In this document: in pieces, positions 1 to 64,000 of the stretch
How the letters are laid out: each line of letters starts with the position of its first letter
Numbering within the stretch: position 1 is the first letter of the stretch
Assembly (NCBI GenBank): GCA_021299185.1
Contig: JAJTHZ010000221.1
Location: forward strand, 1 to 64,000
Origin: Lysobacteraceae bacterium
GTDB taxonomy: Bacteria > Pseudomonadota > Gammaproteobacteria > Xanthomonadales > Ahniellaceae
Direction of reading: 5' to 3'
DNA length: 64,000 nucleotides
Made by a program: the position numbers and the translations under genes
Notes under the pieces: model-generated
Seen by the model: the letters and a program-made list of their open reading frames with translations, nothing else
Database searches by the model: none
What the model was told of the DNA's origin: nothing

Positions 1-181
1 AAGCGCATCGACCGCCGCCGGCGGCCACGCCATGGATGGCGTGGCGGGCGTGCGCACCAGGGAAGGTGCGGAGCGGGGAAAAGGTAGCCCGCCAGCCGGC
101 CGTAGGGGAGGGATCTGCGGCGATTGTGTTGGCTGGCGGGCCGAAGGATGGCCGCGCTGGGCGCGGCGCTTCAGACGGGGA
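1..181. other. left-edge non-coding stretch with a short palindrome
   Basis: No convincing gene is visible between the window edge and the end of the phasin gene. A perfect inverted repeat, GCCACGCC at 24-31 and GGCGTGGC at 38-45, could form a hairpin with a 6-nt loop. There is no T-run on either side, so a terminator role is unsupported. Confidence 0.3.
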
Positions 182-688
182 TCAGGCCGACGGTGCGGAC
201 TTCGCGCGCTTGGCGGCTTTCTTGGCCGGTCGCTTGCCCGCGCGCTTGCCGGCCTTGGCCGGTGCGCCACCGAGCGTGCGCACGGCGCGATTCAGTTCCT
301 CGACGCGGTCGATGAGCGCCTGCATCTCGTCGCGGCCGGGCACGCCCAGCTTGCCGAGCGCCCGCGACACGCGGTCCTCGAAGACCTTCTCGAGGCGGTC
401 CCAGGTATCGGTGGCGCGCTCCTTGACCTGCGCGACCGTGTTCTCAACGGCGTCACGCGCCACGTCGACCTTGCCGGTGGCGAAGCGGCGCGTCTTCTGT
501 TCCAGCGTCATGCCCTCGCGCACCAGGCCCTCGAACAGCTTGCCGCCTTCCTCCTGCGCGCGCCCGAAGGCGCCGAGGCCGGCCATCCAGATCTGCTGCG
601 CGGAGTCCAGCAGGGTCTTCGCCTTGTCGGCGGCCGCTTCCGCGGCGGCGTGCGGCTTCTTCTTCAGTTTCGGCTTCGCGGTACCCAT
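182..688 (-). CDS. phasin family protein with Lys/Ala-rich C-terminal tail
   Basis: A 168-aa protein of the phasin (PhaI/PhaF) family. Phasins coat polyhydroxyalkanoate granules in the cytoplasm. The middle (about residues 25-125) is Ala/Leu/Glu-rich and looks like long amphipathic helices, with the family-type segment LDSAQQIWMAGLGAF. The C-terminus is a Lys/Ala tail (GKRAGKRPAKKAAKRAK), as in PhaF and histone-H1-like proteins, where the tail binds DNA and helps segregate granules. The ATG has a GGAGGG Shine-Dalgarno (SD) sequence about 9 nt upstream. The nearby PHA-system gene at 2938-3213 supports a granule role. The family call is firm; DNA binding is inferred from the tail. Confidence 0.85.
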   Translation of the reverse strand: MGTAKPKLKKKPHAAAEAAADKAKTLLDSAQQIWMAGLGAFGRAQEEGGKLFEGLVREGMTLEQKTRRFATGKVDVARDAVENTVAQVKERATDTWDRLEKVFEDRVSRALGKLGVPGRDEMQALIDRVEELNRAVRTLGGAPAKAGKRAGKRPAKKAAKRAKSAPSA

Positions 689-786
689 GTTCGTACTCCC
701 TCCACCGCGGCCCAGGATGGCCAGCGGAACGAGTGCAGTATCCGCAGCACCGCTAGAGCGATAACACTACCCCGCGCGGCCGCGAT

Positions 787-2055
787 TCAGCGCCGGCGAC
801 GCCGGCGCGCACGCTTCGCGCCGCGGGTTTCCGCGATCGTCGCCTCGAGGTCGTCGAGCGCGCGGGACAGCCGCGCGATCGGGCGCAGACGGCGCGGCGG
901 CGCGGGTTCCAGGCCGTCGAGCAGCGTGCGCTGGCGGTCCTCGATCACCGCGTCGCGCAGGCGGATGCCGTGGCGCTTGAGCAGCGGCTCGATGACCGCG
1001 CGGCGCGTGCGCAGGTCGTCGAGCGTGGAGCGATAGGCGTGTTCGGTCAGCGTGCGCCGGCTGTCGTAGGAGAAGATGTTGGTGAAGAACATCTCCGCGT
1101 CGTCGGCGTTGGGTTCCAGCAGCACGAGGTCGGTGCCGGCGTACTGCGTGCGGTACTTCTCCAGCCCCACCTGCATGCGCGACTTCAGCAGGGTGCGGAA
1201 GGTCTGCGACAGCACCATCGGCAGGCCGGAGTCGATCAGGCTGCGCGGCACGGCGCGGCCCTGCTGCTGCGCGAGGCTGGCGTCGAACGGCACCAGCGGA
1301 TTGAGGCCGAACACGAGGTCGACGTCCTCGTCCATCGCCACCGAGGCGTGCAGCGTGCGGCGCAACGCGCCGTCGACGTACCAGCGCCCGTCGATCTCGA
1401 CCGGCGGATACAGGCCGGGCAGGGCGGCGCTGGCCTGCACTGCGCGCGAGATCGGCACGTGGTCGTACCCGCGGGCGCCGAAGCGGGTGGTCGCGCCGTT
1501 GTCGAGGTCGACCGCGATCACGAACAGCTTGCGCGGCAACTGACGGAAATCGTTGCTGCGTCCGTGCGCCTCGAACACGTGGCGCAGGAACCGTTCGACC
1601 GCCTCGTTGTCGAACAGCCCGGTGGGGATCAGCGCGCCGAAGCGCCCGATCAGGTCGCTCCAGTTGGTGTCCAGCGGGCGGGTGGCGACGTCGCCGAGCC
1701 ACTGCAGCAGGGCGCGCGGCAGCGCCGCGGCGCGGCGCGCGTACTCGAGGAAGGCCGGGCGCAGGAAGGTCTCGGGCCGGAAGCGCACCGGGCGCGAGTC
1801 GCCGGTGATGAAGATGCGGCACATCTCCGCCGTGGACAGGCCGTTGGCGAGCCCGGCGGCGAGGAAGGAGCCGGAACTCACGCCGACGTAGACGTCGAGC
1901 CGCGTGAGGTCGATCCCCTCGAGGGCGTCGTCGAGCGCGCGCAGCGTGCCCAGTTCGTACATCCCGCCGATCGGCCCGCCGCCGGCGATGGCGATGCCGA
2001 TGCGGCTGCGCGGCTTGCGCCGTTGCGGGCGCGGGGCCTCCTGGACGACGAGCAT
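787..2055 (-). CDS. patatin-like phospholipase family protein
   Basis: A 422-aa patatin-domain protein. The oxyanion-loop motif GGGPIGG lies at residues 25-31, the nucleophile elbow G-V-S-S-G at 58-62 (Ser60), and the catalytic Asp in VDGAL at about residue 228, so the Ser-Asp dyad is intact. Patatins hydrolyse acyl esters of phospholipids or neutral lipids. No signal peptide is seen, so it is probably cytoplasmic or peripheral to membranes or granules. The C-terminus is an arginine-rich tail (RARRRRRR). It lies upstream of the phasin gene on the same strand with a 98-nt gap, which suggests co-transcription and a link to PHA or lipid turnover (inference). The true substrate cannot be read from sequence. 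Confidence 0.88.
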   Translation of the reverse strand: MLVVQEAPRPQRRKPRSRIGIAIAGGGPIGGMYELGTLRALDDALEGIDLTRLDVYVGVSSGSFLAAGLANGLSTAEMCRIFITGDSRPVRFRPETFLRPAFLEYARRAAALPRALLQWLGDVATRPLDTNWSDLIGRFGALIPTGLFDNEAVERFLRHVFEAHGRSNDFRQLPRKLFVIAVDLDNGATTRFGARGYDHVPISRAVQASAALPGLYPPVEIDGRWYVDGALRRTLHASVAMDEDVDLVFGLNPLVPFDASLAQQQGRAVPRSLIDSGLPMVLSQTFRTLLKSRMQVGLEKYRTQYAGTDLVLLEPNADDAEMFFTNIFSYDSRRTLTEHAYRSTLDDLRTRRAVIEPLLKRHGIRLRDAVIEDRQRTLLDGLEPAPPRRLRPIARLSRALDDLEATIAETRGAKRARRRRRR

Positions 2056-2085
2056 GCGATGTTCCGGGTCCGACGCGGGACGCGC

Positions 2086-2091
2086 ATTCTA
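2086..2091 (-). promoter_or_regulatory. possible -10 box (TAGAAT) for the patatin gene
   Basis: Read on the minus strand, TAGAAT matches TATAAT at 5 of 6 positions and lies 30 nt before the patatin ATG. No good -35 box is visible at the usual spacing. Confidence 0.35.
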
Positions 2092-2178
2092 GCGCGCCGC
2101 CTCCACCCCGCGCCCACGCACGAAAGTCGGGGGCGGTTTAGCATTGGCGTTTCCGTGGATCGTGCGCCAGGGGGCGCG

Positions 2179-2919
2179 ATGAGCCGCAGCAAGACCGTCC
2201 AGCGCCTCGAGGACATCGCCACCCGCCTGCGCGCCGCGCGCGATCCCGAGGCCGAGCCCGCCAACGCCTCGCCCGTGCTGCGGCGCCTGCGCGCCTGGCA
2301 GGCCGCGCGCCTGGGGCAGACCTTCGCCGACCTGCGCGCCTCGCCGCGCCACCGGCAGGCGGCCGATTTCTTCCTGACCGACCTGTATGGCGAGCAGGAC
2401 GTGTCGTGGCGCGACCGCGATCTCGCGCGCATGATGCCGACCCTGGTGCGCTGGCTGCCGGAGGCGATGCTCGGCACGGTCTGCGACGCGCTGGAACTGG
2501 ACTGGCTCAGCCACCGTCTCGACCTGCGGGTGGCCATCGCACTGGACGGCGAGCCGAAGCGTGCGCCGGCGATCCGGATCGCCTCGTACGCCGCGGCCTA
2601 CCGCGCGGCGGGCACGGCGGCCGAGCGCGAGCGGCAGATCGACCTGCTGATGGCGGTCGGGCGCGAACTGGACCACATCGTGCGGGTGCCGCTGGTGTAC
2701 GCGGTGCTCAAGCTCGCCCGCGGGGCCGCCGGCCGGGCTGGCCTTGCGAGCCTGCACTCGTTCCTCGAACGCGGCTTCGCGGCGTTCCGCGCGATGGGTG
2801 GCGCGGACGACTTCCTGCGCATCATCGAGTCACGCGAGCGGGAGACGGCGCGACGCCTGTTCGCCGGCGACGCCGAGCCCTTCGGCGCGGGATTCGTCGA
2901 GCCGCGCCCCGGCGCCTGA
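2179..2919 (+). CDS. FFLEELY-motif family protein
   Basis: A 246-aa soluble, mostly helical protein. It carries FFLTDLYG at about residues 63-70, the position of the FFLEELY motif that names a conserved uncharacterised family in Xanthomonadales and relatives. Family members often sit near lipid or PHA genes; the function is unknown. There are no membrane segments or catalytic motifs I recognise. The start chosen is the ATG after GGGGGCGCG, giving an MSRSKTVQRLEDIA N-terminus typical of the family. It is divergent from the patatin gene and convergent with the PHA-system gene at 2938. Confidence 0.7.
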   Translation: MSRSKTVQRLEDIATRLRAARDPEAEPANASPVLRRLRAWQAARLGQTFADLRASPRHRQAADFFLTDLYGEQDVSWRDRDLARMMPTLVRWLPEAMLGTVCDALELDWLSHRLDLRVAIALDGEPKRAPAIRIASYAAAYRAAGTAAERERQIDLLMAVGRELDHIVRVPLVYAVLKLARGAAGRAGLASLHSFLERGFAAFRAMGGADDFLRIIESRERETARRLFAGDAEPFGAGFVEPRPGA

Positions 2920-2937
2920 GGGCACGAGCGGGGTGGT

Positions 2938-3213
2938 TCAGCCGAACTCCTTGTCCAGCACGCGGTGGATCTCGGACTCGACCGCGGCCTGGATCGCCAG
3001 CAGGAGGAAGCTCAGGTGCGCCTTGACGTGCACCAGGCCGTCCTGCAGGGCGATGGTCCCATGCACGCCGGGGCGCTCGAAGTGCAGCACGCTGCCCTTC
3101 CAGCCGTACTCGACGTCGAACTTGGCGGCGATCTGGCGCGCGACCTTCTCCACCGATTTGCGCGCTTCCGCGCTGCTCTTGCCGTGCTTGCGGGCGATGT
3201 CGATGCTGGGCAT
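2938..3213 (-). CDS. polyhydroxyalkanoic acid system family protein
   Basis: A 91-aa protein of the PHA_gran_rgn family, small proteins encoded near PHA granule genes in gammaproteobacteria. It starts MPSIDIARKHGKS, with a central FDVEYGWKGSVLHFERPG segment and a helical C-terminus (VESEIHRVLDKEFG). A longer N-terminal extension is open to 3285 but has no family resemblance, so the internal ATG at 3213 was chosen. The molecular role is unknown; the family name reflects genomic context. With the phasin it suggests PHA capacity, although no PHA synthase is in this window. Confidence 0.8.
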   Translation of the reverse strand: MPSIDIARKHGKSSAEARKSVEKVARQIAAKFDVEYGWKGSVLHFERPGVHGTIALQDGLVHVKAHLSFLLLAIQAAVESEIHRVLDKEFG

Positions 3214-3305
3214 GGTCCGGTGGGCTCCGGCGTGCGGGTGGAAGCGCGGTGGGTGCGCCGTGGGGTCCTTCTGGCATGATGCCACGGGACGCGGGGGAGG
3301 CGATG

Positions 3306-3980
3306 ATGCGAACCATCCTGGCGCTGGCGGCGGCGATCGTGCTGCTGGCCGTGGGCGCGGCGCACGCGGGCACGGTCCGCGGCACGCTGGTCCTGTACTC
3401 GGAAGGCAAGCCGCTGCGCGCGGCCGAGGCGGCCGAGGCGGTGATCTGGTTCCGTCCGCGCAGCGCCGTGGCGCTGCCGCCGCCGGGCGAGCCGGCCGTG
3501 ATGCTGACCCGGCGCAAGCAGTTCCATCCGCGGGTGCTGGCGGTGCCGGCAGCCCATTCGGTGCGCTTCCCGAACGAGGACCCGATCCTGCACAACGTGT
3601 TCTCCACCTCGACCGACAACGCCTTCGACGCCGGGCTGTACGGCACCGGCGAGGGCGTGGTGCACGCGTTCCGCAATCCCGGCCTGGTCAAGGTGTACTG
3701 CAACGTGCACCACTCGATGTTCGGCTTCATCGTGGTGCTCGACACGCCGTTCCACACGCGGGCCGGGGTGGACGGTTCGTTCCGGCTCGACGGCCTGCCG
3801 GCGGGGGAGGGCGAACTGGTGGTCTTCCACGACCGCGCCCGGCCGTGGCGGCGCACGCTCGACGTGGCGCAACCCGCGGCGCTGGAGATCCGTCTCGACC
3901 TCGACCGGCGGCGCGTGCCGCCGCACATGAACAAGTTCGGACGTCCCTACGGAGCCCGACCCGATGAACGAAGCTACTGA
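3306..3980 (+). CDS. secreted cupredoxin-like protein
   Basis: A 224-aa protein with a clear signal peptide (LALAAAIVLLAVGAAHA), so periplasmic. It resembles the cupredoxin-fold proteins often annotated as methylamine utilization protein. Candidate type-1 copper ligands are His96 in ILHNVFS and Cys132, His135 or His136, and Met138 in YCNVHHSM. After about residue 150 there is a carboxypeptidase-regulatory-like segment (VDGSFRLDGLPAGEGELVVFHD). Two ATGs stand in tandem (3303, 3306); the second has better spacing from GGAG at 3296. Its 3' end overlaps the following kinase gene by 17 bp, implying translational coupling and a functional link. Copper binding is inferred from the ligand pattern. 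Confidence 0.75.
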   Translation: MRTILALAAAIVLLAVGAAHAGTVRGTLVLYSEGKPLRAAEAAEAVIWFRPRSAVALPPPGEPAVMLTRRKQFHPRVLAVPAAHSVRFPNEDPILHNVFSTSTDNAFDAGLYGTGEGVVHAFRNPGLVKVYCNVHHSMFGFIVVLDTPFHTRAGVDGSFRLDGLPAGEGELVVFHDRARPWRRTLDVAQPAALEIRLDLDRRRVPPHMNKFGRPYGARPDERSY

Positions 3981-6663
3981 GCCGCGGCCGGGGTTCCGCC
4001 TGCCGCTGGCGACCGCGGTCTTCCTGCTGTGCGCGGTGCTGCTGGGGCTCGGCCTGGGGGCGGCGATCTGGTTCACCTGGGACCGCGGCGCGCGCATTGC
4101 CGAGCGCGCGGTGCAGGAGCAACTCGCGGTGTCCGCGGCCGTGCAGCAGGAACTCACCGCGCGGCGCCTCGAGGAAGTGGAGTTCAAGGTGCAGCTGATC
4201 GCCGCCGACCCCAGCTTCGTCAAGTACGTCAGCGACGCCTGGGGCGGCGGTCTGGGACTCGGTGGCGACCTCGGGCTGGACAGCGCCTCGATCAACGACT
4301 TGCTGCGCGAGCGGCAGGAATCGGTCGGCTTCGACCTCGGCCTGATCACCGACCCGGACGGGCGCGTGCTTGCCCGCACCGACCAGGCCGAAGCCTTCGA
4401 GGCCTCGCTGGCCGAGGATCCCTTCATGGCCTCGGCGATCGGCGAGGCCCGCCCGATCAGCGGGTTCTGGCGCGAGGGCGGCGCGCTTTACCAGGCGGCG
4501 GCCTGGCCGCTGGACCTCGACGGCGACCTGGTCGGCTTCATGCTGGTCGCGCTGCGGGTCGACGACGCGCTGTCCGGACGGGTCGGGCGCGCCAGCGGCG
4601 CCGACGTGGCGTTCCTGCTGCCCGAGGGCGACGCGCTGCGACTGATCGGCACCTCGCTGGAAGGCGAACGGCGGCTGGCGCTGGAGGCCGCGCTGTCCGC
4701 CGATCCCGCACTGGCTGCCGCGCTGCGTGGCGGTGGCGCGCAGGCCTCGCTGCCGCTGCGCCTCGGCGCCGAAGCCTGGACCGCGGCGGTGGCGCCGGTG
4801 GACCCGGCGGGAGGCGCCCAGCTCGGCGCGACCCTGCGGCTGGCGTCGGCGGACCGCGCGTCGGCCGGCTACCGCGAGCTGCTCGACCTGCTGCTGCTCG
4901 CCGCCGGTGGCGTGCTGGTGATCGCCGTGCCCTTTTCGTACCTGCTCGCGCGCACCACGTTGCGACCGCTGTCGACGATGGCGCGCGCCGCGACCGCGGC
5001 GGCCAACGGCGACTACCGCACCCGCATCGGCATCCGCGGACGCGACGCGCTCGCGGAGCTGTCGCAGGCGTTCGACACCCTGCTGTCGGACCTGCGCGAA
5101 AAGAGCGACATCCAGGGCTACGTCTCCAACCTGTCGCGCTTCCTGCCCGATCCTGCCGCGGATGCGCCGACCGGGCGCTCGTTCGTCACCCAGCCCGACG
5201 CCAACCCGGGCGCACCCGGCGAGGCACCGCGGCGTGGCCCGGCGCTGCTGCTCGCGCTGGACCTGCGCGGGCTCGCGCGGCTGCCGGAAGGCGGACCGGA
5301 GGCGCCGCTGGCGTCGGCTGCGGAGCGCGCGCGCGATCTGCTGTCGGCGGCGACCGCGCAGTCCGGACGGCTGGTCGCGCACGCCGGCGCGCGGCTGACC
5401 TTCGCCTTCGATTCGGCGGATCGGCTGGCGCGCGCGCTGGCGGTCGCGCGCGAGGCCCTGCGCGACGATCCGGCGACCGCGGGGGCGCTGCTCGAGGGCG
5501 ATGTCGTGGCCGGAACGCTCAAGGTCGGCCGCGACAGCCAGCGCGTGCTGCTGGGTGCGCCGGCGCACCAGCTCGACCGGCTGGTGGTGGAGGCCGGCGC
5601 GGGACGCGTGCTGCTGCCGAAGTCGCTGGGCGAGGCGGCGCGCGGGCTGCTCGGCGGGATCACGGTGCCGGTGCAGCAGGGTGCGGCCAGCGGCAAGCCG
5701 TTCTACGCGCTCGACGCCGCGTCCCTGGCGCCCCTGGCCGCGCCCGCGCGCGTGGTCGACGATGGCGAGGGCATGCGCACGGTCGAGCAGCCGGTCGCCG
5801 CCACGCCGGCGCCGCGCACGGCGCGCTCGGCCGAACTGGCGGCAGGCACGCGGCTCGGTGGGCGCTACGACATCCTCGGCGTGCTCGGCGCCGGCGGGAT
5901 GGGTGTGGTCTACAAGGCGCGCGACATCGAGCTCGATGACGTGGTCGCGCTGAAGATGCTCAAGCCCGGTGCGCTGTCGGACCCGGAGCAGATCGAACGC
6001 CTCAAGAGCGAGATCCGGCTGGCGCGCAAGATCACCCACCCCAACGTGCTGCGCACCTTCGACTTCGGCGAGGTCGAAGGCCGGCCCTACATCTCGATGG
6101 AATACGTGCGCGGCATGACGCTGCGCTACCTAATCAAGCAGGCGGGGCGGATCCCCTATTCGGCGGCGCTGCGGATCGCGCGCCAACTGTGCGCGGGCCT
6201 GGCCGCCGCGCACGAGGTCGGCGTCCTGCACCGCGACATCAAGCCGGAGAACCTGATCCTCGAGTCCAGCGGCAACGCCAAGCTGATGGACTTCGGGATC
6301 GCGCGGCCGATCCAGCAGCGCGCCGACTCGGGCCTGACCCAGCCCGGCATGTTCGTCGGCACGCCGGCCTACTCGGCCCCGGAGCAGATCGCCGGCATGG
6401 CGGTCGACGAGCGCGCCGACGTCTATGCCAGCGGCGTGCTGATGTGCGAGATGTTCTGCGGCAAGGTGCCGTTCGAGAGCAGCAACACGATGGAGATCTA
6501 CCTCGCGCGGATGCAGCAGGAGCCGATCCGCCCCTCGCAGTGGTGGGCCGAGATTCCGCCGCCGCTGGAGGCGGTCATCCTGCGCTGCATCCAGCGCGAG
6601 CCGAGCGCGCGCTTCCAGAGCGCGACGGAACTCGGCACCGCCCTCTCGGGCTTGCGTGCCTGA
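3964..6663 (+). CDS. membrane sensor Ser/Thr protein kinase with HAMP and cyclase-like domain
   Basis: An 899-aa protein. In order: a transmembrane helix (about 14-38); a roughly 265-aa periplasmic sensor region, cache-like; a second transmembrane helix (about 303-325); a HAMP linker (about 327-380); a class III cyclase-like domain (about 425-590); and a C-terminal eukaryotic-type kinase domain (about 633-895). The kinase is complete: glycine loop GAGGMGVVYKA, Lys664 in VALKMLK, HRDIKPEN with Asp758, DFG at 776-778, and GTPAYSAPEQ. The cyclase-like part keeps LALDLRGL (Asp433) but lacks the second metal-binding Asp and the catalytic Asn, so it is probably a non-catalytic sensory or dimerisation module. 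The gene overlaps the cupredoxin gene by 17 bp; a double-FHA protein lies downstream. It probably phosphorylates Ser/Thr in response to a periplasmic cue. Confidence 0.9.
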   Translation: MNEATEPRPGFRLPLATAVFLLCAVLLGLGLGAAIWFTWDRGARIAERAVQEQLAVSAAVQQELTARRLEEVEFKVQLIAADPSFVKYVSDAWGGGLGLGGDLGLDSASINDLLRERQESVGFDLGLITDPDGRVLARTDQAEAFEASLAEDPFMASAIGEARPISGFWREGGALYQAAAWPLDLDGDLVGFMLVALRVDDALSGRVGRASGADVAFLLPEGDALRLIGTSLEGERRLALEAALSADPALAAALRGGGAQASLPLRLGAEAWTAAVAPVDPAGGAQLGATLRLASADRASAGYRELLDLLLLAAGGVLVIAVPFSYLLARTTLRPLSTMARAATAAANGDYRTRIGIRGRDALAELSQAFDTLLSDLREKSDIQGYVSNLSRFLPDPAADAPTGRSFVTQPDANPGAPGEAPRRGPALLLALDLRGLARLPEGGPEAPLASAAERARDLLSAATAQSGRLVAHAGARLTFAFDSADRLARALAVAREALRDDPATAGALLEGDVVAGTLKVGRDSQRVLLGAPAHQLDRLVVEAGAGRVLLPKSLGEAARGLLGGITVPVQQGAASGKPFYALDAASLAPLAAPARVVDDGEGMRTVEQPVAATPAPRTARSAELAAGTRLGGRYDILGVLGAGGMGVVYKARDIELDDVVALKMLKPGALSDPEQIERLKSEIRLARKITHPNVLRTFDFGEVEGRPYISMEYVRGMTLRYLIKQAGRIPYSAALRIARQLCAGLAAAHEVGVLHRDIKPENLILESSGNAKLMDFGIARPIQQRADSGLTQPGMFVGTPAYSAPEQIAGMAVDERADVYASGVLMCEMFCGKVPFESSNTMEIYLARMQQEPIRPSQWWAEIPPPLEAVILRCIQREPSARFQSATELGTALSGLRA

Positions 6664-6667
6664 GCGG

Positions 6668-6696
6668 TTGACACCCATTAATCAAAGAGTTACATA
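6668..6696 (+). promoter_or_regulatory. sigma-70 promoter of the beta-barrel gene
   Basis: TTGACA at 6668-6673 (6/6 consensus) and TACATA at 6691-6696 are separated by exactly 17 nt. The intervening sequence is AT-rich in an otherwise GC-rich region. The start codon lies 41 nt downstream of the -10 box, so the beta-barrel gene is probably transcribed independently of the kinase gene. Confidence 0.8.
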
Positions 6697-6736
6697 GGCA
6701 ACTTGAAGCGGATTCTCGTCCGCGCCTGGAGCCTGC

Positions 6737-7834
6737 ATGTCCGGTCTCGCCCGCTACGCCTGCGCGCTGGCGCTGGCTCTGCTGGCGCCTTCCTGGGCCC
6801 ATGCGCAGGCCGGCGACGGCTTCGACTACGACCCGTCCGCCGCCGAGGGCGCCCACCTGTCGTGGTTCTCGAACCTGCTGTTGCGCGGCGACTGGGCACG
6901 CGACCTGCCGCAGAACCTGCCCGACGAGCAGCGCGGCATGGCGCGCCTGCGCGCCGGCCTGCTGTGGCTGCCGGATGACGCCTGGGAAGTGGCCGCGGCA
7001 CTGGAGGCCTCGCGCGGCAGCGACAGCGCGCGCATCGTGCGCCTCGCGCACGACAACCACCGCACCAACGACCTCAACGTCGACCTGCTGTACGTCAAGC
7101 GGCGCTTCGGCGATCAGGGCAGCGTGACGCTCGGCAAGCAGGGGCTGCCGCTCGACTTGACGCCGATGGTCTGGGACCCCGAGGTGCGCCCGGTCGGGCT
7201 GGCGGTCGAGCACTCGATCGCGGTCGGCGACTTCGATCGCGTGGTGCTGGCCGGCGGCGCGTGGCTCGGCGACCACCTGTACGGCGACACCTCGCGCCTG
7301 CTGGCGCTGCAGGCCGGCTGGCGCCTGCGCGAGGGGGCGCCCCACAGCGGCGGCATCCTGCTGTCGCTGCTCGCCTTCGACGAACTCGACGACCTGGTGC
7401 GGGGCGGGCTGGCGCGCAGCAACCGGGTGGTCGGCGGGCGCTTCGACAGCGACTTCCGCCTCGCCGACCTGCAACTGGCCTACGACACGCGCATCGCCGG
7501 CGCGCCGCTGCGCACGCGCATCGACCTGGTGCGCAACCTCGGCGCCGACCGCGACCGCGACGGCGCGCGCGGCAGCGTCGTGTGGGGCGATGCCCGCGAG
7601 GCCGGCGCGCTCGAACTGGGCTTCTCCTACCAGCGGGTGCAGCGCGACGCCGTGCTGGCGGCCTTCAACTCGGAGGACTGGTGGTTCCACAGCGCGATGC
7701 GCGGTGCGATGCCGTGGATCGGCTACGGCATCGACGACACCTGGCGCGTGCAGCTCGCGCTGTTCCTCGAGCGCGCCGACGGCCGCGCCGAGGACACCGA
7801 GCGCGCGCTGCTCGACCTGCGGGCGGACTGGTGA
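6737..7834 (+). CDS. putative outer-membrane beta-barrel (porin-like) protein
   Basis: A 365-aa protein with a signal peptide (YACALALALLAPSWAHAQ) followed by alternating amphipathic strands with many aromatic and Arg/Asp residues. It ends in an aromatic residue (LLDLRADW), as beta-barrel outer-membrane proteins usually do for BAM recognition. Segments such as YVKRRFGDQGSVTLGKQ and LGFSYQRVQRDAVLAAF resemble short-strand porins. I cannot place it in a named porin family. It follows the kinase gene but has its own strong promoter at 6668-6696. Confidence 0.65.
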   Translation: MSGLARYACALALALLAPSWAHAQAGDGFDYDPSAAEGAHLSWFSNLLLRGDWARDLPQNLPDEQRGMARLRAGLLWLPDDAWEVAAALEASRGSDSARIVRLAHDNHRTNDLNVDLLYVKRRFGDQGSVTLGKQGLPLDLTPMVWDPEVRPVGLAVEHSIAVGDFDRVVLAGGAWLGDHLYGDTSRLLALQAGWRLREGAPHSGGILLSLLAFDELDDLVRGGLARSNRVVGGRFDSDFRLADLQLAYDTRIAGAPLRTRIDLVRNLGADRDRDGARGSVVWGDAREAGALELGFSYQRVQRDAVLAAFNSEDWWFHSAMRGAMPWIGYGIDDTWRVQLALFLERADGRAEDTERALLDLRADW

Positions 7835-7861
7835 ATCGCGGCCGGCCGTCGCGAGGGCTTG

Positions 7862-7870
7862 TGCTAAAGT
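7862..7870 (+). promoter_or_regulatory. possible extended -10 (TGCTAAAGT) before the FHA gene
   Basis: TGC followed by TAAAGT (4/6 to consensus) fits an extended -10 element. It lies 28 nt before the GTG start at 7899. No convincing -35 box is visible, which is common for extended -10 promoters. Confidence 0.35.
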
Positions 7871-7898
7871 CCGGCGCAGGGGATGGGCGGGGTATCGC

Positions 7899-8795
7899 GT
7901 GCGCCTGAGCTTTCCGAAGGGTGAACATGCCGACGTGATCGTCGCCCCGGGCGAGACCACGATCGGAGCGGCGAGCGACAACGCCGTGGTCGTGCGCGTC
8001 GGCGGCGTGCAGTCCCACCATGCGACCATCCTCGCCGACCTGCGCGGATTCACGCTGCTGGTCCGCGACCCCGGCGCCCGCACCCACGTCAACGCGCGGC
8101 CGGTCCGCGAGAAGGCGATCCTGCGCCTCGGCGACGTGGTCAGCGTCGACTCGGTGAACATCGTGCTCAAGCCCGACAGCGACGCGGCGATCGAACCCGC
8201 GCCGCCGGCGGACGGAAACGGGGCAGGCGCCATGACGGACCCGGAAGGCAACATCGAGACCCGCTACAGGGTGTCGCCGCCGCGCGCAGTGCTGCGCGGC
8301 GTGTCGGGACCTTACTTCGGCAAGGTCATCCCGATCCACGGACGGCTCGAGATCGGTCGCGGGCCGGAGTGCGGGCTGGTGCTCGACGAACCGGAGATGT
8401 CGCGTCGCCACGCGATGATCGAGGTCAGCACCCACGAGATCTACCTGCGCGACCTCGGCTCGGCCAACGGCACCTTCGTCAACGGCGTGCAGGTGCGCGA
8501 CGCGGTGCTCTATCCCGGCGACCAGATCGCCTTCGATCGCAATCGCTTCCTGGTCGAGGCGCCGGGCATGGCGCCGCGCCGCAACGAGCCGCGCACGCCG
8601 ACCGCCATGCCGGCGGTCGAGCGGGCCCCGCAGGTCACCCAGACCATGCGCGCGATCCGCGTCGACGATCCGCCGCCCGTGGCCGAGCCCGTGGCGGACG
8701 AGGGCCGGTCGGGTGGCTGGAACCCGTGGGCACTGCTGGCCGCGGCGGTCCTCATCGCCGGCGCCTTCGCGCTGTTGATCCTCGGATTCCGCTGA
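7899..8795 (+). CDS. double FHA-domain protein with C-terminal membrane anchor
   Basis: A 298-aa protein with two forkhead-associated domains, modules that bind phosphothreonine peptides. The second (about residues 140-225) is canonical: LEIGRG, EMSRRH and SANGTFVNG. The first (about 5-90) keeps SHHA and HVNARPV but has IGAAS where the phosphate-binding Gly-Arg should be, so it is probably degenerate. A Pro-rich linker follows, then one transmembrane helix (WALLAAAVLIAGAFALLIL) at the extreme C-terminus, giving a tail-anchored topology with the FHA domains in the cytoplasm. It starts at GTG (MRLSFPKGEH), since no ATG is in frame nearby. It is a plausible receptor for the kinase encoded at 3964-6663 (inference from proximity). 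Confidence 0.88.
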   Translation: MRLSFPKGEHADVIVAPGETTIGAASDNAVVVRVGGVQSHHATILADLRGFTLLVRDPGARTHVNARPVREKAILRLGDVVSVDSVNIVLKPDSDAAIEPAPPADGNGAGAMTDPEGNIETRYRVSPPRAVLRGVSGPYFGKVIPIHGRLEIGRGPECGLVLDEPEMSRRHAMIEVSTHEIYLRDLGSANGTFVNGVQVRDAVLYPGDQIAFDRNRFLVEAPGMAPRRNEPRTPTAMPAVERAPQVTQTMRAIRVDDPPPVAEPVADEGRSGGWNPWALLAAAVLIAGAFALLILGFR

Positions 8796-8859
8796 TCGCG
8801 GCCTGCGCCGCACGGCGCGGGCAGGCGCGTTTCGCGCGATTCCATGCTGCGTTGCCGCA

Positions 8860-8868
8860 TGCTAACGT
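8860..8868 (+). promoter_or_regulatory. possible extended -10 (TGCTAACGT) before serC
   Basis: TGC then TAACGT lies 27 nt upstream of the serC GTG. It is the same TGCTAnnnT layout as before the FHA gene and ndk. No clear -35 box. Confidence 0.35.
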
Positions 8869-8895
8869 CGGGCGTTCATCGTCCGGAGATGTCCC

Positions 8896-9975
8896 GTGTC
8901 GCGCGCCTACAACTTCAGCCCCGGCCCGGCGGCCCTGCCGGAACCCGTCCTGCGGCAAGCGCAGGAGGAGATGCTCGAGTGGGGCAAGACGCGATCCTCG
9001 GTGATGGAAGTCAGCCATCGCGGCAAGGAGTTCATGGCCCTGGCCGAGCAGTCCAAGCGCGACCTGCGCGAGCTGATGGCCATCCCGGACCACTACAAGG
9101 TGCTCTTCCTGCAGGGCGGCGCCACCACCCACTTCGCCCTGCTGCCGATGAACTTCGCGCGCGGCGGCAGCGCCGACTACGTGGTCACCGGGGCCTGGGG
9201 CGAGAAGGCAGCGAGGGAAGCCAAGCCCGCCTGCGCGGTGCGGATCGCGGCCAGCAGCGAGTCCGATCGCTATTTCCGCATCCCCGAGCGCGCGGGGTGG
9301 GACCTCGACCCGAACGCGGCCTACGTGCACATCACGCCGAACGAGACGATCGGCGGGGTGGAGTTCCACGACGAGCCGGACGTCGGTGCGGTGCCGCTGT
9401 TCGCCGACATGTCGTCCAACATCCTTTCGCGCCCGATCGACGTGTCGAAGTACGGCGTGATCTACGCCGGCGCGCAGAAGAACATCGGCGCTTCCGGCCT
9501 GGTGCTGGTGATCGTGCGCGAGGACCTGCTCGCGCGCTGCCCCGCCGACCTGCCGCAGATCCTCAACTATGCCGCGCACGCCAAGGAAGGGTCGCTGCTG
9601 AACACCCCCAACACCTTCGGCTGGTATCTCGCCGCGCTGGTGTTCCAGTGGCTCAAGCGCGAGGGCGGGATGGCGGCCATCGGCGCGCGCAACGCGGCCA
9701 AGGCGAAGCTGCTCTACGACTACATCGACGGCAGTGGCTTCTACTCGAACCCGATCGACAAGGCGGTGCGCTCGCGGATGAACGTGCCCTTCGTGCTGCG
9801 CGACGCGGCGCTCGACGAGCCGTTCCTGAAGGAAGCCGCGGCTGCCGGCCTGCTGGCGCTCAAGGGGCATCGCGCGGTCGGCGGCATGCGTGCGTCGATC
9901 TACAACGCGATGCCGCTGGAGGGCGTGCAGGCGCTGGTCGACTTCATGCAGGACTTCGCGCGGCGGCATGGGTGA
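8896..9975 (+). CDS. serC: phosphoserine aminotransferase
   Basis: A 359-aa class V PLP aminotransferase, the full length for SerC. It converts 3-phosphohydroxypyruvate plus glutamate to phosphoserine (serine pathway) and serves the analogous step in pyridoxal phosphate synthesis. It has the family N-terminus YNFSPGPAALPEPVL and the PLP lysine in AGAQKNIGASGL (Lys195). The start is GTG, with GGAG about 9 nt upstream. It heads a long same-strand block of amino acid biosynthesis genes. Confidence 0.97.
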   Translation: MSRAYNFSPGPAALPEPVLRQAQEEMLEWGKTRSSVMEVSHRGKEFMALAEQSKRDLRELMAIPDHYKVLFLQGGATTHFALLPMNFARGGSADYVVTGAWGEKAAREAKPACAVRIAASSESDRYFRIPERAGWDLDPNAAYVHITPNETIGGVEFHDEPDVGAVPLFADMSSNILSRPIDVSKYGVIYAGAQKNIGASGLVLVIVREDLLARCPADLPQILNYAAHAKEGSLLNTPNTFGWYLAALVFQWLKREGGMAAIGARNAAKAKLLYDYIDGSGFYSNPIDKAVRSRMNVPFVLRDAALDEPFLKEAAAAGLLALKGHRAVGGMRASIYNAMPLEGVQALVDFMQDFARRHG

Positions 9976-10110
9976 GTGCGGTTGCACCGGCCGCGCGAAC
10001 GCCCGGCAGGACGCCGGGTCGGTGAGGCGCGCCAGGGAGCGTGGCGGGTACCGAAACCGATCGAGGCCACCCGGGCGCGAGCCAGCGTCATCCGCCATCC
10101 GGCAGACCCC

Positions 10111-11271
10111 ATGTACGTGATCAAGACCCTCAACGGCATCAGCGAAATCGGCCTCCGCCGGCTGCCGCGCGGCGTCTACACCGTCGCCGACGAGATCGCC
10201 GAGCCCGACGCGCTGCTGGTGCGCTCCGCCGACCTGCACAGGATCGACATCCCGTCCAGCGTCAAGGCCATCGGTCGCGCCGGCGCGGGCACCAACAACA
10301 TCCCGGTGGCGGAGATGTCGCGTCGCGGCGTGGTCGTGTTCAACACGCCGGGTGCCAACGCCAACGCGGTGAAGGAACTGGTGCTCGCCGGCATGCTGCT
10401 TTCGGCCCGCAACCTGGCCGAGGCGCTGGCGTTCACCGCCACGCTGGGCGAGCGCGCCGACCCGGAGGCGGCGATGGAGTCGGACAAGAAGCGCTTCGTG
10501 GGCACTGAACTCGCGGGTCGGACGCTCGGCGTGGTCGGTCTCGGCGCGATCGGCGTGAAGGTGGCCAACGCCGCGCGTGCACTCGGCATGCGCGTGTTCG
10601 GCCTCGATCCGCACATGACGGTCGAGGGTGCATGGCAGCTCTCGTCCGACGTGGTGAAGGCGGGCAGCCTGGCAGAACTGTACGCCGCGTCCGACTACGT
10701 CTCGTTCCACGTCCCGCTCAACGACGCCACCCGCGGCCTGTTCAACGACGCCGCGCTCGGGGCCGCGCGACACGGCGTGGTGCTGCTCAACTTCGCCCGC
10801 GACGGCGTGGTCGATGCGGGGACCTTGCGCCGCGGGCTCGCCGAGGGCCGCATCGCGCGCTACGTCACGGACTTCCCCAAGGTCGAGTTCGCCGACGATC
10901 CCCGGGTGATCGCCCTGCCGCACCTCGGGGCGTCCACGCTGGAGGCGGTGGAGAACTGCGCGATCATGGTGGTGGACCAGGTGCGCGACTATCTCGAGCA
11001 CGGCAATGTCGCCAATGCCGTGAACTTCCCGACCACGCGGATGGCGCGCGCCGGGCAGGCGCGGGTGTGCGTGGCCAACCGCAACGTGCCGAACATGATC
11101 GGCCAGTTGTCGAACGTGCTCGGCAACGCCGGGATCAACATCGCGCAGATGCACAACGCCTCGCGTGGCGACCTGGCCTACAACCTGGTCGACGTGGAGA
11201 CGGCGGTGCCGGAGCAGGTGGCGCGCCAACTGGGCGCCATCGAGGGCATCCTGTCGGTGCGCATCGTCTGA
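10111..11271 (+). CDS. serA: D-3-phosphoglycerate dehydrogenase
   Basis: A 386-aa D-2-hydroxyacid dehydrogenase with a C-terminal ACT domain (about 318-386). The NAD-binding motif is GLGAIG (VVGLGAIGVKVANAA). The catalytic triad is visible as Arg230 (NFARDGVVD), Glu259 (FPKVEF) and His271 (LPHLGAST). It catalyses the first committed step of serine synthesis; the ACT domain suggests serine feedback inhibition, as known for the family. The ATG at 10111 was chosen over an open upstream extension because MYVIKTLNGIS begins the family alignment. It is directly downstream of serC, giving consecutive pathway steps. Confidence 0.93.
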   Translation: MYVIKTLNGISEIGLRRLPRGVYTVADEIAEPDALLVRSADLHRIDIPSSVKAIGRAGAGTNNIPVAEMSRRGVVVFNTPGANANAVKELVLAGMLLSARNLAEALAFTATLGERADPEAAMESDKKRFVGTELAGRTLGVVGLGAIGVKVANAARALGMRVFGLDPHMTVEGAWQLSSDVVKAGSLAELYAASDYVSFHVPLNDATRGLFNDAALGAARHGVVLLNFARDGVVDAGTLRRGLAEGRIARYVTDFPKVEFADDPRVIALPHLGASTLEAVENCAIMVVDQVRDYLEHGNVANAVNFPTTRMARAGQARVCVANRNVPNMIGQLSNVLGNAGINIAQMHNASRGDLAYNLVDVETAVPEQVARQLGAIEGILSVRIV

Positions 11272-11298
11272 GCCGCGACCGCGGGTGCCCGACGCCCG

Positions 11299-11304
11299 TA
11301 CACT
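11299..11304 (+). promoter_or_regulatory. possible -10 box (TACACT) close to pheA start
   Basis: TACACT (4/6 to TATAAT) ends 9 nt before the pheA ATG. A transcript started here would have almost no 5' leader. No clear -35 box, so support is limited. Confidence 0.35.
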
Positions 11305-11313
11305 GGACCCCCC

Positions 11314-12432
11314 ATGAGCCGCCGCAAGACGCCCCCCAACCCCGCCAAGGCCGCTGCCACTGACCTCGCCGCGGTGCGCGCGCGCATCGACGCCATCGAC
11401 CGCCAGATCCAGGAACTGATCCAGGAGCGTGCGCGCTTCGCGCAGCAGGTCGGCAGGGCGAAAGGCCCGCTGAAGGCGGCCGTGGACTACTACCGCCCCG
11501 AGCGCGAGGCGCAGGTCCTGCGGATGGTCATCGAGCGCAACCAGGGGCCGCTGTCGGTCGAGGAGATGGTGCGCCTGTTCCGCGAGATCATGTCGTCCTG
11601 CCTCGCACAGCAGGAGCCACTGAAGATCGCCTTCCTCGGCCCCGAGGGCACGTTCTCCGAGCAGGCGGTGATGAAGCACTTCGGGCAGGCCGCCCGGCGG
11701 CTGCCGCTGTCGGGCATCGAGGAAGTGTTCCAGGAAGTCGAGGCCGGCCACGCCGATTTCGGCGTGGTGCCGATCGAGAACTCGGGCGAGGGCGCGGTGC
11801 ACTCCACGCTGGACATGTTCTTCGCCTCGCCGCTCAAGGTCTGCGGCGAGATCGAGCTGCGCATCCACCAATTCCTGCTCTCGCGCAGCGGCGAGCTGCG
11901 CGCGATCGAGCGCGTCTATTCGCACCCGCAGTCGCTCGCGCAGTGCAAGGCCTGGCTGCGCGCGAACCTGCCGAAGGCCGAGCGCGTCCCGGTGTCGAGC
12001 AATGCCGAGGCCGCGCGCCGCGCGCGCAATGCCGACGACGCGGCCGCCATTGCCGGTGCGGCCGCCGGCGCCGTCTACGGCCTGAAGGTGGTCGATGGTC
12101 CGATCGAGGACCGTGCCGACAACACCACCCGGTTCGTGGTCATCGGGCGCGAGCTGTTCGCGCCGTCTGGGCGCGACAAGACCTCGCTGCTGGTCGCCGC
12201 GGGCGATCGGCCGGGGACGTTGTTCAAGCTGCTCGAGCCGCTGGCGCGGCGCGGGGTCAACATGACCAAGATCGAGTCCCGCCCCAGCCGCCAGGGCAAG
12301 TGGCAGAACGCCTTTTTCATCGACGTCGAGGGACACGTCGAGGACCCCGCGCTGCAGCAGGTGATCGCCGACCTCGGGCCGTTCGCGGCGCAGGTCAAGA
12401 TCCTCGGCAGCTACCCGGTGGCGGTGTTGTGA
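11314..12432 (+). CDS. pheA: bifunctional chorismate mutase/prephenate dehydratase (P-protein)
   Basis: A 372-aa P-protein. Domains in order: AroQ-type chorismate mutase (about 15-100, with DAIDRQIQELIQERARFAQQ and the active-site Arg/Lys region), prephenate dehydratase (about 108-285, starting IAFLGPEGTFSEQA and ending with the diagnostic TRF in NTTRFVVIG), and an ACT regulatory domain (about 295-370; the ESRPS phenylalanine-binding motif is present as IESRPSRQGK). It makes phenylpyruvate from chorismate and is usually feedback-inhibited by phenylalanine through the ACT domain. Its TGA overlaps the hisC GTG. Confidence 0.97.
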   Translation: MSRRKTPPNPAKAAATDLAAVRARIDAIDRQIQELIQERARFAQQVGRAKGPLKAAVDYYRPEREAQVLRMVIERNQGPLSVEEMVRLFREIMSSCLAQQEPLKIAFLGPEGTFSEQAVMKHFGQAARRLPLSGIEEVFQEVEAGHADFGVVPIENSGEGAVHSTLDMFFASPLKVCGEIELRIHQFLLSRSGELRAIERVYSHPQSLAQCKAWLRANLPKAERVPVSSNAEAARRARNADDAAAIAGAAAGAVYGLKVVDGPIEDRADNTTRFVVIGRELFAPSGRDKTSLLVAAGDRPGTLFKLLEPLARRGVNMTKIESRPSRQGKWQNAFFIDVEGHVEDPALQQVIADLGPFAAQVKILGSYPVAVL

Positions 12433-13547
12433 GCGGCTTCGCGCCACGCCCGACCGGTCCGGTCGCCGCGCTCAAGGCCTACGATCCCGGCCACGACCTG
12501 CCGGCGCTGCGCGCGCGCGCGGCGCCCGCGGCGCTGGCCGAACTGGGCTCCAACGAGAACCCGCTCGGGCCGCCGCCGGCGGTGCTGGACGCGCTGCACA
12601 GGCTGCCGGTGGCCGAAGTGTTCCGCTACCCGGACCCGCTAGGGCTCGCGCTGCGCCGCTCGCTGGCGGCGCGCCTCGACGTCGATCCGTCGATGATCGC
12701 GTTGGGCAATGGATCGCATGAACTGCTGATGTTGTTGGCGCAGTGCTTCGTCGCCCCGGGCGACGAGGTGGTGTTCAGCGAGTTCGGCTTCGCGGTGTTC
12801 CCGATCGGCACCGCGGCGGTCGGTGCCACGCCCGTGCGGGTGCCTGCGCTGCCGCGGGCAGGCGACGCGCCGCGCGGCCACGACCTCGCCGCGCTCGCTG
12901 CCGCCGTCGGTCCCGGCGCGCGGCTGGTGTTCGTCGCCAATCCCAACAACCCGACCGGCACCTGGTTCACGCGCGATGCGCTGCGCGAGTTCCTGCGCAC
13001 GATCGACCCGCGCGTGCCGGTGGTGGTCGACGAGGCCTACCACGAGTACGTCGATGATCCGGCGGTGGGCTCGGCGGTCGAGCTGCTCGCGGCGTTCCCT
13101 AACCTGGTGGTGACGCGCACCTTCTCCAAGGGGTACGGGCTGGCCGGCCTGCGGGTCGGCTACGCGGTCGGCGACCCCGCGACCATCGATGTGCTCAATC
13201 GCCTGCGGGAGTCGTTCAACGTGAATGCGGTCGCGCTGGAACTGGCGCGGATCGCGCTGGATGACCCCGGACACCTGGAGCGCGTGCGCGCGTTCAACCG
13301 CGATCAGCGGGCGCGGCTCGCCGCCGGGCTCGCCGCGCGCGGGCTGTTCGTGCATCCCTCGATGACCAATTTCGTGCTGGTCGACTTCGACCGCCCGGCG
13401 GCGCCGATCGAGGCGCGCTGGCTGGCGCGCGGCGTGGTGGTGCGCCCGATGGGCGGCTATGGGCTGCCGACCTGCCTGCGCATCAGCGTCGGCGCGGTGG
13501 CGGAGAACGACCGCCTGCTCGCGCACCTCGACGAGGCCCTGTCGTGA
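12429..13547 (+). CDS. hisC: histidinol-phosphate/aromatic aminotransferase
   Basis: A 372-aa class I/II PLP aminotransferase of the HisC type (pyridoxal-binding [21 protein letters not shown], and the lysine in [13 protein letters not shown], Lys234). It lies between pheA and aroA rather than in a his operon, so it likely transaminates phenylpyruvate or hydroxyphenylpyruvate as an aromatic (HisC2/HspB-like) enzyme. Activity on histidinol phosphate is also possible. GTG overlaps the pheA stop (GTGA), and the same overlap links it to aroA, indicating translational coupling. Confidence 0.92.
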
Positions 13548-14866
13548 GCGGCGTGCGGCTGGATTGGCTCGCTCGTCCCGCGGCCGGCCCGCTGCGCGGG
13601 CGCGTGCGGGTGCCCGGCGACAAGTCGATTTCGCACCGCGCGATGATGTTCGGCTCGCTGGCCGAGGGCGTGACCGAGGTGTCGGGCTTCCTCGAGGGCG
13701 AGGACACGCTGGCCACCGCGGCCGCGTTCCGCGCGATGGGGGTACGCATCGATGCCGAGGGACCCGGGCGGCGGATCGTGCATGGCGTGGGCCTGCACGG
13801 CCTGCGCGCGCCGGCGGGTCCGCTGGACCTCGGCAACTCCGGCACCGGGATGCGGCTGATCGCTGGCCTGATGGCCGGGCAGGCCTTCGCCACCGAACTG
13901 GTCGGCGACGAGTCGCTGTCGCGGCGACCGATGAAGCGGGTGATCGAGCCGCTGCGCCGGATGGGCGCGGTGGTCGAATCGCGCGAGGGCGGGCTGGCGC
14001 CGCTGCGCATCGCGCCCGCGCCCGATGGGCTGGTCGGCATCGACTACGCGTCGCCGGTGGCCAGCGCGCAGGTCAAGTCCTGCCTGCTGCTGGCCGGGCT
14101 CTACGCGCGCGGCACCACGTCGGTCACCGAGCCGCACCGCACGCGCGACCACACCGAACGCATGCTGCGCGCCTTCGGCGCCGAGGTGCGGGTCGCGGGC
14201 AACACCGCCTCGCTGGACGGCGGGCAGCGACTGCGCGCGACCGCGATCGAAGTGCCGGCCGACGTGTCCTCCGCCGCGTTCTTCCTGGTCGCGGCGAGCC
14301 TCGTGCCCGGCAGCGACCTGCTGCTGGAATCGGTCGGCCTCAATCCGCTGCGCGACGGCGTGGTACGTGCGCTGCGCCTGATGGGGGCCGACATCACGGT
14401 GCAGAATCCGCGCACGCTGGGCGACGAGCCGGTGGCCGACCTGCGGGTGCGCCATGCCGCCCTGCAGGGGATCGAGGTCCCCGAGGCCCTGGTCCCGGAC
14501 ATGATCGACGAGTTCCCGGTTCTGTTCGCCGCCGCGGCGCTGGCGCGCGGCACCACGGTGGTCCGCGGCGCGGCCGAACTGCGGGTCAAGGAGAGCGATC
14601 GTATCGCGGCGATGGCGGCGGCCTTGCGCGCGCTCGGCGCGCAGGTCGACGAGACGCCCGACGGAGCGGTGATCACGGGCGGCGCGCTGTCCGGCGGGCG
14701 CATCGACAGCCTGGGCGACCACCGCATTGCGATGGCCTCCGCGGTCGCCGCGCAGGTTGCCGGCGGGCCGGTGTCGATCGAAGACTGCGCCAATGTCGCC
14801 ACCTCGTTTCCCGGTTTCGTCGGCCTTGCCGCCGCGGCGGGATTCGACCTTTCCGAAGCCCGCTGA
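13544..14866 (+). CDS. aroA: 3-phosphoshikimate 1-carboxyvinyltransferase (EPSP synthase)
   Basis: A 440-aa EPSP synthase, the sixth shikimate-pathway step (shikimate-3-phosphate plus PEP). Signature segments are [11 protein letters not shown] (PEP-binding Lys), [22 protein letters not shown] (catalytic Asp), KESDRIAAM and GDHRIAMA. The [10 protein letters not shown] sequence, with Gly where many class I enzymes have Gly-Thr-Ala, resembles class II type enzymes, which tolerate glyphosate. That is an inference needing an alignment. It starts at GTG overlapping the hisC stop. Confidence 0.96.
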
Positions 14867-14880
14867 GGACCGCGATCCCG

Positions 14881-15570
14881 ATGCACCCGAACCGCGTGCC
14901 CGTGCTGACCATCGACGGCCCCAGTGGCTCCGGCAAGGGCACCATCAGCCGGGCGGTCGCCGAACGGCTGGGCTGGCACTTCCTGGATTCCGGGGCCCTG
15001 TACCGGGCCGCGGGGCTGGCGGCGTCGTGGGCCGAGATCGCGCTGGATGACGCCGACGCCCTGGCGCGGTGCGCCCGCGACGTCGAGGTCCGTTTCGAGG
15101 ACCGTCCGGGCGACGACCCGCTGGTCTACGTCAACGGGGTCGAGTCCAGCGCCGAACTGCGTACCGAGACCTGCGGCGCGACCGCCTCGGCGATCGCCGC
15201 CCTGCCGGCGGTGCGGGCGGCCCTGGTCGACAAACAGCGCGATTTCCGCCGCCCGCCGGGCCTGGTGGCCGACGGTCGCGACATGGGCACGGTGATCTTC
15301 CCGGACGCCGGATTGAAGGTGTTCCTGACGGCCAGCGCCGAGGAGCGCGCCGAGCGCCGGCATAAGCAGTTGAAGCAAAAGGGATTGGAGGTTAATATGC
15401 CCGCCCTTTTGCGCGACATCCTCGCGCGCGATGCCCGCGACGCCCAGCGTCCGGTGGCACCGACCAGGCCCGCCGACGACGCGGTCCTCCTCGATACCAC
15501 CGGCACGCCGATCGATGCGGTGGTCTCGAAGGTTCTGGCGCTGGCCGCGACGGCCTGGCCGACCCGCTGA
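14881..15570 (+). CDS. cmk: cytidylate kinase
   Basis: A 229-aa CMP/dCMP kinase. The P-loop is [10 protein letters not shown] (residues 12-21), followed by LDSGALYRA (nucleoside-binding region), TAVIF-like [16 protein letters not shown] and the lid RAERRHKQL. It recycles CMP and dCMP and precedes rpsA, the classical gammaproteobacterial cmk-rpsA order. The gap to aroA is only 14 nt, so it probably belongs to the same transcript. Confidence 0.96.
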
Positions 15571-15772
15571 CCCCGCCGGCGCCACGCCGCACAGCGCAGT
15601 CCACGAAAGGGCCGCCATCCCGCGAGGGGTGGCGGCACGGGTTCCCGCCGGCGCGAGGCCGCGCGGGTTGTGTCCAACGGCGCGCGAGCGCCACAGCAGG
15701 TGGAAGCACGGACCGGACCTGGGCCGATCCCCGGCCACGCGGCACCGTCTTCCGAGTCAACCGGGAACCAAC
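15571..15772 (+). promoter_or_regulatory. rpsA leader with a strong GNRA-loop hairpin
   Basis: A 202-nt leader precedes rpsA. At 15611-15636 it holds an 11-bp stem (one U-G pair) closed by the tetraloop GCGA. The stem is followed by ACGGG, not a T-run, so it is not an intrinsic terminator. In enterobacteria S1 represses its own translation through structured rpsA leaders; a similar role here is inferred. Confidence 0.5.
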
Positions 15773-17443
15773 ATGACTGAGAGCTTTTCCGAACTTTTCG
15801 AGCGCAGCCAGGCGATCGCCAAGCTGAAGCCGGGCACCATCGTCAGCGGCATCGTGGTCGAGATCCGCTCCGACGCCGTCGTCGTCAACGCCGGACTGAA
15901 GTCCGAGGGCATCGTGCCCATCGAGCAGTTCCGTAACGAGCGTGGCGAACTGGAAGTGGCGGTCGGCGACGAGGTGAAGGTCGCGCTCGATGCGCTGGAG
16001 GACGGGTTCGGCGAAACGCGCCTGTCGCGCGAGAAGGCCAAGCGCGCCCTGGTCTGGGACGAGCTGGAAGACGCGCACCAGAACAACGCCACCGTGACCG
16101 GCCGCATCAGCGGCAAGGTCAAGGGCGGCTTCACCGTCGACATCAAGGACGTCCGTGCGTTCCTGCCGGGCTCGCTGGTCGACGTGCGCCCCGTGCGCGA
16201 TCCGGTCTACCTCGAGGGCAAGGAACTCGAGTTCAAGATCATCAAGCTCGACCGCAAGCGCAACAACGTGGTGGTCAGCCGCCGCGCGGTGGTCGAGAGC
16301 GAGTTCTCCGAGGAGCGCGAGAAGCTGCTCGAGCGCCTGCAGGAGAACGCGGTCGTCAAGGGCGTGGTCAAGAACCTCACCGACTACGGTGCGTTCGTCG
16401 ACCTCGGCGGCATCGACGGCCTGCTGCACATCACCGACATGGCGTGGAAGCGCGTGCGCCATCCGTCCGAGGTGGTCAACGTCGGCGACGAGCTGGAAGT
16501 GCGCGTGCTGCGCTTCGACCGCGAGCGCAACCGCGTCTCGCTGGGTCTGAAGCAGCTCGGCGAGGACCCGTGGGTCAACATCGCCCGCCGCTACCCGACC
16601 TCGACCCGTCTGTTCGGCAAGGTCAGCAACGTCACCGACTACGGCTGCTTCGTCGAGATCGAGCCGGGCGTCGAGGGCCTGGTCCACGTGTCCGAGATGG
16701 ACTGGACCAACAAGAACGTCAACCCCGGCAAGCTGGTGCAGGTCGGCGACGAGGTCGAGGTGATGGTGCTCGACGTCGACGAGGAGCGCCGCCGCATCTC
16801 GCTGGGCATGAAGCAGACCCAGTCGAACCCGTGGGAGATCTTCGCCGCCACCCACAAGAAGAACGACAAGGTGTCCGGCCAGATCAAGTCGATCACCGAC
16901 TTCGGCATCTTCGTCGGCCTCGAGGGCGGCATCGACGGCCTGGTGCACCTGTCCGACATCTCCTGGCAGGCCTCGGGCGAGGACCTGGTGCGCCAGTTCA
17001 AGAAGGGCGACACGGTTGAAGCCGTGGTGCTGGCGGTGGATCCGGAGCGCGAGCGCATCTCGCTGGGCATCAAGCAGCTCGAGCAGGATCCGTTCGGCCA
17101 GTTCATGGCCGCCAACCCGCGCGGCAGCATCGTGCGCGGCACGGTGCGCGAAGTCGACGCGCGTGGCGCCACGATCGTCCTCGGCGACGGCGTGGAGGGC
17201 TACCTGCGCGCCAACGACATCGCCAAGGAGCGCGTCGAGGACGCGACCCAGCACCTGAAGGTCGGTGACGAGGTCGAGGCCAAGTACATCGGCATGGATC
17301 GCAAGGGTCGTACCCTGCAGCTGTCGATCCGCGCCAAGGACGAGCAGGAACTGCAGGACGTCCTGGCCGAGTACCAGAGCGCCTCCGGCGGCACCACCAA
17401 GCTCGGTGCACTGCTGAAGGAACAGCTCAACAAGTCGGAGTAA
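15773..17443 (+). CDS. rpsA: 30S ribosomal protein S1
   Basis: A 556-aa protein, the usual length for six-domain gammaproteobacterial S1. Six S1/OB repeats start near residues 20, 104, 190, 275, 362 and 449; the last four carry the classic [16 protein letters not shown]-type motif. S1 binds mRNA upstream of the start codon and recruits it to the 30S subunit. The ATG at 15773 gives [13 protein letters not shown], as in known S1 proteins. The flanking hairpins at 15611-15636 and 17450-17518 may set its expression. Confidence 0.98.
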
Positions 17444-17449
17444 GCCCCG

Positions 17450-17518
17450 ACCGGTCCCGGCGTCCTCGCCGGGGCCCCGGTGGCCCGCCGGACGCGCGCG
17501 CGAGCGCTCGTCCGGCGG
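17450..17518 (+). promoter_or_regulatory. two tandem GC-rich hairpins between rpsA and ihfB
   Basis: The first hairpin has a CCCGGCG/CGCCGGG stem with loop TCCT (17456-17473), nested inside ACCGG/CCGGT (17450-17454 and 17477-17481). The second is a perfect 10-bp inverted repeat, CCGCCGGACG at 17485-17494 and CGTCCGGCGG at 17509-17518. There is no T-run. They may slow or partly stop transcription, or protect the rpsA 3' end. Confidence 0.5.
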
Positions 17519-17548
17519 ATTCCCCGATCCCTCCGCGCTCCGCAGGCC

Positions 17549-17866
17549 ATGACCAAGTCCGAACTCATCGAGGCGCTGGCCCGCCGCCAGACCCACCTGG
17601 CCTTCCACGACGTCGAACTGTCGGTGAAGGAACTGCTCGAGCAGGTCAGCCAGGAGCTGTCGCGCGGCGAGCGCATCGAAATCCGCGGCTTCGGCAGCTT
17701 CTCGCTGCACTACCGCCCCCCGCGCATCGGCCGCAACCCCAAGACCGGGGAGTCGGTCGCGCTGCCGGGCAAGTACGTCCCGCACTTCAAGCCGGGCAAG
17801 GAACTGCGCGAGCGGGTCAACGCCAGCACGCAGCCGATCACCGGCGGCGACGACGATCCGGACTGA
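17549..17866 (+). CDS. ihfB: integration host factor subunit beta
   Basis: A 105-aa DNA-bending protein of the HU/IHF family. The N-terminus [10 protein letters not shown], the beta-arm region [20 protein letters not shown] with its intercalating Pro, and [12 protein letters not shown] are all diagnostic of IHF-beta. It pairs with IHF-alpha to bend DNA in recombination, replication and transcription. It is encoded right after rpsA, as in many gammaproteobacteria. Confidence 0.97.
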
Positions 17867-17942
17867 TCCCGTGGCACCGGCGCTTGCGTAGCGCCGGCGG
17901 CGCGGCCATGCTCCCGCCCGCCCCATCCCGCGCCTCGTCGCC

Positions 17943-18197
17943 ATGAACCGCTGGCTGCTGATTCCCCTGGTCCTGCTCGTGGTGCTCGCGAGCCTGGTGT
18001 TCGCCGCGCAGAACGCCGGCACCGTGGTGCTCAACGTGTTCGGCGCCGAATGGCCGCTGCCACTCGGAGTGGTGGTGCTGGGCGCGCTGTTCGGCGGCTG
18101 CCTCGCCGGCGGCGTGGTGCTCTGGTTCGGCGTGATCCTGCCGCTGCGGATGCGCTTGCGCCGCATGCAGGCACCCCGCGGGGACGCCGCGGCGTGA
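17943..18197 (+). CDS. lapA: lipopolysaccharide assembly protein LapA (DUF1049)
   Basis: An 84-aa inner-membrane protein with two transmembrane helices (about 2-20 and 40-62) and a basic C-terminal tail. It has the DUF1049 pattern FAAQNAGTVVLNVFG between the helices. LapA works with LapB in controlling LpxC stability and so LPS amount. Its TGA overlaps the lapB GTG, as in other gammaproteobacteria. Confidence 0.9.
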   Translation: MNRWLLIPLVLLVVLASLVFAAQNAGTVVLNVFGAEWPLPLGVVVLGALFGGCLAGGVVLWFGVILPLRMRLRRMQAPRGDAAA

Positions 18198-19369
18198 TCT
18201 CCGAGGTCGGCCTGTTCTGGCTGCTGCTGCCGCTGGCGGCGGCGGGCAGCTGGTATCTCGCGCGACGCGGCACCGAACGCGTCACCGGGGCCCGCGTCAA
18301 CCGGCTGCGCAGCAACTACTTCCGCGGCCTGAACTACCTGCTCAACGAGCAGCCCGACAAGGCGATCGAGGTGTTCCTGCACATCGCCGAGGTCGACAGC
18401 GACACCGTCGAGACCCATCTCGCGCTGGGCAGCCTGTTCCGGCGCCGCGGCGAGGTCGATCGCGCGATCCGCGTGCACCAGAACCTCGTGGCGCGGCCCT
18501 CGCTCAGCGCCGAACAGAAGACCCAGGCCTTGCTGGCGCTGGGCGAGGACTACATGCGCGCCGGCCTGCTCGACCGCGCCGAAACCCTGTTCACCGACCT
18601 GGTCGGCATCGACGCCCGCGCGCCGTCCGCGCTGCGCCACCTGATCTCGATCTGCCAGCAGGAGCGCGACTGGCGCAAGGCGATCGACCACGCGCAGCGA
18701 CTGGAGCAGGCCACCGGGGAATCGCAGGCGCGCCTGGTGGCGCAGTACTGGTGCGAGCTGGCCGAGCACGCGCGCAGCCGGCGCGACATCGATGGTGCGC
18801 GGCGCAACCTCGCCGAGGCGTTCGCACGGGAACCGAATTGCGTCCGCGGCCTGTTGATCACGGCGCGCATGGCGATGGACGCCGCCGATCCGACGGCCGC
18901 GGCGCAGGCGTTCGAGAAGGTGGTCGACCAGGACATCGAGTTCGTGCCCGAGGTCCTGGCCCCGGTGCTGCGATGCTACGAGCAGCTCGATGAACCACAC
19001 CGGGCGCGCGAATTCCTGCGCCAGTTGACCGAGCGTTACGAGGGCATCTCACCGGTATTGGCGTTGTCGCGCGTGATCGAACGCGAGGAAGGCGACGGCG
19101 CCGCGATCGCGTACCTGACCGAACAGCTCCGGTCGCGGCCCTCGATCCGCGGCCTGATGCGACTGATCGAACTCGGCCTGCGCGATGCGTCGTCCGGCGA
19201 GCGCGAGCGATTGCTGGTGCTGGACGAACTGGTGAGAAAACTGGTCGAGGGCAAGGCCATGTACCGCTGCGCACGGTGCGGCTTCGGTGCGCGAGCGCAC
19301 CACTGGCAGTGCCCGAGCTGCAAGTCCTGGGGCTCGGTGAAGCCGATCCACGGCGTCGCCGGCGACTGA
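18194..19369 (+). CDS. lapB: lipopolysaccharide assembly protein LapB
   Basis: A 391-aa protein with an N-terminal membrane anchor (about 4-20), cytoplasmic TPR repeats (about 45-350) and a C-terminal rubredoxin-type zinc ribbon with two Cys-x2-Cys knuckles (CARC and CPSC). LapB (YciM) is the essential adaptor that drives FtsH proteolysis of LpxC, limiting LPS synthesis. It starts at GTG, overlapping the lapA stop by 4 nt. Downstream polysaccharide genes follow after 10 nt, so envelope genes form one run. Confidence 0.95.
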   Translation: MISEVGLFWLLLPLAAAGSWYLARRGTERVTGARVNRLRSNYFRGLNYLLNEQPDKAIEVFLHIAEVDSDTVETHLALGSLFRRRGEVDRAIRVHQNLVARPSLSAEQKTQALLALGEDYMRAGLLDRAETLFTDLVGIDARAPSALRHLISICQQERDWRKAIDHAQRLEQATGESQARLVAQYWCELAEHARSRRDIDGARRNLAEAFAREPNCVRGLLITARMAMDAADPTAAAQAFEKVVDQDIEFVPEVLAPVLRCYEQLDEPHRAREFLRQLTERYEGISPVLALSRVIEREEGDGAAIAYLTEQLRSRPSIRGLMRLIELGLRDASSGERERLLVLDELVRKLVEGKAMYRCARCGFGARAHHWQCPSCKSWGSVKPIHGVAGD

Positions 19370-19379
19370 GGCCGGCACC

Positions 19380-20450
19380 ATGGATCGGGTCGCCGCGGCA
19401 TCGATCGCAGGTGCCGCCCTCCTGTCGGCGGCGCTGGTCGCAATCGCGCTGGCCTACTCGCGCCGGCGTGGTTTGCTCGACGCGCCGGGGCAGCGGCGCC
19501 TGCACGCCGTCCCGACGCCGCGCGGCGGCGGCATCGGCATCGTGCTCGCCACCCTGCTGGTGGGCTTCGCGCCGTCGGTATGGGCAGGGGATGCGCTGGC
19601 CGCCGCGCTGGCCCTGGCGCTGGCGGCGGTGGCGCTCGTCGGCTGGTGGGACGACCATCGTCCGCTGTCGGCGCGACTGCGGCTCGTGGTGCACGGGTCG
19701 GCGGCCGCGCTGGCGGCGGCATCCGTGGTCGGCATGCCTGCCGACGCGGCGGCAGGCATGGTGTTCGGCGCGCTGCTGCTGCTCCTGGCATGGTCGGTCA
19801 ACCTGCACAACTTCATCGACGGCATCGATGGCCTGCTGGCGACCCAGGCCGCGGTCGTGCTGGCGGCCCTGTCGATCACGGCGACGATGGCCGGCGAACG
19901 CTCGCTGGCGCTATGGGGAGCGGTCGGCGCGGCGGCCTGCCTCGGATTCCTGCCGTTCAACCTGCCGCGTGCGAGGATCTTCATGGGCGACGTCGGCAGT
20001 GGTGCGCTGGGCCTGCTGGTCGGGACCCTCGGGCTGGCGGCCTGGCGAGCCGGCGCGATCGACGGCGGTGCGGTGCTGATGCTGGTTTCGGCCCCCGCGG
20101 TCGACGCCAGCGCGACCTTGGCCGCGCGTGTCTTGCGCGGACGACGCTGGTGGCGTCCGCACCGGGAGCACCTGTACCAATGGCTGGTTCGCTCCGGCCG
20201 CAGCCACCTGCAGGTGACGCTGCTCTATCTCGCCTGGACGGCGGTGCTGGTGCCCGCGGCGCTGCTGGCGCGGGAAGGCCTGGCGCGCAGCGCCTGGGCC
20301 GGGACGCACCCTGCGATCGCGGAGTCCCTATACTTCGTCGGCTGGCCGGCGGCCACGGTCCTTGCCGCCGTGCTGGCCTGGTGGCGCGGCAAGCAGGCTT
20401 GCCTGCGCCGCGTCGGCTCACGGAAGCATGCATGCGCCTCGCCCAACTGA
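19380..20450 (+). CDS. undecaprenyl-phosphate sugar-phosphate transferase, WecA/WbpL type (glycosyltransferase 4 family)
   Basis: A 356-aa polytopic membrane protein with about ten hydrophobic segments. It carries the family motifs: WDDHRPLS (Asp pair), NLHNFIDGIDG and FMGDVGSGALG. Such enzymes move a sugar-1-phosphate (GlcNAc, QuiNAc or FucNAc) from a UDP-sugar to undecaprenyl phosphate, starting O-antigen or capsule units. The sugar cannot be told from sequence. It overlaps the next gene, a 4,6-dehydratase, by 19 bp, matching the WbpL-WbpM pairing and favouring a 6-deoxy-HexNAc. Confidence 0.88.
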   Translation: MDRVAAASIAGAALLSAALVAIALAYSRRRGLLDAPGQRRLHAVPTPRGGGIGIVLATLLVGFAPSVWAGDALAAALALALAAVALVGWWDDHRPLSARLRLVVHGSAAALAAASVVGMPADAAAGMVFGALLLLLAWSVNLHNFIDGIDGLLATQAAVVLAALSITATMAGERSLALWGAVGAAACLGFLPFNLPRARIFMGDVGSGALGLLVGTLGLAAWRAGAIDGGAVLMLVSAPAVDASATLAARVLRGRRWWRPHREHLYQWLVRSGRSHLQVTLLYLAWTAVLVPAALLAREGLARSAWAGTHPAIAESLYFVGWPAATVLAAVLAWWRGKQACLRRVGSRKHACASPN

Positions 20451-22318
20451 TCGCCGCCATCCACCCGCGCGTCGCGGTCGTCCTGCACGACCTCGCGATG
20501 GTCTGGGCGGCGTGGTTCGTGACCAACTGGCTGCGCTTCAACCTGCTTCCCGATCCGCCGCCGGTGCCGCTGGCCGGACCGGAGTTGCCCCTCGTGCTGG
20601 CCGCGCAGGGACTCGTGCTGTGGTGGACCGGCCTCTACCGGGGCCTGTGGCGGTTCGCCAGCCTGCCCGACCTGATGAACATTGCGCGCGCGGCGGTCAT
20701 CGGCGCGCTGGCGATCGCGCTGGGGTTGTTCCTGTTCAACCGCCTCGAGGGCGTGCCGCGCTCGGTGCTGGTGGTCTATCCCTTGACCCTGCTGTTGCTG
20801 CTCGGCGCGCCGCGTTTGCTCTATCGCTACTGGAAGGACAACCGGCTGGACTTCAGCCGCCGCACGCCGCTGCAGCGCGTGTTGATCCTCGGTGCCGGGC
20901 GTGCCGGCGAGACGCTGGCGCGCGACCTGCGGCGTGACCTGCACTATCGGGCGGTCGGATTCCTCGACGACAACCGTTCCTTGCGCGGGGCGAAGGTCAA
21001 CGGGGTGCCCGTGCTGGGCACGCTCGACGACCTGCCGCGGGTGGCTCGCGAGGTCGCCGCCGAGACGCTGCTGATCGCCATGCCCTCGGCCAGCAACCAG
21101 CAGATGCAGCGCGTCGTGCAATTGTGCGAGGACACCGGCCTGTCGTTCCGCACCGTGCCGCGCCTGCAGGACGTGGTCGAGGGACGCTCGGGGTTCAATG
21201 AACTGAAGGAGGTCGCGATCGAGGACCTGCTCGGACGCGAGCCGGTGCTGCTGGACTGGACCGCGATCCGCGGCGGCCTTTCCGGGCGGCGCGTACTGGT
21301 CAGTGGCGGCGGGGGTTCGATCGGCGCCGAACTGTGCCGGCAGGTCGCGCGCCTCGGCGCGGGCTCGCTGACGATCATCGAGCAGTCCGAGTACAACCTC
21401 TACCGGATCGAGCAGGAGTTGCGCCGGGAGTTTCCCGAACTGGTGCTGCACCCGGTGCTGGGCGATTGCGGCGACGCCGCGCAGGTCGAGCGGATGTTCG
21501 CCACGTTGCGTCCGCAGGTGGTCTTCCACGCCGCCGCCTACAAGCACGTGCCGCTGCTCGAACGCCAGCCGCGCGAGGCCTTCCGCAACAACGTGCTGGG
21601 CACGCAGGCCATGGCCGCAGCCGCCGACCGGCACGAGGTCGGCGTCTTCGTGCTGATCTCGACCGACAAGGCGGTCAACCCCGTCAACGTGCTCGGCGCC
21701 ACCAAGCGGGTCGCCGAGATCTTCTGCCAGAACCTGGCCGCACAATCGCGCACGCGCTACATCACCGTGCGGTTCGGCAACGTGCTCGACTCGGCCGGCA
21801 GCGTGGTGCCGCTGTTCCGCGAGCAGATCAAGGCGGGCGGTCCGGTGACCGTGACCCACCCGGAGATCACCCGCTACTTCATGACCATCCCCGAGGCCTG
21901 CCAGTTGATCCTGCAGGCCGGCGTGCTGGGGCAGGGCGGCGAGATCTTCGCCCTCGACATGGGCGAGCCGGTGCGCATCCGCTACCTCGCCGAGCAGATG
22001 ATCCGGCTGGCGGGCAAGGTGCCGGATCGCGACGTCGCGATCACCTATACCGGCCTGCGTCCGGGTGAGAAACTGTTCGAGGAGCTGTTCCACGAGCAGG
22101 AAAGCTACACCGCCACCGCGCACCGCAAGATCTTCCTCGCCGCCTCGCGCAGCATGCCCTGGGCGGAACTCACGGCGCTGCTGCGCCGTGCCGCCGGCGC
22201 CTGCGCGCAGAACGAACCGGACGAGGTGCTGGCCGTGCTGCGCCTGCTGGTCCCGGAGTTCGCGCCCACCCCGGTCGACCCGCAGGTGGTGCCGCTCAAC
22301 CGCGCCCGCGGCGCCTGA
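20432..22318 (+). CDS. membrane-bound nucleotide-sugar 4,6-dehydratase (CapD/WbpM family)
   Basis: A 628-aa protein with four N-terminal transmembrane helices (about 10-130), a CoA-binding-like Rossmann segment (GAGRAGETLARDL), and a C-terminal SDR dehydratase domain. The domain starts at SGGGGSIGAELCRQ (about 290) and has TDKAVNPVNVLGATKR, typical of the large UDP-GlcNAc C4,C6-dehydratases. These make UDP-4-keto-6-deoxy sugars for O-antigen, capsule or glycoprotein glycans. It overlaps the upstream transferase gene; galU follows after 25 nt. Confidence 0.92.
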   Translation: MRLAQLIAAIHPRVAVVLHDLAMVWAAWFVTNWLRFNLLPDPPPVPLAGPELPLVLAAQGLVLWWTGLYRGLWRFASLPDLMNIARAAVIGALAIALGLFLFNRLEGVPRSVLVVYPLTLLLLLGAPRLLYRYWKDNRLDFSRRTPLQRVLILGAGRAGETLARDLRRDLHYRAVGFLDDNRSLRGAKVNGVPVLGTLDDLPRVAREVAAETLLIAMPSASNQQMQRVVQLCEDTGLSFRTVPRLQDVVEGRSGFNELKEVAIEDLLGREPVLLDWTAIRGGLSGRRVLVSGGGGSIGAELCRQVARLGAGSLTIIEQSEYNLYRIEQELRREFPELVLHPVLGDCGDAAQVERMFATLRPQVVFHAAAYKHVPLLERQPREAFRNNVLGTQAMAAAADRHEVGVFVLISTDKAVNPVNVLGATKRVAEIFCQNLAAQSRTRYITVRFGNVLDSAGSVVPLFREQIKAGGPVTVTHPEITRYFMTIPEACQLILQAGVLGQGGEIFALDMGEPVRIRYLAEQMIRLAGKVPDRDVAITYTGLRPGEKLFEELFHEQESYTATAHRKIFLAASRSMPWAELTALLRRAAGACAQNEPDEVLAVLRLLVPEFAPTPVDPQVVPLNRARGA

Positions 22319-22343
22319 CGCGCAACCGGACGATGATCCCGCC

Positions 22344-23219
22344 ATGAAGGTCCGCAAGGCCGTCTTTCCCGTCGCCGGGCTCGGTACCCGCCTGCTCCCC
22401 GCTTCAAAGGCCCTGCCGAAGGAGATGCTGCCGATCATCGACCGGCCGCTGATCCAGTACGCGGTCGACGAGGCGGTCGCCGCCGGCTGCGACACCCTGG
22501 TGTTCGTCGTCAACCGCCACAAGCATGCGATCGCCGATCATTTCGACCGCGCGCATGAACTCGAGCAACGCCTGGAGAAGACCGGCAAAAATGACCTGCT
22601 CGAGCTGGTGCGCGGCGTGCTGCCGCAAGGCGTGCGCACGATCTTCGTGACCCAGTCCGAGGCGTTGGGCCTGGGCCACGCCGTGCTCTGCGCCGAACAC
22701 GCGGTCGGCGACGAGCCGTTCGCCGTGCTGTTGCCGGACGACCTGATCTGGAACCGCGGCGGGCCACAGGCCTTGGCGCAGATGGTCGCCGAGTCGGAGC
22801 GCCTCGGCGCCAGCATGGTGGCGGTGGAGGACGTGCCGCGCGAACAGACCGGACGTTACGGCATCGTCTCGGTCGATGCGCCGGACGGGCGCAGCGCGCG
22901 CATCCGCGGCATGGTCGAGAAGCCACGTCCCGAGGTCGCGCCGTCGACGCTGGCGGTGGTCGGGCGCTACGTGCTCCATCCGCGGGTGTTCCAGTTCCTG
23001 CGCAGCCTGCCGCCCGGTGCCGGTGGCGAAATCCAGTTGACCGACGCGATCGAGGCGCTGCGCAACGTGGAGCCGGTGTGCGCCTACCGGTTCGAGGGCG
23101 AGCGCTTCGATTGCGGCAACAAACTGGGGGTGGTGGAGGCCACGATGGCCTTCGCCCTGGAACAGCCCGACATCGCGGGCGCGGTCGCGGCACGCATGCG
23201 GCGGCTGCTCGGCGCCTGA
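22344..23219 (+). CDS. galU: UTP-glucose-1-phosphate uridylyltransferase
   Basis: A 291-aa GalU. The nucleotide-binding start is VFPVAGLGTRLLPASKALPK; EMLPIIDRPLIQYAVDEA and FDCGNKLGVVEATMAFAL are also diagnostic. It makes UDP-glucose for LPS, capsule and other glycans. It is the last gene of the envelope-sugar run and is followed at 11 nt by an unrelated PLP enzyme gene. Confidence 0.96.
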   Translation: MKVRKAVFPVAGLGTRLLPASKALPKEMLPIIDRPLIQYAVDEAVAAGCDTLVFVVNRHKHAIADHFDRAHELEQRLEKTGKNDLLELVRGVLPQGVRTIFVTQSEALGLGHAVLCAEHAVGDEPFAVLLPDDLIWNRGGPQALAQMVAESERLGASMVAVEDVPREQTGRYGIVSVDAPDGRSARIRGMVEKPRPEVAPSTLAVVGRYVLHPRVFQFLRSLPPGAGGEIQLTDAIEALRNVEPVCAYRFEGERFDCGNKLGVVEATMAFALEQPDIAGAVAARMRRLLGA

Positions 23220-23230
23220 GGCGCGACCGC

Positions 23231-24391
23231 GTGGACCTCAGCCACATCCTGTTCCACCTCGGCGAGGAGCGCGCGCGCTGGGAGCACGCGATCGCGCCGC
23301 CGGTGTTCCAGAGCAGCAACTTCGCGATGCCGACCGTCGCCGCGATGCGCGAGGCGATGGCCGGCGAGTACGACGCCCATCTCTACACCCGCGGCAACAA
23401 CCCCACGGTCGAGATCCTGCGCCGCAAGCTCGCCGCGCTGGAAGGCGCGGAGGACGCCCTGGTGTTCGGATCCGGCGCAGCCGCGGTCGCCGCTGCGGTG
23501 CTGGCTTCGGTGCGGGCCGGGGCGCACGTGGCGTGCGTCGCGAAACCGTATTCGTGGACGCGCGGACTGCTGCGCGACTTCCTGCCGCGATTCGGCGTCG
23601 AGACCGACTTCGTCGACGCCCGCGATGCGGGCGAGGTCGAGCGCGGATTGCGGCCGGACACGGCCCTGCTGGTGCTCGAAAGCCCGAACTCCCTGACCTT
23701 CGAGCAGCAGGACCTGGCCGCGATCGCGGCGCTCGCCCGTTCGCGCGGCATCCGCACGATGGTCGACAATTCCTATGCGACGCCGCTCGGCCAGTCGCCG
23801 CTGGCGTTGGGCATCGACGTGGTCGTGCACTCGGGGACCAAGTACCTGGCCGGGCACAGCGACGTCGTGATGGGCGCGCTGTGCGGCACGCGCGCGTTCT
23901 GCGAGCAGGTGTTCCGCGGCCCGTACATGACGCTCGGTGCGATTCTCTCCCCGCACGATGCGTGGCTCGCATTGCGCGGATTGCGCACGCTGGAAGTGCG
24001 CATGGACCGCATCGGCGCCAGCACGCAGGCGGTCGCCGCGTTCCTCGCCGGCCATCCGAAGGTCCGGCGACTGTACTGGCCGCATGCGGCGGACGAGCCG
24101 CAGGCTGCGCTCACGGCGCGCCAGTTGCGGCGGGTCGGCGGCCTGCTGTCGATCGACCTCGACACCGATCTCGACGGCGTCGAGCGCTTCTGCGACGGCC
24201 TGCAACGCTTCCTGATGGCGGTGTCCTGGGGCGGATACGAGTCGCTGGCGTTGCCGGTGGCCGGGGTTCGCGACTGGCGCGGCCGCGAGGCGCAATCCGC
24301 CGTGCCGGTGACGCTGGTGCGCCTGTCGATCGGCCTCGAGGATCCGCAGGCGCTGATCGACGACCTCGCTCAGGCGCTCGAGCGCATCTGA
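23231..24391 (+). CDS. trans-sulfuration family PLP enzyme (cystathionine synthase/lyase-like)
   Basis: A 386-aa Cys/Met-metabolism PLP enzyme. The PLP lysine is in HSGTKYLAGHSD (Lys204); YTRGNNPTVEILRRKLAALEG and ESPNSLTFEQQDL fit the family. Members are cystathionine gamma-synthase, beta-lyase, gamma-lyase or methionine gamma-lyase; sequence alone here does not decide. GTG at 23231 is the only suitable start near the family N-terminus. It is convergent with, and overlaps by 22 bp, the glycosyltransferase gene on the other strand. Confidence 0.88.
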   Translation: MDLSHILFHLGEERARWEHAIAPPVFQSSNFAMPTVAAMREAMAGEYDAHLYTRGNNPTVEILRRKLAALEGAEDALVFGSGAAAVAAAVLASVRAGAHVACVAKPYSWTRGLLRDFLPRFGVETDFVDARDAGEVERGLRPDTALLVLESPNSLTFEQQDLAAIAALARSRGIRTMVDNSYATPLGQSPLALGIDVVVHSGTKYLAGHSDVVMGALCGTRAFCEQVFRGPYMTLGAILSPHDAWLALRGLRTLEVRMDRIGASTQAVAAFLAGHPKVRRLYWPHAADEPQAALTARQLRRVGGLLSIDLDTDLDGVERFCDGLQRFLMAVSWGGYESLALPVAGVRDWRGREAQSAVPVTLVRLSIGLEDPQALIDDLAQALERI

Positions 24392-25338
24392 GCGGGATGG
24401 CCCGCAGGGCCGTCACCGACGACCTGTTCGACGAGCCGGTGCGCCCAGTGCGCCAGCGCACGCGCCGCGTCCGGCGGCTCGGGCGAGGTGTAGCGCAGGT
24501 CGGCCGCCGGCAACGGGTCGTCCTCCAGTTGCCCGAGCAGGGCTTCGCAGCGTTCCGGGTCGACATAGGTGCTGACGGCGACCCGGCGCAGGTCGCCGGC
24601 ATCGAAGCGGCCTCCGGCGAGGTAATGGTCGAACAGTCGCCGCCAATGGGCGTTGATCACCGTGGCGCTCGCTGCCTTGCCCTCCTGCAGGCGCGTGCCG
24701 AGCCAGCCCTGTACCACCTTCACCACCAGCTGCTCGACGCTGCGGAAGGGCAGGTGGGCGAGCCGAAGCGTCGGCAGCAGCGGGGCTTCGAGCGCGCGCA
24801 GGCGGCCGCCGCTCGCATCGAAGGCCGCGTGGTTGCCGGGTGCGAGGACCCAACCGTCGCGCATCGCGATGCGCCCGCCGACGATCACCTTGAGGTAGCG
24901 GTCGACGTCCAAGGGCACCCTCGCGCGCAGCCGCTGCAGGGGGTGCGTCGCCGCTTCGTCCGTCGGAACATGGGTCAGCCACCGGATGGTCGCGATCCGG
25001 TCTGGGTCGAGCGGGGCCAGCGACTGCTCCAGCTGTGCGCGATCGGCGCGAACGAACTCGTCGGCATCCAGCGCCAACACGAAGTCCGCGCCATGCCGTC
25101 GCGCGGTATCGCGCATCGCCTGGTTCATCACCCGCGCCTGCTGGTTGGCCAGCGCCGTGGTCGTCCCGACGGTCAGCGGCAGGCCCTCCGCCTGCAGTGC
25201 CTGCAGGATCGCAGCGGTCTGGTCGCCCGATCCGTGGTCGACGACCACCAGATGGTCAAGGCGCCCGCAATGGTGGCGGACGAACGCCTCGATGATGTCC
25301 GCCTCGTTGCGGACCATGCTGACGCCGACGATGCGCAT
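24370..25338 (-). CDS. glycosyltransferase family 2 protein
   Basis: A 322-aa soluble protein of the GT-A fold. The N-terminus RIVGVSMVRNEADIIEAFVRHH and VVVDHGSGD resemble GT2/GT92-type transferases, and ALDADEFV is the metal-binding DxD region. Acceptor and donor are unknown; nearby surface-polysaccharide genes suggest a glycan role. The start with GGGAG 7 nt upstream was chosen; another ATG at 25365 would add 9 residues. The 3' end overlaps the convergent PLP enzyme gene. Confidence 0.82.
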   Translation of the reverse strand: MRIVGVSMVRNEADIIEAFVRHHCGRLDHLVVVDHGSGDQTAAILQALQAEGLPLTVGTTTALANQQARVMNQAMRDTARRHGADFVLALDADEFVRADRAQLEQSLAPLDPDRIATIRWLTHVPTDEAATHPLQRLRARVPLDVDRYLKVIVGGRIAMRDGWVLAPGNHAAFDASGGRLRALEAPLLPTLRLAHLPFRSVEQLVVKVVQGWLGTRLQEGKAASATVINAHWRRLFDHYLAGGRFDAGDLRRVAVSTYVDPERCEALLGQLEDDPLPAADLRYTSPEPPDAARALAHWAHRLVEQVVGDGPAGHPAQMRSSA

Positions 25339-25560
25339 GCGCAGTCTCCCTGTCTTCCCAGCCATCGCCCCCCTGCGACGGCACGAAACCCGCGGGCTCG
25401 CGCCCGCAACCAGAGCCTACGATAACATTCGTCGATGCGGTCGCCAATCGCGGCGTCGCGCCGTGTCTCGCCCGGTGGCACCAGGCGCGCCGACCGCGCC
25501 CGCGCCCGGCCGCGCGGCGCGGGTCGCCCACGCGACGCCGCGCCGTGCAGTCAGCGTTCC
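25339..25560. other. intergenic region between glycosyltransferase and thiolase genes
   Basis: 222 nt without a convincing gene. It contains a GCGGGC/GCCCGC hairpin near 25390-25410 and a comparatively AT-rich patch (TACGATAACATTCG, about 25418-25431) that could hold the minus-strand promoter of the glycosyltransferase gene. The 100 nt next to the thiolase stop are very GC-rich and dyad-rich, without a T-run. Confidence 0.3.
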
Positions 25561-26757
25561 TCAGACCGCTTCGAGGATCCCGGCCGCGCCCATGCCGGTG
25601 CCGATGCACATCGTCACCATGCCGTACTTCTGCTTGCGGCGGCGCAGGCCGTGGACGATCGTCGCCGTGCGCACGGCGCCGGTGGCGCCGAGCGGATGGC
25701 CCAGCGCGATCGCGCCGCCCAGCGGATTCACCTTCGCGGGATCCAGGCCGACATCGCGGATCACCGCCAAGGCCTGCGCGGCGAACGCTTCGTTGAGTTC
25801 GATCCAGTCCAGCTGGTCGCGCGAGACGCCCGCCTGCGCGAGCACCTTCGGGATCGCCGCGATCGGCCCGATGCCCATGATCTCCGGCGCCACGCCGGCG
25901 ACCGCGAAGCCGACGAAGCGCGCCAGCGGGGTCAGCCCGTAGTCCTTGATCGCGCGTTCGCTGGCCAGCAGCACGGCGGCAGCGCCGTCGCTCATCTGCG
26001 AGCTGTTGCCGGCGGTCACCGAGCCTTTCGCCTTGAACACGGGCTTGAGCGCACCGAGCCCCTCGAGCGAGCTGTCCGGGCGTGGACCTTCGTCCTGCGC
26101 GACCACGCGCGTGTCGGCCTTGGTCGCGCGGCGCGCGAGGTCGGGGTAGCGATCGGCCAGGGTGAAGGGCGCGATCTCGGCGGCGAACTCGCCGGCGGCG
26201 ATGGCCGCGGTGGCCTTCTGGTGCGAGGCCAGGGCGAAGGCGTCCTGGTCCTCGCGCGAGACCTTCCACTGCGCGGCCACGTTCTCGGCCGTGATGCCCA
26301 TGCCGTAGGCGATCGCCACGTGCTCGTTGGCGAAGATCGACGGATTGACCGCCGGCTTGTAGCCCATCATCGGCACCATGCTCATGCTCTCGGTGCCGCC
26401 GGCCAGCATCAGGTCGGCCTCGCCGAGGCGGATGCGGTCGGCCGCGGTGGCCACCGCCTGGATGCCGGAGGAGCAGAAGCGGTTGATGGTCATCGCCGCC
26501 ACGGACTGCGGCAGCCCCGCCAGCAGCACCGCGATGCGCGCCACGTTCATGCCCTGCTCGGCCTCGGGCATCGCACAGCCGATGATCGCGTCGTCGATGC
26601 GCGCGCGGTCCACCGAAGGAACGTCGTCGAGCGTGGCGCGGATGGCGTGCGCGAGGAGGTCGTCGGGGCGCGTGTTGCGGAACACCCCGCGCGGGGCCTT
26701 GCCGACGGCGGTGCGGCGCACGGCAACGATGTAGGCGTCCTGGATCTGTTTGCTCAT
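25561..26757 (-). CDS. acetyl-CoA C-acyltransferase (thiolase, FadA type)
   Basis: A 398-aa thiolase. The acyl-accepting cysteine is in NRFCSSGIQ (Cys95); GHPLGATGAVR (His) and CIGTGMGAAG (second Cys) complete the active site. It performs the last step of fatty-acid beta-oxidation, releasing acetyl-CoA. It lies 10 nt after the fused hydratase/dehydrogenase gene on the same strand, forming a fadBA-like operon under the upstream TetR gene. MSKQIQDAYIVAVRRT is the family N-terminus, so the ATG at 26757 is preferred over longer in-frame extensions. Confidence 0.95.
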   Translation of the reverse strand: MSKQIQDAYIVAVRRTAVGKAPRGVFRNTRPDDLLAHAIRATLDDVPSVDRARIDDAIIGCAMPEAEQGMNVARIAVLLAGLPQSVAAMTINRFCSSGIQAVATAADRIRLGEADLMLAGGTESMSMVPMMGYKPAVNPSIFANEHVAIAYGMGITAENVAAQWKVSREDQDAFALASHQKATAAIAAGEFAAEIAPFTLADRYPDLARRATKADTRVVAQDEGPRPDSSLEGLGALKPVFKAKGSVTAGNSSQMSDGAAAVLLASERAIKDYGLTPLARFVGFAVAGVAPEIMGIGPIAAIPKVLAQAGVSRDQLDWIELNEAFAAQALAVIRDVGLDPAKVNPLGGAIALGHPLGATGAVRTATIVHGLRRRKQKYGMVTMCIGTGMGAAGILEAV

Positions 26758-26767
26758 GATCGTCTCC

Positions 26768-29149
26768 TCAATTCCGCAGCGGCTTGCCGGTGGTGAGCAT
26801 GTGCACGATGCGCTCCTGCGTCTTTTGCATCTGCCCGAGCGCGATGAAGTGCTCGCGCTCGAGGTCGAGCAGCCACTGCTCGTCGACGACCGCGCCGCGC
26901 TCGACGTCGCCACCGCAGACGATGGTGGCGATGCGCGAAGCCACTTCGTAGTCGTGCGCGGAGATGAAGCCGCCCTCGCGCATGTTCACCAGCATCATCT
27001 TGAGTACCGCCGAACCGGCATCACCGGCCACCGGGATGGCGCGGGCGGGCAGGGGCGGGCGCCAGCCCGCATCGGCGAGGTTGCGCGCCTCGGCCAGTGC
27101 CACGTGCAGCAGCTCGTGGGCATGGAAGACCACGGTGTCGGTTGGGCGCAGGAGCCCCAGTTCCTTCGCCTCCAGCGCGCTGCCCGAGACGGTGGCCATC
27201 GCCACCGTCTGGAACATCTTCTGGATGTAGGGCAGTACGTCGCCGCCCTGCTGGAACTGTGCCGCTTGCGCGGCGCGCAGGGCGATCTCCTTCAGGCCGC
27301 CACCGGCCGGCAGCAGGCCCACGCCGGCCTCGACCAGGCCGATGTAGCTCTCCAGCGCGGCGACGGTCTTCGCCGAGTGCATCTGGAACTCGCAGCCGCC
27401 GCCGAGCGCGAGCCCGCGCACCGCGGCGACCACCGGCACCAGGGCGTGCTTGATCCGCATCGAAGTCTGCTGGAAACGCGCCACCATCGCGTCGAACTGG
27501 TCGACCCGGCCGGCCTTCAGCGACTCCATCGCGCCCGACAGGTCGGCGCCGGCCGAGAACGGCTCGCCGGCCTGCCAGATCACGAGGCCGCCGAGCGACT
27601 TCTCGGCGTGGTCGATCGCGGCGTGGATGCCCTCCAGCGCGCCGGCGCCGACGGTGTTCATCTTGGTCTTGAACGACAGGATCCCGATGTCGCCGCCGAG
27701 CGACCACAGGCGCACCGCGTCGGTTTCCATCAGGGTGGTGCCGCTGGCGAAGCGCTCGCCGAGCAGCGCCTCGGGGAAATGCTGGCGGCAGTAGACCGGG
27801 TGGCCGGAGCGTGCGCGCGGGCCCTGCGCGGCCGGCGAATACGAGCCGTCCGGGCCATGCACGCCCTCGCGGCCGTCGGTGACCCAGGCGGGCAGGGGCG
27901 CGTTGCTCATCGCCTTGCCGGCGGCGATGTCCTCGGCGATCCAGGTCGCGACCTGCTTCCAGCCGCTGGCCTGCCACAGTTCGAACGGTCCGAGGTTCCA
28001 GCCGTAGCCCCAGCGGATCGCGAAGTCGACCTCGCGCGCGCTGTCGGCGATGTCGGCGAGGTGGAAGGCCGTGTAGTGGAAGAGGTCGCGGAACGCCGCC
28101 CACAGGAACTGCGCCTGCGGGTCGCTGGAGGCGCGCAGCTTGCCGAGCTTCTCGGCCGGGTTCTTCAGCTTGAGGATCGCGGCCACCTCGGCGCTCGCCG
28201 CGCCGTCGGCGATGCGGTAGTCCTTCCTGGCGACGTCGAGGACCTGGATGTCCTTGCCGAGCTTGCGGAAGAAGCCGGCGCCGGATTTCTGGCCCAATGC
28301 GCCCTGGGCGACCAGCGCCTGCAGCACCTCAGGCGCCTTGAAGTAGCGGTGCCACGGGTCCTGCGGCAACGTGTCCGCCATGGTCTTGATGACGTGGCCC
28401 ATGGTGTCGAGGCCGACCACGTCCGCGGTGCGATAGGTGGCGCTCTTCGGTCGGCCGATCGCGGGGCCGGTGAGCGCATCCACCACGTCGAAGCCGAGCC
28501 CGAAGGCTTGCGTGTGGTGCATGGTCGACAGCATCGAGAACACGCCGATGCGGTTGCCGATGAAGTTCGGCGTGTCCTTGGCGCGCACCACGCCCTTGCC
28601 CAGCGTGGTGGTGAGGAAACCCTCCAGCGCGTCGAGCACGCGCGGGTCGGTGGCACCGATCGGGATCAGTTCAGCCAGGTGCATGTAGCGCGGCGGGTTG
28701 AAGAAGTGCACGCCGCAGAAGCGCGGGTGGACCGCCTCGGGCAGGCCCTTGGCGAGGTCGCGGATCGGCAGGCCCGAGGTGTTGCTGGCGAAGATCGCGT
28801 GCGGGGCGAGGAAGGGGGCGACCTTGGCGTACAGGTCGTGCTTCCAGTCCATCCGTTCGGCGATCGCCTCGATGACGAGGTCGCAGCCGCGCAGCCCTTC
28901 CAGGTGCTGGCCGTAGTTGGCCGGCACGATGTCGGCGCCGCGGCCCTTGGTCGCCAGCGGCGCGGGGGACAGCTTGGCGAGGTTGGCGATCGCCTTGTTG
29001 ACGATGCCATTGGGGTCGCCGTCCTTCGCCGGAAGGTCGTACAGCAGGGTCTCGACGGACGCGTTGACGAGGTGGGCGGCGATCTGCGCGCCCATCACGC
29101 CCGCACCCAGCACCGCCACACGGCGGATGCGGAAGTTGGGGTCAGCCAT
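26768..29149 (-). CDS. fused 3-hydroxyacyl-CoA dehydrogenase/enoyl-CoA hydratase (HAD first)
   Basis: A 793-aa beta-oxidation enzyme. The NAD-binding dehydrogenase comes first (VAVLGAGVMGAQIAAHL, then HFFNPPRYMHLAELIP with the catalytic His). The crotonase-fold hydratase comes last (about 470-720: SAGADLSGAM, GLALGGGCEFQMHS with a catalytic Glu, and EAGVGLLPAGGG). This order is the reverse of E. coli FadB and matches the FadN-like 3-hydroxyacyl-CoA dehydrogenase family found in Xanthomonadales and Firmicutes. It converts enoyl-CoA to 3-ketoacyl-CoA for the thiolase encoded next. Confidence 0.93.
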   Translation of the reverse strand: MADPNFRIRRVAVLGAGVMGAQIAAHLVNASVETLLYDLPAKDGDPNGIVNKAIANLAKLSPAPLATKGRGADIVPANYGQHLEGLRGCDLVIEAIAERMDWKHDLYAKVAPFLAPHAIFASNTSGLPIRDLAKGLPEAVHPRFCGVHFFNPPRYMHLAELIPIGATDPRVLDALEGFLTTTLGKGVVRAKDTPNFIGNRIGVFSMLSTMHHTQAFGLGFDVVDALTGPAIGRPKSATYRTADVVGLDTMGHVIKTMADTLPQDPWHRYFKAPEVLQALVAQGALGQKSGAGFFRKLGKDIQVLDVARKDYRIADGAASAEVAAILKLKNPAEKLGKLRASSDPQAQFLWAAFRDLFHYTAFHLADIADSAREVDFAIRWGYGWNLGPFELWQASGWKQVATWIAEDIAAGKAMSNAPLPAWVTDGREGVHGPDGSYSPAAQGPRARSGHPVYCRQHFPEALLGERFASGTTLMETDAVRLWSLGGDIGILSFKTKMNTVGAGALEGIHAAIDHAEKSLGGLVIWQAGEPFSAGADLSGAMESLKAGRVDQFDAMVARFQQTSMRIKHALVPVVAAVRGLALGGGCEFQMHSAKTVAALESYIGLVEAGVGLLPAGGGLKEIALRAAQAAQFQQGGDVLPYIQKMFQTVAMATVSGSALEAKELGLLRPTDTVVFHAHELLHVALAEARNLADAGWRPPLPARAIPVAGDAGSAVLKMMLVNMREGGFISAHDYEVASRIATIVCGGDVERGAVVDEQWLLDLEREHFIALGQMQKTQERIVHMLTTGKPLRN

Positions 29150-29191
29150 GGTTGCTCCGGGGTCTTGCGGCGGGAAACGGCGGGGAAACGG

Positions 29192-29809
29192 TCAGGGGGC
29201 GCGAAGGCCGGCGGCGGCGAAGCGCACGAATTCGTGGGCGGCGTGGCGCCGATGTTCGTCGTCGCTGCGGCCGGCGGGGCGCCGGACGACGCCGAAATCG
29301 GACATCGCGTAGGTCAGGGCGCCGCTGATGAAGTCGAGGCGCCAGTACAGGTCTTCCTTGGAGAGGTCGGGCAGCACGTCCTGGATCGCGTGGGCGAACG
29401 ACTTGAGGACGTGGCCGTAGTTGTCGGACAGGAACTTGCGCAGGGTCTGGTCGTGCTCGGCGTAGGCGCGTGCCAGCACCCGCATGAAAGCCGACCCGCC
29501 GAAGCGGTCGGTGGCCAGGTTCAGGGCCGGCAGCACGAAGGCCTCCAGCAGCGATTCGAGGCTCGGCGCGCCGGTTTCGCGGACGCTCTGCAGGGCCGAC
29601 AGGCGGCGTGCGGTGAGCTCGTCCAGCCGGCGCCGGAACACCTCGTTGATCAGGTTGTCCTTGGAGCCGAAGTGGTAGTTGACCGCGGCCAGGTTGACGT
29701 TGGCGGCGGCCGTGACCTGGCGCAGCGAGGCGCCGGCGAAGCCGTGGCGGGCGAACAGCTCCTCGGCCGCGGAGAGGATGCGTTCCTTGGTCGAGAAATG
29801 GGCGTGCAC
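29192..29809 (-). CDS. TetR-family regulator, PsrA-like
   Basis: A 205-aa TetR regulator. The N-terminal helix-turn-helix region is ILSAAEELFARHGFAGAS followed by the recognition segment VNLAAVNYHFGSK, closely like Pseudomonas PsrA, a fatty-acid-responsive repressor of fad genes. The C-terminal ligand domain is helical. It is the first gene of a minus-strand run with the fused dehydrogenase (42 nt away) and thiolase. GTG at 29809 is the only start near the family N-terminus. A perfect palindrome matching the PsrA consensus lies 20 nt upstream (29830-29849), so autoregulation and control of the fad genes is likely. Ligand inferred: long-chain fatty acid or acyl-CoA. Confidence 0.88.
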   Translation of the reverse strand: MHAHFSTKERILSAAEELFARHGFAGASLRQVTAAANVNLAAVNYHFGSKDNLINEVFRRRLDELTARRLSALQSVRETGAPSLESLLEAFVLPALNLATDRFGGSAFMRVLARAYAEHDQTLRKFLSDNYGHVLKSFAHAIQDVLPDLSKEDLYWRLDFISGALTYAMSDFGVVRRPAGRSDDEHRRHAAHEFVRFAAAGLRAP

Positions 29810-29829
29810 GGGGGGCCCTCGGTCGAGCG

Positions 29830-29849
29830 CTTCAAACGCGCGTTTGAAG
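29830..29849. promoter_or_regulatory. PsrA-type operator palindrome
   Basis: CTTCAAACGCGCGTTTGAAG is a perfect 20-bp palindrome in the tetR-fad promoter region. Its core CAAAC-N4-GTTTG matches the published PsrA box (G/C-AAAC-N2-4-GTTT-G/C). It lies between a possible minus-strand promoter (TTGACC at 29877-29872, GATTAT at 29856-29851, spacing 15) and the GTG of the TetR gene, so binding would block transcription. Confidence 0.82.
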
Positions 29850-29962
29850 GATAATCCGGGTCCTCGGCGAGGGTCAATCGGGCCCCGCCCCAGCGGCCGG
29901 CGGCGCCTCCCGCGACACCTGCGGTTTCGCGCATAAGCCTTCGAATTGTGGCCGATTTCCTG

Positions 29963-29971
29963 TGCTACCAT
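29963..29971 (+). promoter_or_regulatory. possible extended -10 (TGCTACCAT) for ndk
   Basis: TGC then TACCAT (4/6 to TATAAT) lies 60 nt before the ndk GTG in a locally AT-richer stretch. Confidence 0.4.
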
Positions 29972-30031
29972 GCGCCGTCTTGGCCGGCTGCGGCCCGCCG
30001 TTTCTTTCCATTTTTGCCGGAGTTTTCGCCC

Positions 30032-30460
30032 GTGGCGCTGGAACGCACCCTGTCCATCATCAAGCCCGATGCCGTCGCCAAGAACGTGATCGGCGAGATC
30101 TACGCACGCTTCGAGAAGAACGGCCTGCGCGTGGTCGCCGCGAAGATGAAGCACCTGTCGCGCCGTGAGGCGGAGGGCTTCTACGCCGTGCACCGCGAGC
30201 GTCCGTTCTTCAACGCGCTGGTGGAGTTCATGGCCTCGGGCCCGGTGATGATCCAGGTCCTCGAAGGCGAGGGCGCGATCGCCAAGAATCGCGAACTGAT
30301 GGGCGCCACCGACCCGAAGAAAGCCGCGCCGGGCACGATCCGTGCCGATTTCGCGGCCTCGATCGACGCCAACGCGGTGCACGGCTCGGACGCCGCGGAA
30401 ACCGCCGCGGTGGAGATCGCCTACTTCTTCGCCAGCACCGAACTCTGCCCGCGCGGCTGA
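30032..30460 (+). CDS. ndk: nucleoside diphosphate kinase
   Basis: A 142-aa NDP kinase, normal length. The N-terminus [15 protein letters not shown], the catalytic His117 in NAVHGSD, and [12 protein letters not shown] define it. It balances nucleoside triphosphate pools using ATP. It starts at GTG with a CGGAG-like SD about 10 nt upstream. rlmN follows after 10 nt in the order ndk-rlmN-pilW-rodZ common in gammaproteobacteria. Confidence 0.97.
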
Positions 30461-30470
30461 GCCGATCGGC

Positions 30471-31592
30471 GTGAGCGAGGCGGCCGCCAGCGTGCGCACC
30501 AACCTGCTCGACCTCGACCGGTCCGGCATGGAGGACTTCTTCGTCGGTCTCGGCGAGAAGCGCTTCCGCGCGCAGCAGGTGATGAAGTGGATCTACCACC
30601 AGCGGGTGGACGACTTCGAGCGCATGACCGACCTCGGCAAGGGCCTGCGCGAAGCGCTGAAGGCCCACGCCGAGGTGCGGGCGCCGCGCACGACCTTCGA
30701 ACAGCGCTCCGCCGACGGCACCTGCAAGTGGCTGCTCGGCCTCGACGGCGGCAACGCCATCGAGACCGTGTTCATCCCGGAGCCGACCCGCGGCACGCTG
30801 TGCGTGTCCTCGCAGGTCGGCTGCGGGCTCAACTGCCGCTTCTGCTCCACCGCTACCCAGGGCTTCAACCGCAACCTCTCCACCGCCGAGATCATCGGCC
30901 AGGTGTGGGTCGCGGCGCGCGCGCTGGGCAACGTCACCCACCAGGTGCGGCGCATCACCAACGTGGTGATGATGGGCATGGGCGAGCCGCTGCTGAACTT
31001 CGACAACGTCGTGCGCGCGATGAGCCTGATGCGCGACGACCTCGGCTTCGGGCTGGCCAACAAGCGCGTGACGCTGTCCACGGCCGGCCTGGTACCGATG
31101 ATCGACCAGCTGTCGGAGGCCGCGGACGTGAGCCTCGCGGTGTCGCTGCATGCGCCGACCGACGCCCTGCGCGACGAACTGGTGCCTCTCAACAAGAAGT
31201 ACCCGATCGCCGAACTGATGGACGCCTGCCGTCGCTACCAGGCGGCGCGGCCGCGCAGCACGATCACCTTCGAGTACACGCTGCTGCGCGGGGTCAACGA
31301 CCACCCGGAGCATGCACGCGGGCTGGTCAAGCTGCTGCGGCGCATCCCGTCCAAGCTGAACCTCATCCCGTTCAACCCCTTCCCCGGCACGCAGTACCAG
31401 CGCTCGGGCGAGGATGAGATCCGCGCCTTCCAGAAGATCGTCCTCGATGCCGGCGTGCTGGCCACCGTGCGACGCACGCGCGGCGACGACATCGACGCCG
31501 CATGCGGGCAGCTGGTCGGCAAGGTGATGGACCGCACGCGCCGCTCGCGCGAGTTCCGCGCCCGCGTGCAGGAGGGGCTAGATGCCGCGTGA
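30471..31592 (+). CDS. rlmN: dual-specificity 23S rRNA/tRNA adenine-C2 methyltransferase
   Basis: A 373-aa radical SAM methyltransferase. The cluster motif is C-x3-C-x2-C (CGLNCRFC) within [36 protein letters not shown] and the C-terminal catalytic Cys in DIDAACGQL are present. It methylates A2503 of 23S rRNA and A37 of some tRNAs. It starts at GTG. The 3' end overlaps pilW by 11 bp. Confidence 0.96.
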
Positions 31593-32367
31593 GCTGGCCC
31601 GGATCCTCGCGATGGTGGTGCTCGCGGCGCTGGTCGGCGGCTGCGGCAGCGCACCGGCGCGCAAGGATTCCCCGTCGGCTTCCTCGGCGGGCAACCGCAA
31701 GCAGGCCGCGGACACCAACGTCCAGCTGGGTCAGGGCTACCTCGCGCAGGGCCGTCTCGACCTGGCGCGCGACAAACTGCAGAAGGCGCTCGAACTCGAT
31801 CCGCGCTCGGTGTCCGGCCACACCGTCAGCGCGGTGCTGTTCGAGCAGGTTGGCGACGTCGAACGCGCCCGCTCGCACTACCGCCGCGCGGTGGAACTCG
31901 CGCCGGAAAGCGGCGACGTGCTCAACAACTACGCCGTCTTCCTGTGCAAGGAGGGCGACTACCCGCAGGCCGATCAGCTGTTCGCGCGCGCCCTTGCCGA
32001 TGCCTTCTACAAGACGCCGGCCGTCGCCCACGCCAACCGGGGCGCCTGCGCCCTGTCGGCCGGCCAGCCCGAGGCGGCAGCGCGGCATCTTCGCGAGGCG
32101 GTGCGCATCGTTCCCGACATGCCGGACGCCCTGTACGGGCTCGCGCGCGCCACCTTCGAACTCGGTGACTTCATGCGCGCACGCGCGTTCGCGCAGCGCT
32201 ACGAGGCGACCGGCCAGGCCGGGGCTGACGGCGTGCTGCTGGCCTACCGGATCGAGCGCAAGCTCGGGAATGTGCGCGCCGCCAATGAGTACCGCCAGCG
32301 CCTGCTGGCACAGTTCCCCGACTCGGACGCGGCTCGCCGCCTCGAGGAAGAGGGAGCGCAGCGATGA
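31582..32367 (+). CDS. pilW: type IV pilus biogenesis/stability lipoprotein PilW (PilF)
   Basis: A 261-aa lipoprotein. The signal sequence ends in a lipobox, ALVGGC (Cys21). Several TPR repeats follow (about 55-240, e.g. [21 protein letters not shown] and [16 protein letters not shown]). In Pseudomonas and Neisseria it is an outer-membrane pilotin needed for PilQ secretin multimers. It is encoded between rlmN and a rodZ-like gene, its conserved position. Confidence 0.93.
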
Positions 32368-32458
32368 ACCGCCGGAGCGCGGAAGGTGCCCGCGGCAGGG
32401 GCCGCGTGCGGGGCAAAGACCACAACCTTCGGCCCGGTCGGGGGCTGCGGGGGAGACC

Positions 32459-33421
32459 ATGAATTCCATGAAGCATGACGGACTTCCGGCGACGCAAGCC
32501 GGGTCCGTGCCGGAGACGGAACAGGGCGTCGAGGCGCTGCCGACGGTGGGGCGTCGGCTCCGCGAGGCGCGCGAAGCGGTCGGCCTGGCGCGCGATGAGT
32601 TCGCGCGGCGCGCGCACATCCCGGCAGCGGTCCTCGCCAACCTCGAGGAGGATCGCGGCGAGCGGCTCGGCGCGCCGGTGTTCGTGCGTGGCTACCTGCG
32701 CAGCGCGGCCCGCGCTGCCGGTCTCGCGGACGATGCCTTCCTCGACGCCATGCCCAAGCCCAGCGAGGACGCGCCGCCTCTGGTCGCGCAACGCATCGGC
32801 CCGACCACCCCGCGATGGGTCACCCGCTACGCGACACCGGTCGCCTATGCGCTGCTGACCGCGGTGGTGATGGTCCCGCTGGTCTACCTGGCGCGGCCCA
32901 ACGTGACGCAGGTCGCGCAGACGCCCAGCCTGACCTCGATCGACGGCGCCACGCGCGCCAGCGGCCTGCCGGTCGACACGGTCGCCCTGGCTGGACCGGC
33001 GACGGACGGACCGCAGCCGACCGCGGCACCGGACGATGTGATCGCGGTCGGGCCGCCAGCGGCGCCTACGCCCGCGGCGGGTGCATCCGCGCTCGCCAGC
33101 CCGGGCCCGGTGATGGCATCGCTCGCGCCGCTGCCGCAATCCGGGATGCCGACCGAACCGCGCCGCGTGACCCTGCGCCTTGCGGCGGCCAGCTGGGTGG
33201 AGTTCACGGGCGCGGACGGCAGCCGCCTCGAGTATGCGCTGCTCCCGGCGGGCACGCAGCGCGACTACCAGCTGTCGGGTAGCGCGGGGCTGCGCATCGG
33301 CAACGCCAGCGCGGCGCAGTTGACGGTCGACGGTCGCGCGGTGGACCTCGCCCCGCTCAGCAGCCCCAACGACGTCGCGCGCGTGCAGCTCGGCGAGCCA
33401 CCGGCCCCGCCCGTGGACTGA
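32459..33421 (+). CDS. rodZ: RodZ-like helix-turn-helix membrane protein
   Basis: A 320-aa bitopic protein. A cytoplasmic HTH (about 25-95: VGRRLREAREAVGLARDEFA and VFVRGYLRSAARAAG), one transmembrane helix (about 124-142), a long Ala/Pro periplasmic linker, and a C-terminal DUF4115 domain (about 238-310: WVEFTGADGSRLEYALLPAG, with IGNASAAQLTVDGRAVDL). RodZ ties MreB filaments to the envelope and supports rod shape. It lies downstream of pilW, as in relatives, with a 91-nt gap. Confidence 0.88.
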   Translation: MNSMKHDGLPATQAGSVPETEQGVEALPTVGRRLREAREAVGLARDEFARRAHIPAAVLANLEEDRGERLGAPVFVRGYLRSAARAAGLADDAFLDAMPKPSEDAPPLVAQRIGPTTPRWVTRYATPVAYALLTAVVMVPLVYLARPNVTQVAQTPSLTSIDGATRASGLPVDTVALAGPATDGPQPTAAPDDVIAVGPPAAPTPAAGASALASPGPVMASLAPLPQSGMPTEPRRVTLRLAAASWVEFTGADGSRLEYALLPAGTQRDYQLSGSAGLRIGNASAAQLTVDGRAVDLAPLSSPNDVARVQLGEPPAPPVD

Positions 33422-33476
33422 ATTCGTTCAGGCTGGCTCCGCCATCCTGCGGCGCCGGTTCTTTTCTGGAAGCGAC

Positions 33477-34187
33477 ATGGCAATCGACGAATTCGACGAA
33501 CACGAACAGGGCGAACGCGTTCGCCAGTGGTTGCGCCAGAACGGCGCCTCGGTGGTGCTGGGCATCGGCGCCGGCATCGCCGCGCTCGCCGGCTGGCAGT
33601 GGTGGGGCAGTCACCAGCGCGCGCAGGCGGCGAAGGCGCAGCTCGAATTCGTCGCTTTGCTGGACGCGGAGGCGAAAGGCGATACGGCTGCGGTCGAGAA
33701 GGCCGCAGCCGCGTTGCGCACCGATTTCGGCAAGACTGCCTATGCGTCGTTCGCCGCACTGGCTCAGGCACGGGACGCCCTCGAGAAGGCCGACTACGCC
33801 GCGGCCGAGTCCGCACTGAAGACCGCGCGCGGCATCCGCACCAACCTGCCGGCGCTCGATGCGCTGTTGGACCTCCGCCTCGCGCAGGTCAGGCTGGCCA
33901 AGGGCGAGGCCCAGGCCGCACTCGATGCAATCGCCGACGTCAAGGGCGATGCCTTCAAGGGGCCTGTCGCGGAACTGCGTGGCGATGCGCTGTTCGCGCT
34001 CGGCCGCCTCGACGAGGCGCGCGCGGCCTACGACGACGCGCTCGCCGCGCTCGACGCCGGCAGCCCGCAGCGCGATTTCGTCGCCATGAAGCGCGACGAT
34101 CTCGGCGCACCGGCGAGCCCCGCCGCACCTGCCAGCTCCACGCCGCCTGCCGCGGTCTCCGAGCCGGCGCCGAAGGCCAACTCATGA
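33477..34187 (+). CDS. yfgM: YfgM-family tetratricopeptide protein, Sec translocon ancillary subunit
   Basis: A 236-aa inner-membrane protein. The N-terminal segment DEFDEHEQGERVRQWLRQNG is diagnostic of the YfgM/DUF2133 family. One transmembrane helix (about 24-43) follows, then a periplasmic TPR domain. YfgM associates with SecYEG and the chaperone PpiD. Its stop overlaps the bamB start (ATGA), as in most gammaproteobacteria. Confidence 0.93.
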   Translation: MAIDEFDEHEQGERVRQWLRQNGASVVLGIGAGIAALAGWQWWGSHQRAQAAKAQLEFVALLDAEAKGDTAAVEKAAAALRTDFGKTAYASFAALAQARDALEKADYAAAESALKTARGIRTNLPALDALLDLRLAQVRLAKGEAQAALDAIADVKGDAFKGPVAELRGDALFALGRLDEARAAYDDALAALDAGSPQRDFVAMKRDDLGAPASPAAPASSTPPAAVSEPAPKANS

Positions 34188-35338
34188 GGCGCTTTCTCGC
34201 GGTTGCCGCGGTGGCGTCGCTGGGCCTCGCCGGTTGCGACTGGATCAAGTCACCGGGTGGCAAGGAGGTCAATCCTCCGGTCGAGCTGACCGATTTCGCA
34301 CCGACCCTCGGGGTCTCGCGCGTGTGGTCGCGTGACCTCGGCGATGGCGCGGGCAAGTCCGCATTCAAGTTGCGTCCGGCCTACGGCGACGGGCTGGTGT
34401 TCGCCAGCGACTCGTCGGGCAACGTGGCGGCCTTCGACGCCGCGTCGGGGGCCCCGCGCTGGCGCACCGAACTCCCCGAGCCTGCCTCCAGCGGTCCGGG
34501 TGTTGGCGACGGCCTGGTCGTGGTCGGCGGCGTGGAGGGTGCCGTCGTGGCGCTTTCCGCCGAGGACGGCTCGCAACGCTGGACCGCGCGCGCCTCGTCG
34601 GAGGTCCTCGCGCCGCCGGCGGTCGCGGGCGGCGTGGTCGTGGTGCGCGCGCAGGATGGCCGACTGTTCGGGTTCGATGCCGCCGACGGCAGCCGCCGTT
34701 GGGTGTTCGATCGCGGCGTGCCGCTGCTGACCCTGCGCGGCAACGGCGCGCCCCTGGTCGCCGACGGCGTGGTCTACGCGGGCTACGACAACGGCAAGGT
34801 GGTTGCCCTCAACGTCGGTGACGGCGTCCTGCGCTGGGAGCAGACCCTGGCCCAGCCGGAGGGTCGCACCGAACTCGAGCGGATGGTCGACGTGGACGGC
34901 GAACTCGCCCTCGGCAACGGCGAGCTGTTCGCGGCGAGCTACCGCGGCCAGGTCGGCGCTCTGACGCCGGACAATGGCCGCGTGGTGTGGTCGCGCGATG
35001 TGTCGTCGGCCGCGGGTGTCGCGCTCGCCGGCGACAAGCTCGTGGTGGTGGCCGAAGATGGCGCGGTCGCGGCGCTCGACATCCGCAGTGGCGCTGCCCT
35101 GTGGAAGCAGGATGGCCTGGCCTACCGCTGGCCGGGCAGCCCGGTGGTGGTCGGTGGCCACGTGCTGGTCGGCGATTTCGAAGGCTTCCTGCACTGGCTT
35201 TCGATCGAGGATGGCAGTTTCGCCGCGCGCCAGCGGATGGGCGACGAGGGAATCCGCGCCACGCCGCTGGTGGTGGGCGACGTGGTCTACGTGGCCAGCG
35301 CCGAGGGCGAACTCGCCGCCTGGCGCGTCGGCGGCTGA
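34184..35338 (+). CDS. bamB: outer-membrane protein assembly factor BamB
   Basis: A 384-aa lipoprotein with lipobox GLAGC (Cys18) and an eight-bladed PQQ-type beta-propeller; repeats of the VYAGYDNGKVVALNVGDGVLRW type recur throughout. BamB is a scaffold subunit of the BAM complex that inserts beta-barrel proteins into the outer membrane. The start codon overlaps the yfgM stop, and der follows 15 nt downstream. Confidence 0.95.
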   Translation: MRRFLAVAAVASLGLAGCDWIKSPGGKEVNPPVELTDFAPTLGVSRVWSRDLGDGAGKSAFKLRPAYGDGLVFASDSSGNVAAFDAASGAPRWRTELPEPASSGPGVGDGLVVVGGVEGAVVALSAEDGSQRWTARASSEVLAPPAVAGGVVVVRAQDGRLFGFDAADGSRRWVFDRGVPLLTLRGNGAPLVADGVVYAGYDNGKVVALNVGDGVLRWEQTLAQPEGRTELERMVDVDGELALGNGELFAASYRGQVGALTPDNGRVVWSRDVSSAAGVALAGDKLVVVAEDGAVAALDIRSGAALWKQDGLAYRWPGSPVVVGGHVLVGDFEGFLHWLSIEDGSFAARQRMGDEGIRATPLVVGDVVYVASAEGELAAWRVGG

Positions 35339-35353
35339 GGGCAGCGGCGCGCG

Positions 35354-36781
35354 GTGCGCGCCGCGCTGATCCCGGTGGACGCCGCCCCGCTGCCCGTGGT
35401 CGCCCTGGTCGGGCGACCCAACGTCGGCAAGTCCACGCTCTTCAACGCGTTGACGCGCTCGCGCGACGCGCTGGTCGCCGACCGGCCCGGCGTCACCCGC
35501 GATCGCCACTACGGCGTCTGCCGCGGCGACGACTGGGCGTTCGTGGTGGTCGACACCGGCGGCCTGTATGGCGACGGCGACGAACTCGCCGACCTGACCC
35601 GCGAACAGGCGCAGGCCGCCATCGAAGAAGCCGCCTTGGTGGTGCTGGTGCTCGATGCACGCGAGGGGCTGCTGCCGGGCGACCGGCGCATCCTCGACGA
35701 CCTGCGCCGCGCCGGCCGCAGCGTGCTCCTCGCGATCAACAAGACCGACGGGCTCGATGAAGCCGCCGCGCAGGCGGAGTTCGCCGCGCTGGGCGTCTCG
35801 CCGAGCATTCCGCTCGCCGCAAGCCATCGGCGCAACATCGACCGCCTGCTGGCCGAATTGCGCGCGCGGCTGCCCGAGGGCCCGCCGCCGGCCGAGGCGG
35901 CGATCGATCCGGACCTGATCCGGGTCGCCGTCGTCGGGCGACCGAACGTCGGCAAGTCCACCCTGGTCAACCGCCTGCTCGGCGAGGAGCGGGTGATCGT
36001 GTCGGACGTCGCCGGCACCACGCGCGACGCGATCTCGATCGACCTCGAGCGCGACGGGCGCCGCTACCGCCTGATCGACACCGCCGGCGTGCGGCGCCGC
36101 GCCCGCGTCGAAGATGCGGTGGAGAAGTTCTCCGTCATCAAGACCCTGCAGGCAATGGAGCAGGCACAGGTCGTGGTGGTGATGCTCGACGCCAGCGAGG
36201 GCGTGACCGAGCAGGACGTGACCGTGCTCGGGCATGCGCTGGAGGCCGGGCGCGCGCTGGTGGTGGCGGTGAACAAGTGGGATGGCCTCGACCGCTACCA
36301 GCGCGAGCGCTGCCGCACCGAACTCGATCGCAAGCTCGACTTCGTGCCCTGGGCGCTGCGCGTGTTCATCGCCGCGCGCCACGGGTCGGGGCTGGGCGAA
36401 CTGGTCAAGGCGATCAACCGCGCCTGCCGCGCGACGCGCTGGGAGGCGTCCGCCGGCGACCTGACCAAGGCGCTGGAGATCGCGGTGGCGGCGCACCAGC
36501 CGCCGCTGGTGCGCGGCAAGGCGCCGAAGCTGCGCTACGCGCACCTCGGCGGGCGCGATCCGGTGCGCGTGGTCATCCATGGCTCGCGCCTGTCCGCGGT
36601 GGCCGACTCCTACAAGCGATACCTCGAGAACACGTTCCGCAAGCGCTTCCGGCTCGACGGGGCGCCGATCCGCCTCGAGTTCCGCGAGGGCGCGAACCCG
36701 TACGAGGGCAAGAAGAACGAGCTCACGGAGCGCCAGTTGCAGAAGCGCCGCCGCCTGATGCGCCACGTGCGCGGGCGCTGA
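35354..36781 (+). CDS. der: ribosome biogenesis GTPase Der
   Basis: A 475-aa protein with two tandem GTPase domains, each with GRPNVGKST (residues about 20-28 and 195-203), DxxG switches (DTGGL and DTAGV), and NKTD/NKWD specificity motifs. A C-terminal KH-like domain (about 365-475) completes the EngA architecture. It is needed for 50S assembly. It starts at GTG and lies in the yfgM-bamB-der run typical of gammaproteobacteria. Confidence 0.97.
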
Positions 36782-36799
36782 AGCGTCCGGACGGGCAGG

Positions 36800-37360
36800 G
36801 TGGGCGGGAGCGTGCTCGGGGTGGTGCTCGCCGGCGGGATGGGCCGCCGCGCCGGCGGCGCGGACAAGGGCCTGCTGGCGTGGCACGGCGAGCCGCTCGT
36901 CGCCCACGTGTGCGCACGGCTTCGGCCGCAGGTCGACGCGCTGTGGATCGTCGCCAACCGCAACCTCGCGCGCTACGCGGCATGGGCCGACCGGGCGCTG
37001 CCGGACGCCGAGCCCGGCTTCCACGGTCCGCTCGAAGGCATCGCCACCGCGCTCTCCGAATGCCCGCATGACTGGGCATTGTTCGCGCCGGTCGACATGC
37101 CGGCGCTGCCGCGCGATCTGGGCCGGCGGCTGGGCGACGCCGCACGCGATCGCGGCAGCGCGCTCGCGGTTGCCCACGACGGGCATCGGCGGCAGGTCCT
37201 GTGCATGCTCGCGCGCCCCCGGCTCGCGGCCAGCGCGCGCGCGCGCCGCCTGCAGGGCGACGCCGCGGTGCACGCGTGGCAGGATGCCTGCGGCGCGCTG
37301 GAGGTCGACTGCACCGGCGCCGACGGATCTTTCGACAACCTCAACCACTGGCCAGCATGA
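36800..37360 (+). CDS. mobA: molybdenum cofactor guanylyltransferase
   Basis: A 186-aa MobA. The nucleotide-binding start is VVLAGGMGRRAGGADKGLL, followed by PGFHGPLEGIATAL and the FAPVDMPALP Asp region. It adds GMP to molybdopterin to give the MGD cofactor of DMSO-reductase-family enzymes. GTG start; its stop overlaps the moeA ATG (ATGA). Confidence 0.93.
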   Translation: MGGSVLGVVLAGGMGRRAGGADKGLLAWHGEPLVAHVCARLRPQVDALWIVANRNLARYAAWADRALPDAEPGFHGPLEGIATALSECPHDWALFAPVDMPALPRDLGRRLGDAARDRGSALAVAHDGHRRQVLCMLARPRLAASARARRLQGDAAVHAWQDACGALEVDCTGADGSFDNLNHWPA

Positions 37361-38574
37361 TCGATCTCGCCACCGCGCGCGCCGCGATCATCGCCCACGT
37401 CCCGCTCGCTGCGGCGTCGGCCGAGCAGGTCGCGCTGGGCGATGCGCTCGGCCGGGTGCTCGCCGGCGACCTCGTGGCGCCGCGCGACATCCCCGGTTTC
37501 GCGCATGCGGCGATGGACGGCTACGCCGTGCGCGCGGTCGACCTGCAGGGCACCGCGCCGATCCGCCTGCGCCTGAAGGGCGTGCTGCATGCCGGCGCCG
37601 GCCTCGCGCCCGCGCTGGCGGCCGGCGAATGCCTGCGTATCATGACGGGCGCGCCGCTGCCGCCGGGCGCCGACACCGTGGTCATCCGCGAGAACACGCA
37701 CGAGGCCGACGGGACGGTCGAGATCGCCGTGGGCACCGCGCCCGGCGCCAACGTGCGCGCGGCCGATGACGACTTCGCCGCCGGCATGCAGGCACTGCGT
37801 GCCGGCGAGATCGCCTCGGCGGCCGCGCTCGGCGTGATGGCGTCCTTCGGCCTGTCCACGGTCGCGGTCCGCCGGCGACCGCGGGTCGCGGTGCTGGTCA
37901 CCGGCGATGAACTCGCAGCGCCGGGCACCGCGCTGGGCGTCGGACAGCGCCACGACAGCAACGGCACGCTGCTGCCCGCGCTGGCCGCGGGCGCCGGCGC
38001 GCAGGTGGTGTCGGTCGAGCGCGTGCGCGACGACGCGCAGGTGTTGTCGGAGGCGCTGCAGGCCGCTGCCGCCCGGGCGGACTTCGTGTTGACCACCGGC
38101 GGTGCGTCGGCGGGTGACGCCGATTACCTGCCGGTCGTGGTGGCGCGGATCGGCGAGCGCGTGTTCTGGAAAGTGGCGATGCGGCCGGGCATGCCGGCCT
38201 GCTTCGGGCGGGTCGGCGGCGTGCCGGTGTTCGGGTTGCCGGGCAACCCGGTCTCGGTGTTCGCCACCTTCCACGCGCTGGTGCGCCCGGCGCTGGCCCG
38301 ATGGCTCGGTGCGCCGGGCCTCGATCCGGCGCCGGTCGTGGCGCAGCTGGCGCAGGCGGTGGACAAGCGGCATGCGCGCCTCGAGTTCCGGCGCGCGCGG
38401 CTGTCGGCGGATGCCAGTGGCCGCCTGCAGGTCGCGATCCACCCGTCGACCAGCTCCGGTGCGCTGCGCAGCGTGCTGGCGTCGAACGCCTTGGCCGAAT
38501 TCGCGGCCGAGCCGCGACGCTGGGAAGCGGGCGAACGGGTCCCGGTGCACATGCTGGCCGGAGCGTTGCCGTGA
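37357..38574 (+). CDS. moeA: molybdopterin molybdenumtransferase
   Basis: A 405-aa MoeA. Key segments are AMDGYAVRA, MTGAPLPPGADTVV, VTGDEL with the MoCF-fold TTGGASAGDADY, and GLPGNPVSVFATF. It inserts molybdate into adenylylated molybdopterin. Its ATG overlaps mobA and its stop overlaps moeB, giving a tight mobA-moeA-moeB unit. Confidence 0.95.
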   Translation: MIDLATARAAIIAHVPLAAASAEQVALGDALGRVLAGDLVAPRDIPGFAHAAMDGYAVRAVDLQGTAPIRLRLKGVLHAGAGLAPALAAGECLRIMTGAPLPPGADTVVIRENTHEADGTVEIAVGTAPGANVRAADDDFAAGMQALRAGEIASAAALGVMASFGLSTVAVRRRPRVAVLVTGDELAAPGTALGVGQRHDSNGTLLPALAAGAGAQVVSVERVRDDAQVLSEALQAAAARADFVLTTGGASAGDADYLPVVVARIGERVFWKVAMRPGMPACFGRVGGVPVFGLPGNPVSVFATFHALVRPALARWLGAPGLDPAPVVAQLAQAVDKRHARLEFRRARLSADASGRLQVAIHPSTSSGALRSVLASNALAEFAAEPRRWEAGERVPVHMLAGALP

Positions 38575-39704
38575 CCAGCGCGCCCCCGGAGCCGCTCGAC
38601 GTCGCGCCGGATGAGGCCCTGCGGCTGATGTCCGCGGGCGCGATCCTGATCGACGTGCGTGAACCCGACGAGGTTGCGCTGGGCACGCCCGTCGGCGCGA
38701 TCCCGATCCCGCTGCGCGAACTGCCGACGGCGACCGCGCGCCTGCCGGCGCGCGAGGCCCCGCTGCTCACGATCTGCGCCAGCGGGCGTCGCTCGCAGCA
38801 GGCCGCGCAGTGGCTGCAGGCGTCCGGCTGGGCCGGCGCGCGCTCGGTGGCCGGTGGCTTCCTGCGCTGGCAGGCCGAGGGCCTGCCGGCGGTCGTGCAC
38901 TCGGCGCTGGATGCGGATGCGCGCGAGCGCTACGCACGCCATCTCCTGCTGCCCGGGGTCGGCGAGGCCGGCCAGTTGCGACTGCTGGCCGCGCGGGTGC
39001 TGGTGGTTGGCGCGGGCGGGCTCGGTTCGCCGGCCGCATTCTACGTCGCCGCCGCTGGCGTCGGCCACCTGCGGATCGTCGATCCCGATGTGGTCGACCG
39101 CAGCAACCTGCAGCGCCAGATCCTGCACCGCGACGCCGCCGTGGGCATGCCGAAGGCGGACTCCGCGCGCGCCGCGCTACTTGCGCTCAATCCACGCATC
39201 GCGGTCGAGGCGCTGTCGCTCCGCGTCGACGCCGGCAACGTGCAGGCGCTGGTCGCAGACGCAGACGTGGTGGTGGACGGCAGCGACAACTTCATCGCCC
39301 GCTACCTGCTCGATGCCGCCTGCCAGGCGGCCGGCAAGCCGCTGGTCTACGGCGCCATCCATCGCTTCGAGGGACAGGTGTCGGTGTTCGGTGGCGCCGA
39401 AGAAGCGCCGTGCTACCGCTGCCTGTTCCCCGATCCACCGGCCGCCGCCGACGCGCCCGACTGCGCGACCGCCGGCGTGCTGGGCGTGCTGCCGGGCATC
39501 GTCGGCAGCCTGCAGGCGGCGGAGGCGATCAAGCTGGTGCTCGGCATCGGCGTCCCGCTGCGTGGCCGCCTGCTGCACGTCGATGCACGCGGCATGGTGT
39601 TCCGCGAACTGCGGGTGCCGCGCGACCCGCAATGCCCCGGCTGCGGACCCGCGCCCCTGCGCCGCCCGCCGCAGGGCCTCGAGGCGCTCTGCGCGCTCCG
39701 CTGA
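38571..39704 (+). CDS. moeB: molybdopterin-synthase adenylyltransferase with N-terminal rhodanese domain
   Basis: A 377-aa fusion. A rhodanese domain (about 10-105, active-site Cys in TICASGRRS) precedes an E1-like ThiF/MoeB domain (about 115-375). The latter has the ATP-binding VVGAGGLGSPAAFYVAAAG, the adenylating Asp/Arg segment SNLQRQILH, and zinc Cys pairs CYRC and CPGC. It activates MoaD (or ThiS-like) C-termini for sulfur transfer; the rhodanese may deliver sulfur. In eukaryotic MOCS3 the rhodanese is C-terminal, so the order here is reversed. GTG start overlaps the moeA stop. Confidence 0.9.
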   Translation: MTSAPPEPLDVAPDEALRLMSAGAILIDVREPDEVALGTPVGAIPIPLRELPTATARLPAREAPLLTICASGRRSQQAAQWLQASGWAGARSVAGGFLRWQAEGLPAVVHSALDADARERYARHLLLPGVGEAGQLRLLAARVLVVGAGGLGSPAAFYVAAAGVGHLRIVDPDVVDRSNLQRQILHRDAAVGMPKADSARAALLALNPRIAVEALSLRVDAGNVQALVADADVVVDGSDNFIARYLLDAACQAAGKPLVYGAIHRFEGQVSVFGGAEEAPCYRCLFPDPPAAADAPDCATAGVLGVLPGIVGSLQAAEAIKLVLGIGVPLRGRLLHVDARGMVFRELRVPRDPQCPGCGPAPLRRPPQGLEALCALR

Positions 39705-39711
39705 GCGGGGC

Positions 39712-40005
39712 TCAGGCGTGCGGTTTGGCCGACGCGGCGAACGCGGCCTGCTGCGCCGGGCTTGCCTCGCGCTGGTGGCGCGCCTTCCATTCCGCGCTCG
39801 GCATGCCGTAGATGCGCTCGCGCGCGGCTTCCTTGTCCAGCGCGAGGCCCTCGGCCGACGCCGCCTCGCGGTACCAGTCGGCGAGGCAGTTGCGGCAGAA
39901 CCCCGCCAGGTTCATCAGGTCGATGTTCTGCACGTCGGCCCGCTCGCGCAGGTGCGCGACGAGGCGACGGAACGCGGCGGCTTCGGCGGCGGTCGTGGGA
40001 TCCAT
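39712..40005 (-). CDS. DUF1244 family protein
   Basis: A 97-aa soluble protein. DUF1244 signature: [23 protein letters not shown], containing a Cys-x2-Cys pair, and [14 protein letters not shown]. The function is unknown although the family is widespread in proteobacteria. Convergent with moeB (7-nt gap) and divergent from folD. Confidence 0.88.
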
Positions 40006-40064
40006 CGGTGCGGGCTCGGGCGGTGGGTCGGCCCGCGATTGTAGCCGCGCGGCTCGGCAGCCCT

Positions 40065-40070
40065 GATAAT
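40065..40070 (+). promoter_or_regulatory. possible -10 box (GATAAT) for folD
   Basis: TGATAAT (5/6 to TATAAT) ends 12 nt before the folD ATG. A TTGTAG at 40039-40044 is a weak -35 candidate with a long 20-nt spacer. Confidence 0.45.
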
Positions 40071-40082
40071 GCCGAGCTTTCC

Positions 40083-40952
40083 ATGCAGCGGACCGACGCC
40101 GTGCCGGCCAGGATCCTCGACGGGCGCAAGATCGCCGACGGCGTGCTCGACAACGTGCGGCGCCGCGTGCGCCAGCGCGTGGCCGCCGGCATGCCGCCGC
40201 CGGGGCTGGCCGTGGTGCTGGTCGGCAGCGATCCGGCCAGCACGGTGTACGTGCGCAACAAGCGCCGCGCCTGCGAGCAGGTGGGCCTCGTGTCGATCGA
40301 CCACGACCTGCCGGCCGACACGCCGGAGGCCGTGCTGTTCGCGCTGATCGAGCGGCTCAATGCCGACCCTGCGGTGCACGGCATCCTGGTGCAGTTGCCG
40401 CTGCCACCGCACATCGACGCCACGCGGCTGATCCAGCATATCGATCCGGCGAAGGACGTGGACGGGTTCCACGCCGAGAACGTCGGCCGGCTGGCGCTGC
40501 GCCAGCCGGGGCTGCGGCCGTGCACGCCGAAGGGAGTCATGACCCTGCTGGCGCACACCGATCGGCCGGTGCGCGGTCGCCGCGCCGTGGTGGTCGGCGT
40601 GTCCAACCACGTCGGCCGGCCGATGCTGCTCGAATTGCTGCTGGCCGGCTGCACCGTGGTCGGCTGCCATCGCTTTACCGAGGACCTCGCCGCGGAGGTC
40701 GCGCAGGCCGACATATTGGTGGTCGCGGTCGGCAAGCCGGGCCTGGTGCGCGGGGACTGGGTCAAGCCCGGAGCGATCGTGATCGACGTCGGCATCAACC
40801 GGATGCCGGACGGCAAGCTGGCGGGCGACGTGGACTACCCGCGCGCCGCGGAGCGGGCGGCCTGGATCACCCCGGTGCCGGGCGGCGTGGGGCCGATGAC
40901 GGTCGCGATGCTGGTGCAGAACACGCTCGAGGCCTGCGAGCGCCGCGGCTGA
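40083..40952 (+). CDS. folD: bifunctional methylenetetrahydrofolate dehydrogenase/cyclohydrolase
   Basis: A 289-aa FolD. It has [13 protein letters not shown] (catalytic Lys), [21 protein letters not shown] and the NADP-binding [12 protein letters not shown], and ends in [14 protein letters not shown]. It interconverts methylene-, methenyl- and 10-formyl-tetrahydrofolate. [11 protein letters not shown] has Asn-His where most FolD proteins have Arg-Ser (GRSxxVG), a difference near the NADP 2'-phosphate. The ATG has no strong SD. Confidence 0.94.
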
Positions 40953-41023
40953 ACGCGCGGCTACGCCAGCGCGGGTTGCAATGCAAGTGCGGGCCGCTTG
41001 TGCAGCCGCAACATGCGCCAGGC

Positions 41024-41029
41024 TAGAAT
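41024..41029 (+). promoter_or_regulatory. -10 box (TAGAAT) abutting the tatT-like start codon
   Basis: TAGAAT (5/6) ends 6 nt before the ATG at 41036, so transcription would begin at or next to the start codon. No SD precedes the ATG. TTGTGC at 40998-41003 is a weak -35 candidate. Confidence 0.5.
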
Positions 41030-41035
41030 GCAGCG

Positions 41036-41923
41036 ATGAACGGATCCTTCCCGCCGCCACGGACGACCCGCGGACTGCGCATGCTCGGGGTCGCGGCCGC
41101 CGCCGTGCTGCTGCTCGGCGGCTGTGCGAGCCTGGTGAGCAATGCCACCGCGGGGCTGGGCCGCGACCTGGGGGCCGGCGTGCTCAACCAGGACGATCCG
41201 CAGACGGTGGCCGACGGCCTGCCGGCCTACCTGCTGCTGGTCGACGGCCTGCTCACCTCCAGTCCGGACAACGTCGACCTGCTGCTGACCGGCGCGAACC
41301 TGAATGGCGCCTATGCGGGCTCGTTCGCGCCCGAGCCCGAGCGGCGCAAGCGGCTCGCGCTGAAAGCCGAGCGGTATGCGCGCCAGGCCACCTGCCTGCG
41401 TGCCGAGGCACTGTGCGCCGCGTTGGGCCAGCCGTTCGAGGCGTTCAGCGCGGCGGTCGCGGCGCTGACGGCGCGTGACGTCCCGGTGGCGCACGCGCTG
41501 GCCGTGGCCTGGGCCGGCGTGCTGCAGGCCGATCCGTCGGACTGGGAGCGCATCGCCGACTTGCCGCGCGTCGAGGCCCTGCTGCTGCGCACGCGGGCGC
41601 TTTCGCCGCGCCATGACGGTGGATCGGCTTCCATGTACCTCGGCGTGCTGAACTGCCTGCGGCCGGAGAGCCTGGGCGGGCGTCCGCGCGACGGCATCGC
41701 CTTCTTCGAGGAGGCACTGGCGCTGTCGGAGGGACGCAACCAGATGGCGCGCGTGCTGGACGCCGAGTATTGCGCACGGCTGTTGTTCGACCAGGAGCGC
41801 CACGACGCGCTGCTGGCGCAGGCATTGCAAGCCGACCCGGTCGCGCCGGGTCTCACCCTCGTCAACACGCTCGCGCAGCGCCGCGCGCGCGAGCTCCAGC
41901 AGTCGGCCAAGGACTACTTCTGA
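41036..41923 (+). CDS. TRAP transporter TatT-component lipoprotein
   Basis: A 295-aa lipoprotein with lipobox LLGGC (Cys30) and helical TPR-like repeats. It matches the TRAP transporter TatT component family (ASLVSNATAGLGRDL, GLPAYLLLVDGLLTSSPDN, RHDGGSASMYLGVLNCLRP). In Treponema pallidum, TatT trimers bind the solute-binding protein TatP and probably pass ligand to it (TPAT systems). Here it directly precedes dctP, dctQ and dctM genes, a complete TPAT locus. The promoter suggests a leaderless mRNA. The substrate is unknown, possibly a hydrophobic acid. Confidence 0.88.
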   Translation: MNGSFPPPRTTRGLRMLGVAAAAVLLLGGCASLVSNATAGLGRDLGAGVLNQDDPQTVADGLPAYLLLVDGLLTSSPDNVDLLLTGANLNGAYAGSFAPEPERRKRLALKAERYARQATCLRAEALCAALGQPFEAFSAAVAALTARDVPVAHALAVAWAGVLQADPSDWERIADLPRVEALLLRTRALSPRHDGGSASMYLGVLNCLRPESLGGRPRDGIAFFEEALALSEGRNQMARVLDAEYCARLLFDQERHDALLAQALQADPVAPGLTLVNTLAQRRARELQQSAKDYF

Positions 41924-41927
41924 CATT

Positions 41928-42926
41928 ATGTTCCGCCATCTCGCCACCGCGCTGTTCGCGCTGGTACTCGCTGCGCCGGTCGGTGCCGCCACCACCCTCA
42001 AGATCGCCACCCTCGCCCCCGACGGCAGCGGCTGGATGCGCGAGATGCGCGCCGGCGCGCAGGCGGTGAAGGAGCGCACGCAGGGCCGGGTCGAACTCAA
42101 GTACTTCCCCGGCGGCGTGCAGGGCAATGGCGACGCCGTGCTGCGCAAGATGCGGCTGGGCCAGTTGCAGGGCGGCGCCTTCGCCAGCGCCGAGATCGGC
42201 ACCGTGGTCGCCGACGCGCAGATCTACTCGCTGCCGTTCCAGTTCCGCTCGCAGGCCGAGGTCGACGCGGTCCGCCCGACCATCGATCCCAAGGTGCGCG
42301 CCGCCTTCGAGGCCAAGGGCTTCGTCGTCGCCGGCATTGCCGGTGGCGGATTCACCTACCTGATGTCCAGCCGACCGATCCGCAGCCGCGACGATCTGCG
42401 CGCCGGCAAGGTGTGGTTCCCGCAGGGCGACGACATCGCGCGCGTGACCTTCGAGACCGGCGGCGTCAAGCCGATCGCCCTGCCGCTGGCCGACGTCTAT
42501 ACCGCGCTGTCGACCGGCATGGTGGACACGGTCGGCAACACGCCTTCGGGCGCGATCGCCTTCCAGTGGCACACCCGGGTCAAGCACATGGTCGACCTGC
42601 CGTTGACCTATGTGCTCGGCCTGCTGGTGCTGGACAAGCGCGCGGTCGACAAGCTCGACGCCGCGGACCGGGCCGTCCTGCTGGAGGAAATCGACGCCGC
42701 CTTCCTGCGCATCGACGCCGCCAACCGCAAGGACAACGAGGCCGCCCGCGGCGCGCTGGCCAAGCAGGGCATCTCGATCGAGGCGCCAGCGCCGGCCGAA
42801 CAGGCGTTCTGGTTCCAGATCGGCGCCGACGCGCGGCGCAAGCTGGCGGAGAAGCAGGCCTACTCCACGGCGCTGGAAGCCGAGATCGAGTCGCTGCTGG
42901 CCCCGGTCCGCGGCGCGGCGCGCTGA
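41928..42926 (+). CDS. dctP: TRAP transporter solute-binding protein, DctP family
   Basis: A 332-aa periplasmic protein with signal peptide (HLATALFALVLAAPVGAA). It has the DctP start TTLKIATLAPDGSGWMREM, and the ligand-site region VGNTPSGAIAFQWH. It captures an organic anion and delivers it to the DctQ-DctM permease. It lies 4 nt after the TatT gene. The usual DctP carboxylate-binding Arg cannot be assigned with certainty here, so the ligand class is open. Confidence 0.92.
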   Translation: MFRHLATALFALVLAAPVGAATTLKIATLAPDGSGWMREMRAGAQAVKERTQGRVELKYFPGGVQGNGDAVLRKMRLGQLQGGAFASAEIGTVVADAQIYSLPFQFRSQAEVDAVRPTIDPKVRAAFEAKGFVVAGIAGGGFTYLMSSRPIRSRDDLRAGKVWFPQGDDIARVTFETGGVKPIALPLADVYTALSTGMVDTVGNTPSGAIAFQWHTRVKHMVDLPLTYVLGLLVLDKRAVDKLDAADRAVLLEEIDAAFLRIDAANRKDNEAARGALAKQGISIEAPAPAEQAFWFQIGADARRKLAEKQAYSTALEAEIESLLAPVRGAAR

Positions 42927-42936
42927 GGTCGCGGCG

Positions 42937-43443
42937 TTGGACGCCGCGCCAGGCGATCGCGCACGGTCCACGCCGCTGCCACTGCGCTGGCTGCATGCCG
43001 CGGAGACCGCGCTGCTGGTCGCCGCGGTGCTCGCCCTGGTCGGCCTTTCGGCGGCGCAGATCGTGGCGCGCACCCTGTTCGACGGCGGCTGGGCCTGGGT
43101 CGACCCGCTGACCCGCGCGCTGGTGCTGTGGACGGCGATGCTCGGCGCGCTGGCCGCCGCGCGCGATGACCGCCACATCAACCTCGACGCCTTGACGCGC
43201 CTGCTGCGCGGAACGCCGCTGCGTTTCGCCCGCTTCGTGACGTTCGCATTCGCCGCGGGCGTCAGCGCGCTGCTGGCCTGGTACGGCTGGCAACTGGTCC
43301 TGCTCGACCGCGAGTCGGGGACCCCGGCGTTCGGCTTCGTCCAGGCCTGGCATGTCGAACTGATCCTGCCGGTCGGCTTCGGGCTGCTCGCCCTGCGCTT
43401 CCTGGTGCGGGCGTTCGTGCGACCGCAGCCGCCCTCGCCATGA
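42937..43443 (+). CDS. dctQ: TRAP transporter small permease, DctQ family
   Basis: A 168-aa membrane protein with four transmembrane helices (about 18-38, 54-72, 95-116, 137-157). WVDPLTRALVLWTAMLGALAAARDDRHINLD matches the DctQ signature. No ATG or GTG is available in frame. TTG at 42937 has a GAGGT SD with 7-nt spacing at the end of dctP, so a TTG start is the best choice. The small subunit pairs with DctM. Its stop overlaps the dctM ATG. Confidence 0.85.
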   Translation: MDAAPGDRARSTPLPLRWLHAAETALLVAAVLALVGLSAAQIVARTLFDGGWAWVDPLTRALVLWTAMLGALAAARDDRHINLDALTRLLRGTPLRFARFVTFAFAAGVSALLAWYGWQLVLLDRESGTPAFGFVQAWHVELILPVGFGLLALRFLVRAFVRPQPPSP

Positions 43444-44720
43444 CCTGGCTGATCGTCGCCGCCCTCCTGCTGCTGGCCGCGCTCGGCGCACCGCTGTTCG
43501 CCCTGATCGGCGCGGTCGCCATGCTCGGCCTGCATGCGGGCGGCGCCGACCTCACCGTGGTGATGGTGGAGTTCTATCGCCTGGCCGACATGCCGGTGCT
43601 GGTGGCGATCCCGCTGTTCACGCTGGCCGGCTACCTGCTCGGGGAAAGCGGCGCGCCCAAGCGGCTGGTGCGTCTGACCGATTCGCTGCTGGGCTGGATG
43701 CCGGGCGGGCTGGCGATCGTGGCGCTGTGCGCCTGCGCGCTGTTCACCGCCTTCACCGGCGCCTCCGGCGTGACCATCGTGGCGATGGGAGCGTTGCTGT
43801 ACCCCGCGCTGCGGCAGGCGCGCTACGGCGATTCCTTCTCGCTCGGGCTGGTCACCAGCAGCGGCAGCCTCGGGCTGCTGTTCGCCCCGGCCGTGCCGCT
43901 GATCCTGTACGCGATCGTCGCCCAGCAGTTCAACACCACGCCGCCGGTGAGCGTGGACGCGATGTTCCGCGCCGGCCTGTTGCCGGGCCTGCTGATGATC
44001 CTGCTGCTGGCGGCGTGGTCGATCTACGTCGCGCCGCCGCTGGAACGTGGCCCGGGCCGGATCGACTGGCGCGAGGCCGGTCGCGCGGCGTGGGACGCGC
44101 GCTGGGAGATCCCGCTGCCGATCGTGGTGCTCGGCGGCATCTACTCCGGCGCCTTCGCGGCCAGCGAGGTGGCCGCCGTGACCGCGGCCTACGTGCTCGT
44201 GGTGACCACCCTGGTGCGGCGCGAGATCGATGCGCCGCGGCTGGTGGCCGCGATCCGCGAGGCGATGGCCCTGGTCGGCGCGATCCTGCTGATCCTCGGC
44301 GTCTCGCTGGGCCTCACATACTGGTTCATCGACAACAGCGTGCCGGAGCGCCTGTTCGAGTGGATCGGCGCCCACGTCGACAGCAAGCTCGCCTTCCTGC
44401 TGTTGTTGAACCTGTTCCTGCTGGTGCTGGGGATGCTGCTCGACATCTTCTCCGCCACCGTGATCATGGTGCCGATCATCCTGCCGATCGCGCTGCAGTT
44501 CGGCATCGACCCGGTGCACCTGGGCATCGTGTTCCTCGCCAACATGCAGCTCGGCTATTTCACGCCGCCGGTGGGGATGAACCTGTTCATCGCCGCCTAT
44601 CGTTTCCAGCGCCCGGTGCTTGAGATCGTGCGCGCCTGTGTGCCGTTCTTCCTGATCCTGTTCGCCGCCGTGCTGGCCATCACCTACGTGCCCTGGCTGT
44701 CGCTGGTGCTGGTGCGCTGA
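43440..44720 (+). CDS. dctM: TRAP transporter large permease, DctM family
   Basis: A 426-aa polytopic protein with about 12 hydrophobic segments. DctM motifs are ALFTAFTGASGVTIVAMGALLYPAL (in part), SGSLGLLFAPAVPLILYAI, and NMQLGYFTPPVGMNLFIA. It is the sodium-coupled translocating subunit. Last gene of the tatT-dctP-dctQ-dctM unit, with ATGA overlap to dctQ. Confidence 0.95.
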   Translation: MTWLIVAALLLLAALGAPLFALIGAVAMLGLHAGGADLTVVMVEFYRLADMPVLVAIPLFTLAGYLLGESGAPKRLVRLTDSLLGWMPGGLAIVALCACALFTAFTGASGVTIVAMGALLYPALRQARYGDSFSLGLVTSSGSLGLLFAPAVPLILYAIVAQQFNTTPPVSVDAMFRAGLLPGLLMILLLAAWSIYVAPPLERGPGRIDWREAGRAAWDARWEIPLPIVVLGGIYSGAFAASEVAAVTAAYVLVVTTLVRREIDAPRLVAAIREAMALVGAILLILGVSLGLTYWFIDNSVPERLFEWIGAHVDSKLAFLLLLNLFLLVLGMLLDIFSATVIMVPIILPIALQFGIDPVHLGIVFLANMQLGYFTPPVGMNLFIAAYRFQRPVLEIVRACVPFFLILFAAVLAITYVPWLSLVLVR

Positions 44721-44849
44721 GGCACCGCCGGCACACGGCTTGCCTCCGAAGACGACGTGACGGCGCGATGCCGCCCGCGGCCTGTCGCGTGGCGGGTTTC
44801 CATCGCGCCGGCGGCGCGCGTCCCGCGTGCCGCGGCACGGGAGTCGCGC

Positions 44850-47487
<2,638 letters not shown>

Positions 47488-47498
47488 GGCGGAAAAGT

Positions 47499-47560
47499 AG
47501 GGTATAGGGCCCAGGGTATAGAGCCCGGCGGTCCGACCTATACCCTGGGCCCTATACCCT
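47499..47560. repeat. perfect 23-bp inverted repeat between guaB and guaA
   Basis: Arms at 47499-47521 and 47538-47560 are exact reverse complements (23 bp) around a 16-nt loop. Each arm itself holds two AGGGTATAG units around GGGCCC. The AT-containing TATAG units stand out from the GC-rich surroundings. There is no T-run after the right arm, and the guaA ATG is only 8 nt away. It resembles an intergenic REP/MITE-type palindrome more than a terminator. Confidence 0.85.
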
Positions 47561-47567
47561 GGCTTTC

Positions 47568-49139
47568 ATGCAGAACATCCACGCCGACAAGATCCTCATC
47601 CTCGACTTCGGGGCGCAGTACACGCAGCTGATCGCGCGGCGCATCCGCGAAATCGGCGTCTATTGCGAGATCTGGGCCTGGGACCACGATCCGGCGGAGA
47701 TCGCGGCCTTCGCGCCGAAGGGCATCATCCTCTCGGGTGGCCCGGAATCGACCACCGAGCCGGGCTCGCCGCGCGCGCCGCAGCAGGTGTTCGCCGCCGG
47801 CGTGCCGATCCTCGGCATCTGCTACGGCATGCAGACGATGGCGGTGCAGCTCGGCGGGCGCGTCGAGGGCGGCCACCATCGCGAGTTCGGCTACGCGCGG
47901 GTCCACGCACGCGAGGGTTGCCGGTTGCTCGACGGCCTCGGCGAGCGCGGCGAGGACGGCGTCGCCCGCCACGCGGTCTGGATGTCGCATGGCGACCGGG
48001 TGACCGCGCTGCCGCCCGGTTTCGCGGTCATCGGTTCCACCGACAGCGTCGCCTACGCCGCGATGGCCGACGAGTCGCGCCGCTGGTACGGCGTGCAGTT
48101 CCACCCCGAGGTCACACATACCAAACAGGGCGCGGAGATGCTGCGCCGCTTCGTGGTCGAGGCCTGCGGCTGCGCCACGCTGTGGACCGCGGCCAACATC
48201 ATCGAAGACGCGATCGCGCGCGTGCGCGCCCAGGTCGGCGCGGACAAGGTGCTGCTGGGGTTGTCGGGCGGCGTCGATTCCTCGGTGGTCGCCGCGCTGC
48301 TCGAGCGCGCGATCGGCGACCAGTTGACCTGCGTGTTCGTCGACACCGGCCTGTTGCGCTGGAAGGAAGGCGACCAGGTGATGGCCACGATGGCCGAGCA
48401 CATGGGCGTGCACGTGATCCGCGTCGATGCCGCCGAACGCTACTTCGCGGCGCTGGCCGGCATCGAGGACCCCGAGGCCAAGCGCAAGGTCATCGGCCGC
48501 TTGTTCGTCGAGATCTTCGAGGAGGAATCGAGGAAGCTCGAAGGCGTGAAGTGGCTGGCGCAGGGCACGATCTACCCCGACGTGATCGAGTCCGCCGGCA
48601 GCAAGACCGGCAAGGCCCACGTCATCAAGAGCCACCACAACGTCGGCGGCCTTCCCGAGCGCATGCAGTTGAAGCTGGTCGAGCCGCTGCGCGAGCTGTT
48701 CAAGGACGAGGTGCGCCGGATCGGCGTGGAGCTCGGCCTGCCGCGCGAGATGGTCTACCGGCACCCGTTCCCCGGCCCCGGGCTCGGCGTGCGCATCCTC
48801 GGCGAGGTCAAGGCCGGGCACGCGCAGCTGCTCGCGCAGGCCGACCACATCTTCATCGAGGAACTGCGCCGGCACGGACTCTACGACCAGGTGAGCCAGG
48901 CCTTCGCGGTGTTCCTGCCGGTGAAGTCGGTCGGCGTGGTCGGCGACGCGCGCGCCTACGAGTGGGTGATCGCGCTGCGCGCGGTCGAGACCGTCGACTT
49001 CATGACCGCGCACTGGGCGCACCTGCCGTACGAGTTCCTCGACCACGTCAGCCGGCGCATCATCAACGAGCTGCGCGGCGTCAGCCGCGTGGTCTACGAC
49101 ATCTCGGGCAAGCCGCCGGCCACGATCGAGTGGGAATAG
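47568..49139 (+). CDS. guaA: GMP synthase (glutamine-hydrolysing)
   Basis: A 523-aa GuaA. The class I glutamine amidotransferase comes first (about 8-200; nucleophile Cys85 in [12 protein letters not shown], His in HPEVTHT). The ATP-pyrophosphatase domain follows ([14 protein letters not shown] at about 235), then the dimerisation domain ending ATIEWE. It converts XMP to GMP. No purine-rich SD is visible before the ATG: the upstream 30 nt are the right arm of the palindrome. The last 46 bp overlap an opposite-strand gene. Confidence 0.98.
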
Positions 49140-49747
49140 CCGTCGCCGCGGCCGCGCGGCGGCCGCAGCATGGTGGTCACCGGCGGGGCGCCGGGCGCGG
49201 GGTGGAAGGTCTCGCGCGCGACGAACCCGAGGCCGCGGTAGATGGCGTCGTTGGCGGGATGGGTGTTCTCCAGCCAGACCGGCACGCCGGCGGCGTCCCA
49301 GTGGTCGAGCATCGGGCGCAGCAGGCGACTGCCGAGGCCGCGGCCACGCGCCGCGGGCAGCAGTCCCACGGTGAACAGGTAGGCGTGCGGCTGCGGCGGA
49401 CGACGGCTGCCGAATGCCGCGTCGACCTGCATGGCACGCCACACGGCGCCCGGTCCCGCCAGCAGGACCATTCGCGCCGCCAGCGCCAGGGTTGCGATCG
49501 CGCCCAGGCCGCGCCGCGGGCCGGGGTGCAGCCACATCGCGCCACCGTCGGCGCCGGCGAACCAGCCGCTGCCGTGCGGCAGGTAGACATCACGCGCGAG
49601 GCTGCGGAACGCGGCGCGGATCAGAAGAGGGTCCCGGAAGGTCCAGTGCGCGATCGGATCGGCCGCGAAGGCCGCGCCGACGAGGTCGCCCAGCGCCCGC
49701 CATTCGCCGGGTGCCGCGCGGCGGATTGTGGCATCGGCGCCGGTCAT
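49094..49747 (-). CDS. GNAT-family N-acetyltransferase
   Basis: A 217-aa protein of the GNAT fold. The acetyl-CoA-binding motif A is [19 protein letters not shown], followed by [19 protein letters not shown]. The N-terminus [17 protein letters not shown] is typical. The acceptor substrate is unknown. The C-terminus runs 46 bp into the guaA 3' end on the other strand. Its ATG shares one base with the stop of the upstream membrane protein gene (TGATG), so the two are co-translated. Confidence 0.82.
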
Positions 49748-50130
49748 CACAGCGAACCCATGGCGTGGTCCGGATACAGCGCAGCCCCGGCCAGGCCGAG
49801 GGCGATGGCGCCGAACAGCGCGGTCAGGGCAGGGTGCCGGCGTGCCCAGCCGGTGGCGAGCAGCGCGATCGTCGCGCCGCCGTTGGACACGAGGCCCATC
49901 CACACCACGCCTTCCGGGAACACGCCCTGCCAGGTCTGCACGAGTCCGCCGCCATAGCCCACAAGCAACGCCAGCAGGGCCACGCTGTAGAGGCGCGCAA
50001 GCCCGCTCGCCGCCGCGGGCACCGCGAGCCGCGCCGCGAGGCGCGCCGGCGGCAGCAGCAGCAGCGGTGCGACCACGACCAGCGCGGTCGTCGCGATCTT
50101 GAACACCAGCAGCACGCCCAACCAGGTCAT
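49747..50130 (-). CDS. small membrane protein of unknown function
   Basis: A 127-aa protein with four predicted transmembrane helices (about 3-25, 43-62, 72-92 and 100-117). I do not recognise a family. The ATG at 50130 has GGGAGGTGCC upstream, a strong SD. It overlaps the GNAT gene start by one base, forming a two-gene minus-strand unit. It is divergent from tadA. Confidence 0.7.
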
Positions 50131-50263
50131 GGCACCTCCCTGCCGCAACGTCGCGCCGCCGGCGATCCTGCGCCAGCGCCGGATCGGTCGCAAGCCGGGC
50201 GAGGATCGCCACGGCGGGCTTGCGTTTGGCCGCCGTCCGGATAAGGTCACGCAGCACCGGGTG

Positions 50264-50770
50264 ATGGCGACAGGCATGGCGGGCGACGCGGGGCGGGCTG
50301 CGGATGACGAGCGCTGGATGCGGCGTGCCCTCGTGCTCGCCGCGCGCGTGCGCGACCGCGAGGACGAGGTGCCGGTGGGCGCGGTGATCGTGCGCGACGG
50401 GGTGAAGATCGCCGAGGGCATGAACCTCAACATCCGCCGCCACGATCCCACCGCGCACGCGGAGGTGGTCGCGATGCGCCGCGCCGGGCGCCGCCTCGGC
50501 AACCACCGGCTCACCGGCTGCACGCTGTACGTGACGCTGGAGCCGTGCGCGATGTGCGCGATGGCGATGGTGCACGCGCGGGTGGCGCGCGTCGTGTACG
50601 CCGCCGCGGACCCGAAGACCGGCGCGGCCGGCAGCGTGTTCGACCTGCTGGCGTCGCCCCGCCACAACCACCGCGTCGACGTCGCCGGCGGCGTGCTCGC
50701 CGCGGAGGCGGGGCGCATGCTCAGCAACTACTTCCGCGCCAAGCGCGGCAAGCCGCCGCTCGAATCCTGA
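50264..50770 (+). CDS. tadA: tRNA-specific adenosine deaminase
   Basis: A 168-aa TadA. Zinc and catalytic residues are in TAHAEVVA (His, Glu) and EPCAMCAMA (Cys pair); the C-terminal NYFRAKR segment is also typical. It deaminates A34 to inosine in tRNA-Arg(ACG). The start is uncertain: GTG 50261, ATG 50264 and ATG 50276 are possible; 50264 is used. orn follows after 19 nt. Confidence 0.93.
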
Positions 50771-50789
50771 CCCTCCTGCGCGATCGACC

Positions 50790-51353
50790 ATGACCCCGCC
50801 GAACGACAACCACCTGATCTGGATCGACCTCGAGATGACCGGGCTCGATCCGCAGTCCGACTCGATCCTCGAGATCGGCACCATCGTCACCGACGCCAAC
50901 CTCGAGGTGGTGGCCGAGGGCCCGGAGTTCGCGGTCCGCCATCCGCTGGCGCGATTGCAGGCGATGGACGACTGGAACCGGACCCAGCACGCGAAATCGG
51001 GCCTGTGGGACCGGGTACTCGCGTCGACCCACGACCTCGCGTCGGCCGAGCAGGCCACGCTCGAGTTCCTCGCGCGGCACGTCCCGGCCGGCAAGTCGCC
51101 GATGTGCGGCAATTCGATCTGCCAGGACCGGCGCTTCCTCGCCCGGCTGATGCCGCGGCTTGAGCGGCATTTCCACTACCGCAACCTCGACGTCAGCACC
51201 GTCAAGGAACTGTGCCGGCGCTGGGCGCCGGCGATCGGCGCCGGGTTCAGCAAGGACTCGCAGCACACCGCGCTGTCGGACATCCGCGATTCGATTGCCG
51301 AGCTGCGCTGGTACCGCAGGCACATGGGCCCGCTCGGCGGGCAGGTGGCCTGA
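50790..51353 (+). CDS. orn: oligoribonuclease
   Basis: A 187-aa DEDDh exonuclease. It has [13 protein letters not shown] (Asp-Glu), [22 protein letters not shown] and [11 protein letters not shown] (His, Asp). It degrades 2-5-nt RNA, including pGpG from cyclic-di-GMP turnover. Normal length for the family. Convergent with the next gene, 3 nt apart. Confidence 0.97.
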
Positions 51354-51356
51354 GCG

Positions 51357-51863
51357 TCAAGCGGTCGGTGGCGCGGGCGACCACTGCAGGAAGGCCGCCA
51401 CCGCGTCGTCGCCCCGCTGGGCCCTGACCACGCCCAGCGCCTTGGCGTGCAGGGTGGCGAATTCGGTCGCCGTCTTCGAGCGCTCGATCTGCAGCGCCAG
51501 CACGTCGCCACCGGGGCCGAGCGTCTCGGTGAGGGCGCGCACCGCCATGCGGCGCGCGACCGCGAGGTCGAAGGCGGGTGTCGCAGGCGCCGGCGCGGCG
51601 GCCGCCGGCGCGGCGCCGGTCGCCGGGCTCGCGGCTGGCGACGGTGCCGGCGCACCCGGCAACTCCACGTATCCCGCGCGCGCCAGGCGCTCGAGGATGG
51701 TCTCCACCGGCACCAGCGCGTTGAACCGCGCCTTCAGGATCGCGAGGCTGCGCTTGCCGTCGACGGCGGCCAGCAGCACGCGCGCCGCGGTTTCGAGTTC
51801 CGGGGCGTGGCGGGCGACGGCGTCGTCGCCGGCTGCGGTCCTGCGGGGCGCATCCGACGTCAT
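51357..51863 (-). CDS. uncharacterised protein with winged-helix-like N-terminus
   Basis: A 168-aa soluble protein. Residues about 15-70 (ETAARVLLAAVDGKRSLAILKARFNALVPVETILERLARAGYVEL) look like the small helical or winged-helix segment found before PilZ, DUF4388-like or regulator domains. An Ala/Pro linker (about 72-100) is followed by an alpha/beta C-terminal part (about 101-168). I do not recognise the family. An alternative ATG at 51917 would add 18 residues. The protein is encoded between orn and ppsA. Confidence 0.6.
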   Translation of the reverse strand: MTSDAPRRTAAGDDAVARHAPELETAARVLLAAVDGKRSLAILKARFNALVPVETILERLARAGYVELPGAPAPSPAASPATGAAPAAAAPAPATPAFDLAVARRMAVRALTETLGPGGDVLALQIERSKTATEFATLHAKALGVVRAQRGDDAVAAFLQWSPAPPTA

Positions 51864-51962
51864 GCGCGGTATCCGGTCCGAGTCTGCGGGGGTTGAAGTT
51901 CTGCCCGAGCGCGGCAACAGCCTGCCGGCACGAGCGCCCGCAACAGCCTACCAACAAATGCC

Positions 51963-54332
<2,370 letters not shown>

Positions 54333-54428
54333 CGGGGAACTCCCAGGGCAAGGCAGGCGGGAAAGCCATCAATGATCCCCGGTTTGCGCCGTGCAGACAA
54401 CCTTGGAGGGCAGGGCGCGCGGCTGGAT

Positions 54429-54434
54429 TACACT
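54429..54434 (+). promoter_or_regulatory. -10 box (TACACT) abutting the ppsR start codon
   Basis: TACACT ends 7 nt before the ppsR ATG, with no SD in between, so a leaderless transcript is likely if used. TTGGAG at 54403-54408 is a possible -35 with a long 20-nt spacer. Confidence 0.45.
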
Positions 54435-54441
54435 GCCCGCC

Positions 54442-55275
54442 ATGCACAGCGAACCCCGGCCGCGACGGCCGATCTTCTACATCTCCGACGGCACCGGCAT
54501 CACCGCCGAAACCATCGGCCACAGCGTGCTGACGCAGTTCGAGGGCGTCGACTTCGATGCCGTGCGCATCCCGTTCGTCGGCGACGCCGAGCAGGCGCAC
54601 GCCGCGGTGGCGCGGATCCGCAACGCGCAGGCCCACTTCGGCACCCGGCCGATCGTGATCAACACGGTGGTCGATCCGGAACTGTCGGTGATCCTCGCCT
54701 CCAGCGGGGCGCTGATGCTCGACGTGTTCGCGCCCTTCATCGCCCCGCTGGAGAAGGAACTCGAGTGCAAGCGCAGTTCGCGGGTCGGCCAGGCGCACGG
54801 CATGGTGGACTTCGCGCAGTACGAGGCGCGCATCAATGCCACCAACTATGCGCTCAGCCACGACGACGGCGTCGACCTCAACTTCGGTGACGCCGAGGTG
54901 ATCCTGGTCGGCGTGTCGCGCTCGGGCAAGACCCCGACCTGCCTGTACCTGGCCTTGCACTACGGCGTGCGCGCGGCGAATTACCCGCTCACCCCGGAGG
55001 ACCTCGAGTCCGACGTCCTGCCGTCGCGGCTGCGGCCGCATCGGCGAAAACTGTTCGGACTGACCATCGATCCGGTGCGCCTGCAGCAGGTGCGCCAGCA
55101 GCGGCGGCCGAACAGCCGCTACGCGACGATGGAGCAGTGCCGCCGCGAGGTCGCGCAGGCGGAGGCGATGTTCGGGCGCGAGAACCTGCACGTGCTGTCG
55201 ACCACCCACACCTCGATCGAGGAGATCGCGAGCAAGGTGATGGCGGCGGTCGGCCTGGAGAAGCAGGCTTTCTGA
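54442..55275 (+). CDS. ppsR: PEP synthase regulatory kinase/phosphorylase PpsR
   Basis: A 277-aa DUF299 protein. The P-loop is [16 protein letters not shown] (about 154-169); the N-terminus [22 protein letters not shown] is diagnostic. PpsR uses ADP to phosphorylate and inactivate PEP synthase and reverses this by phosphorolysis. Encoded divergently from ppsA, its known target. The ATG at 54442 is preferred over an upstream in-frame ATG at 54391. Confidence 0.95.
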
Positions 55276-55360
55276 GGCGCGCGGCGCGCGGCTTGCAGGG
55301 ACCGCCAGCATAGGGGTTCCGCCGCGTTCCGGGGAGACTGGCGGGGCCACGACCCGCTGA

Positions 55361-55366
55361 TATAGT
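55361..55366 (+). promoter_or_regulatory. -10 box (TATAGT) abutting the DUF1249 start codon
   Basis: TATAGT (5/6) ends 6 nt before the ATG at 55373, placing the expected transcription start on the start codon. No SD is present. The -35 region has no good match. Confidence 0.5.
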
Positions 55367-55372
55367 CCGGCC

Positions 55373-55879
55373 ATGCTCGACATCCGACCCACCCGTGCCC
55401 AGGTCTCCGGCCGCTTCGCGTGGCTGATGGGCCTGTATGCGGACAACTACTGGCGACTGGTCCGTGGACTGGGCCCCGACAATCTCGGGGTCGGCCACTA
55501 CCGGTCCAGCGTGGGCGACGGACTCGACCTGTCGATCGAGGTGGTGGAACGCCATCCGTACACGCTGGATTTGCGCCTGAGCTATCTGTTCCGCGACGCG
55601 GCCACCGGCGCGCCGGATCCGTCGGCCTTCGTGCGCATCTACCGCGACGCGCAGCTCGCCGAGGTCACTGCGTGCTACGTGGGCGCGCGGCTGCAGGACG
55701 TGCTCGGCCTGCATCCGGAGCCGCGCTCGGTGATGCAGCACCGCCTGCGGATGAATGCCTTCCTCGGCAAATGGCTGGAGTACCTCGAAGGCCGCGGGCA
55801 CTCGCGCTTCACCGTGCGCGCGGCGGCGACCGGCGAGGCCATGCAGGAAAAAGTTGACGCGTCGGCGCCGCACCCGTAG
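55373..55879 (+). CDS. DUF1249 family protein
   Basis: A 168-aa soluble protein. DUF1249 pattern: MGLYADNYWRLVRGLGP, LDLSIEVVERHPYTLDL, VRIYRDAQLAEVTACY. The E. coli member is YqiB, function unknown. The promoter box suggests a leaderless mRNA. The tRNA-Ala promoter overlaps its last codons (55854-55882). Confidence 0.88.
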   Translation: MLDIRPTRAQVSGRFAWLMGLYADNYWRLVRGLGPDNLGVGHYRSSVGDGLDLSIEVVERHPYTLDLRLSYLFRDAATGAPDPSAFVRIYRDAQLAEVTACYVGARLQDVLGLHPEPRSVMQHRLRMNAFLGKWLEYLEGRGHSRFTVRAAATGEAMQEKVDASAPHP

Positions 55880-55882
55880 GAT
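55854..55882 (+). promoter_or_regulatory. sigma-70 promoter of the tRNA-Ala/tRNA-Glu operon
   Basis: TTGACG (5/6) at 55854-55859 and TAGGAT (4/6) at 55877-55882 with exact 17-nt spacing. Predicted start near 55889, 8 nt before the mature tRNA-Ala. It overlaps the end of the DUF1249 gene. Confidence 0.8.
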
Positions 55883-55896
55883 TCGCGCCTTCCCGT

Positions 55897-55972
<76 letters not shown>

Positions 55973-55982
55973 CCCCACCGCA

Positions 55983-56058
55983 GTCCCCATCGTCTAGAGG
56001 CCTAGGACACCTCCCTTTCACGGAGGCGACCGGGGTTCGAATCCCCGTGGGGACGCCA
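55983..56058 (+). tRNA. tRNA-Glu (anticodon TTC)
   Basis: A 76-nt tRNA with encoded GCCA end. Acceptor GTCCCCA/TGGGGAC; anticodon stem CCTCC/GGAGG with loop CTTTCAC, anticodon TTC (GAA/GAG); T-arm GGGG TTCGAAT CCCC. It lies 10 nt after tRNA-Ala and shares its promoter. Phage genes begin shortly after, so its 3' end is a candidate attachment site. Confidence 0.97.
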
Positions 56059-56066
56059 ATGGCGTC

Positions 56067-56099
56067 AAGGGCTTGCAGCGATGCAGGCCCTTTTTCTTT
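56067..56099 (+). terminator. rho-independent terminator of the tRNA operon
   Basis: Stem GGGC-T-TGCA / TGCA-G-GCCC (9 bp with one T-G pair) closed by a GCGA tetraloop at 56078-56081, then TTTTTCTTT from 56091. Two A residues before the stem can pair with the first Ts. A textbook terminator 9 nt after tRNA-Glu. Confidence 0.92.
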
Positions 56100-56277
56100 C
56101 CCCCATGCCGAACCTGTCCCGAACTTGCGGCGCGAAGGCGAAGCGATGGGGCCGACGGTTCGCGCGCTGGTGAGGTACACCAGTCGCACGCCGCACTGCT
56201 CGCGGCGAGGAGCGATCGCCGTGGTCGAGTTCAAGGTGCTTCGAATCGAGTTCGCGCGCATCCACGATCGGACCATC

Positions 56278-56463
56278 ATGCCGCGTGGGCGCGAGCAGGC
56301 CCTGCCGTCGACGCCGACTCTCGCCGAGCTGGCGTGTCCGTCGTGCAGCCATCAATGGACCGCGCGGCCTGGATCGTGGCAACCCGCGATCGGCGGCATG
56401 CGGCTCGCTTGCCCCGGCTGCGGCGTCGACGGCGCGTTCCGCCCGATCGCGCCCGACGAGTAG
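56278..56463 (+). CDS. small zinc-ribbon-like protein (hypothetical)
   Basis: A possible 61-aa protein with two Cys-x2-Cys pairs (CPSC and CPGC) about 25 residues apart, suggesting a zinc ribbon. It starts MPRGREQALPS. No good SD precedes this ATG, and an in-frame GTG at 56221 or ATG at 56146 could be the real start. It is the first possible gene inside the prophage region. Function unknown. Confidence 0.4.
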   Translation: MPRGREQALPSTPTLAELACPSCSHQWTARPGSWQPAIGGMRLACPGCGVDGAFRPIAPDE

Positions 56464-57017
56464 CGCGAGCCCATTCCGTCACCATCCCTTCACGATTGCA
56501 GGGCGGTGGGCACGCTGGCCGTAGCGCGCCGACTTTTTCCTGCCTCGACGGCTTTTCCCGACTGTGCCGCAGTTCGTCTCAGTTTCCCGCAGTTCTCGCA
56601 ACTGAGGCCAACCGAGAGAGACTGCGCGGCTCGCCCGCGCAGTTTCTCGGGGGGTATGGGGGGAAACTGAGAAACTGAGAAACTGCGACGACGCCCCCGG
56701 CGAGGCTTGCCGGCAGCAATCGCCCGGCGTAGGGTTGGGCCTTGGTTCTCGCCCCCAACCTGCCGCCGGCTGGCTGGAGCGCCGGAAGGGCGCGTGGCTC
56801 CAGACTCGGCACTGCAAGCGCGACGGCTCCACGGTGCACCACGAGGGCATGCTGGCGATCAAGCGGCACCGGCTGGAGCAGGTCGCCGGCGCGACCGTGG
56901 TGCCGCTGGGCTTCGCTGACCACGGGCAGTTCTACACGTAGCGCTGTCCCGGCTCTTGCCTCGATCTCGGGACACTTCTCGGGCAGGGTGCGCGCATCCA
57001 TCGCGGAGCGCGCACTT
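56464..57017. other. 554-nt stretch with repeats, few or no genes
   Basis: The left half (56567-56690) holds the AACTG/CAGTT repeat cluster described separately. The right half has an open frame at 56735-56941 (68 aa, ending GFADHGQFYT), which I cannot match to any family and list here only as a possibility. No promoter or RNA gene was recognised. Confidence 0.4.
56567..56690. repeat. cluster of AACTG/CAGTT direct and inverted repeats
   Basis: About nine CAGTT or AACTG half-sites lie within 125 bp. They include GAAACTGA, GAAACTGA, GAAACTGC in tandem with 8-nt period (56663-56686). Two inverted pairs are exact over 11 bp: CTCAGTTTCCC (56578-56588) with GGGAAACTGAG (56661-56671), and CGCAGTTTCTC (56638-56648) with GAGAAACTGCG (56677-56687). 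The cluster could be a regulator-binding or packaging/replication site. Confidence 0.7.
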
Positions 57018-57398
57018 GTGGGCCGACTGAACCCGACGCAGACGATCAACTACCGCACGGGCGGCGCGATCGCCGCCTATCGCATCGTGCGCCACGGCGG
57101 CGCGGACGACCTGGTCGTCCAGGCCGCAGGAGCGACTGAGGCCGTGTTCGGCGTCTCGACGTCGATCCCTTCGCCGGCGAACGACCGGTGCGACGTGGTC
57201 GAGGAAGGCATCGCGGAGGTCGAATACGGCGGCACGGTGACGCGCGGCCAGCTCCTGGTCGCCGATGCCCAGGGCCGCGCGGTGGCCGCCGCGCCCGCTG
57301 CCGGCGCGAACGTCCGGGTGATCGGCATCGCGCAGGAGTCGGGCGTGCTCGGCGACATCGGGTCGGTGAAGCTCGCCCCCGGCTCGCTGCAGGGCTGA
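57018..57398 (+). CDS. phage capsid cement/decoration protein (DUF2190)
   Basis: A 126-aa protein of the DUF2190 family, trimeric decoration or cement proteins that stabilise capsids. Family pattern: ALVGR-type N-terminus, then TGGAIAAYRIVRHG, FGVSTSIPSPANDRCDVVEEGIAEVEYGG (in part), GQLLVADAQGRAVAA and VIGIAQESGVLGDIGSV. GTG at 57018 is the best start. The major capsid gene that normally follows or precedes it is absent here. Confidence 0.82.
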   Translation: MGRLNPTQTINYRTGGAIAAYRIVRHGGADDLVVQAAGATEAVFGVSTSIPSPANDRCDVVEEGIAEVEYGGTVTRGQLLVADAQGRAVAAAPAAGANVRVIGIAQESGVLGDIGSVKLAPGSLQG

Positions 57399-57401
57399 GG
57401 C

Positions 57402-57608
57402 ATGCCGAGCCGACTCGCCCGCGCCATCGCTGCCGCCGTCGACCTCGTCGTCGTGGCCGGCATCCTGGCCGCGATGGCGACGATCATCGTCGCCGCCCTG
57501 GCCTGGAGCCTGGTGGTGATACCGGTCGCCCTGGTGGCCGCCGTGGCGTGGAAGGGATGCCGCGGCGCGCGCGCCCGGCTGGCAGCTCGTGCGGAAGTTG
57601 CGCCGTGA
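57402..57608 (+). CDS. small phage membrane protein (hypothetical)
   Basis: A 68-aa protein with a hydrophobic stretch (about 12-48) that may form one long or two short transmembrane helices, and a basic C-terminus (CRGARARLAARAE). Encoded 3 nt after the cement protein; its stop overlaps the next start (GTGA). Function unknown. Confidence 0.6.
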   Translation: MPSRLARAIAAAVDLVVVAGILAAMATIIVAALAWSLVVIPVALVAAVAWKGCRGARARLAARAEVAP

Positions 57609-58069
57609 CGGGCTTCAGCATCTCTTTCGATGCGAGCGAGGCGCTGCGCGGGCTGGGCCGGCTGATCCGCAAGTGCGAGGACCCGCGCGACGCCCTGGAC
57701 GCGGTCGGTTTCGAGTTCAGCCAGCGCGCGGACCGCACCTTCGACGACCAGGCAGACCCGTGGAACGCCGCGTGGCGCCCGCTGTCGCCGCTCACGCTGC
57801 GGTTGCGCCGGAAGGCCGGGAAGGGCGCTGAGATTCTTCGCGACACCGGCCGGCTGAGCCAGTCGATCACGCACAACCTCGTGGGCGACGAGGTGCACAT
57901 CGGCACCAATGTCGAGTACGCGGCGCCGCACCAGCTCGGGGGCGGCGTGCCCTACCGACCGTTCATGCCGATCCGCGAGGACGGGACGCCCGATCTCCCC
58001 GACGCCTGGACGCGCGGCGGGATCGAGATCGTCGAGAACATCCTGCGCCAGCAAGGGGCGTTCGATTGA
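57605..58069 (+). CDS. phage virion morphogenesis protein (Mu gpG-like)
   Basis: A 154-aa protein of the phage virion morphogenesis (gpG-like/tail completion) family: WNAAWRPLSPLTLRLRRK, ILRDTGRLSQSITHNLVGDEVHIGTNVEYAAPHQLGG (in part), PYRPFMPI. These proteins act in head-tail joining or tail completion. GTG overlaps the previous stop and its own stop overlaps the next ATG (TGATG). Confidence 0.85.
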   Translation: MTGFSISFDASEALRGLGRLIRKCEDPRDALDAVGFEFSQRADRTFDDQADPWNAAWRPLSPLTLRLRRKAGKGAEILRDTGRLSQSITHNLVGDEVHIGTNVEYAAPHQLGGGVPYRPFMPIREDGTPDLPDAWTRGGIEIVENILRQQGAFD

Positions 58070-58392
58070 TGCGCGCCCGAGTGCCGCCCTCCCGCCCGGT
58101 GAATGTCGACGCAGTCGCGTCGCTGCTGCTGACCCTGCGCGGCGCCGAGGCACGCTTCGATCGCCACGGGCTCACCGCTGTGGCCATCGCGGACGCGATC
58201 CGCGGCGGCATGGGCCTCGCGGGGAACACGGTCGACGCGGATGCGGTGATCGGATTCCTCGGCGGTGCTGCCGGTTCGGCCGCGCTCGGCGTCGATTCCG
58301 TGCCGCGTGCATTCCTCACCGCCTGGCCGACGATCGTCTCGCGCGTCCGGGCGCTTCCTGCTGTCCCAGCCGATCCGGAAACCGGCCCTTGA
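58069..58392 (+). CDS. phage protein of unknown function
   Basis: A 107-aa protein with Ala-rich helical segments (AVASLLLTLRGAEARFDRHG, GGAAGSAALGVDSVPRAF). No family recognised. Tight overlaps on both sides (TGATG before, TTGA after) show it belongs to the phage structural operon. Confidence 0.6.
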   Translation: MRARVPPSRPVNVDAVASLLLTLRGAEARFDRHGLTAVAIADAIRGGMGLAGNTVDADAVIGFLGGAAGSAALGVDSVPRAFLTAWPTIVSRVRALPAVPADPETGP

Positions 58393-58976
58393 AGATCAGC
58401 TTGACCGCCTTCGCCGAAGGTGCCGCGCATCGCGTGCGCGATGTCGTCGGCCCCAACATCCTCACGCCCGCGAGACTCGCGTCGTGGATCCGCGAATCGA
58501 TCGACGTCGACGGCGACGCGGTCGGCCGCCAGGAGCTGCTCGCGTGGCTGCATGGCCCCGGACGCAATGCCGCCTCGGGGCTGCACATGACGCCGCGCGG
58601 CCTCGCCACCCTGGCCGAGAACCTGCCCGACCTCGAGCTGCCGAAGGTCCGCGTCGACCTGCCGCCGGCGCGCGAGCTGGCGTCGCTGGAGACCATCGCC
58701 GGCGCCGCCCCGCCCGAGGAGCGCGTCCTCGCGCTCAATGGCCTCTGGAACGCGATGCTGCGGTCGCCGGGCCCGATGGTCGACTCGTTCGATGTCGTCC
58801 TCACCCTGGACGCCGGCGGCTTCGTGCAGGCCTCGACCCCGCGCGGCAATCCGGGCTCCGCCCGCGTGCACCTGGCTCGCTTCGCCGCCTGGCTGTCCGA
58901 CACGCCCGAGGGCGGGGACTTCGCCCGGCGCCACCCATCCATCGCCGCCGCGTTCGCTCAGCGGCTGGCCGCTTGA
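58389..58976 (+). CDS. phage protein of unknown function
   Basis: A 195-aa protein, mostly helical, no membrane segment. It contains LTLDAGGFVQASTPRGNPG and a helical C-terminus. TTG at 58389 (MKISLTAFAEG), overlapping the preceding stop, is the best start because no ATG or GTG lies near the overlap. No family recognised; its position between gpG-like and tape measure genes suggests a tail or head-tail component. Confidence 0.6.
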   Translation: MKISLTAFAEGAAHRVRDVVGPNILTPARLASWIRESIDVDGDAVGRQELLAWLHGPGRNAASGLHMTPRGLATLAENLPDLELPKVRVDLPPARELASLETIAGAAPPEERVLALNGLWNAMLRSPGPMVDSFDVVLTLDAGGFVQASTPRGNPGSARVHLARFAAWLSDTPEGGDFARRHPSIAAAFAQRLAA

Positions 58977-58994
58977 CCCCTGGAGATCGATCAA

Positions 58995-59573
58995 ATGAAC
59001 CCGTTCCTGCCGAAGAAGCCCCTCAAGGAACTGCGTGCCGCCGTCGAGGCGGACGCGAAGGCGCTCGCCGACCTCACGAAAGGCCTCCCCGCTGCGGTCG
59101 AGCGCTACCGCGACGCTGCGGCCGCCCTGGAGACCAGCCGCACGGAGCTGATCCGCGCGGTGGTGGGCGAGGATCAGCTCGGCGCTCACGAGGCGACCAT
59201 CGTCGCGGCGAAGCAGCGGGCGCAGACGCTGCGCGACGCGGCTGCTGCGCAGGACGAGGTCGCCACCCTGCGCCGCGCCGAGGCCGAGAAGCTCCGCGAG
59301 GCCCTGCGGCTCGCCGACGCGCGGGTGAATGGTGCGCACCGGGCGGCTCGCCGCTCCCTGTTCGATCTCGCGCACGCCGAGTTCGTCCTCGACACCGTCC
59401 GGGCGATGCAGCGCCTGAAGGCGGCGACGCTGCCGGACGTGTTCGCGAACCTGCCCGAGATGGTCGACATCCTGAACCTCGCGCGGTCGGGCAGCGTCGC
59501 CGACGATGAGGCCTGCTTCCCTGGCGACGCCTTCGGCATCCCCGCCGACGCGCCGACCTCAGGCGTGCGATAA
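58995..59573 (+). CDS. phage coiled-coil protein of unknown function
   Basis: A 192-aa protein with a long Ala/Glu/Arg-rich helix (about 10-130) likely to form a coiled coil. The ATG has GGAG 9 nt upstream. It lies immediately before the tape measure gene, where tail assembly chaperones usually lie, but no such homology or frameshift signal is visible. Confidence 0.6.
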   Translation: MNPFLPKKPLKELRAAVEADAKALADLTKGLPAAVERYRDAAAALETSRTELIRAVVGEDQLGAHEATIVAAKQRAQTLRDAAAAQDEVATLRRAEAEKLREALRLADARVNGAHRAARRSLFDLAHAEFVLDTVRAMQRLKAATLPDVFANLPEMVDILNLARSGSVADDEACFPGDAFGIPADAPTSGVR

Positions 59574-59588
59574 GCCGGAGCCGCACCG

Positions 59589-62500
59589 ATGTCGCTCGCC
59601 CTCACGCTGCGGATCAACGCCGACGGTAGCAACGCTCGCAACGGTCTCCGCGGCGTCGTGGGCGACCTGAACAACGTCGGTGCGGCTGCGCGCAAGGCCG
59701 GCACCGACGCGCGCCAGGGCGGGGAGGGGATCGCTCAGGCGGGCACCAAGGCCGAGCAGGCGGGCAATCGCGCGAAGGGCGCCGCAGGCTCCTGGTCGCT
59801 CTTCAGCACCGCACTCGGCTCGATAGCGATCGGCGCCACGGTCGCCGGCCTTGTCCGCATGGCCGACGCGATGACCAATCTCGACGCCCGGCTCAAGATC
59901 ACCGCCGGCTCGGCCAACGAGTACGCTCGTGCGAACGGGCTCGTTTTCGACATCGCGCAGCGCACCCGCAGCGAGATCGGCGCGACGGCCGCGCTCTACT
60001 CGCGGCTGACGCAGTCGCTCAAGGAGACCGGAGCCAGCCAGGCCGAGGTCGCGCGGCTTACCGAGACCATCAACAAGGCGTTCCAGGTCTCGGGCGCCAC
60101 CACGACCGAGGCCGCAGCGGCGACTGTGCAGCTCGCGCAGGGTCTCGCCGCCGGCGCGCTGCGCGGAGACGAGTTCAACTCCGTGGCCGAGCAGGCGCCG
60201 GCGATCATGGATGCGCTCGCGAAGTCGCTCGGCGTGAGCCGCGGTGAGCTGCGCGCGATGGCCGAGGACGGCAAGATCACCGCGTCGGCGGTGCGGCAGG
60301 CGCTTGGCGAGGCTGCTGCCGACATCGACCAGAAGTTCGCGCAGATGCCCGTCACGATCGGCGGGGCGCTGACGCAGCTATCCAACTCGCTGCAGATGAC
60401 TGTCGGGTGGTTCAACAAGGCCGGCGGCGCTTCGAACATCGTCGTTCAGGGGATCGACTTCATCCGTACGGCGATCGAGCTGCTCCCCGGCATGCTGCTC
60501 GTCGTGCGCGGCGCCTTCGCTGAGTGGTGGGAGAGCATCAAGTTCGGCTTCCAGGCGCTCGGGCTGCAGATCAAGATCGCGATGGCGACCGCGCTGGACG
60601 TCGTGCGCATCGCGATCGCCGAGCAGATCGCGCGCATCGCCCTGTCGCTGAAGAACATCCCGGTCGACGGGGCGCAGCGCCTCGCCGACGGGCTCGCGAA
60701 GTCGGCCCTCGCGTTGCGCGCGTCGGCGACGCAGTCGGGCCAGTACCGCAAGGAACTGGCCGAGCTATCGCGCCAGCATGGCATCTTGATCGACGCCATT
60801 CAGCGACGCACTGGGCAGGAGGTGCTCGCGTTCGAAGCCCAGCGCAAGGCGATCGCCAGCACGGTCGAGGGCACCGACAGGACCGAAGAAGCGACCGAGG
60901 CCGATATCGAGGCTGCTGCCGCGAAGAAGGCCCTCGCCGCGGCCATCGCCGATCTCGACGCCGCGCTGAAGAAGAACTTCCGCGAGGGGCTCGCCCCGGC
61001 CCGGCAGGGCACGGAAGCGGCCTCGCGCGCGATGCAGCAGCTGACCTCGGACATCCGAGTCGTCCCGGACTTCGCGGCCGCGGCTGCGCAGGCGCTCGCG
61101 ACCATGAACGCGACGGCGAAGGAACCGGCGCCGTCCGAGTTCGCCGACTCCTGGCTGAGCGCGGCCGACTCGGTCGCTTCGGCGATCGCCGACTTCGCGG
61201 CCAGTGGGCTCGGCTCGTTCCGTGAGTTCGCCGATGCGATGAAGAACATCGCGCGCCGTCTGATCTCCGACCTGATCTACACCTTCCTGCGCAACCGGAT
61301 CATCGTGCCGATCACGGCGCAAATCACGGGTCAAGGCGGCGGTGGAGGGATTGCCGGCGGGATCGGGCAGGCGCTTGGCGCAGGCGGCGGCGGCGGCATT
61401 CTCGGCACCGTCGGCAGCATCGCCGGCGCGCTGGGCTTCGGCGGCTTTGCAGCGGGCACCGGCGTGCTTGGCGCTACGATCGGTGCGACTGGCAGCATCT
61501 TCGGCGGCTTGGCGGCGACTACGCAGTTTGGTCTCGCATCGCTCGCCGCCGGCAATGTCGGCGTCGGCCTCGGCGCGCTCGCCGGCCCGATCGGCCTGGC
61601 GGTCGCTGCGCTGTCCCTGCTCGCCGGGGCCTTGAAGGACACCACGCGCCGGATCACTGTGATCGGCTCCGAGCTGGTCGGCACGCCTGGCTACCGCAAC
61701 CTGGCGCCCGACGCGGTTCGCCAGTCGGCCCTGGGTGGGTTCGCCTTCGCGTCGATCGACAACGTCGGCCGTGAGGAGCGCGACCAGCTCGCGCAGGCGA
61801 TCCAGCAGTTCGATGCGTCGATCGCGCAGCTGCTCGACGAGGATCAGCTGCAGCGCGTGAAGGACGCTGTCGCCCAGATCAACACGCAGGCGACCGAGGG
61901 CGCGATCACCGCCGACACGTTCATCCGACAGCGCTTCGATGCGGTCCTGTCGACGATGAGCGACGCCGTGCGCGCGTTCGTCGCCGAGGGCGAGACCTTC
62001 GAGGACCAGGTCCAGCGGCTCGGACAGGCGCTGCAGTTTCCGCGTGAGATTCAGGCCGTGATCGACGGCTTCGCACGCGAGGACTTGCTCGCCAACATGA
62101 CCGAGCTGGAGCGCCGCACACTGGAGGTCAATGAGCGGTTCGACGCGGCCATCGACTACCTGACCGAACGCAGCGCGACCGAGGAGCAGCTCGCGCAGGT
62201 CGAGGCGTTTCGTGCCCGCGCGCTGGCTGCCCTCACCGAAGCCACCGAGGACTCGGTCGACGGGCTGGTCCGCGACGCGGCCCGCATCGGCGACATGCTC
62301 GACCGTCTGCGATTCGAGGAGTCGCTGGTCGGCCTGTCGGACCTCGATCGACAGCTCGCGATCCTCGCCCAAGAGGCCAACGAGGCCGCGCTCGCGGCTG
62401 CCGCGCTCGGGGCGAACGAGGCCGAACTGGCCGAGATACGCGAAATCTTCACGGCGCGCCGGGCCCGGCTGGAGCAGCAAAGCGCACAGCAGGCGCTTGA

Positions 62501-63227
62501 TGCGGCGGCCGACTACTGGGCGCAGATCGCGGCCTACAACCAGCAAGCGATGCAGCAGGTCGCGGACGCCATTCGGTCGGCGTTCGGGGGTCTCGCCGAC
62601 TTCCTTCGCGGCGAGATGTTCGGCGAGACCAGCACGCTCACCCCGGCGGAACAATTCGCGGCCGCGCAGGAGCAGTTCCAGGACACGCTGCGCCGGGCCG
62701 CTGCCGGCGACCAGAACGCGGCGCAGGGCATTCAGGGCGCCGCGCAGCGGCTGCTGGAACAGGCGCTTTCCTTCCTCGGTGGCGGCGATGCCTACCGGCA
62801 GCTCCGCGAGGCGGTGCTCGGCTCACTGGGCCCTCTCGCGGCGCTCGGGCAGTCGGGCAGCGCGGACTCCGGCGCGCTCGCGGGCGGCCCGGCTGCGGCG
62901 CTGCGGCGCTTCCTCGAACTCATGCGCGGTTTCGGGATTGGTCCGAACGCGGTCGGCGTCGGCGGCCTGGGCTTCGGTCCGGCGGCGAACGGCGCGCTGA
63001 CGGTGCCGCAAGGCCTGTCGCTGCCCGGCGTGGGCGGCGGTAGCGGCAACGCGCTGTCGGTGTCCCCGCTGGTCCTCGACCGGTCTTTCGCAGTGCAAGA
63101 TCAGCAGCTGCAACGGCTGACCGCTGTCGAGACCGAGCTGCGCGAGCTGCGGCGGGACTTCGTGCGGACCGGCGAGGGCGTGCGGGAAGCGATTCAGCGC
63201 ACCGGCTACGGGGCGAGGTTCGGGTAA
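59589..63227 (+). CDS. phage tail tape measure protein
   Basis: A 1212-aa protein that sets tail length and is threaded through the tail tube. The N-terminal tape measure domain (about 70-240) includes LDARLKITAGSANEYARANG, TRSEIGATAALYSRLTQ and FNSVAEQAPAIMDALAKSLG. A Gly/Ala-rich hydrophobic region follows (about 577-690), with coiled-coil segments before and after it. Length proportionality in siphophages (about 1.5 Angstrom per residue) would predict a tail of about 180 nm. SD CGGAG lies 8 nt upstream. Confidence 0.93.
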   Translation: MSLALTLRINADGSNARNGLRGVVGDLNNVGAAARKAGTDARQGGEGIAQAGTKAEQAGNRAKGAAGSWSLFSTALGSIAIGATVAGLVRMADAMTNLDARLKITAGSANEYARANGLVFDIAQRTRSEIGATAALYSRLTQSLKETGASQAEVARLTETINKAFQVSGATTTEAAAATVQLAQGLAAGALRGDEFNSVAEQAPAIMDALAKSLGVSRGELRAMAEDGKITASAVRQALGEAAADIDQKFAQMPVTIGGALTQLSNSLQMTVGWFNKAGGASNIVVQGIDFIRTAIELLPGMLLVVRGAFAEWWESIKFGFQALGLQIKIAMATALDVVRIAIAEQIARIALSLKNIPVDGAQRLADGLAKSALALRASATQSGQYRKELAELSRQHGILIDAIQRRTGQEVLAFEAQRKAIASTVEGTDRTEEATEADIEAAAAKKALAAAIADLDAALKKNFREGLAPARQGTEAASRAMQQLTSDIRVVPDFAAAAAQALATMNATAKEPAPSEFADSWLSAADSVASAIADFAASGLGSFREFADAMKNIARRLISDLIYTFLRNRIIVPITAQITGQGGGGGIAGGIGQALGAGGGGGILGTVGSIAGALGFGGFAAGTGVLGATIGATGSIFGGLAATTQFGLASLAAGNVGVGLGALAGPIGLAVAALSLLAGALKDTTRRITVIGSELVGTPGYRNLAPDAVRQSALGGFAFASIDNVGREERDQLAQAIQQFDASIAQLLDEDQLQRVKDAVAQINTQATEGAITADTFIRQRFDAVLSTMSDAVRAFVAEGETFEDQVQRLGQALQFPREIQAVIDGFAREDLLANMTELERRTLEVNERFDAAIDYLTERSATEEQLAQVEAFRARALAALTEATEDSVDGLVRDAARIGDMLDRLRFEESLVGLSDLDRQLAILAQEANEAALAAAALGANEAELAEIREIFTARRARLEQQSAQQALDAAADYWAQIAAYNQQAMQQVADAIRSAFGGLADFLRGEMFGETSTLTPAEQFAAAQEQFQDTLRRAAAGDQNAAQGIQGAAQRLLEQALSFLGGGDAYRQLREAVLGSLGPLAALGQSGSADSGALAGGPAAALRRFLELMRGFGIGPNAVGVGGLGFGPAANGALTVPQGLSLPGVGGGSGNALSVSPLVLDRSFAVQDQQLQRLTAVETELRELRRDFVRTGEGVREAIQRTGYGARFG

Positions 63228-63241
63228 CGGAATCAGTCAAT

Positions 63242-63316
63242 GCCCGCCGCGCGCGGTTGCGGTCCCGAGTTCCTGACGGGGTTCTCGGGCCGGACGCGAG
63301 AACGTGCGCGGCGGGC
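63242..63316. repeat. 11-bp inverted repeat after the tape measure gene
   Basis: GCCCGCCGCGC (63242-63252) and GCGCGGCGGGC (63306-63316) are exact reverse complements flanking a 53-nt interior that holds a smaller CCCGAG/CTCGGG pair (63264-63269 and 63284-63289). No T-run. It separates the tape measure gene from a small-gene block and could be a transcription pause or terminator. Confidence 0.5.
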
Positions 63317-63334
63317 TCCATCTCAGGTGAGGCG

Positions 63335-63502
63335 ATGAACGAGCAGAACGGGAAGGCATTGCGCGACCTGGAGACCAGCGTCGCGGCGCAGGCCGCCCTG
63401 GCGGAGTCATGGGAGCGGCAGGCGGCGCAGGAGGAGCGCGAGTGCGCGCGCCTGGCTGCCGACCTGGCCGCGGCGAACAAGCAACTGGAGGCGATGAAGT
63501 GA
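63335..63502 (+). CDS. small phage coiled-coil protein (hypothetical)
   Basis: A 55-aa helical protein (ALAESWERQAAQEERECARLAADLAA) with heptad spacing. ATG preceded by GGTGAGGCG, a good SD. Stop overlaps the next GTG (GTGA). Function unknown. Confidence 0.6.
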   Translation: MNEQNGKALRDLETSVAAQAALAESWERQAAQEERECARLAADLAAANKQLEAMK

Positions 63503-63858
63503 ACACCAGCGATGTACAGTGGAACATCAAGGTCCGCGACACCGCGCAGCAGTTCTCCGCGGCCAAGGGACGCGCGGAGGCCGCCATGGCGCGCGCGGTG
63601 CAGTTCGCCGCGCAGCGCGGCGTCCTGTCGGCCGAGCTGGCGCGCGTGCGGGCCGAGATCGCCCGGCGCGGCGGCACGCCGGCGGGTGGCAGCGGCTTCT
63701 CGGCGCGCATGAAGCGGCCGGCGGCGCAGCAGCCAGTGCCCACGAAGTTCACCGGCGAGCCGTCGCTGCAGGACGCCCTGACCATGGTCGCCACGGTTGG
63801 CCGGAAGAACCTGTTCTGCTTCAACGGTGGCGGCGGACCGGTCCACGTGACGGATTGA
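63499..63858 (+). CDS. phage protein of unknown function
   Basis: A 119-aa protein: an N-terminal segment NTSDVQWNIKVRDTAQQF, a helical middle, a basic linker, and a C-terminal LTMVATVGRKNLFCFNGGGG segment. No family recognised. GTG start overlaps the previous stop; small terminase follows after 7 nt. Confidence 0.55.
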   Translation: MNTSDVQWNIKVRDTAQQFSAAKGRAEAAMARAVQFAAQRGVLSAELARVRAEIARRGGTPAGGSGFSARMKRPAAQQPVPTKFTGEPSLQDALTMVATVGRKNLFCFNGGGGPVHVTD

Positions 63859-63865
63859 CGGCGCC

Positions 63866-64000
63866 GTGGTAGCACTGGCACCGGTCGAGGCGGAACGCCC
63901 ACTCACGCCGAAGCAACTCGCCTTCGTCGCGGCCTACGTTCGCGGCAAGGCCGCGCAGGCGGCGGCGATCGAGGCGGGCTACAGCAAAGCGACCGCGCGC
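63866..64000 (+). CDS. phage terminase small subunit (partial, runs off the window)
   Basis: The first 45 codons of a terminase small subunit (Terminase_2 family). LTPKQLAFVAAYVRGKAAQA and AIEAGYSKATAR form the family's N-terminal DNA-binding helix-turn-helix. The protein recognises packaging sites in phage DNA. Normally it is the first gene of the head module, but here it follows the tape measure gene. GTG start. Truncated by the window edge. Confidence 0.85.
   Translation, partial: MVALAPVEAERPLTPKQLAFVAAYVRGKAAQAAAIEAGYSKATAR

Follow-up and report, generated by a model that had tools for sequence, protein, structure and literature searches.

A cupredoxin gene paired with a dCache_3 sensor Ser/Thr kinase and an outer-membrane barrel gene: a candidate redox-responsive envelope receptor

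Four genes lying in a row on the forward strand of the DNA stretch analyzed here (64,000 nucleotides, hereafter the window) raise the question of whether a cupredoxin acts as the periplasmic input of a membrane kinase and which of the neighboring genes belong to such a system. Reading and translation of the sequence confirmed the positions given in the initial annotation for a cupredoxin gene (3306..3980, 224 aa), a gene encoding a membrane sensor Ser/Thr kinase (3964..6663, 899 aa), an outer-membrane barrel gene (6737..7834, 365 aa; 16 strands in a porin-like fold) and a double-FHA gene (7899..8795) that has a GTG start and encodes a C-terminal transmembrane helix. The 17-bp overlap between the cupredoxin and kinase genes claimed there was also found to be exactly 17 nt long (3964-3980). 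A promoter and terminator scan of the cluster gave no result, and an AT-rich TTGACA was noticed, by eye only, at about 6669, 5' of the barrel gene.

The product of the first gene carries a Sec signal peptide (about residues 1-21), followed by a type-1 copper domain and a C-terminal CarboxypepD_reg-like domain with a conserved VPxHxNKFGxPY tail, and related genes are annotated at NCBI as "methylamine utilization protein." The Pfam Copper-bind match was under the cut-off (E 0.011), and comparison of a profile of the cupredoxin family with solved copper proteins reached an E value of 6.6e-12 with the cupredoxin domain of NirK. When an AF2 model of the protein (pLDDT 90) was used in Foldseek searches, it matched plastocyanin (TMt up to 0.80), amicyanin (up to 0.74) and also pseudoazurin, and the model thus predicts a cupredoxin beta-sandwich. 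The window protein has the fold and the His-Cys-His-Met ligands in common with amicyanin, pseudoazurin and plastocyanin, at about 18-26% identity, but it differs from them in its fused CarboxypepD_reg-like domain and in being paired with a signal receptor rather than with an oxidoreductase. The predicted copper ligands are H96 (3591-3593), C132 (3699-3701), H135 (3708-3710) and M138 (3717-3719), all read on the forward strand, and the predicted copper loop has the form C-x2-H-x2-M. Conservation of these ligands had been put forward as a test of the initial hypothesis, and all four are among the eleven invariant columns in an alignment of 32 cupredoxins with identities down to 23%; the same invariance was obtained with 34 cupredoxins from around the kinase form. 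A His, Cys, His (plus Met) type-1 ligand set is therefore predicted in the window protein.

The second gene encodes, in this order, a transmembrane helix, a dCache_3 domain, another transmembrane helix, a HAMP linker, a middle domain and a Hanks-type Ser/Thr kinase domain, the helices having been read from the sequence. The periplasmic dCache_3 sensor domain (PF14827) lies between the two helices (4078..4863), with a Pfam match over residues 106-288 (4279-4827; E 1e-6, 29.0 bits against a Pfam cut-off of 25.7), and the HAMP linker covers residues 327-379 (4942..5100; E 1e-8, 35.4 bits against a cut-off of 25). The middle domain (about residues 415-585, 5206..5718) is degenerate and matches class III adenylate cyclases at the fold level in profile searches (2w01, E 3.4e-6). 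Since none of the 30 aligned members retains the second metal-binding Asp or the transition-state Asn, this domain should be catalytically dead as a cyclase. The kinase domain itself (residues 635-885, 5866..6618) matches Pkinase (PF00069) with an E value of 9e-53, and the residues of its VAxK, HRDxKxxN and DFG motifs (K664, H756-R757-D758, K760, N763 and D776-F777-G778) are conserved in at least 95% of the sequences. A reading of the annotated "sensor kinase" as a histidine kinase was discarded in favor of a Hanks-type Ser/Thr kinase, with the Pkinase, HAMP and dCache_3 matches all above the Pfam cut-offs and with no HisKA or HATPase found by the Pfam scan of the window's kinase. A role in anti-phage defense, suggested by PADLOC matches to PD-T4-6 and the like, was likewise rejected because only the generic kinase domain was matched and the cluster has no defense context.

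The third gene, whose signal peptide was read from the sequence, belongs to no named sequence family according to Pfam and NCBIfam scans. Its AF2 model (pLDDT 89) shows 16 strands and has OmpM1 as the best Foldseek match (E 4.7e-13, TM 0.64/0.74), and the product is on this basis predicted to be a porin-type outer-membrane barrel.

Is this arrangement kept in relatives? Cupredoxin relatives were detected in 56 of 121 genomes of the order, and a search of the same genomes with the sensor half of the kinase gave 41 matches at E<1e-20, of which 38 lay directly beside a cupredoxin gene and the remaining 3 at contig ends. We also analyzed 80 named loci from genomes of GTDB species, which were located by cupredoxin patterns and so test neighbors rather than frequency; they include Dokdonella, Tahibacter, Rudaea, Chiayiivirga, Wenzhouxiangella, Pseudomarimonas and Acidobacteriota such as Thermoanaerobaculia. 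In all 78 named loci with room for it, a dCache sensor gene came directly after the cupredoxin gene, in the same orientation, and a full dCache-kinase gene occupied that position in 66 of 66 loci, most of them with overlapping or abutting genes. Barrel genes recur next to the cupredoxin and sensor pair: a barrel was present in 55 of 63 named loci (window-type in 45 of 63), none being recognized in the other 8 with the three barrel profiles used, and within the 121 genomes each of the 22 strong barrel matches lies 3' of the kinase gene or adjoins its C-terminal end on a broken contig. The order cupredoxin-kinase-barrel (hereafter the triad) is found in several families of Lysobacterales and in a second gammaproteobacterial order, and the order cupredoxin-kinase occurs in Acidobacteriota, often with another barrel. 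That these genes are neighbors merely by chance or by shared inheritance of gene order is very improbable, because the recurring loci have 40-60% protein identity and differing surroundings and the pair extends to Acidobacteriota; gene order is conserved far beyond chance for cupredoxin, kinase and barrel, and more weakly for the FHA gene. Such an explanation could hold for the FHA gene and for the small gene upstream of the cluster (2938-3285), which would then be background synteny.

The initial annotation had counted the FHA gene as a fourth part, with the second FHA domain reading a phosphothreonine output, and it had made co-occurrence of the four genes in related genomes a test of the hypothesis. 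The cupredoxin, dCache-kinase and barrel genes do hold together in relatives, and the FHA gene behaves as a separable neighbor. Its product matches PF00498 over two stretches (E 3e-27); FHA1 is degenerate, and FHA2 (about 8349-8534) retains the GR/SxxH/NGT consensus for phosphothreonine binding in the motifs LEIGRG, MSRRHA and DLGSANGTFVNG. These motifs, together with the fact that a kinase gene next to an FHA gene is a known bacterial pattern, would suit a system of four parts, with an FHA protein dedicated to recognizing phosphothreonine produced by the kinase, and so would the gene's position as the next gene 3' on the same strand at 22 of the 59 loci (at 21 of the 42 that have a window-type barrel) and beside the triad in 14 of the 23 triad genomes of the order, some such loci having no serC found nearby (L042). 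However, the FHA gene lies elsewhere in the other 9 triad genomes, FHA homologues occur in 95 of the 121 genomes of the order, most of which do not have the triad, the acidobacterial copies of the cluster generally lack it, and in one genome (G105) it sits in a phasin-patatin-small gene-FHA-serC neighborhood with the triad about 27 kb away. An obligate linkage between the FHA and kinase genes was thus not found, the FHA protein is probably a separable neighbor, and a dedicated four-part system appears quite unlikely. The linkage lends no support to FHA2 reading phosphothreonine made by this kinase, which may nevertheless use the FHA protein.

Upstream of the cluster, the window contains a small protein gene (2938-3285, reverse strand), a gene for a patatin-like protein (787-2055, reverse strand) and a phasin gene (182-688), whose positions are kept in many members of the family. 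These three genes are gene-order background and lie outside the sensor.

The same cupredoxin family was found to be combined with other outputs. It occurs across the phylum, and among 40 loci that were fetched, the commonest neighbor, in 25, was a GGDEF-EAL protein. A dCache_3 match was present in all ten GGDEF-EAL neighbors scanned, in two cases slightly below the Pfam cut-off, and six further GGDEF-EAL neighbors with dCache_3 came from the order itself; DUF3034 was encoded in 20 and a truncated globin in 19 of the 40 loci. Elsewhere, the neighbor is a histidine kinase that matches dCache_3 weakly (L104), a MauG-type di-heme cytochrome c peroxidase followed by a HAMP-PAS-HK-REC protein (L125, 2221-6829) or a dCache_3-HAMP-class III cyclase that has kept its catalytic residues (L124, 2080-3849). 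At other loci from the order, the partners are output-less or carry a degenerate kinase, with CHASE4-type matches, and in L076 the partner is CHASE4-HK-REC. The output is hence exchanged on a cupredoxin and dCache_3 pair. In a tree of 90 cupredoxins, the Ser/Thr-kinase side is separated from the GGDEF-EAL side with a support of 99/85. The dead middle domain and the single example of L124 suggest that the Ser/Thr kinase may have been appended to a sensor with a cyclase output, but since the L124 cupredoxin is placed on the GGDEF-EAL side, L124 would not be the direct ancestor. As minor observations, the cupredoxins in L054 (7929-9584) and L059 (7829-9502) have neighbors that combine a CHASE4-type domain with a degenerate protein-kinase region matched weakly, and these are possible pseudokinase outputs. 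Genes for an ECF sigma factor plus a ChrR-cupin or RskA-type anti-sigma factor lie near the cupredoxin or sensor in L067 (6474-6926, where only the ChrR cupin was scanned), L069 (7803-8907), L075 (2110-3455) and L079 (3683-4866), frequently at loci whose sensor lacks an output domain, and release of the sigma factor may be a further output in this family.

If the cupredoxin is the periplasmic partner of the sensor, one would expect what is seen here, a constant cupredoxin and dCache-type sensor with a variable output. We therefore lean, with some reserve, toward a reading in which the cluster encodes an envelope receptor dependent on the cupredoxin, with a Ser/Thr kinase as its form of output and a signal that would most likely be redox in nature. 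According to this model, the cupredoxin, which we infer to be loaded with copper, would be the dedicated periplasmic input subunit of the sensor encoded directly 3' and would contact dCache_3 depending on its own copper or redox state. The change in dCache_3 would pass through HAMP to the dead cyclase-like domain and switch the Ser/Thr kinase toward its presumed targets. The barrel would be the outer-membrane part that admits the signal molecule or helps to reduce or oxidize it, the signal being an oxidant, O2/NO or the state of an electron carrier rather than copper concentration. Several observations count against this model: no natural fusion of cupredoxin and sensor was recognized, the long frames around some cupredoxins looking like spurious GC-rich frames; once the kinase domain is controlled for, cupredoxin and dCache distances co-vary modestly (partial r 0.39, uncorrected for non-independence in the tree); some cupredoxins have no sensor; dCache_3 is a general domain; and 8 of 63 loci have no recognized barrel. 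As to the domain, dCache_3 was rejected as a cupredoxin-specific domain, since within the class the majority of dCache_3 proteins are encoded away from any cupredoxin gene.

The initial proposal of a copper- or redox-linked periplasmic sensor fits these results, and the neighboring genes favor redox over copper level. If the cupredoxin loaded and lost copper with the periplasmic copper concentration and only one of the two forms engaged dCache, the system would be a copper-level sensor, in line with the invariant type-1 ligand set and with a sensor that appears to have no conserved metal ligands of its own: the family alignment showed no His, Met or Cys conserved at 85% or more in the N-terminal half of the sensor, and metal is thus not obviously bound by dCache itself. 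Type-1 sites usually hold copper firmly and function in electron transfer, and such a site fits a concentration gauge poorly. Moreover, no copper-handling genes, whether for export or chaperones, were recognized near the cluster in the window or in the neighbor lists of relatives (mostly read from sequence and scanned in part), which instead include the truncated globin, the MauG-type peroxidase and the ChrR-cupin/ECF-sigma genes. We consequently consider copper-level sensing unlikely.

The cupredoxin and the barrel could also form a unit for electron transfer or substrate uptake that the kinase merely regulates, without any contact between cupredoxin and sensor. The MauG-type peroxidase beside one cupredoxin and the amicyanin/pseudoazurin-like fold, which is that of electron carriers, agree with this possibility, as do L100, L107, L118 and L122, where the cupredoxin is accompanied by a barrel or DUF3034 without an adjacent sensor and may thus have a job of its own. 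Regulation alone, however, would hardly explain the strict pairing of cupredoxin and sensor, the overlapping starts and the survival of the pair through a change of output, so that we view this explanation, too, with considerable doubt.

Known systems resemble the proposed cupredoxin-dependent receptor in parts. In the accepted view of LuxP-LuxQ and TorT-TorS, the signal reaches a membrane receptor through a periplasmic partner whose gene lies next to that of the receptor; in the window, the partner is a cupredoxin, the receptor domain is dCache_3 and the output is a Ser/Thr kinase. CusS and CopS are histidine kinases that work with a response regulator and bind copper in their own periplasmic domain. 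The window system would likewise report the periplasmic copper or redox state, but its sensor has no conserved metal ligand and its output is a Ser/Thr kinase. PpkA-Fha of type VI secretion also places a Hanks-type membrane kinase beside an FHA protein, whereas the window has no recognized secretion genes near the cluster and its FHA gene is separable. The cupredoxins of Sideroxydans belong to an extracellular mineral-oxidation cluster, a context different from that of the window (PMC12016527).

The initial annotation knew of no described system with these four parts, and searches of the open-access literature on cupredoxins together with kinase, GGDEF, c-di-GMP, DUF3034 or globin agree with this, having yielded no description of such a system. 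There is besides a broader undescribed family, the GGDEF-EAL/DUF3034/globin clusters, which are widespread in Gammaproteobacteria and other Proteobacteria and are annotated, no characterization having been found as far as searched; an example is plasmid pSBC2-4 of Caballeronia sp. SBC2, with genes for DUF3034, a group 1 truncated hemoglobin, a "methylamine utilization protein" and an EAL protein. These clusters and the window have in common a homologous cupredoxin with the same invariant ligands, a dCache_3-HAMP sensor encoded directly 3' and an outer-membrane-type gene nearby, and they differ in having c-di-GMP domains instead of a Ser/Thr kinase, DUF3034 instead of the window-type barrel and an added globin. 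DUF3034 gave no match in the window's genome, and the control genomes likewise gave none.

We tentatively propose, as a possibility with somewhat less than even chances, an undescribed class of envelope receptors in which a cupredoxin would carry the signal for dCache_3, the outputs (Ser/Thr kinase, c-di-GMP GGDEF-EAL, cAMP-type cyclase, histidine kinase and perhaps ECF sigma) would be interchangeable and a barrel would feed the system; the dead cyclase of the window form may then be a relic of a cyclase ancestor. Few bacterial systems are known that sense oxidants or the redox state beyond the inner membrane. A receptor type that retains its cupredoxin while the output is exchanged would give homologous sensors with which to dissect the input step, and a testable role would follow for many genes annotated as "methylamine utilization protein," "DUF3034" and "EAL domain protein." The class would also offer a membrane Ser/Thr kinase from a Gram-negative bacterium whose extracytoplasmic signal could be defined.

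Finally, other genes were observed on the 5' side of the cupredoxin. A response-regulator-type gene abuts it upstream in L147, L155 and L158 (Lysobacter sp. CAU 1642, Pseudomarimonas arenosa and an uncultured relative), and a DUF4394 gene lies directly 5' of it in two unrelated loci, L121 (5243-6136) and L211 (3422-4372), the latter on a plasmid of Comamonas aquatica.
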